DNA from: a virus
DNA length: 21,535 nucleotides
Strand: one strand, 5' to 3'
Virus record (IMG/VR): IMGVR_UViG_3300025133_007214
Span: 1-21,535 of that record
The notes under the pieces are model-generated. The model saw only the letters and a program-made list of their open reading frames with translations, was not told the origin of the DNA and made no database searches. A program made the translations under genes and the position numbers. Positions 1 to 21,535 of the stretch are shown piece by piece; position 1 is the first letter of the stretch, and each line of letters starts with the position of its first letter.

Positions 1-292
1 TTTGCCAGTTCCTTTTTAGATTACCTCGGTCTTTTAATATTTTTTCATTCCCAGAACCACGACCGCCAAGCCTAGCACGCCTCATCTCGATAGTTACTTC
101 AGAAAGCTCTTTCCAATGGTACTTTGGGTTTTTATGATTTCTTCCTTCGCTCTCAAAGTTCTTCTGAATCCACCTGTCAACCGCAACGGCAGACGCAAGT
201 AAAACTTTCCTTCTATCTCTGATAGATCTTAAAAGTTCCCTTGATTTTCTATCATAGTCTGAGCTGTCTCTTTGAATTGTAATTAAAGACAT
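1..292 (-). CDS. Phage virion morphogenesis / tail completion protein (Mu gpG-like), 3' end cut by window
   Basis: The gene starts at the ATG at 292, which shares one base with the upstream TAA (TAATG). It stays open for about 97 codons to the window edge, so the C-terminus is missing. The translation has a long charged N-terminal helix, then a VDRWIQKNF segment, a W-K-E-L stretch and the motif ILKDRGNLKRNW. That motif resembles the 'IL.DTG.L..S' signature of the phage virion morphogenesis family (Mu gpG / P2 gpS), which in those phages completes tails or head-tail joining. Position directly after a connector-like gene in a Mu-type head module agrees. Family assignment comes from motif memory and synteny. 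Confidence 0.72.
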   Translation of the reverse strand, partial: MSLITIQRDSSDYDRKSRELLRSIRDRRKVLLASAVAVDRWIQKNFESEGRNHKNPKYHWKELSEVTIEMRRARLGGRGSGNEKILKDRGNLKRNWQ

Positions 293-741
293 TAATAATC
301 CCTGTCATATTCGTCTTGAATCAAGTCAGGATCTACTCTTTGATCAAAAGAGGGTCTTTGATCAAAGGTAGGTTTATAGTCTTTTGTATTACTCCAAGGG
401 TTGCCCTTTACGGAATCGGAAAACAAACCTGTACCATCATCGAGAATCATTGGACTATTGCCGGTCTTAAAATTTGACAACCTTCTATCTAATTCTCTCC
501 ATAGTTCATCAGAATCACGCAAGTTCCTTGTTCGAACTAAGATCCCATACATCGCAAAATGTATTGATATATCCTTTGCTGTTATATTATTACTAGAAAA
601 AGGAGTCGTGAAATATGAACCCAATGATTCATTGATCCTCATATAGCCATACTCCAACCAATACGACGAAATATCATTCTCAGTCATCCCTTTTACCGAG
701 TAGACTGCCGTAAACTCTGAATAAACTGCGTAAGCTGGCAT
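292..741 (-). CDS. Probable head-tail connector/adaptor (DUF1320-like, Mu gp36 position)
   Basis: This 149-aa acidic protein has a helical N-terminal half (residues 20 to 95) of the type seen in small connector subunits that sit under the portal. The C-terminal third is low in predicted structure and carries a short tandem repeat (TFDQRP then SFDQRV, about residues 129 to 140). The start overlaps the glycosyltransferase stop by one base (TAATG at 741), and its own stop overlaps the gpG-like start in the same way. In Mu-type modules the slot between capsid and gpG holds a DUF1320 protein. Sequence similarity alone is weak, so the assignment rests mainly on size, fold type and gene order. Confidence 0.5.
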   Translation of the reverse strand: MPAYAVYSEFTAVYSVKGMTENDISSYWLEYGYMRINESLGSYFTTPFSSNNITAKDISIHFAMYGILVRTRNLRDSDELWRELDRRLSNFKTGNSPMILDDGTGLFSDSVKGNPWSNTKDYKPTFDQRPSFDQRVDPDLIQDEYDRDY

Positions 742-3671
742 TATAAATACTTCCCTTCAAGATTTTTAGTTTTCTCATCAAAAAGCAAATCTTGAAATTT
801 CTTAACTTGCTCTTTGTTTATAAATCGACCCCTTACAACTTGCTTTTGAATTGACTCAGGGGTTATCTGGTCCCCAATCCCGTTACCTAATCCCATATTC
901 AATGCAAATTCGGCATGCATAGGGGTTTGAGATAATAAATCCGAACTCTCTGACAAGTACTCCATCGCATCAATGCACATCTTTAACTGTTTATTTTCCA
1001 TCAAGAATTGAAAAGCGGTGTGTGCTTGCATTGCTCTTTCCTTCATCGCTTCGGATATCTGATTAGACTGCTCGTATTCAAATCTATTCATGTGAGCAAG
1101 ATCCCTAATCCAAAGAAAATTTCCTAAGAATCTTTTTGGGTATTTCTTCCTGTCTTGAATCATTAGCGGCAAATTACGTTGAAACCGCCCTCTCCTGACT
1201 TCTTCGTTCTCATATCCGAAATGAGAAATGGAAACTTCCGCAGGATTCAAAATAAATACTTCACCCGCTCCCTTGTTGATTTCAGTCTCTGGGTGTTCAT
1301 GTACATGTCCAATAAATTTTATCTTACTTGATTTCCTGAAAAGTCTGCAAGGTAAATCCGTTTTCAGTAGCCCAGCCGGTTCAGCCGAGAAATGATGTTG
1401 ACCGATAGCATAAGAATCAAATTGATTGTTTTTAAGGTACTTAATCAATCTTTCAGGATAATTAAAACATTCATCATGATCAATCCAAAGAATCCAATCG
1501 CAACTAGCTTTCTCAACTGTCCTGTTTCTAGCTTCGTCAAAACCTATCAACTTAGGATTGTCTATCGAAAATACAGTTGCTCCATATTCAAGCCCCACTC
1601 TTTTTGCTCTACCGTCAAGACTTCCATCAATACCAATTATAATCTCATCAGCAATGTCTTTTATTGATTCAAGAGCCTTTCCTAGTGTGTTAGTATCGCT
1701 TTTTGAGATGATACAAACCGATAAACTCTGCTTTGGACTCTGAACAGCTAACTTTCGATCTAAATCTAAAACTCCGATACCTGAATCATCTTTGCTTTTA
1801 TTGTAGGAAAATACATAATTCCCTAGAAAATCGCTCTCTTTACTTTTTGTTGGATTGCAAAAAACAAGTTGAAAATTATCCTTTCGACTAAATAAATCAA
1901 TTAGATCCTGCTCTTCAAAATGATGAACATGCTCATGAAATGGGAACCCTAAAACCCCTTCCGACTTCCATTGCTGCGCTTCCCAAGCTCCATAGGGAGT
2001 TGTGAAAATTATCAATCCACTTTCTTTTGAAAAAGATTCTATTAACTGCACAAACTCGTTAGTATTCCAAACATGCTCAAGAACTTCAGAACACAAAACA
2101 ACATCAAAATCATTCTTCAAGTTAGCTGAATCATAATAGAACTTTAAATTATCAATTCCATTTTTTCTTTTGTAATCGTTCGCAACTTTTATGTTCTCTT
2201 CAGAAATATCATGAGCGTAAAAGTCTAACTTCGGGAAAAGTCGGGCAAGTGCAACCGTTATCTGTCCAACGCAACAACCGTAATCTAAAACTTTACTACC
2301 GTCCGACAACTCAGATAGTTTCTGAATAGCAACTCTATTCCTTGAATTTTCAATATGTCTCTGATCATCTCCAAGATCATGATAAAATTTCTTCTTAGAA
2401 TACTCTTTCGCAGTCTTTTCATAGTGTTCTTTTAGTTGACCATTTTTCACATACTCAAACCTTTCCAGATCCTCTTCAAACCCCTTCAAGTTGTTATCTC
2501 TAATCAACTTACTTGCAATCTTAATATCTGAGTTGTAAATAAAATGTTTTGCCAGTCTTCTCTTACTTGATAAACTCTTCTTGCAAAACTCATTATCAAT
2601 CAATTTATCAAGTTTTTCTACTGCATTATCCCAGGAGAACTTCTCAGCACTTGAGATAGATTTAAAAGATAGTTGCTGATATTTATCAAAATCATTCGAT
2701 AGATATAAAATATTGTGAATAAAAGATTGATTATTATCCTCGCAAAACACTACGCCGCAATCTTCAAGAGTCTCTTCTAATGCCCCTCTTTTCACTGTTA
2801 CAAAAGGAGTTCCTGCTGCTGACTGTTCCATAGCTGTTATGCAACTGGTCTCTTCAAAATCATAACTAGGGTAGACATGAATAAAACTTTTCTTCATCTC
2901 ATCATAAAGATCTTTCTTACTCAAACTCCCCAACCGCTCAACATTTGGTAAATGTTCACATCTTCCCCATAAATACTCATAAAGCGGCCTCATTTGCGGC
3001 ATAGTATGATCGTACCCACAAACCTTCAGCGTTAAGGATGGATCTTCTTTGAGCAGGTTTTCCATGATTCCATTTTCACCCACTAAATTAATCAAACCAC
3101 GCTCCGGCCTAGACGAATAAAACATAACATTAGAGTCAAATTTTTCTCTGACGTTGCAAGTGTTTTTAAACAACTCTAAGTCTACTCCATTCGGTATAAA
3201 ATCAATATAGTCTTCTTTTCCCTGGAAAACTTCAAGAGTTTGTTCTTTATGCCAACCTGAGACAGTTATAATTTTATCAACATTCCACCGTTGATGAAAT
3301 ACCGCTTGTGCCGCTCTTTTTAATGCTAAGTCATGAGTATAGAACAAATTCAATTTAGAATTAAATTGTTTCGTGAAAAAACTAGGTATACGCTGACCGA
3401 TCATCACATCATGAGGAACGCTAAGAGCAAAACTTTCAAAATTATCCCCAAGCTCCTTATCTTTACTTCGCTTCCCGACAGGCATATAAAGAACGCCGTC
3501 ATATTTATCTACTGTCTCTCTATCATTAAATAGAAATACGTCATTGCCTAATTCTGCAAGTCCTCTTGCTAGGTAATATGCACTTGTTTCTGACCCACCT
3601 AAACTTTGATTTTCAATCCCAGTGCCGTCGAATGGCATCCCTGGAACGTATAAAACAATTTTCTTTCTCAT
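741..3671 (-). CDS. Three-domain glycosyltransferase (GT-B) / methyltransferase / glycosyltransferase family 2 protein
   Basis: This 976-aa protein combines three enzyme domains. Residues 1 to about 365 are a GT-B, family 4-like glycosyltransferase: a glycine-rich GGSETS loop at 25 to 30, SGWHKEQ at about 138, IPNGVDLELF at about 159, and the E-x7-E nucleotide-sugar motif at E274/E282 followed by AAGTPFV. Residues about 415 to 610 are a class I SAM-dependent methyltransferase (motif I VLDYGCCVGQ at 461 to 470, acidic DISEEN at 488, DVVLCSEVLEH at 523). Residues about 650 to 850 are a GT-A family 2 glycosyltransferase (SVCIISK start, DHDE metal motif at 731 to 734, FIGHVHEHPE at about 787). 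The remaining roughly 125 residues are unassigned. The start follows a G-rich SD, and the gene sits between capsid and connector genes. It probably builds or caps a glycan, either on the virion or on the host surface; the substrate cannot be read from sequence. Confidence 0.87.
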   Translation of the reverse strand: MRKKIVLYVPGMPFDGTGIENQSLGGSETSAYYLARGLAELGNDVFLFNDRETVDKYDGVLYMPVGKRSKDKELGDNFESFALSVPHDVMIGQRIPSFFTKQFNSKLNLFYTHDLALKRAAQAVFHQRWNVDKIITVSGWHKEQTLEVFQGKEDYIDFIPNGVDLELFKNTCNVREKFDSNVMFYSSRPERGLINLVGENGIMENLLKEDPSLTLKVCGYDHTMPQMRPLYEYLWGRCEHLPNVERLGSLSKKDLYDEMKKSFIHVYPSYDFEETSCITAMEQSAAGTPFVTVKRGALEETLEDCGVVFCEDNNQSFIHNILYLSNDFDKYQQLSFKSISSAEKFSWDNAVEKLDKLIDNEFCKKSLSSKRRLAKHFIYNSDIKIASKLIRDNNLKGFEEDLERFEYVKNGQLKEHYEKTAKEYSKKKFYHDLGDDQRHIENSRNRVAIQKLSELSDGSKVLDYGCCVGQITVALARLFPKLDFYAHDISEENIKVANDYKRKNGIDNLKFYYDSANLKNDFDVVLCSEVLEHVWNTNEFVQLIESFSKESGLIIFTTPYGAWEAQQWKSEGVLGFPFHEHVHHFEEQDLIDLFSRKDNFQLVFCNPTKSKESDFLGNYVFSYNKSKDDSGIGVLDLDRKLAVQSPKQSLSVCIISKSDTNTLGKALESIKDIADEIIIGIDGSLDGRAKRVGLEYGATVFSIDNPKLIGFDEARNRTVEKASCDWILWIDHDECFNYPERLIKYLKNNQFDSYAIGQHHFSAEPAGLLKTDLPCRLFRKSSKIKFIGHVHEHPETEINKGAGEVFILNPAEVSISHFGYENEEVRRGRFQRNLPLMIQDRKKYPKRFLGNFLWIRDLAHMNRFEYEQSNQISEAMKERAMQAHTAFQFLMENKQLKMCIDAMEYLSESSDLLSQTPMHAEFALNMGLGNGIGDQITPESIQKQVVRGRFINKEQVKKFQDLLFDEKTKNLEGKYL

Positions 3672-3692
3672 GCCCCTTGCCCCTAAAAATTA

Positions 3693-3965
3693 TTATTTAT
3701 TTCCTTTTAATTTCTGCTCTAGAAAGTTTATTACAAGATCTTCCTTCTTCATTGTATTTGCTCTTTTATCGCCCGAATACTTCTTGATTAATTGTTCTCT
3801 AGTCATGCTTAAAACGTCCAGAGCAATCTTAATTCCATCTTCTTTTGTCTGTGCTGCTTTCAACTCTTTAAAACGTCTTGTGCCTCTTTGAATCTTGCTT
3901 ATTTCCTTGTTTGTTTCTGCCTTGTTTGGATCTTCGCTTCTTGCTTTTAACATAATTCCTTTCAT
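3693..3965 (-). CDS. Small basic protein with HeH/Rho-N-like C-terminus (Mu gp35 position)
   Basis: The reading frame is open from a TTG at 3995, but that codon has no SD. I prefer the ATG at 3965 (90 aa), which has an upstream AGG; an ATG at 3953 with AAAGGA close by is an alternative. The protein is lysine-rich and helical. Its last 35 residues (LSMTREQLIKKY, then MKKEDLVINFL) resemble a helix-extension-helix, Rho-N/SAP-like unit. Mu gp35 and its Haemophilus relative HI1506 occupy this position after the capsid gene and carry such a domain. I infer the equivalence from position and the short motif only. Confidence 0.6.
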   Translation of the reverse strand: MKGIMLKARSEDPNKAETNKEISKIQRGTRRFKELKAAQTKEDGIKIALDVLSMTREQLIKKYSGDKRANTMKKEDLVINFLEQKLKGNK

Positions 3966-4015
3966 TAAAATCAGTTGCCTAGTATATCCAGACAACTGAA
4001 ATTTATTAACTAATC

Positions 4016-4984
4016 TTAAGTTGAACTAGTTACATTAGTAATCAACGCACCGAGATTAGAAGCAATTACAGCTTCGTCCTGGTAGTATCCAATTTCAATG
4101 TCATCACTTTTAGTCAATGAATTGTAAGGATGTCGCTCAACTGTCATATTTGGAATTCCACGCTTATTCCATCTGAAAGAATATCCAAAACTTGGACGGT
4201 CAACTGATGGACGTTCAGGAGCATAATAAACAAGAACAGAGTCACCCCAAATTGGAGTTAATGACTGTGCAATTCCTTCTTCTGCTGTGTTGTAGTAGCC
4301 ATTCCCGACTAATACTTTATCCATCTGAAGGAGTGCTTCAGCATCACGCACGGAAGCCGATTGACCACCACCAGCTACACCGGTCTGTCGAATTTTATCA
4401 ATTACAACATCATTTCTTGAGAAGTTCCTAAAACTTTCAAGACCGAAAACCGCTCTATTAGGTTTATAGCCTGTCAATCCTTCCACATTATCACACATAG
4501 TAAGAATATCAGACCAAGGATCCGAATTATTATAGTCAGTCCATGCACTTGCAACCGCTGTCGAAGTACCAACGTTGCTAGTATTGAAAGCAAGAGTTGA
4601 CGCCCTAACATCCCAATTCAATAGCAATTTATCCATGATAAACATACTACGGTTTTGCTCTGTATCTGCGATAAAAGCAGGATCTGCGTTTCCACGATCT
4701 TCAATAGTTGTACTCATACGCAATGCGTAGTTATTACAAATATAAGAAGAACTTCCAACCTGCACATCCAATTGATTGGCGGTATATCCAGGAGAACGCC
4801 TATCATTTTCACTTCTGTAAAGGTCCGCACTTTCATAAGTCTTAATCAGTCCTGATTGTCTATCAACATTCACGATTGGAAAAATATCTTGTGCAATAAA
4901 ACCGGAAGGTCGGTAATTGATTGCAACATTGCTTAAGTGTCTGTCAATATAGACAGAACGCCCTTGTAGGTAGCCTGTAGCCAT
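4016..4984 (-). CDS. Major capsid protein
   Basis: This 322-aa protein would form the icosahedral shell. It follows the decoration protein gene, has a strong SD (GAGG eight bases before ATG), and has the composition of HK97-fold capsid proteins found in Mu-like and related phages. Features visible are an N-terminal NYRPSGFIAQDIFPIVNVD segment, a central SDPWSDILTMCDNV helix followed by GYKPNRAVFG, and a C-terminal region with GDSVLVYYAPERP and FRWNKRGIPNMTVERHPYN. The stretch 'a.wsdi..d......tgy.pn..v.g...f..l' is typical of capsid proteins from this group. No delta domain is visible, consistent with the scaffold being supplied by the neighbouring protease/scaffold gene. Confidence 0.85.
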   Translation of the reverse strand: MATGYLQGRSVYIDRHLSNVAINYRPSGFIAQDIFPIVNVDRQSGLIKTYESADLYRSENDRRSPGYTANQLDVQVGSSSYICNNYALRMSTTIEDRGNADPAFIADTEQNRSMFIMDKLLLNWDVRASTLAFNTSNVGTSTAVASAWTDYNNSDPWSDILTMCDNVEGLTGYKPNRAVFGLESFRNFSRNDVVIDKIRQTGVAGGGQSASVRDAEALLQMDKVLVGNGYYNTAEEGIAQSLTPIWGDSVLVYYAPERPSVDRPSFGYSFRWNKRGIPNMTVERHPYNSLTKSDDIEIGYYQDEAVIASNLGALITNVTSST

Positions 4985-5001
4985 TGTTCTATCCTCTAAA
5001 A

Positions 5002-5400
5002 TTAATTACTTGAAGTCATGAAATAAGGTGTGGCAAAGTTGAATAAACCTGCTCCAACTGCACCACTAGCAACTGCTGTTTCTAATGCTCTACCAACAAC
5101 GTAAGTTCCTGAAGTAGCAGCGACCAGATAACCAGATCCGGCTACGGTAAGTCTTGCACCTGCTCCAACTGCTCCACCTGCCGTAAATTTAGACTGCCCA
5201 ACCGTATCACAAGTGATATGATTCCCTGACTGTCCACCGTAACAAATAATTCCTACCGCTTCTAATCCATTGGCAGCAAATTTTCTATCATCAGCAGCAA
5301 TTGCCTTATAAACTGCTCCTGTTCCCGCTGTAGCATTGGAAAGATCCTCAGCCGCAAGCAAAGCGTATTGAAACGCCTGATTTTCATTTTTAATAGCCAT
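5002..5400 (-). CDS. Capsid decoration / head stabilisation protein (DUF2190-like)
   Basis: This 132-aa protein is rich in Gly, Ala and Val, with repeated short beta strands (GAVYKAIAADD, GARLTVAGSGYLVAATSGTYVVGRAL). That is the pattern of gpD/DUF2190-type proteins that bind the outer capsid after expansion. The start has a clear AGGAG eight bases upstream. It sits between protease/scaffold and major capsid genes, the normal place for decoration proteins in Mu-type and lambda-type modules. It has no signal peptide or membrane segment. The family call is from composition, size and position; I see no catalytic motif. Confidence 0.72.
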   Translation of the reverse strand: MAIKNENQAFQYALLAAEDLSNATAGTGAVYKAIAADDRKFAANGLEAVGIICYGGQSGNHITCDTVGQSKFTAGGAVGAGARLTVAGSGYLVAATSGTYVVGRALETAVASGAVGAGLFNFATPYFMTSSN

Positions 5401-5415
5401 TGTTTTTTCTCCTAA

Positions 5416-5901
5416 TTATTTTACAGAAAGAGTAAACTCTTTATAGTTTTCCAACAGTTTTTCATCAGCGCTAAAAACAATACTTGACGCTTCAATATAG
5501 TCTTTTCCTGTGCTTTTCATCACATTAACAATTTCAGCATGTAAAGCTTCATCCCCAGACATCTCTACTTTCTTCTCATCAGTAGCCTGCTCTTTAGAGT
5601 TTAGGTTTACTGAATAAAATTCACTTAATGAATGAGTAAACTCAGCACTAAAAGAAATACCTTTTCCTGAGATAAATTCTTGTTTTTGAGAATCAATTGA
5701 TAACTCGATCTTAGGCAACGCTGCAGGCATTAACTTACCGTCCTGGACGTCTTTCTTGTATAAATTCATGATTTCTTCTTTCTTAGAAGAGAATTGAATT
5801 TCCTTTGCTTGAACTTCAACAAGTTCTTTTTCTTTTTTCAACTGCTCTAATTCCGCTTTTACAGCTGCAAATTCTAGAGTCAAATCTTTTGTTTCTTCCA
5901 T
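5416..5901 (-). CDS. Candidate nested scaffold protein from an internal start in the protease gene
   Basis: An in-frame ATG at 5901 (residue M175 of the protease) is preceded by AAAGGTAAAA, giving AGG five bases before the start. The 161-aa product would lack the protease domain and contain only the charged coiled-coil region and acidic tail. Mu gpZ inside gpI and lambda Nu3 inside gpC are precedents for such nested scaffolds. The SD and the position at the domain boundary are seen directly; expression is inferred. Confidence 0.5.
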   Translation of the reverse strand: MEETKDLTLEFAAVKAELEQLKKEKELVEVQAKEIQFSSKKEEIMNLYKKDVQDGKLMPAALPKIELSIDSQKQEFISGKGISFSAEFTHSLSEFYSVNLNSKEQATDEKKVEMSGDEALHAEIVNVMKSTGKDYIEASSIVFSADEKLLENYKEFTLSVK

Positions 5902-6423
5902 TTTTACCTTTTCAAAATGAATTTTCGGTTCACTAAAATGCAACGCTATTTCGGGATTACCGATATTTGCAGCGTCTTTTATTACACTCTTAATATTTTC
6001 TCTCTTCTCTGATAGAAAAGCTTGTAGATCTTCCAATGTCTTCACGGCTGGGGTATCTGCCCCTAAAAATGCTATACCAGTAAGGAACCAACCAAAATTC
6101 TCAGTATGCTTTAATTCAACCGATACCTGCTTGTATCTTTCTTGCTCAATAGCACTAATTAAGATCTCAGGGATATTCTTAAAATCAGCAACAATCTTTT
6201 CGCCTTCTTGTCTTATTGCTGTTATCCAACCTAGCGCTGGATCTCCATCAGTCTGGCCTTTTAATATCTGATTATTACTATGGCCTAGTTTGACGGGCGG
6301 TTTTAATCTAGATTCAAGAATCAATGCAGTCGTGTTATTGACAATCTCTTTAAGATCTTCTTCTACGAATTTGAATCCATTCCATGTGCCAACTGCAAAA
6401 ACTTCTACTGATTGCATATTCAT
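5416..6423 (-). CDS. Prohead protease with C-terminal scaffold (Mu gpI-like)
   Basis: This 335-aa protein has an N-terminal half (1 to about 150) that matches the Mu-like prophage I protease pattern: an early VGTWNG, KPPVKLGHSNNQ at about 41 to 52, GWITAIRQEGEKIVADF, and the KQVSVEL segment at about 98 with a following FLTGIAFLGADTPAV stretch. In such proteases a His and a Ser in these strands are catalytic; here H48 and S101 are the natural candidates. The C-terminal half is charged and coiled-coil-like (VKAELEQLKKEKELVEVQ), typical of scaffold. Residue M175 has its own SD and can start a separate scaffold product. The ATG overlaps the stop of a 24-codon ORF (ATGA). Confidence 0.82.
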   Translation of the reverse strand: MNMQSVEVFAVGTWNGFKFVEEDLKEIVNNTTALILESRLKPPVKLGHSNNQILKGQTDGDPALGWITAIRQEGEKIVADFKNIPEILISAIEQERYKQVSVELKHTENFGWFLTGIAFLGADTPAVKTLEDLQAFLSEKRENIKSVIKDAANIGNPEIALHFSEPKIHFEKVKMEETKDLTLEFAAVKAELEQLKKEKELVEVQAKEIQFSSKKEEIMNLYKKDVQDGKLMPAALPKIELSIDSQKQEFISGKGISFSAEFTHSLSEFYSVNLNSKEQATDEKKVEMSGDEALHAEIVNVMKSTGKDYIEASSIVFSADEKLLENYKEFTLSVK

Positions 6424-6494
6424 TGTATTTCTTCCCAGGTTAAATTTGCACCGACATCAGTGTTTTGCTTGAATCTATCTCTTGAGATTGACAT
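6420..6494 (-). CDS. 24-aa ORF bridging portal and protease genes
   Basis: This ORF fills the gap between portal and protease exactly. Its ATG shares one base with the portal stop (TAATG at 6494) and its TGA overlaps the protease start (ATGA at 6423). The product is short and polar (starts MSISRDRFKQ, ends TWEEIQ). GGAG lies about ten bases before the ATG, inside the portal gene. It may be a small protein or merely a device that carries ribosomes from portal to protease. I do not recognise the peptide. Confidence 0.45.
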   Translation of the reverse strand: MSISRDRFKQNTDVGANLTWEEIQ

Positions 6495-8824
6495 TATTTC
6501 ACAACTCCAAAACCACCACTCGGTTGAATCAAATTACCTTTTGAGTCCTCTGCCGGTTTATCAAGTTTATAAGTACCTCTATCTAGTACCGTTACAGCAA
6601 TACACCTTGATCTACAACGGAAGTGATTTGGCGGTGTTATTTGCCCCCACACTGGATCATCTATTTTGAAAATTCTTCCGTGATAACTATTGCAAAACTT
6701 TGTTGTTCTATTATCCATGATTGCAGAATATTGTAATGCTTCAACAAAATCACTTAACTCTGGACTAGTAAATACGCTAAGTTGCGCCTGATTAAATACG
6801 TTTGATAAAGTTGTCCTTGCGATAGCTTCAACTTTAGATCCTGATACTTTACCTTCAACTTGAATCACTCCTGAGTCAAGATATGGAGTCATCACAGATC
6901 CTAGTTCTTCTGTGAAAGTATCAATATCCCATTCATTTATTATAGACTTTTCTAAAATGACTCTAAACCGGGCAAGCATCTCATTAGTCACATCCCCAGT
7001 AAGATAGAATCCTTGTGCTCTGATAAACTTTTCAAAATCATTCATTGAGATATTATCAACGAAATTAAGAACGCTAAAATCACCTGCTCCTGTAAACTTT
7101 ACAGCAACTTTTCTCGTGAATGCCAGTTTACTTATTAATGATTCGCTTAAAGATCTGTCCGGCATACTTTTTAACGCTTTTTCCATTTCATCTTTAGCAA
7201 CTGACCTTCCCAATCTATACCCTTTATTCAACTCCTTAATAAATACGCTTCTTAATTCCTTCTTCCTTTCAGTTGTTACTATATCATCATCAGGTATTGT
7301 GAGGTATTTTTCAGGTTTCTCTTTCACATCAGGAGCAGATAAGATCTCTCTCCCAGCATTAATCAAGTCTTGAAATATTTCATTCGTAACACTGGTCACT
7401 TCATCAAAATAATCTTGCTCTAATCCATCCAATTGAGTTTCCAATTCAGCAAAATTAACTCTTTTCTCGTAAGCAGGTGTAGGATCTTCATCATTAAAGT
7501 TCAGGTTTTGATCTTCTTTAGTAGTTTTATCTGACATGTCTTTAGAAATATTTGAATCCTTATCATTACTAATTTCCTCTTTAGCAACTTGATCCTCCTT
7601 CCCTTCTCCATTAGTTTCAAGTTCTCCGTCCTCTTCTTCTCTCGGATCATACTGCAGAAGCTCCCTTGTCCTGAGTTCATCTTGATATGTGTTTACTACT
7701 GTTCCTTCTTTAACTGCATTAACCCACGCCAACGCAAGTTCTCTTTTCTCTTGATCAGTGTATTTTTCAAATCTAAACTTTGGAAAATCTTTTACTCCAA
7801 AATTCCAATAAGCAAGCTCCTTGAACAACTGCTCGTTAAGAACTTCTTCTAAATGTTTTGCCTGATTCTCGATTACATTGTAAAAAATATCCTTCTGTAC
7901 TTGCGCTTGACTAAAAGAACCTGTCCCTTGTTGCTCTGTGTACCCTGCTAAACCAGGAACAAGCAACCCTCTTGATATTTGTCTATCCCTATACGCAATT
8001 GCTTTTTCGAATGCATCAGTAGAAATAGGATTCTTAATATCTAGTTGAAAACCGGAAGGCATTCTAATTGAAGTCTGTTTCGTGATATTTGAAAGAACAG
8101 AATCAAAATCGGCTTTCTGTGCTGGCGACAACGCAGGGGCGTCTTTATCAGCATGAACTGTAATAAATCCACCTGCCAGTCTTTCAGTCCAGATATTCCA
8201 AAAATTTTGAATTTGATCCTTTTCCCAGTATGATCTATAAACAGATCTTAAATCACTTTCACCGTAAACTTCATCAAGTTCAGGTTGGTTGATATAGATC
8301 AAAAATTTGCTAGGATCTAACTTCTTTCTAGTGTTTTTCTGCTCTTGAATGATTGATAACAGATTACCATAATCATCAACCTCAAAAGTGAACGAATTAT
8401 AAGGTTTTAGCTTTAAAGAACTTAGTAACCATCTCTCAGATCCGGCAATATCTGCAATATCATAATTTTTTTCACAAACCGAGAATCCATATGCTTTAGC
8501 CATTAAGATCTTCCTTAATGCTTGCGTGAAAGACTCTTTTAAGAATGACTCAATATTATAGTTGAAAAGTTTAATAATCTCTTCTTCAAGTTCCTCATCA
8601 TCAAGTAAAGACTTCTCAAACCTGTAGTCTCTAGACGCTATCAAATCAACAACAACATTAAAAGCGGCCTTGACTTGCGGATCTCTGAGCATATTATCAT
8701 AAATTTGATACCCCTTCTTCTGCCGTAAGGTATCTTCTGAGTATATTTCGAACTTCTTTCCGAATTGACTAAAGAAGTCAGTAAAAGCCGTTGCCGTTTC
8801 TGTGAGTTGTGGTTTTTCTTGCAT
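6494..8824 (-). CDS. Portal protein (Mu gp29/DUF935-like) fused to MuF head morphogenesis domain
   Basis: This 776-aa protein joins two proteins that are separate in Mu. Residues 1 to about 410 are the portal: DTLRQKKGYQIYDNMLRDPQ near the start, KAYGFSVCEK at about 109, and RDRQISRGLLVPGLAG at about 279. The portal ring is the DNA channel and motor docking site. Residues about 400 to 450 are an acidic, poorly ordered linker. Residues about 455 to 776 end in a MuF (SPP1 gp7-like) domain: ARTTLSNVFNQAQ at about 669, then DNRTTKFC and PPNHFRCRSRC with conserved Cys and His at 704 to 742. MuF proteins are minor capsid components needed for head assembly. The ATG shares one base with the terminase stop (TAATG at 8824). 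Confidence 0.9.
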   Translation of the reverse strand: MQEKPQLTETATAFTDFFSQFGKKFEIYSEDTLRQKKGYQIYDNMLRDPQVKAAFNVVVDLIASRDYRFEKSLLDDEELEEEIIKLFNYNIESFLKESFTQALRKILMAKAYGFSVCEKNYDIADIAGSERWLLSSLKLKPYNSFTFEVDDYGNLLSIIQEQKNTRKKLDPSKFLIYINQPELDEVYGESDLRSVYRSYWEKDQIQNFWNIWTERLAGGFITVHADKDAPALSPAQKADFDSVLSNITKQTSIRMPSGFQLDIKNPISTDAFEKAIAYRDRQISRGLLVPGLAGYTEQQGTGSFSQAQVQKDIFYNVIENQAKHLEEVLNEQLFKELAYWNFGVKDFPKFRFEKYTDQEKRELALAWVNAVKEGTVVNTYQDELRTRELLQYDPREEEDGELETNGEGKEDQVAKEEISNDKDSNISKDMSDKTTKEDQNLNFNDEDPTPAYEKRVNFAELETQLDGLEQDYFDEVTSVTNEIFQDLINAGREILSAPDVKEKPEKYLTIPDDDIVTTERKKELRSVFIKELNKGYRLGRSVAKDEMEKALKSMPDRSLSESLISKLAFTRKVAVKFTGAGDFSVLNFVDNISMNDFEKFIRAQGFYLTGDVTNEMLARFRVILEKSIINEWDIDTFTEELGSVMTPYLDSGVIQVEGKVSGSKVEAIARTTLSNVFNQAQLSVFTSPELSDFVEALQYSAIMDNRTTKFCNSYHGRIFKIDDPVWGQITPPNHFRCRSRCIAVTVLDRGTYKLDKPAEDSKGNLIQPSGGFGVVK

Positions 8825-10194
8825 TAAATTGCACTCTGTGAGAATAACGAGTTTGTTACACTAAGTTCAAAATCTCTTTGTCTCATTCCTAAAATTGCTT
8901 GCGAACAAGCATCAACTTGATCATCATGCTTAGAATTAGGAAAGTTTGTTAATTCTGTTAAAAAGTCTTTTGTAAAAGATTTGCTTTCAGGGATATGGAT
9001 ATTGCCTGACTCAAAATAAGCAGAAACCGCACTTAAACGCCCTTCTTTGCTGTCATTATTGCGAAAGGGTATCAATCCAGGGACTTTTCTTTGCAAATCT
9101 GCTATGATTGCCGCTCCATTCGCCTTCTCTTCTACAAATTTCCTGTAAGTCTCAGGCCATTTTCTAGTGATCATCTGAATTGCTGCTTTAACTTCAGGGA
9201 AACTCGCTCTTTCTCTATACTGATCAAGAAGATAATAATCTGCTCCTAATCTTCCCCAGACTTGACCAACATTGAAAGAACCATCAGTCGTTTTCTTGAA
9301 ACTAAGATCCCAAGATTGCACAATTTCATCAAAAGCATCAGGAGTCTTACTGTAAAGATTCACCCAGTTCTTCTTAATGATTCCGCCTTCTAATGAACTA
9401 GGTTGTTGCTGATATAGTCCTGCCCAAACATACTCCCCAACTGCCCTCTTTGTTCTTTCAAGATCTTCTTTATCGAATCTATCAGCACATAAAGCCTCAC
9501 CTGCCGACCTGTCTAGCATATCTAAAGACTGATCATCACACAAAGCAGGTAATAAAACATGCTTCCAGTCATCTTCATGCTCGTTTAACAAATAACCAGA
9601 AAGATCATTTTCATGCCAGCGGGTCATCAATAAAATGATAGTCGTTCCTGGCTGCCTTCTCGTATACAAAGTAGAGTTAAACCAGTCTATATTTCTTTGC
9701 TGATATGTTTCGCTTTTCGCTTCTTCAAAGTTCTTTGTCGGGTCATCTATTACAATAAGATCCCCTGACTTTCCAGTAATTGCCCCACCTGCTCCAGCGG
9801 TAAACATTCCACCGCCTTCTTCAGTAATGAAATAAGATCTTGACCTAGTATCCTTGTTGATTACTGTTTCTAGTTTCTCGTTATAAAGAAACTCGTCCCT
9901 GACTTGCCTTCCCCAATGAGCTGCAAAATTAGCCTCATAAGTTGTAAGTATAACTCTTTTCTGAGGGAAGTTTTCAAGATACCAAATAGGCAGCCATTTC
10001 GATACAAATAAAGACTTTCCATGCTGCGGCGGTAGGTTGATTACTACTCTTCCGTTGCCTTCAAATATCGCTTCAGACACTATCTCAGAAATAAGTCTGA
10101 TATGGTCATAGATCTTGTATCTCCCTTCGCTGCAGTACTCAGCACAGAGGCACGGTAAAGACTTCCTGATAAAATGATCACTCAGATCTATCAT
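8824..10194 (-). CDS. Terminase large subunit
   Basis: This 456-aa motor protein packages DNA. The ATPase half shows a Walker A-type loop PPQHGKS (55 to 61), adenine-contact region LTTYEANFAAHWG (84 to 96), Walker B DLIVIDDP (145 to 152) and coupling motif LLMTRWHENDLSG (188 to 200). The RNase H-like nuclease half shows SWD with D296, the middle acidic EEK at 355 to 357 and the final HDDQ at 423 to 426. All three metal-binding positions are therefore present and the length is normal. The start lies 17 bases inside the small-subunit gene, which suggests coupled translation; the SD is weak. The type of DNA end produced cannot be decided from this sequence. Confidence 0.96.
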   Translation of the reverse strand: MIDLSDHFIRKSLPCLCAEYCSEGRYKIYDHIRLISEIVSEAIFEGNGRVVINLPPQHGKSLFVSKWLPIWYLENFPQKRVILTTYEANFAAHWGRQVRDEFLYNEKLETVINKDTRSRSYFITEEGGGMFTAGAGGAITGKSGDLIVIDDPTKNFEEAKSETYQQRNIDWFNSTLYTRRQPGTTIILLMTRWHENDLSGYLLNEHEDDWKHVLLPALCDDQSLDMLDRSAGEALCADRFDKEDLERTKRAVGEYVWAGLYQQQPSSLEGGIIKKNWVNLYSKTPDAFDEIVQSWDLSFKKTTDGSFNVGQVWGRLGADYYLLDQYRERASFPEVKAAIQMITRKWPETYRKFVEEKANGAAIIADLQRKVPGLIPFRNNDSKEGRLSAVSAYFESGNIHIPESKSFTKDFLTELTNFPNSKHDDQVDACSQAILGMRQRDFELSVTNSLFSQSAI

Positions 10195-10648
10195 TTTCGT
10201 CTTTTAAGAGTCCCGCAAGTTTTCTTAATAAATCTCTTCCTTCTTCTGTCTTGCCTAATTTCTCCAATGAATTAGAATTAATTGCTGAGTTGCTTTTATC
10301 TTCTTTTACAATGTATTCTTTACTTGAAATTGCTGCCCTTTCTTCATCAGTTGCAACGATCTTAAATAATGCCAATTCAGTTACTGGCGTATTCTCCCTC
10401 TCAAACCACCGCTTTTTTAAAGTCTGTTTTATGTTTATCTTGTTTCTTATTAATGCTTCTTTGATCCTTGGGGACTTGTTTAGACCCCTATAGTACATTC
10501 CCGTCGCCTTAATCGGTAAAAAATTGGCAATCTCATAGAATGCGGTAATCATAGAATTTTCTTTCAGTGCCTTTAATGACATCTCCTCTAGTTCATCAAA
10601 GTCCGCTGTTACGTGCATTTCTCCACTAGGCATCTCTAACCACTCCAT
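10178..10648 (-). CDS. Probable terminase small subunit
   Basis: This 156-aa protein sits directly before the large terminase and overlaps it by 17 bases. The first half is helical and basic (RGLNKSPRIKEALIRNKINIKQTLKKRWF), suitable for DNA recognition. The middle has ELALFKIVATDEERAAIS, a pattern common in small terminases of Gram-negative phages, and the end is a short helix (LRKLAGLLKDEN). The gene start overlaps the upstream membrane-protein gene. Later in-frame ATGs (residue 7, residue 11) are possible alternative starts, the latter with GGAG two bases away. The function is inferred from position, size and composition. Confidence 0.7.
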   Translation of the reverse strand: MEWLEMPSGEMHVTADFDELEEMSLKALKENSMITAFYEIANFLPIKATGMYYRGLNKSPRIKEALIRNKINIKQTLKKRWFERENTPVTELALFKIVATDEERAAISSKEYIVKEDKSNSAINSNSLEKLGKTEEGRDLLRKLAGLLKDENDRSE

Positions 10649-10883
10649 CGTGCTTGTAAATCAATTTCCTTTCTATCATATCAATTGCAGAATCTAACAT
10701 AAATTCATTCGCCACATCTAACAGTTCCCTATTGTCTATTCTAGATCTATCCATGACTTGTAGCAGTTCTTTGATTTTTCCTTTCTGCCTAAATAATACG
10801 ACAACAGCAACCCATAAGAAAAACCCAAGAATAGAAAAAATGTAGTCACTATATTCGAAAAGAATGTTATTAATTTCATTCAT
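10626..10883 (-). CDS. Small membrane-anchored protein at the head of the late operon
   Basis: The frame is open further upstream, but the ATG at 10883 has a strong G-rich SD (AGGGGA six bases upstream), giving 85 aa. One transmembrane helix is clear at about residues 11 to 31 (IFSILGFFLWVAVVVLF). It is followed by a basic boundary (RQKGK) and a helical soluble tail. It is the first gene after the candidate late promoter and lies just before terminase. Mu has lysis-associated and DUF2730 small membrane proteins in this slot, so a holin/spanin-type or DUF2730-like role is possible. There is no sequence signature that decides between them. Confidence 0.7.
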   Translation of the reverse strand: MNEINNILFEYSDYIFSILGFFLWVAVVVLFRQKGKIKELLQVMDRSRIDNRELLDVANEFMLDSAIDMIERKLIYKHDGVVRDA

Positions 10884-10915
10884 GCCCCTTCCCCTAATTA
10901 TTAATCTTATTAATA

Positions 10916-10945
10916 CTATTAGCAATATAGCGTTTGTTTTGTCAA
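10916..10945 (-). promoter_or_regulatory. Candidate sigma-70 promoter for the late (head) operon
   Basis: A perfect TTGACA (10945 to 10940) is followed after 18 bases by TAATAG (10921 to 10916), then by an AT-rich leader and the SD of the membrane-protein gene. It lies immediately after the terminator of the antirepressor gene, exactly where a new transcript must start if that terminator works. The -10 match is weak (3 or 4 of 6). Confidence 0.5.
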
Positions 10946-10950
10946 ATCAC

Positions 10951-10979
10951 AAAAAAAAAGGAGCGGTTAAACTCCCTTT
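10951..10979 (-). terminator. Intrinsic terminator after the antirepressor gene
   Basis: On the minus strand AAGGGAG pairs with CTCCTTT around the 8-base loop TTTAACCG (seven pairs, one G-T), followed by an uninterrupted T9 run. It begins a few bases after the antirepressor stop and separates the regulatory/early genes from the late operon. Confidence 0.8.
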
Positions 10980-10983
10980 AAAA

Positions 10984-11700
10984 TTACATCATTATTAAAC
11001 TATTCCCCGAGCTTTTTTGAAGCCAAGTCACGCCTTTACCTGTCACTAAGGTTTGACAGTATTGCTTCTCTTTACCATGCTTCCCATAAAGACTCCCTTG
11101 AACTACAAAATACCCTCTATCTATATAGGTTTGATAAGGTGTATTGTCTCTCATCAATACTTTATTCTCTCTCAATTTCTTGAACAGTCTCTTTTCTCCA
11201 GTATCTAAGATCTTGGCAACTTCTCTAATTGAGATAGCGTTTTCAGTCTTAACAACCTTATCATGGAATTCCGCTTTAGGGATTAAAATTTTATTTTCCT
11301 GTTCCAGTTTCAATCTATCGCTTTCTATTTTTGCACATTCTTGAATCCATTCTAATTTTGTCTCAGGAATCTTTTCTAAAGAATAAGAACCATTACTTCT
11401 AAGCGATGGCAATACTTCTTCAAATACCCAATCTTGAAATTTTACAGCACTAGGAAGCTTAGATCTAAAGATTAATCTGTAAACATCAGGTTCAAAAATG
11501 ATATTATATGGAGGTGCTCCAGCCCGCTGTTCATGGTGTTTCCATTTTAAGACCCCCGTACAATGGTCGATCACAGCCTTGCTCGGTGCTTCATATCCGA
11601 GTGCTTTTGCTACATCAACAGCAAGAAACCCAACCTTTTCCTTCCCTTTAATAATTCTTAACTTACCAAAGACTTTACTTTCAAAAATATCTATATTCAT
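10984..11700 (-). CDS. Phage antirepressor with BRO-N and KilAC domains
   Basis: The ATG at 11700 gives 238 aa; the longer open frame starts with a TTG inside the upstream hairpin and I reject it. Residues about 1 to 105 are a BRO-N domain (KVGFLAVDVAKALGYEAPSKA, then FEPDVYRLIFRSKLPSAVKFQDWVFEEVLPSLR). Residues about 145 to 238 are a KilAC/ANT domain (IPKAEFHDKVVKTENAISI, REVAKIL, GEKRLFKKLR, GYFVVQGS, TLVTGKGVTWLQ). Proteins with this pairing bind phage repressors or DNA and help switch temperate phages towards lytic growth. The gene is preceded by a strongly structured leader ending in a T-run and followed by a terminator, so it may be a separately controlled single-gene unit. The SD is poor (GGT). 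Confidence 0.9.
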   Translation of the reverse strand: MNIDIFESKVFGKLRIIKGKEKVGFLAVDVAKALGYEAPSKAVIDHCTGVLKWKHHEQRAGAPPYNIIFEPDVYRLIFRSKLPSAVKFQDWVFEEVLPSLRSNGSYSLEKIPETKLEWIQECAKIESDRLKLEQENKILIPKAEFHDKVVKTENAISIREVAKILDTGEKRLFKKLRENKVLMRDNTPYQTYIDRGYFVVQGSLYGKHGKEKQYCQTLVTGKGVTWLQKSSGNSLIMM

Positions 11701-11710
11701 TTCATTTACC

Positions 11711-11798
11711 AAAAAAAAAGAGAGTCCTCTAAGAAACGCCAAACCGCTTTCGAACTAACAGCACCACCTGTACAATTCTATCTTAAAAAACTCTCTTT
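11711..11798 (-). ncRNA. Candidate structured RNA / terminator-attenuator before the antirepressor
   Basis: On the minus strand, bases 11798 to 11781 pair with 11734 to 11717 in one continuous 18-pair stem. The outer nine pairs are perfect (AAAGAGAGT with ACTCTCTTT), then four T-to-G/A pairs including three wobbles, then five perfect pairs. The 46-base interior holds a further small hairpin (ACAG, loop GTGGTG, CTGT). The 3' arm runs straight into T9. This has the form of a small RNA ending in its own intrinsic terminator, or an attenuator, and it stops about ten bases before the antirepressor ATG. No known RNA family is recognised. Confidence 0.5.
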
Positions 11799-11802
11799 CA
11801 TC

Positions 11803-11837
11803 TATTCAAACGCCGGATCTTTGGTAGATCCTGAATA
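11803..11837 (-). repeat. Two-step hairpin in the SSB-antirepressor gap
   Basis: An outer perfect 6-bp pairing (TATTCA at 11837 to 11832 with TGAATA at 11808 to 11803) encloses an inner perfect 6-bp hairpin, GGATCT, loop ACCAA, AGATCC (11831 to 11815). It lies directly upstream of the 18-pair stem and may be part of the same transcript. Confidence 0.5.
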
Positions 11838-11853
11838 AAGCTGCACTGTTTGG

Positions 11854-11882
11854 TAGTGATAAGTAAAAGTAACCTATCACTA
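11854..11882. repeat. 8-bp inverted repeat after SSB, possible operator
   Basis: TAGTGATA and TATCACTA form a perfect 8-bp dyad with a 13-base spacer, starting 20 bases after the SSB stop. There is no T-run after it, so it is not a typical terminator. An operator for a phage regulator, or another RNA hairpin of this structured gap, are the main options. Confidence 0.45.
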
Positions 11883-11901
11883 TTTTATAGTCAATAAAGA
11901 T

Positions 11902-12318
11902 CTAAAATGGTATATCATCTTCTTTCAACTCTTCAGGTTGCCCTTGCTGAGTCTTTTGAACTTGCCCTTGACTCTGCCCTTGTTGCTCTGCTTTCTTCTC
12001 CCAGACCAACTTTTTAAAATCACGGCCTACTATTTTAGTTGAATATCTAGTTTCCCCGTTTTTATCATATTTGTCAGTTTGAACCTTGCCTTCAACCCTT
12101 ACTAGATCTCCCTTCTTACAATACTTCTCTGCAAATTCTGCTGCCTTATTCCACAAGGTTACATTGTGAAATTCCGGCTTCTCTTCCCAGGTCCCATCCT
12201 GTTTCTTCACGTTCTCAGTGGTAACAACGCTAACATTAGCAACTATAGATCCAGATCCAATCATCTTCTTTTCTACGTCTTTCGTTAGTCTTCCGATTAA
12301 TTCAACTTTGTTTATCAT
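11902..12318 (-). CDS. ssb: Single-stranded DNA-binding protein
   Basis: This 138-aa protein has the full SSB layout. An OB-fold covers residues 1 to about 106 (NKVELIGRLTKDVE at the start, EFHNVTLWNKAAEFAEKYCKKGD in the middle, VRVEGKVQTDKY and YSTKIVGRDFKKL after it). A Gln/Gly-rich flexible linker follows, then the acidic tip DDIPF, which in bacterial SSBs recruits replication and repair partners. It would coat single-stranded DNA during phage replication, together with the helicase encoded upstream. The start overlaps the preceding stop (ATGA), so it is translated as the last gene of the DNA-metabolism operon. Confidence 0.96.
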   Translation of the reverse strand: MINKVELIGRLTKDVEKKMIGSGSIVANVSVVTTENVKKQDGTWEEKPEFHNVTLWNKAAEFAEKYCKKGDLVRVEGKVQTDKYDKNGETRYSTKIVGRDFKKLVWEKKAEQQGQSQGQVQKTQQGQPEELKEDDIPF

Positions 12319-12920
12319 GCTGATACCATATCTACGGCTGTTAATTTTGGTTTTGGTAATTGAAAGTGCCTACTCACTCCAATGAATTTAGTTTTGTTTT
12401 CAATACTCCTGATCCTGTTCATCTTATCAACCAACGAGTCAATTCTAGGGATCATCTCCTCTGTTACTTGCTGCAAATGAAACTTGTTTCCTGCACTCCA
12501 AATATAATTCCCTTCACCGTGAACCAGTCCAGAAACTTTTATCCAGTAGTCTCTTTCTCTTGAGTTTTTGTGTTCCTTTGCGGCTTCAAAAGCATAATCT
12601 CCGGCCAAGTCATACCCCTTGATGGCAATAAGTAGATTAATTACAAAGTTTATGATCATGAATTTTTCTTTAAAATAAGGCATATCAAAAGCCTTCTTCG
12701 CTGCAAGCATGATCTTCATAAATGCGTTCTCGTTCAACTCTTTTGAATTAACATTGTCTTGAATGCCTTGTCTTATCAACTCATATTCATCCGATTCCCT
12801 GTCCAACTCCTTCAGGTCTCCATCGCTTAAATATTGCCAGCCGTATTTCTGCGTTGCCTCCATAAAGTAGATCTCTTCTCTACCTTCCCAAAATAAATCA
12901 ATAACTTCTTTCTTTGTCAT
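12315..12920 (-). CDS. Hypothetical protein upstream of SSB
   Basis: I do not recognise this 201-aa protein. It is mainly helical, with a hydrophobic central stretch (FMIINFVINLLIAIKGYDLAGDYAF, about residues 87 to 111). That stretch could be a buried helix; a membrane segment is unlikely given the charged flanks. Residues about 150 to 190 are a charged helix (EEMIPRIDSLVDKMNRIRSIENKTKF) and the C-terminus is proline/lysine-rich. The start has AGGGG five bases upstream, it overlaps the DUF6378 gene by 23 bases, and it overlaps SSB by four (ATGA). Its place suggests a part in replication or recombination, but there is no motif to support a specific role. Confidence 0.75.
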   Translation of the reverse strand: MTKKEVIDLFWEGREEIYFMEATQKYGWQYLSDGDLKELDRESDEYELIRQGIQDNVNSKELNENAFMKIMLAAKKAFDMPYFKEKFMIINFVINLLIAIKGYDLAGDYAFEAAKEHKNSRERDYWIKVSGLVHGEGNYIWSAGNKFHLQQVTEEMIPRIDSLVDKMNRIRSIENKTKFIGVSRHFQLPKPKLTAVDMVSA

Positions 12921-13185
12921 TTCTGCCCCTCTCTAACTCGTTTACAATTAACATTGAATAGCCCGCAATATCAAACCATGAATCAAAATTGTCATCAGTT
13001 GAGTTTAATATCCTGGCTATCTTATGACATATCATTTCAAGACTCTCCCTTTGTGAGTATGGTAGCCCGTCAAATATATCCTGACTTCTAATTAAATATT
13101 TCAGTCTCTGAGAAACAACAGAGTGAGTGCTATATTTACCGTGTACTTTCTCCCTATCTTTTAAAATATCCTCAATTGATTTCAT
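12898..13185 (-). CDS. DUF6378-domain phage protein
   Basis: This 95-aa protein matches the DUF6378 pattern known from many phages: an N-terminal DREKVHGKYSTHSVVSQRLK, a middle YSQRESLEMICHKIARILN, and a C-terminal FDSWFDIAGYSMLIVNEL. The whole protein is helical. Acidic and His residues in these helices recall nucleotide-pyrophosphatase-like helical folds, but no reaction is established that I know of. It has a GAGGT SD about eight bases before ATG and overlaps the next gene by 23 bases. The setting among dCTP deaminase and SSB fits nucleotide or DNA metabolism. Confidence 0.8.
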   Translation of the reverse strand: MKSIEDILKDREKVHGKYSTHSVVSQRLKYLIRSQDIFDGLPYSQRESLEMICHKIARILNSTDDNFDSWFDIAGYSMLIVNELERGRNDKERSY

Positions 13186-13210
13186 AAAACTTTACCTCAA
13201 TTTATCTTCA

Positions 13211-13306
13211 TTAATATTTACTTATTGCCTCAATTTGACTGTCTTCTTTTATGCGAAAATACTCCTCTGTACCTGGATTATTGATTTTAAATTCATCTAA
13301 ATTCAT
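13211..13306 (-). CDS. 31-aa ORF between zinc-ribbon and DUF6378 genes
   Basis: The ATG at 13306 has AGG eight bases upstream and overlaps the preceding stop by 14 bases. The frame runs 31 codons (MNLDEFKINNPGTEEYF, then polar residues to SKY) and stops 25 bases before the next ATG, so it fills most of a gap that is otherwise empty. The peptide is acidic and unknown to me. Overlap geometry and SD resemble the neighbours, but at this length chance is possible. Confidence 0.4.
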   Translation of the reverse strand: MNLDEFKINNPGTEEYFRIKEDSQIEAISKY

Positions 13307-13628
13307 CTATTTTACCTTTGATTTTATAGCAACGTTTACACCTCCCTGTAAGACCGTCCAGCTTGTTTTTCTGCGTGTAAAACTCATTATATCTCTTATA
13401 CTTACCACACAGAATACAGATCTTTCTTCTTACTGAGTTTTTTACGTTAATCTCCCCCCTGATCAACGTATAAAGCCTTTCTAGATCCATTTTTAGATCG
13501 TTACATATATCAAGATATGCTTCTTCTTCTTTAAAGAATAAACTTGAACATTTTATATCCGCAAGTTTATTGGAAAATTTATCTAGATTTATTAGTATCT
13601 TTCTTTTTTCTGTGTCGCTTAGTTGCAT
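13293..13628 (-). CDS. Zinc-ribbon protein, tandem paralogue 2
   Basis: This 111-aa protein has a helical N-terminus (SDTEKRKILINLDKFSNKLAD) and one four-cysteine zinc ribbon near the end: C71-x2-C74 and C97-x2-C100, with the pattern 'C..C.......FY......DGL...C..C'. This is the same ribbon type found in front of HNH nucleases and in the neighbouring gene 13579..13953, with which it also shares the N-terminal EKRK helix. It overlaps that gene by 50 bases. No nuclease core is present, so it is probably a nucleic acid- or protein-binding adaptor. Duplication followed by divergence is the likely origin. Confidence 0.75.
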   Translation of the reverse strand: MQLSDTEKRKILINLDKFSNKLADIKCSSLFFKEEEAYLDICNDLKMDLERLYTLIRGEINVKNSVRRKICILCGKYKRYNEFYTQKNKLDGLTGRCKRCYKIKGKIDEFR

Positions 13629-13953
13629 TTTTCATCTTTGATTTAATATAACTTCTGTGGCATGGTTTGCAATAGCTACCATATCCATCACGAGTCCTGA
13701 CTTGTTTATAGAAATTGATTAAAGATTTTTCTTCTTCACATCTAACGCATTTTTTTGAAAGTAAGTGATCTTTATCCCTGCACTCTTCACGGCACAGTCC
13801 TGAAAGCAACCTGGCATAATGAATTAATTTTTCTGAACATTCTCTAAATAAATCTTTGTCCGTGAACTCATCAACCCTAGATTCATGAGATAGAATTAAT
13901 CGAGCAAATGACTCACTAGAAAAAGACAGTTTTCTTTTCTCGTTATCATTCAT
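13579..13953 (-). CDS. Zinc-ribbon protein, tandem paralogue 1
   Basis: This 124-aa protein has the same layout as the following gene: helical N-terminal half starting NDNEKRKLSFSSESFARL, then a zinc ribbon with C69-x2-C72 and C95-x2-C98 (KKCVRCEEEKSLINFY, then DGYGSYCKPCH). The last 25 residues are very basic (ATKRHRKKKDTNKSR), which suits nucleic acid binding. Two extra cysteines (C54, C58) are not matched in the paralogue. It overlaps the upstream gene by eight bases. It could be the DNA-binding part of an HNH-type endonuclease that has lost its catalytic domain, or a regulatory factor. Confidence 0.75.
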   Translation of the reverse strand: MNDNEKRKLSFSSESFARLILSHESRVDEFTDKDLFRECSEKLIHYARLLSGLCREECRDKDHLLSKKCVRCEEEKSLINFYKQVRTRDGYGSYCKPCHRSYIKSKMKNATKRHRKKKDTNKSR

Positions 13954-14272
13954 TTTTTTTTCTAAATAAAGCGTAGTCTTTTTCTGACTGACTGATCAAT
14001 AAAGACAGTATTAAGTTGTTTTTATCCGCACAACTTGAAATATATGCTATCATCGTTTTTTTATTCCTGCTTATGCTAGGTTTTATGCTTGCTGAATAAA
14101 TCTTCCTTAAATTGCTGTAGATATATTGAATAATCTTATCATCAGCATCAAGTAAGATTATCTTTGCATCTGAGTTGCTGAGGTAATTAAAATTAGGACT
14201 TGTGGATACACTTAAGATAGGATCCTCTTTAACTTTTTTGATTTTGTATTTCAATCCTTTTTCATTAGACAC
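13946..14272 (-). CDS. Hypothetical protein, GTG start, after dCTP deaminase
   Basis: The open frame extends far into the dCTP deaminase gene, but the GTG at 14272 has AGGGGA six bases upstream and overlaps the deaminase stop by eight bases; I take it as the start (108 aa). The protein is lysine-rich with alternating strand and helix (AKIILLDADDKIIQYIYSN, then TMIAYISSCADKNNLILSLLIS). No motif is recognised. Its position between the deaminase and two zinc-ribbon genes gives no firm functional clue. Confidence 0.65.
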   Translation of the reverse strand: MSNEKGLKYKIKKVKEDPILSVSTSPNFNYLSNSDAKIILLDADDKIIQYIYSNLRKIYSASIKPSISRNKKTMIAYISSCADKNNLILSLLISQSEKDYALFRKKNE

Positions 14273-15878
14273 GATAGATCCCCTTAGAAATTTGAGTTGT
14301 TTTTTGATTGTTATACCGCCCACGCTTTGAATATGACTGCTTTTCTGGCACTTTTTCACCCTCCCAAAATACAATTTGCCCAATTGGCATTCCTGCATAG
14401 ATTCTAGCAGGGAACGGTAAATAGTTTACAAATTCCATTGTAAGTTTTGAATTATTCCAACCCGGATCGCAATTGTGAACAAAAACTCCTGAACTCAATC
14501 CAAAATTATGATACTTATCAACGGTCATATCATAAACTGGAATCGCTATTTTAAACTTAACCTTCTTAACGCTGACAACATAGTGATTGTTATACCCAAG
14601 CTCTTTTACTAAGTTAGAAAAACTCCCAAAGTATTCTTCAATCTTGGTTTTTGTTGGGAAGTTTTGCTTTTTCGTCGAAAGGTAATTCTCTAAATCAATC
14701 TTCATATTAGATTCAATCAACTTAATGAGAACCTTCTTTACGCAGCCAGCAACCGTTTTCTTTTTATGCTCTTCTTTGTTCGCCTTATTCCATTCATGCA
14801 TGCTTAAATGTGACTTATTTTCTTTTGCCAACCTAGAAGCATTCAATACACTCTTCTCCCTGTTTTCGATCCACCTTTTTTTGTTTGTACTATTCGCAAT
14901 AGTTACCGCTTGTTTAGATTTACATTCTCTATATTCTCTATCACTCCATTTTTCTTTCATGATTTTTGACATATTTTCAGAAGATTTCAACCTACCAATT
15001 TCACTTTTAGAGTAAATATCTCTATGAAGTTTTGCGTGCTCAATTGCGTCAATCACTTCTAAGTTATCCACCCTGTTATTAAGTTTGTTGTGGTTTTTAT
15101 GATGAATACACATCCCTTCAGGAGTTTTCCCGACTACTATTTGATGAGTAAATTCCCATTTCCCTATTAATGTTTTCCAGTTAGATTTCAATCTCGTTGA
15201 AGGAGAATAAACTTGCTCATATCCAGTATTAGAAATCTTCTTTTTCAATGGCATTAATGTAGTACCTGGGATTAATTTCTCTGCTTCTAGGTATTCACCG
15301 TTCCTAAGCATAAACCTATGATCGCCAGTCGACCTTATTACTTTTCCATTATCAAGTTCAACCTCAACTATCTCATCAACATACTTTGAAATATGCACAT
15401 TATAAGCACTTCCTGACTTTACATCTCCATTCCCGTCAACTGAATATACTTGAAACTCTTTTCCTACTAAATTTCTGATCTCTTCTTGACTGCCATCAAG
15501 TAAGTCTATCTTTGTATCCCCAGTCAAGCACCAACCAGCAAGTAAATGGTTCTGCCCCAACCTGGCTTGACTTGATTTTAGTTTATACTCGGCTGCAATA
15601 TTGTCCGGTAAGTTGAATTTCTCTACTGTAGACCCTAGCCAAAATTGCCAAGAATCTAATAGAAACCCACCGCCCTCAATTCGATAAGACTCAAAGAATT
15701 GATCAATATTACTTTTATCATTCACAAGATCAATTTCTTTAATATTTGACCTCTTCGGCAAGTAAATCTTTTCACCTAAATGCACATCTATAGACGCCGC
15801 ATTAATTGCACTCTGTTTGTAGTTCTCAACTACACCCTCGGAGCACAGATCTACAAGTTTTCTGTATGTCAATAACAT
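14265..15878 (-). CDS. dcd: dCTP deaminase interrupted by an HNH intein
   Basis: The joined exteins (residues 1 to 116 and 470 to 537, 184 aa) make a normal-length dCTP deaminase, which converts dCTP to dUTP for thymidylate synthesis. Seen motifs are SIDVHLG (29 to 35), KSSQARLG (101 to 108, with the catalytic Ser and Arg region), the DPGW signature after the junction, and TMEFVN with the catalytic Glu E482. The intein inserts between W116 and C470, immediately before DPGW, so the Ser/Arg side and the Glu side of the active site are on different exteins and the enzyme should be inactive until splicing. The gene is adjacent to the DUF7448 stop (TAA directly followed by ATG). Confidence 0.92.
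   Translation of the reverse strand: MLLTYRKLVDLCSEGVVENYKQSAINAASIDVHLGEKIYLPKRSNIKEIDLVNDKSNIDQFFESYRIEGGGFLLDSWQFWLGSTVEKFNLPDNIAAEYKLKSSQARLGQNHLLAGWCLTGDTKIDLLDGSQEEIRNLVGKEFQVYSVDGNGDVKSGSAYNVHISKYVDEIVEVELDNGKVIRSTGDHRFMLRNGEYLEAEKLIPGTTLMPLKKKISNTGYEQVYSPSTRLKSNWKTLIGKWEFTHQIVVGKTPEGMCIHHKNHNKLNNRVDNLEVIDAIEHAKLHRDIYSKSEIGRLKSSENMSKIMKEKWSDREYRECKSKQAVTIANSTNKKRWIENREKSVLNASRLAKENKSHLSMHEWNKANKEEHKKKTVAGCVKKVLIKLIESNMKIDLENYLSTKKQNFPTKTKIEEYFGSFSNLVKELGYNNHYVVSVKKVKFKIAIPVYDMTVDKYHNFGLSSGVFVHNCDPGWNNSKLTMEFVNYLPFPARIYAGMPIGQIVFWEGEKVPEKQSYSKRGRYNNQKTTQISKGIYRV
14472..15530 (-). mobile_element. Intein with HNH homing endonuclease inside dCTP deaminase
   Basis: The 353-aa intein begins with C117 (CLTGDTKIDLLDG) and ends with H468-N469, followed by the +1 nucleophile C470. 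Block B is STGDHRF with T184 and H187. Block F is PVYDMTVDKYHNFGL near residue 448, and block G is FVHN. All residues needed for splicing are present. The inserted endonuclease core is an HNH type (HHKNHNKLNNRVDNLEVIDAIEHAKLH, about 259 to 285), followed by a basic, helical region probably for target recognition. An intact HNH motif suggests recent or continuing homing activity. Confidence 0.93.
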
Positions 15879-16361
15879 TTAAGCAACCCCACAGCTAGAT
15901 ACACAGAATATCTCTACATTTTTTTTACTTGCATTTAAGTTTGTTTTCTCTTTTCCATTGAAAATCTCTAAGTATTCCTCTTTAGTTATCTTTTTAAAAT
16001 TAACCTTTTCTGAATAGTACCCGTTAGACTCCCCCAACCATCTAATATTAACTGACCCTCTTATTGTAGCTATATTATAAAAAGTCCAGGTTGAAGAACT
16101 TCCTCCGGCATTATTTTCTCCTTCTTTAATTTCAGTCGCACTATATGCATCTAAAACCTCACTGCCTACAATATCGATTAATTCACCTGATATGTCCTCT
16201 ATTTGAACCTGCTCACTACAGTCTTGATTATGATACATCTTAAAAAACCCACAATTAGTAGAAAATAAAATAATATCATCAGCACTACTAGGATCTGATC
16301 TCTCTAATTTTATTGAATAAATCAAAACGCCTTTCAGCTTTTCTATAGTTGTCTCAGCCAT
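15879..16361 (-). CDS. DUF7448-domain phage protein
   Basis: This 160-aa protein carries the DUF7448 signature: IILFSTNCGFFKMYHNQDCSE, then IEDISGELIDIVGSEVLDA, then TWTFYNIATIRGSVNIRW and GESNGYYSEKVNF (about residues 30 to 120). The predicted fold is mostly beta. The family is common in phage accessory regions and has no established function that I know of. The last 30 residues (KTNLNASKKNVEIFCVSSCGVA) are outside the signature and have two cysteines. SD GGAG is eight bases before ATG. The gene lies two bases after the VRR-NUC stop. Confidence 0.85.
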   Translation of the reverse strand: MAETTIEKLKGVLIYSIKLERSDPSSADDIILFSTNCGFFKMYHNQDCSEQVQIEDISGELIDIVGSEVLDAYSATEIKEGENNAGGSSSTWTFYNIATIRGSVNIRWLGESNGYYSEKVNFKKITKEEYLEIFNGKEKTNLNASKKNVEIFCVSSCGVA

Positions 16362-16363
16362 GT

Positions 16364-16717
16364 TTAAAACTCCATTTGATCATTGTCTTTTTTCAACTCC
16401 ATGCCCTCCAGGTGCTCAATCATATCCTGAACAGTCTGAAGATCTCTAGCTACGATATAAACCCCACCGGAGCTTTGTACACTTTTACAAAATTCAACTT
16501 GATTCTGCGATACTTTCCCTTTCTTCGTTTTAACCTCAATAGCTACAAAACGACCGTAAAGGCACCCAATTATATCCGCCAATCCTTTCACGGGGGAGGG
16601 CCTAAAACCGCCACCAGAATGCAAAGGAACGCCGATATTATTGGAACGGTAAAAGAATCCATTTCTAACATTTTTTAAGTACCTCATTATCTGTTTTTGA
16701 ATTTCTGATTCTTTCAC
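16364..16717 (-). CDS. VRR-NUC domain nuclease
   Basis: This 117-aa protein has the compact PD-(D/E)xK layout of stand-alone VRR-NUC enzymes: an N-terminal helix KESEIQKQIMRYLKN, then FRPSPVKGLADIIG with D48, then GRFVAIEVKTKKG with E61 and K63, then SQNQVEF with Q73. These phage proteins are structure-specific nucleases that may cut Holliday junctions or other branched DNA. The start is a GTG that overlaps the methyltransferase stop (GTGA), with GGGGA nine bases upstream. All catalytic positions look intact. Confidence 0.88.
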   Translation of the reverse strand: MKESEIQKQIMRYLKNVRNGFFYRSNNIGVPLHSGGGFRPSPVKGLADIIGCLYGRFVAIEVKTKKGKVSQNQVEFCKSVQSSGGVYIVARDLQTVQDMIEHLEGMELKKDNDQMEF

Positions 16718-17226
16718 GGATATTCATCCCCATAAAGAAACCTATTTGAATCAAGATTAATAAAGAGTCCAAGTCTACAGTTATGCAATACTTTAATCGC
16801 CCTCTTACCACAACCAAGCAACACAGCTCCGTGACCTGGACTCTTCCCTATACTACCATCTTCTCTTACAAACTTAGTCTTTCCTCTTGGGAATACGATT
16901 GCATCGACATTTACTGCATAGTCATGAAACCATTTTGCACTTGTGTACGCCCTAACAATAGCAATTCCATTTCCATGAGTTAAGAACCTCTGTAACCAAG
17001 GGATGTGGCCGTTTCTCCCTCCGAACGGTGGATTCATAAATACGAAACCATCCCAATCTTCAAGCAGTCCATTATCTTCCACTGTATATATTTTATCAGC
17101 AGGGACCCAATGATCCTTCCCTGGAGAGCAAGGATCTAAATCAAACCTACAACCTAAAGCATCAAATATTTCTCTAGGCGTGTACCATTCCGACGTTTTC
17201 CCTATTGTGTTTTCATGCTCTGCCAT
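16714..17226 (-). CDS. Phage DNA N6-adenine methyltransferase (Dam-like)
   Basis: This 170-aa protein matches the short phage DNA N6-adenine methyltransferase family. The start has SEWYTPREIFDALG, then FDLDPCS at 28 to 34, the catalytic NPPF at 65 to 68, and a central IAIVRAYTSAKWFHDY. It lacks a separate target-recognition domain, as is usual for the family. Homologues often methylate GATC. GATC sites appear unusually frequent in this window, which fits such a specificity. It overlaps the HNH gene by 14 bases and VRR-NUC by four. Possible roles are protection against restriction or marking of phage DNA for packaging or repair. Confidence 0.92.
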   Translation of the reverse strand: MAEHENTIGKTSEWYTPREIFDALGCRFDLDPCSPGKDHWVPADKIYTVEDNGLLEDWDGFVFMNPPFGGRNGHIPWLQRFLTHGNGIAIVRAYTSAKWFHDYAVNVDAIVFPRGKTKFVREDGSIGKSPGHGAVLLGCGKRAIKVLHNCRLGLFINLDSNRFLYGDEYP

Positions 17227-17809
17227 TAATACCTTCTAAAGTAGTAATCAACTTCCTTAACTCTTCAATAGTATAATTACTTTTCATTGAATTCGCTCGT
17301 TGAGAGATCCACCATACATTCCCTTTAGTGTATCCATTTTTAGGATTTATCCTATCTAAAGATGCGACTTCCCACCTATTACTACCTTTTACCCTTGGTG
17401 GAATTAATTCTATTCCAAGCACAGGGCAAGTCTTAGGTATCCTTGGGAGTGAATCTTTAGTTAAATTGAAGTTTATCTGCCTTTGTTTGCATTCTGCTTT
17501 TTTATTTCTAAGAATAAGAGAGATTAAATCAACCTTCTCGACTCTATAACAACATTTTTTACACCTGGAGCTATAGTATCCATTTTGGAATTTAAATTTA
17601 TCAATAGGCAGTACTTCAATACAATAATTACACTTTCTATGACTGCCAGTATAACGCCCTCCCCCTTTCCTTCTTTTAGTCGGAGCTAATTCATAGCAAC
17701 AACTAGAACAATACTTAGTATACTTCCCCGCCTCAAGTTTTCTAAATTCACGCACGTCTTTATGCTTAAGGCAGTTTTTACACAAAACTACTTCTCTAAT
17801 CTGCCCCAT
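17213..17809 (-). CDS. HNH endonuclease with two N-terminal zinc ribbons
   Basis: This 198-aa protein has two four-cysteine ribbons: C10-x2-C13 with C34-x2-C37, and C60-x2-C63 with C83-x2-C86. A basic segment follows, then a free-standing HNH-like core (CPVLGIELI at 128 to 136, ASLDRINPKNGYTKGNVWWISQRANSMKS at 149 to 177). This is the usual pattern of phage homing-type HNH nucleases. The ribbons resemble those in 13293..13628 and 13579..13953. SD AGGAG is five bases before ATG. It could be a homing endonuclease or a nuclease used in replication or packaging; the sequence does not decide. Confidence 0.82.
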   Translation of the reverse strand: MGQIREVVLCKNCLKHKDVREFRKLEAGKYTKYCSSCCYELAPTKRRKGGGRYTGSHRKCNYCIEVLPIDKFKFQNGYYSSRCKKCCYRVEKVDLISLILRNKKAECKQRQINFNLTKDSLPRIPKTCPVLGIELIPPRVKGSNRWEVASLDRINPKNGYTKGNVWWISQRANSMKSNYTIEELRKLITTLEGINGRA

Positions 17810-17817
17810 ACTATCTC

Positions 17818-18159
17818 CTAATTAATCCCTCTAACATCATATCTCTGAAAACGATACATGACCATTTTCAAAGTTCTATCCCTAACCGTTTCAATCTGAT
17901 TGCAGATCTCTATCTGCTCCTTTTCACTCCTAGCACTACTTAATTCTTGTAAAAGAACATCTTGCCTCTTCCAATGTAAATTGATCAACCTATTCAACAT
18001 AGATAATTGAATCAACTTGAAATACGCCTTTTTCCACGCCTTCCTTTCGTTCTCATCAAAAGCAAGTCTGATCATACCAAATTGCACAGCAAAACCTGTT
18101 CTCATCCGCTTTATTATCGCGTTAGGCAACATCCTTAATAGCTTTCTTCTATGTTTCAT
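17818..18159 (-). CDS. Hypothetical helical basic protein
   Basis: This 113-aa protein is almost entirely helical and rich in Arg, Lys, Met and Leu. The N-terminus is strongly basic (KHRRKLLRMLPNAIIKRMR), and the middle holds a likely coiled coil (LLQELSSARSEKEQIEICNQIETVRDRTL). No family is recognised. Its ATG overlaps the stop of a 50-aa gene (ATGA), and it ends eight bases before the HNH nuclease start. A DNA-binding or partner-binding role would suit the composition, but this is a guess. Confidence 0.65.
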   Translation of the reverse strand: MKHRRKLLRMLPNAIIKRMRTGFAVQFGMIRLAFDENERKAWKKAYFKLIQLSMLNRLINLHWKRQDVLLQELSSARSEKEQIEICNQIETVRDRTLKMVMYRFQRYDVRGIN

Positions 18160-18308
18160 GACGTATAATAAATCGCAACTTCTAACCCAATCAATCTCAT
18201 CCTATTAACCCATGCTTCGAACTTCTCCCCTGACTCTTTATCATGCTGCTTTAGGGAGCAAGTAGATCTTACATTCCCAGCCCTATCCATTGCCCTATAT
18301 ATCATCAT
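18156..18308 (-). CDS. 50-aa small protein
   Basis: This ORF starts with a double ATG at 18308/18305, overlaps the end of the upstream gene by 14 bases, and ends in a TGA that overlaps the next ATG (ATGA at 18159). It fills a gap of about 135 bases that is otherwise empty. The product is charged, with a likely amphipathic helix (ESGEKFEAWVNRMRLIGLEVAIYY). I see no strong SD, so it is probably translated by coupling. The exact tiling on both sides is the main evidence. Confidence 0.6.
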   Translation of the reverse strand: MMIYRAMDRAGNVRSTCSLKQHDKESGEKFEAWVNRMRLIGLEVAIYYTS

Positions 18309-18504
18309 TTTCGATTCTTTCAACCTCTCCTCTCGTCACATCAATTATGTCAAATTTAGTAATTTTAGAATCAGGGAACACGCTTCTTATTCCATGTAAA
18401 AACGAGGACTTATCATTAATAAGTTCTTCCCTGATCCCCTTCTTTTTTAAACTGATCAGTTTTCGGTATTGTTTATCTGTAAAATTGCATTCGTTTACTT
18501 TCAT
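18295..18504 (-). CDS. Hypothetical 69-aa protein after terminator
   Basis: This small basic-to-acidic protein begins KVNECNFTDKQYRKLISLKKKG and ends in an acidic tail (EVERIENDDI). No family is recognised. The ATG at 18504 lies 25 bases after the T-run of the preceding terminator, has no SD, and has no space for an ordinary promoter between the two. It may be expressed by terminator read-through or from a leaderless transcript. It is the first gene of the DNA-metabolism operon. Confidence 0.6.
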   Translation of the reverse strand: MKVNECNFTDKQYRKLISLKKKGIREELINDKSSFLHGIRSVFPDSKITKFDIIDVTRGEVERIENDDI

Positions 18505-18528
18505 TATTAATTAATACTAATACAGCGC

Positions 18529-18560
18529 AAAAAGAGGGCGAGCCTATGACCACTCACCCT
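18529..18560 (-). terminator. Intrinsic terminator after the virion-type protein gene
   Basis: On the minus strand AGGGTGAG (18560 to 18553) pairs with CTCGCCCT (18542 to 18535), eight pairs with one G-T, around a 10-base loop, followed by CTTTTT. The 83 bases between it and the gene end hold only a weak second hairpin (CTCT, loop TCTTAGGG, AGAG). Confidence 0.8.
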
Positions 18561-18643
18561 AATTTGGAGTCATCCTCTCCCTAAGAAGAGATTAGAAACT
18601 TACACATCAAGATCCGCTCGTCAATATATTTTCTAATATTAAT

Positions 18644-19423
18644 TCATCCAACAAGTATTCCATTAAAACTTGCACTCACGTCGTTATTGCTACCGGCTGA
18701 CCACAAACTGATTTTGACTAAAGCATTTGAGCATATTTTAATTGGAGGATCTACAACCTCAAAAAAAGAAATATCCCCACCAGTTTTCACAGTTCTTTTG
18801 AACAGAAAACAACCAACAAGATTACCTTCGTTGTCGCAATTGGATCTTAACCTTGCCGACATAACGTTCCCACCATTCACCCCAACAGTCCATCCCGTAA
18901 TAAACAATTCTTTATTTGAGGGTATTTTTCGGTTAATGACTAAAGATTTATTACCACTTGCTTGAATCAAATTGTATATTGTAGACGCTGCGCCTTTTTT
19001 ATAAATCGTAATATCACCAGCCGCAACAGTCCCAGATCCAACAGTCAATGCATACATATCGTTCACAAAGGTAATATCAGTTGCAACTGTATCTACTCCA
19101 GTATCCCCGTTCATTGTCAAAACTTCGGTTTGTTCTAGCCCGTCACCGTCCAAATAATCAATTTGAACTGTCTGAACCCCCGTCCCTGCTGCTGCATCTG
19201 CTGCTTCAGTTGAAACGATTGTTAATTGCTCCCCACCGGCTGCAGGAACTGGCATAATATCTTGAGCCGCTATTTCTGTAACATCTTCGCCCGTAGCCGC
19301 TGTCCCCGTATTCGTCCTTTCACCCATTGAACTGAAAGCCGAATATCCGTCAATTGAGCCTCTTGAAATATTTATCCCTGAATCTCTCAAGGGGAAACCA
19401 AATTTGTCTTTAGGTATAGCCAT
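18644..19423 (-). CDS. Virion-type structural protein, probably fibre or head decoration
   Basis: This 259-aa protein is rich in Gly, Ala, Thr and Val with many short beta strands and few charges. The part from about 55 to 145 (VPAAGGEQLTIVSTEAAD, YLDGDGLEQTEVLTMNGD, GSGTVAAGDITIYKKG) looks like repeated beta sandwiches of the kind found in phage fibre and head-fibre proteins. The last 100 residues form a second beta domain. It is placed far from the head module, among regulatory and replication genes, with an upstream hairpin repeat and its own terminator, so it is probably transcribed separately. A role as receptor-binding or capsid-surface protein is inferred from composition only. Confidence 0.6.
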   Translation of the reverse strand: MAIPKDKFGFPLRDSGINISRGSIDGYSAFSSMGERTNTGTAATGEDVTEIAAQDIMPVPAAGGEQLTIVSTEAADAAAGTGVQTVQIDYLDGDGLEQTEVLTMNGDTGVDTVATDITFVNDMYALTVGSGTVAAGDITIYKKGAASTIYNLIQASGNKSLVINRKIPSNKELFITGWTVGVNGGNVMSARLRSNCDNEGNLVGCFLFKRTVKTGGDISFFEVVDPPIKICSNALVKISLWSAGSNNDVSASFNGILVG

Positions 19424-19465
19424 TGTTTTGCTTCTATATAGAGTTTAGATTAAATCTGAAAGTTC

Positions 19466-19501
19466 ATTACCCCACGAAACCAGGTAAAAATCAATCAAAT
19501 T
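19466..19501 (-). repeat. 36-bp direct repeat with hairpin, copy A (before the virion-type gene)
   Basis: This copy matches copy B at 19715..19750 in 32 of 36 positions and in the same orientation, 249 bp away; the similarity weakly continues for about 14 bases more. On the minus strand TTACC and GGTAA can pair, with an inner two-pair extension (TG with CG) closing a GTTT loop. It lies 15 bases after the stop of the 58-aa gene and 42 bases before the next ATG. Confidence 0.75.
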
Positions 19502-19516
19502 CAATTTTTTGAGTAT

Positions 19517-19693
19517 TTAGACCATCCATATTTTCAACTCAATAAAAACGTCTAATTCGTTAATAAATTCTCGTTTACTAAAGCCTTCAAAGTCGTCATT
19601 CAGCTTCACTCGCCTAATGTCTTCTTTTACTTTTTTACACATTGCATCTATTTCGTTTTGAAGTTTTTCTTCATTAAAGAATTGCCTCATCAT
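19517..19693 (-). CDS. 58-aa small protein between two repeats
   Basis: The gene begins with a double ATG (19693/19690) next to an AGGGGA SD, and runs 58 codons to a TAA. The product is highly charged and helical (NEEKLQNEIDAMCKKVKED, then REFINELDVFIELKIW). It lies between the Rha-like gene and the virion-type gene, and each side of it carries a copy of the 36-bp repeat. No family is recognised; a small regulatory partner protein is possible. It is too short for usual ORF cut-offs but the SD is among the best in this region. Confidence 0.65.
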   Translation of the reverse strand: MMRQFFNEEKLQNEIDAMCKKVKEDIRRVKLNDDFEGFSKREFINELDVFIELKIWMV

Positions 19694-19714
19694 TCCCCTA
19701 AAATCTAAAATCTA

Positions 19715-19750
19715 ATTACCCCATAGAACTAGGTAAAAATCAATCAAATT
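19715..19750 (-). repeat. 36-bp direct repeat with hairpin, copy B (after the Rha-like gene)
   Basis: This is the second copy of the repeat. It overlaps the last codons of the Rha-like gene and ends about 22 bases before the 58-aa gene. On the minus strand it forms the same TTACC/GGTAA stem, with an inner TA-with-TA extension closing a GTTC loop. Relative to copy A, one inner pair changes from G-C to A-T. Confidence 0.75.
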
Positions 19751-20478
19751 ACCTCTATTTCTAGTTTTTGTTTGTAAGTTATAGCCCCAATTTGAGACTG
19801 ACCGATCAATTCAGCAAAGGATAAAACCCTGTCCCTTGCTAATTCATAAATATCTTTATAAAAAAAACCTTTTGCCATGCCTTCTTTTAATGCCCTACTT
19901 ACTATTTTATCCGCTGCTTGAATAGTGTTTAATTGTTCGTAGTTTAAAACCTCTCTCACGTTTTTATATTTATCAGTAATAACAAATAACGCCTTATTTT
20001 CCATTTTACTTATATTTGTATAATACATCTTAGGGCTACCAGATCCTTGAATAGATGCATACTCAATAAAGTCTTTAATTGTATCAGTTTCTTCTCTCCT
20101 GGTGATCTTCCCTTCCCCCCTTTTCAGTAACCAGTCTTGATTCTGCTTTTGCGCTGCAAGATTAGAAAGGTATTTCCTCATCATGCTAAATTGTTTTGTT
20201 ATCTCTTTTTTAAAAAAGACTATTTCTTTTGTATTCTTACATAGAGTTATTAAAAAAATAAACTGATCCTCATTCAGTAAATAAGATTCTTCTGGCCTTC
20301 CTGCTTTCTTATTTAATTTCTGCCTCTCCAGGGGCAGGAATCCAAAGTCCAAAAAATCTAATTCATTTTTAGAAACAACTCTCTTTAAATATCTGTGATC
20401 TTTATATCCTAGCTTTTTAAAAATATCGAACGTCTTGACTACTGGTTCCTTGTCTTTATATAAAAAAACTTCATTCAT
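19744..20478 (-). CDS. Rha-like phage regulatory protein
   Basis: This 244-aa protein has an N-terminal Rha (pRha) type domain, residues about 10 to 105: VVKTFDIFKKLGYKDHRYLKRV, then GRPEESYLLNEDQFIFLITL and EIVFFKKEITKQFSMMRKYL. This arrangement is found in phage Rha and related antirepressor-type proteins. The C-terminal part (about 125 to 244) is a helical partner domain of unknown role. It has an excellent SD (AAGGTGG) that is also one arm of an inverted repeat. It probably controls the lytic/lysogenic choice or host-factor dependence together with the BRO-N/KilAC protein. Confidence 0.78.
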   Translation of the reverse strand: MNEVFLYKDKEPVVKTFDIFKKLGYKDHRYLKRVVSKNELDFLDFGFLPLERQKLNKKAGRPEESYLLNEDQFIFLITLCKNTKEIVFFKKEITKQFSMMRKYLSNLAAQKQNQDWLLKRGEGKITRREETDTIKDFIEYASIQGSGSPKMYYTNISKMENKALFVITDKYKNVREVLNYEQLNTIQAADKIVSRALKEGMAKGFFYKDIYELARDRVLSFAELIGQSQIGAITYKQKLEIEVI

Positions 20479-20481
20479 ATT

Positions 20482-20541
20482 TCCACCTTGTATCTAATAT
20501 TATTAATTAACGAGAATAATGACATTAAATATTAAGGTGGA
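20482..20541. repeat. 8-bp inverted repeat spanning the Rha-like gene leader
   Basis: TCCACCTT (minus strand, 20541 to 20534) is exactly complementary to AAGGTGGA (20489 to 20482), which is the SD of the Rha-like gene; 44 bases separate the arms. In a long transcript this would mask the SD. If transcription starts at the promoter below, the distal arm would be in the promoter spacer and the dyad could only act as DNA. Confidence 0.5.
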
Positions 20542-20550
20542 TTTTGTCAA
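20522..20550 (-). promoter_or_regulatory. Candidate sigma-70 promoter of the Rha-like gene
   Basis: TTGACA (20550 to 20545) is followed after 17 bases by TAATGT (20527 to 20522). The sequence TTGACAAAA is also found at the late promoter candidate (10945). The -10 box is weak. The gap between helicase and Rha-like gene (20479 to 20648) holds no convincing gene. Confidence 0.45.
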
Positions 20551-20648
20551 CTATAAGTTAAATAGGTTTCAACGCCTCCATACGAATCAACCCAAAGTCT
20601 TTCAAAACGCAAAACTTATTCAGTTCCTGCCTGTGAAAGTGCAGAAAC

Positions 20649-21535
20649 CTAAAACCTAATATCATTATCAATCTGAAGATCTTTAAACTTGTAATACTCT
20701 AATTGACAACCAAGTTTTACAGTCCCTCCTTTACCATGCCTGTTCTTCTCTACCAAGATCTCACAGATCCCCTTATCTGCTGAATCATCATAATAGACTT
20801 CATCTCTATACAAGAAACAGATTATATCCGCATCTTGTTCTATACTCCCTGAGTCTCTAAGATCTGCCATCATCGGTCTTTTATCATCTCTAGTTTCAAG
20901 TTTACGGTTTAGCTGAGACAGTGCTATAATTGGCACTTCTAACTTAACAGCTAACGTTTTCAACTCTGCTGTAATTTCTGATACTTCTTGAACTTTATTG
21001 TTAGAATACTTAGAACACCGCATTAATCCAATGTAGTCAATTATTACTAGATCGAATTTCTCCTTCCTATGCATTCCCTTGATCTTCGAAACTATGCTAG
21101 TCAACTCTCTATCAAGTTTATCTGCAATAAAAAGATTCTCCCTCGTCTCTGATGATTCTATCATCTCCCTTTGTAGTTTAGACATTTCGAATTCTTCAAT
21201 CTCCATCCTGTTTAGTCTGTCGCCACAGATCCTAGTCCTGATTGAGAATAACCTCATAAGCAATTCAACAAAAGTCATTTCAAGAGAAACAACCAGCACC
21301 TTTTTCCCATTGTTAATTGCGTTATTAGCAACATTCATAGCCCACGCAGTTTTACCCATCGCTGGTCTTGCGGCTGCAACAATCAGATTGCCAGGTCTTA
21401 TTCTGATTGTAGAATCTAGATCTTTGAATCCAGTTTCCACAAAAGTCTGGTCTTCTAAACTCTCAAGATATTCCACAAACTCCATTTCATCATGTTTGCA
21501 GTTCTTCGCAAAGCCTTTAGGATTTTCAAGTTTAT
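20649..21535 (-). CDS. dnaB: DnaB-type replicative helicase, 5' end cut by window
   Basis: The frame has an ATG at 21485, but that codon has no SD and the same frame stays open upstream to the window edge (…KLENPKGFAKNCKHDE), so the true start is most likely outside. Numbered from that ATG, the RecA-type motor shows TGFKDLDS (18 to 25), Walker A RPAMGKT (40 to 46), SLEM (67 to 70), Walker B DLVIID (145 to 150), ALSQLNR (188 to 194) and LRDSGSIEQDAD (209 to 220), ending in a strand with VEKNRHGKGG. This is the complete DnaB C-terminal domain. It would unwind DNA at the phage replication fork. Presence of the N-terminal primase-binding domain cannot be seen. Confidence 0.94.
   Translation of the reverse strand, partial: KLENPKGFAKNCKHDEMEFVEYLESLEDQTFVETGFKDLDSTIRIRPGNLIVAAARPAMGKTAWAMNVANNAINNGKKVLVVSLEMTFVELLMRLFSIRTRICGDRLNRMEIEEFEMSKLQREMIESSETRENLFIADKLDRELTSIVSKIKGMHRKEKFDLVIIDYIGLMRCSKYSNNKVQEVSEITAELKTLAVKLEVPIIALSQLNRKLETRDDKRPMMADLRDSGSIEQDADIICFLYRDEVYYDDSADKGICEILVEKNRHGKGGTVKLGCQLEYYKFKDLQIDNDIRF

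Follow-up and report, generated by a model that had tools for sequence, protein, structure and literature searches.

A three-domain glycosyltransferase–methyltransferase fusion encoded beside the major capsid gene: a predicted virion-glycosylation enzyme of a tailed-phage clade

Among phages, virion glycosylation is known chiefly from mycobacteriophages. The phage-encoded glycosyltransferases Che8 gp110 and Corndog gp38 are described as acting in virion glycosylation, and modification by such enzymes is placed at the C-termini of capsid and tail-tube proteins (PMC12363180, PMC12619734). Protein A064R of chlorovirus PBCV-1 has a GT–GT–methyltransferase architecture; it assembles the terminal part of the capsid N-glycan and methylates it (PMC9614988). 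Neither virion glycosylation nor a viral GT–GT–methyltransferase fusion is, in this sense, without precedent. Among bacterial enzymes, GmaR glycosylates flagellin and consists of a glycosyltransferase followed by a helical repeat domain (PMC9638930). With regard to the organisation of head genes, RDJL-type siphoviruses and phage YPCBV-1 possess related major capsid protein (MCP), cement-type, protease-type and connector genes arranged in the same order as in the locus described here.

This locus is part of a viral DNA stretch of 21,535 nucleotides (IMG/VR record IMGVR_UViG_3300025133_007214), hereafter the window; all the features listed below are located on its minus strand, which the preliminary description of the locus had not specified for the fusion. 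The open frame at 741–3671 (976 aa, ATG start, zero internal stops) encodes GT-B (GT4), SAM methyltransferase and GT-A (GT2) domains and a helical C-terminal tail. It is placed, as originally stated, between the genes of the MCP (4016–4984; phrog_1005 major head protein, E 4e-60) and the connector (292–741, in the DUF1320 position, corresponding to the DUF1320 protein of phage YPCBV-1). One small ORF, which returned no family match, intervenes on the capsid side at 3693–3953; its ATG is at 3953, and it was listed from a TTG at 3995. The one-base overlap attributed to the fusion gene is present at the downstream border (TAATG at 741), and this type of overlap is common to 292/741 and 8824; the upstream border, however, is a 21-base gap. 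The rest of the head module includes the next morphogenesis or neck gene, cut by the window end (2–292), a cement/head-fibre-type protein in the DUF2190 position (5002–5400; phrog_673 and same-position neighbours), head maturation protease (5416–6423; phrog_976), a Mu-type portal fused to a MuF-like head morphogenesis protein (6494–8824; Portal_Mu 9.7e-49, Phage_Mu_F 9.7e-15) and the large terminase subunit (8824–10194). The label 'Mu-type' fits these portal and MuF head genes but probably not the phage as a whole. The window, a fragment, also encodes DnaB_C, SSB and dCTP deaminase, and a Mu-type transposase (rve/DDE_2 models) was found in one of 15 long related records, below the cut-off. In view of these replication genes and the near absence of a transposase from those records, the idea that the entire virus is a Mu phage carrying a cargo gene was rejected.

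The fusion gene is intact and under purifying selection. A comparison with a near-identical contig gave 35 synonymous versus 2 non-synonymous differences (dN/dS 0.013), and the ratio ranged from 0.013 to 0.17 across comparisons. A chance ORF is excluded by this low dN/dS and by the conservation of the active sites in 77 full-length homologues. A tree was built with FastTree. An AlphaFold model of the whole protein had a pLDDT of 94.3 and a pTM of 0.92, and all three domains scored above the Pfam cut-off, which bears out the three enzyme domains first proposed from their motifs. Loss of the catalytic residues had been named as evidence that would count against the proposal; the residues are kept across the 77 sequences, and the three domains are apparently active.

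The GT-B domain (residues 1–365; 2577–3671) is GT4-like and, by fold, of the retaining type. Pfam models Glyco_transf_4 and Glycos_transf_1 match at residues 25–166 and 205–334, respectively, and structure comparison matched the domain to sucrose-phosphate synthase and MshA, each at Z of about 34 (34.0 to 6kih and 33.8 to MshA 3c4q). The E-x7-E motif, E274 to E282 (2826–2852), is well conserved: position 274 is E in 66/77 sequences and D in the other 11, position 282 is E in 72/77, and R188 and E190 are invariant (77/77). The fold, the GT4-type donor site and the E-x7-E motif together assign the domain to GT4. The domain that follows (residues 436–625; 1797–2366) is a class-I SAM methyltransferase, as indicated by Methyltransf_31/23 matches at residues 443–602, motif I VLDYGCCVG at 461–469 and the acidic residue of strand 2. 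The SAM-motif residues are kept in 69–76 of the 77 homologues (G465 in 75, G469 in 76, D488 in 74, with E in the other three); the domain is degenerate in one member, L025. It matches many methyltransferase families, and a sugar is the inferred methyl acceptor, since the domain is fused to glycosyltransferases.

In the GT2 domain (residues 645–820; 1212–1739), Glycos_transf_2 matches at residues 651–767, and the acidic motif D731-H-D733-E734 is accompanied by HEHPE at 791–795; D731, D733, E734, H791, E792 and H793 are invariant (77/77). A profile search against PDB retrieved GmaR (2.5e-26), SunS (2.2e-23) and ThuS (5e-20), the next match being at 7e-7. As the GT-B domain dominates a fold search with the whole model, the GT2 part was folded separately as a 337-residue piece; the best matches were SunS (Z 22.2) and ThuS (Z 21.3), the next being at 16.1. 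Structure prediction and fold search, the check suggested in the preliminary description, thereby gave the fold matches cited here for both glycosyltransferase domains. Although identity to SunS and GmaR is about 20%, the GT2 domain is closer in sequence and fold to GmaR, SunS and ThuS than to polysaccharide GT2 enzymes. Like GmaR (a Listeria flagellin O-GlcNAc transferase) and the glycocin glycosyltransferases SunS and ThuS, it has an HE motif and is followed by helices: the conserved tail (residues 821–976; 744–1211) is mainly helical in the model, and the SunS and ThuS alignments extend into it, up to residue 328 of the 337-residue piece. These three enzymes lack the fused GT-B and methyltransferase domains, and their substrates are flagellin or bacteriocin peptides. 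The GT2 domain would, by this sequence and model resemblance, be of the protein-glycosylating type, with predicted transfer to a side chain.

Such a GT2 type, as well as the location in the head module, argues against glycosylation of phage DNA as base hypermodification enabling escape from restriction. Phage glycosyltransferases acting on DNA are described as well known (PMC12619734), but a thymidylate-synthase-type gene, the usual hydroxymethyl-base family, was found in just one of the 15 long related records, which may be incomplete. A role in DNA modification is very improbable.

The distribution of the fusion ties it to the capsid. Among 80 distinct loci containing most of the fusion, 73 have an MCP gene upstream on the same strand at a median gap of 363 bp, so that the same arrangement recurs in other phages; of the remaining seven, six have no upstream sequence and one is a true exception. 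A search made with the MCP only found the fusion in 55/55 relatives with enough downstream sequence. In a related group with RDJL-type MCPs, it was found in 0/60, and in RDJL-type phages and YPCBV-1 the regions examined show no gene annotated as a glycosyltransferase in the interval from MCP to connector. The fusion is, consequently, not the singular insertion it first appeared to be but a core gene of the whole capsid clade, locked to one position: a phage-encoded glycosyltransferase conserved together with structural genes. Relatives occur in 5 of 52 SAR324 genomes, one as an integrated prophage, and a GTDB scan with two short peptide patterns, which may miss distant cellular homologues, gave six clear matches (five SAR324 and one Zixibacteria) and otherwise partial ones. 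Four of the six have an MCP in the same locus; a host polysaccharide locus as the home of the gene was rejected on these grounds. Homologues confined to such loci had been the other outcome expected to speak against a phage role; the homologues that were found lie almost only beside phage capsid genes. Among 50,697 records of cultured phages, there were partial single-domain matches but no full fusion, and matches on plasmids were also partial, those of Enterococcus spanning the GT2 part and the tail. A viral fold library contains multi-domain GT/MT phage proteins (TM about 0.3) but no convincing match to the full architecture. The fusion family was absent from every library searched, and the literature collection that was searched contained no description of this GT4–MT–GT2 fusion.

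The preliminary description had left both virion proteins and the host envelope as targets; the evidence favours the former. By attaching a methylated disaccharide to a glycan of the cell surface, the enzyme could mask receptors, exclude superinfecting phages or bring about lysogenic conversion. Polysaccharide pathways often include GT4 domains, and the GT-B part shows broad matches to enzymes of this kind; relatives are present in an integrated prophage, and one copy, L094 on a SAR324 contig, has no adjoining MCP. The strictly capsid-linked position points the other way, as do the protein-glycosylating type of GT2, the lack of any strong membrane segment in the protein encoded by the window and the absence of a flippase or lipid-carrier partner among the genes of the slot between enzyme and connector. 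Action on the envelope thus appears unlikely. The fusion is most probably (probability about 0.65) a self-contained enzyme with which a tailed-phage clade glycosylates its virion proteins in the cytoplasm, a prediction founded on the domain composition and capsid linkage. The GT2 domain would transfer the first sugar from a nucleotide sugar to a Ser (or Cys) residue in a virion protein; a second sugar would be added by the GT4 domain, and the methyltransferase would cap the glycan.

The likeliest candidate acceptor, with odds somewhat short of even, is the C-terminal Ser-Ser tail of the MCP (Ser-Ser-Thr in the window, 4019–4027), which is specific to the fusion clade. A terminal -V(N/T)SS(T) or [ST][ST] is found in 56/74 fusion-group MCPs versus 0/79 control MCPs, and alignment column 472 is Ser or Cys in 67/73 fusion-clade MCPs; MCPs of the RDJL-type group end without Ser-Ser. 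The tail serines are written with all six Ser codons and, because both serines occur as AGY and as TCN codons, selection acts on the protein residue. Because capsid tail and enzyme are markers of one clade, finding them together amounts essentially to a single evolutionary contrast; in some members (e.g., L018 and L016) the enzyme is retained alongside a capsid tail that has changed. Alternatively, the glycosylated virion component could be the cement/head-fibre protein or LamG-like surface proteins rather than the MCP. The cement-type gene is close to the fusion and sometimes duplicated among relatives, and in many relatives the slot between enzyme and connector holds LamG-like and other virion-like proteins. 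The window slot has no LamG-like protein, however, and the cement C-terminus, unlike that of the MCP, showed no conserved Ser signature; a non-MCP target is somewhat less likely. The downstream slot in relatives also contains further GT-B genes, GDP-mannose dehydratase, methyltransferase and radical SAM genes.

The amount of enzyme may differ from that of its putative substrate. An intrinsic-terminator-like hairpin (3971–3999; 12 pairs and a T run) is located 3′ of the capsid gene, and hairpins of this kind were found in 31/79 relatives versus 21/395 shuffles. Lying between the MCP gene and the fusion, it qualifies the expression with virion proteins first suggested from the gene arrangement: a level equal to that of the capsid is, as judged from the sequence, unlikely; the hairpin may leave the enzyme in catalytic rather than structural amounts.

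More tentatively, the fusion can be regarded as an obligatory capsid-glycosylation module of an environmental tailed-phage clade, some members of which infect SAR324, where a methyl-capped glycan would be carried on a C-terminal Ser-Ser tag in hundreds of copies per particle and enzyme and tag would co-evolve. If so, sugar-coated capsids would be the norm across a large and so far unstudied phage group, represented by more than 100 metagenomic contigs and by no member among the cultured-phage records searched, with a predicted acceptor site on the MCP. The fusion might also serve as a compact tool for placing a capped glycan onto short C-terminal tags, and as a genomic marker for phages of the uncultured bacterial lineage SAR324.

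Compared with known systems, the mycobacteriophage enzymes come from actinobacterial phages and, in a comparison by description only, appear in the cited passages as glycosyltransferases with no mention of a methyltransferase fusion. The fusion is like PBCV-1 A064R in that a single viral protein unites two glycosyltransferases with one SAM methyltransferase; the substrates of A064R are glycans carried by the major capsid protein. A064R, however, belongs to a eukaryotic giant virus, has 638 aa and different GT families, and follows a different order (GT-A, a novel, unusual GT, then MT, versus GT4–MT–GT2 here); it extends an N-glycan, whereas the fusion would start on Ser. The likeness is best taken as functional and architectural rather than as a sign of homology. 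If the Ser-Ser tag is indeed the acceptor, the fusion and its MCP would form a counterpart, among bacterial viruses, to the A064R/capsid system of chloroviruses.

The open reading frame described from sequence at 741-3671 is borne out, as are the three domains assigned to it; it lies on the minus strand, with 976 codons and an ATG start. The GT-B (Glyco_transf_4 and Glycos_transf_1), SAM methyltransferase and GT2 domains follow in that order, all exceed the Pfam cut-offs, and a conserved, mainly helical tail lies C-terminal to GT2. The AlphaFold model of this fusion protein, based on a 77-sequence alignment, has a mean pLDDT of 94.3 and a pTM of 0.92. Comparison with the near-identical contig L002 gives 35 synonymous and 2 non-synonymous differences in the gene (dN/dS 0.013), and more distant pairs give dN/dS values of 0.08-0.17; judged by these substitutions, the gene makes a protein under strong purifying selection. 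Pfam, PHROGs and NCBIfam contain no curated family that spans the entire fusion.

The active sites are largely conserved among the 77 sequences. In GT-B, R188, E190 and R191 are invariant, position 274 is Glu or Asp in all 77, and E282 is kept in 72. The methyltransferase retains D463 (73/77), G465 (75/77), G469 (76/77), D488 (74/77), E529 (74/77) and E532 (75/77); the sequence from locus L025 has a damaged methyltransferase. D682, D731, D733, E734, H760, D772, H791, E792 and H793 of GT2 are invariant.

A profile search of viral contigs yielded 159 relatives, the best 80 of which were kept; these 80 share 33-45% identity, mostly over full-length matches. Among 80 non-redundant loci carrying most of the fusion, 73 have a related major capsid protein (MCP) gene upstream on the same strand; the median distance is 363 bp and the largest 3320 bp. 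Of the seven others, six have about 500 bases of upstream sequence at most, and locus L094 is the one genuine exception. Each of the 59 connectors found follows the fusion and shares its strand. A search by MCP alone, run against circularity and partly overlapping the first set of contigs, found the fusion in each of the 55 loci of this second set whose downstream gene is visible; it is absent from no locus that has 1500 or more downstream bases, and nine loci are too short. In the related RDJL-type MCP group, the same test found it in 0 of 60. In the cultured relatives that were read directly, no glycosyltransferase is annotated in its place, and 50,697 phage records gave partial, single-domain matches only. 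In locus L010 (1746-4618) the fusion occupies two frames, owing either to a true frameshift or to an error in sequencing.

The fold of the GT-B part is that of an ordinary GT4 enzyme (Z about 34) and says little about the acceptor. GT2 is more telling. SunS and ThuS place a sugar directly on side chains of proteins or peptides. In a profile search against solved structures, GT2 matches GmaR (2.5e-26), SunS (2.2e-23) and ThuS (5e-20), the next match being at 7e-7. Folded alone (pLDDT 95.5), GT2 resembles SunS (Z 22.2) and ThuS (Z 21.3), ahead of a further group at Z 16.1. An HE motif common to GmaR and SunS in profile alignments is present in 77/77 fusion sequences. GmaR glycosylates flagellin and has a TPR domain C-terminal to the glycosyltransferase (PMC9638930). 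By homology, the GT2 substrate would be a protein or peptide side chain.

The fusion-clade MCPs, those whose loci carry the fusion, end in -V(N/T/G)SS(T/S/Q). Alignment column 472 is Ser or Cys in 67 of 73 sequences, and 56 of 74 close on a pair of adjacent Ser/Thr residues; among the exceptions, several carry a Cys in this stretch. Such a pair ends 0 of 79 control MCPs, which mostly terminate in -GIVA, -TVVA or similar. In the 51 MCPs with a plain tail, the two serines use all six Ser codons (AGY 27/TCN 24 for one, AGY 19/TCN 32 for the other), which indicates selection on the amino acid. Since the tail and the fusion both mark one clade, their co-occurrence is largely a single contrast. The serine tail is a candidate acceptor; in mycobacteriophages, glycans are reported at the C-termini of capsid and tail-tube subunits (PMC12619734). 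Most likely, the enzyme would act in the cytoplasm, before particles assemble or while they do so: GT2 would begin a glycan on a virion-protein Ser or Cys, GT4 would attach a sugar to it and the methyltransferase would cap it; we infer the step order, the sugars and the substrate. Shielding from proteases or grazers, altered adsorption and particle stability are speculative gains.

In relatives, the slot between the MCP and connector genes (DUF1320 position) holds 14 additional GT-B genes, 10 radical SAM proteins, 4 methyltransferases, a GDP-mannose 4,6-dehydratase, 5 members of an unannotated family and 27 of a family including LamG/concanavalin-like proteins, each family being assigned from one representative. 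It looks like a place for glycan and surface-protein genes. Locus L006 (9320-12183) carries a second glycosyltransferase-methyltransferase protein and a GDP-mannose 4,6-dehydratase ahead of the fusion, which points to a GDP-deoxysugar as the donor in this phage. Small sulfotransferase-like proteins, recognised by eye and matching no Pfam family, adjoin the fusion in loci L005 (11995-12588) and L060 (4173-4832).

The head module of the window, all on the minus strand, comprises in this order a terminase (8824-10194), a Mu-type portal fused to MuF (6494-8824), a protease (5416-6423), a cement-type protein (5002-5400), the MCP (4016-4984), a small ORF, the fusion, a connector (292-741) and the next morphogenesis gene (2-292). 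The one-base overlap reported in the preliminary description exists at the downstream border of the fusion; at the upstream border there is a 21-base gap instead. A 12-pair terminator-like hairpin lies 3' of the MCP gene (3999-3971), and such hairpins occur within 120 bases after this gene in 31 of 79 related loci versus 21 of 395 mononucleotide shuffles. Although it belongs to the late head module, the fusion is therefore probably produced at a lower level than the shell protein.

The Mu-type label fits the head genes but not the rest of the phage, which elsewhere in the window encodes a DnaB_C helicase, an SSB (identified from translation) and a dCTP deaminase; a Mu-type transposase signal appeared in one of 15 long related records, under the cut-off. 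A dCTP deaminase/dUTPase-type protein (14265-15878, minus strand) is interrupted by an intein that carries an HNH endonuclease domain. A virion-like protein of 259 aa (phrog_8198; 18644-19423, minus strand) is encoded some 10 kb away from the head module; its relatives in loci L004 and L006 lie between portal and protease. BRO/KilAC antirepressor and Rha-type regulatory proteins (10984-11742 and 19744-20478, minus strand) hint at a temperate relative.

Clear matches in 84,980 GTDB genomes number six: five from SAR324, a single phylum, and one from Zixibacteria; a direct search found matches in 5 of 52 SAR324 genomes. FastTree places the SAR324 sequences as sister to the window's own group (support 1.0). 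SAR324 or its neighbours are plausible hosts of the window phage. In SAR324 genome G016, a head module with an intact fusion occupies roughly 384-402 kb of a 982 kb contig (C4), flanked by ordinary chromosomal genes (by eye, a bioD-like gene, transketolase and nuo genes). This integrated prophage, L192, may be a remnant, because its portal frame is short (443 aa) and no terminase was recognised. In L094 (5105-8377), a SAR324 contig, a fusion frame with low-complexity insertions has a repressor-like gene and typical bacterial genes as its neighbours, in place of capsid genes.

Among known systems, A064R of PBCV-1 is a GT-GT-methyltransferase fusion completing a capsid glycan (PMC9614988). The present fusion would work alike, but domain order and GT types differ, and it is not filed in the A064R family. 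It would likewise resemble mycobacteriophage virion glycosylation (PMC12363180), but as one polypeptide and in another phage group.
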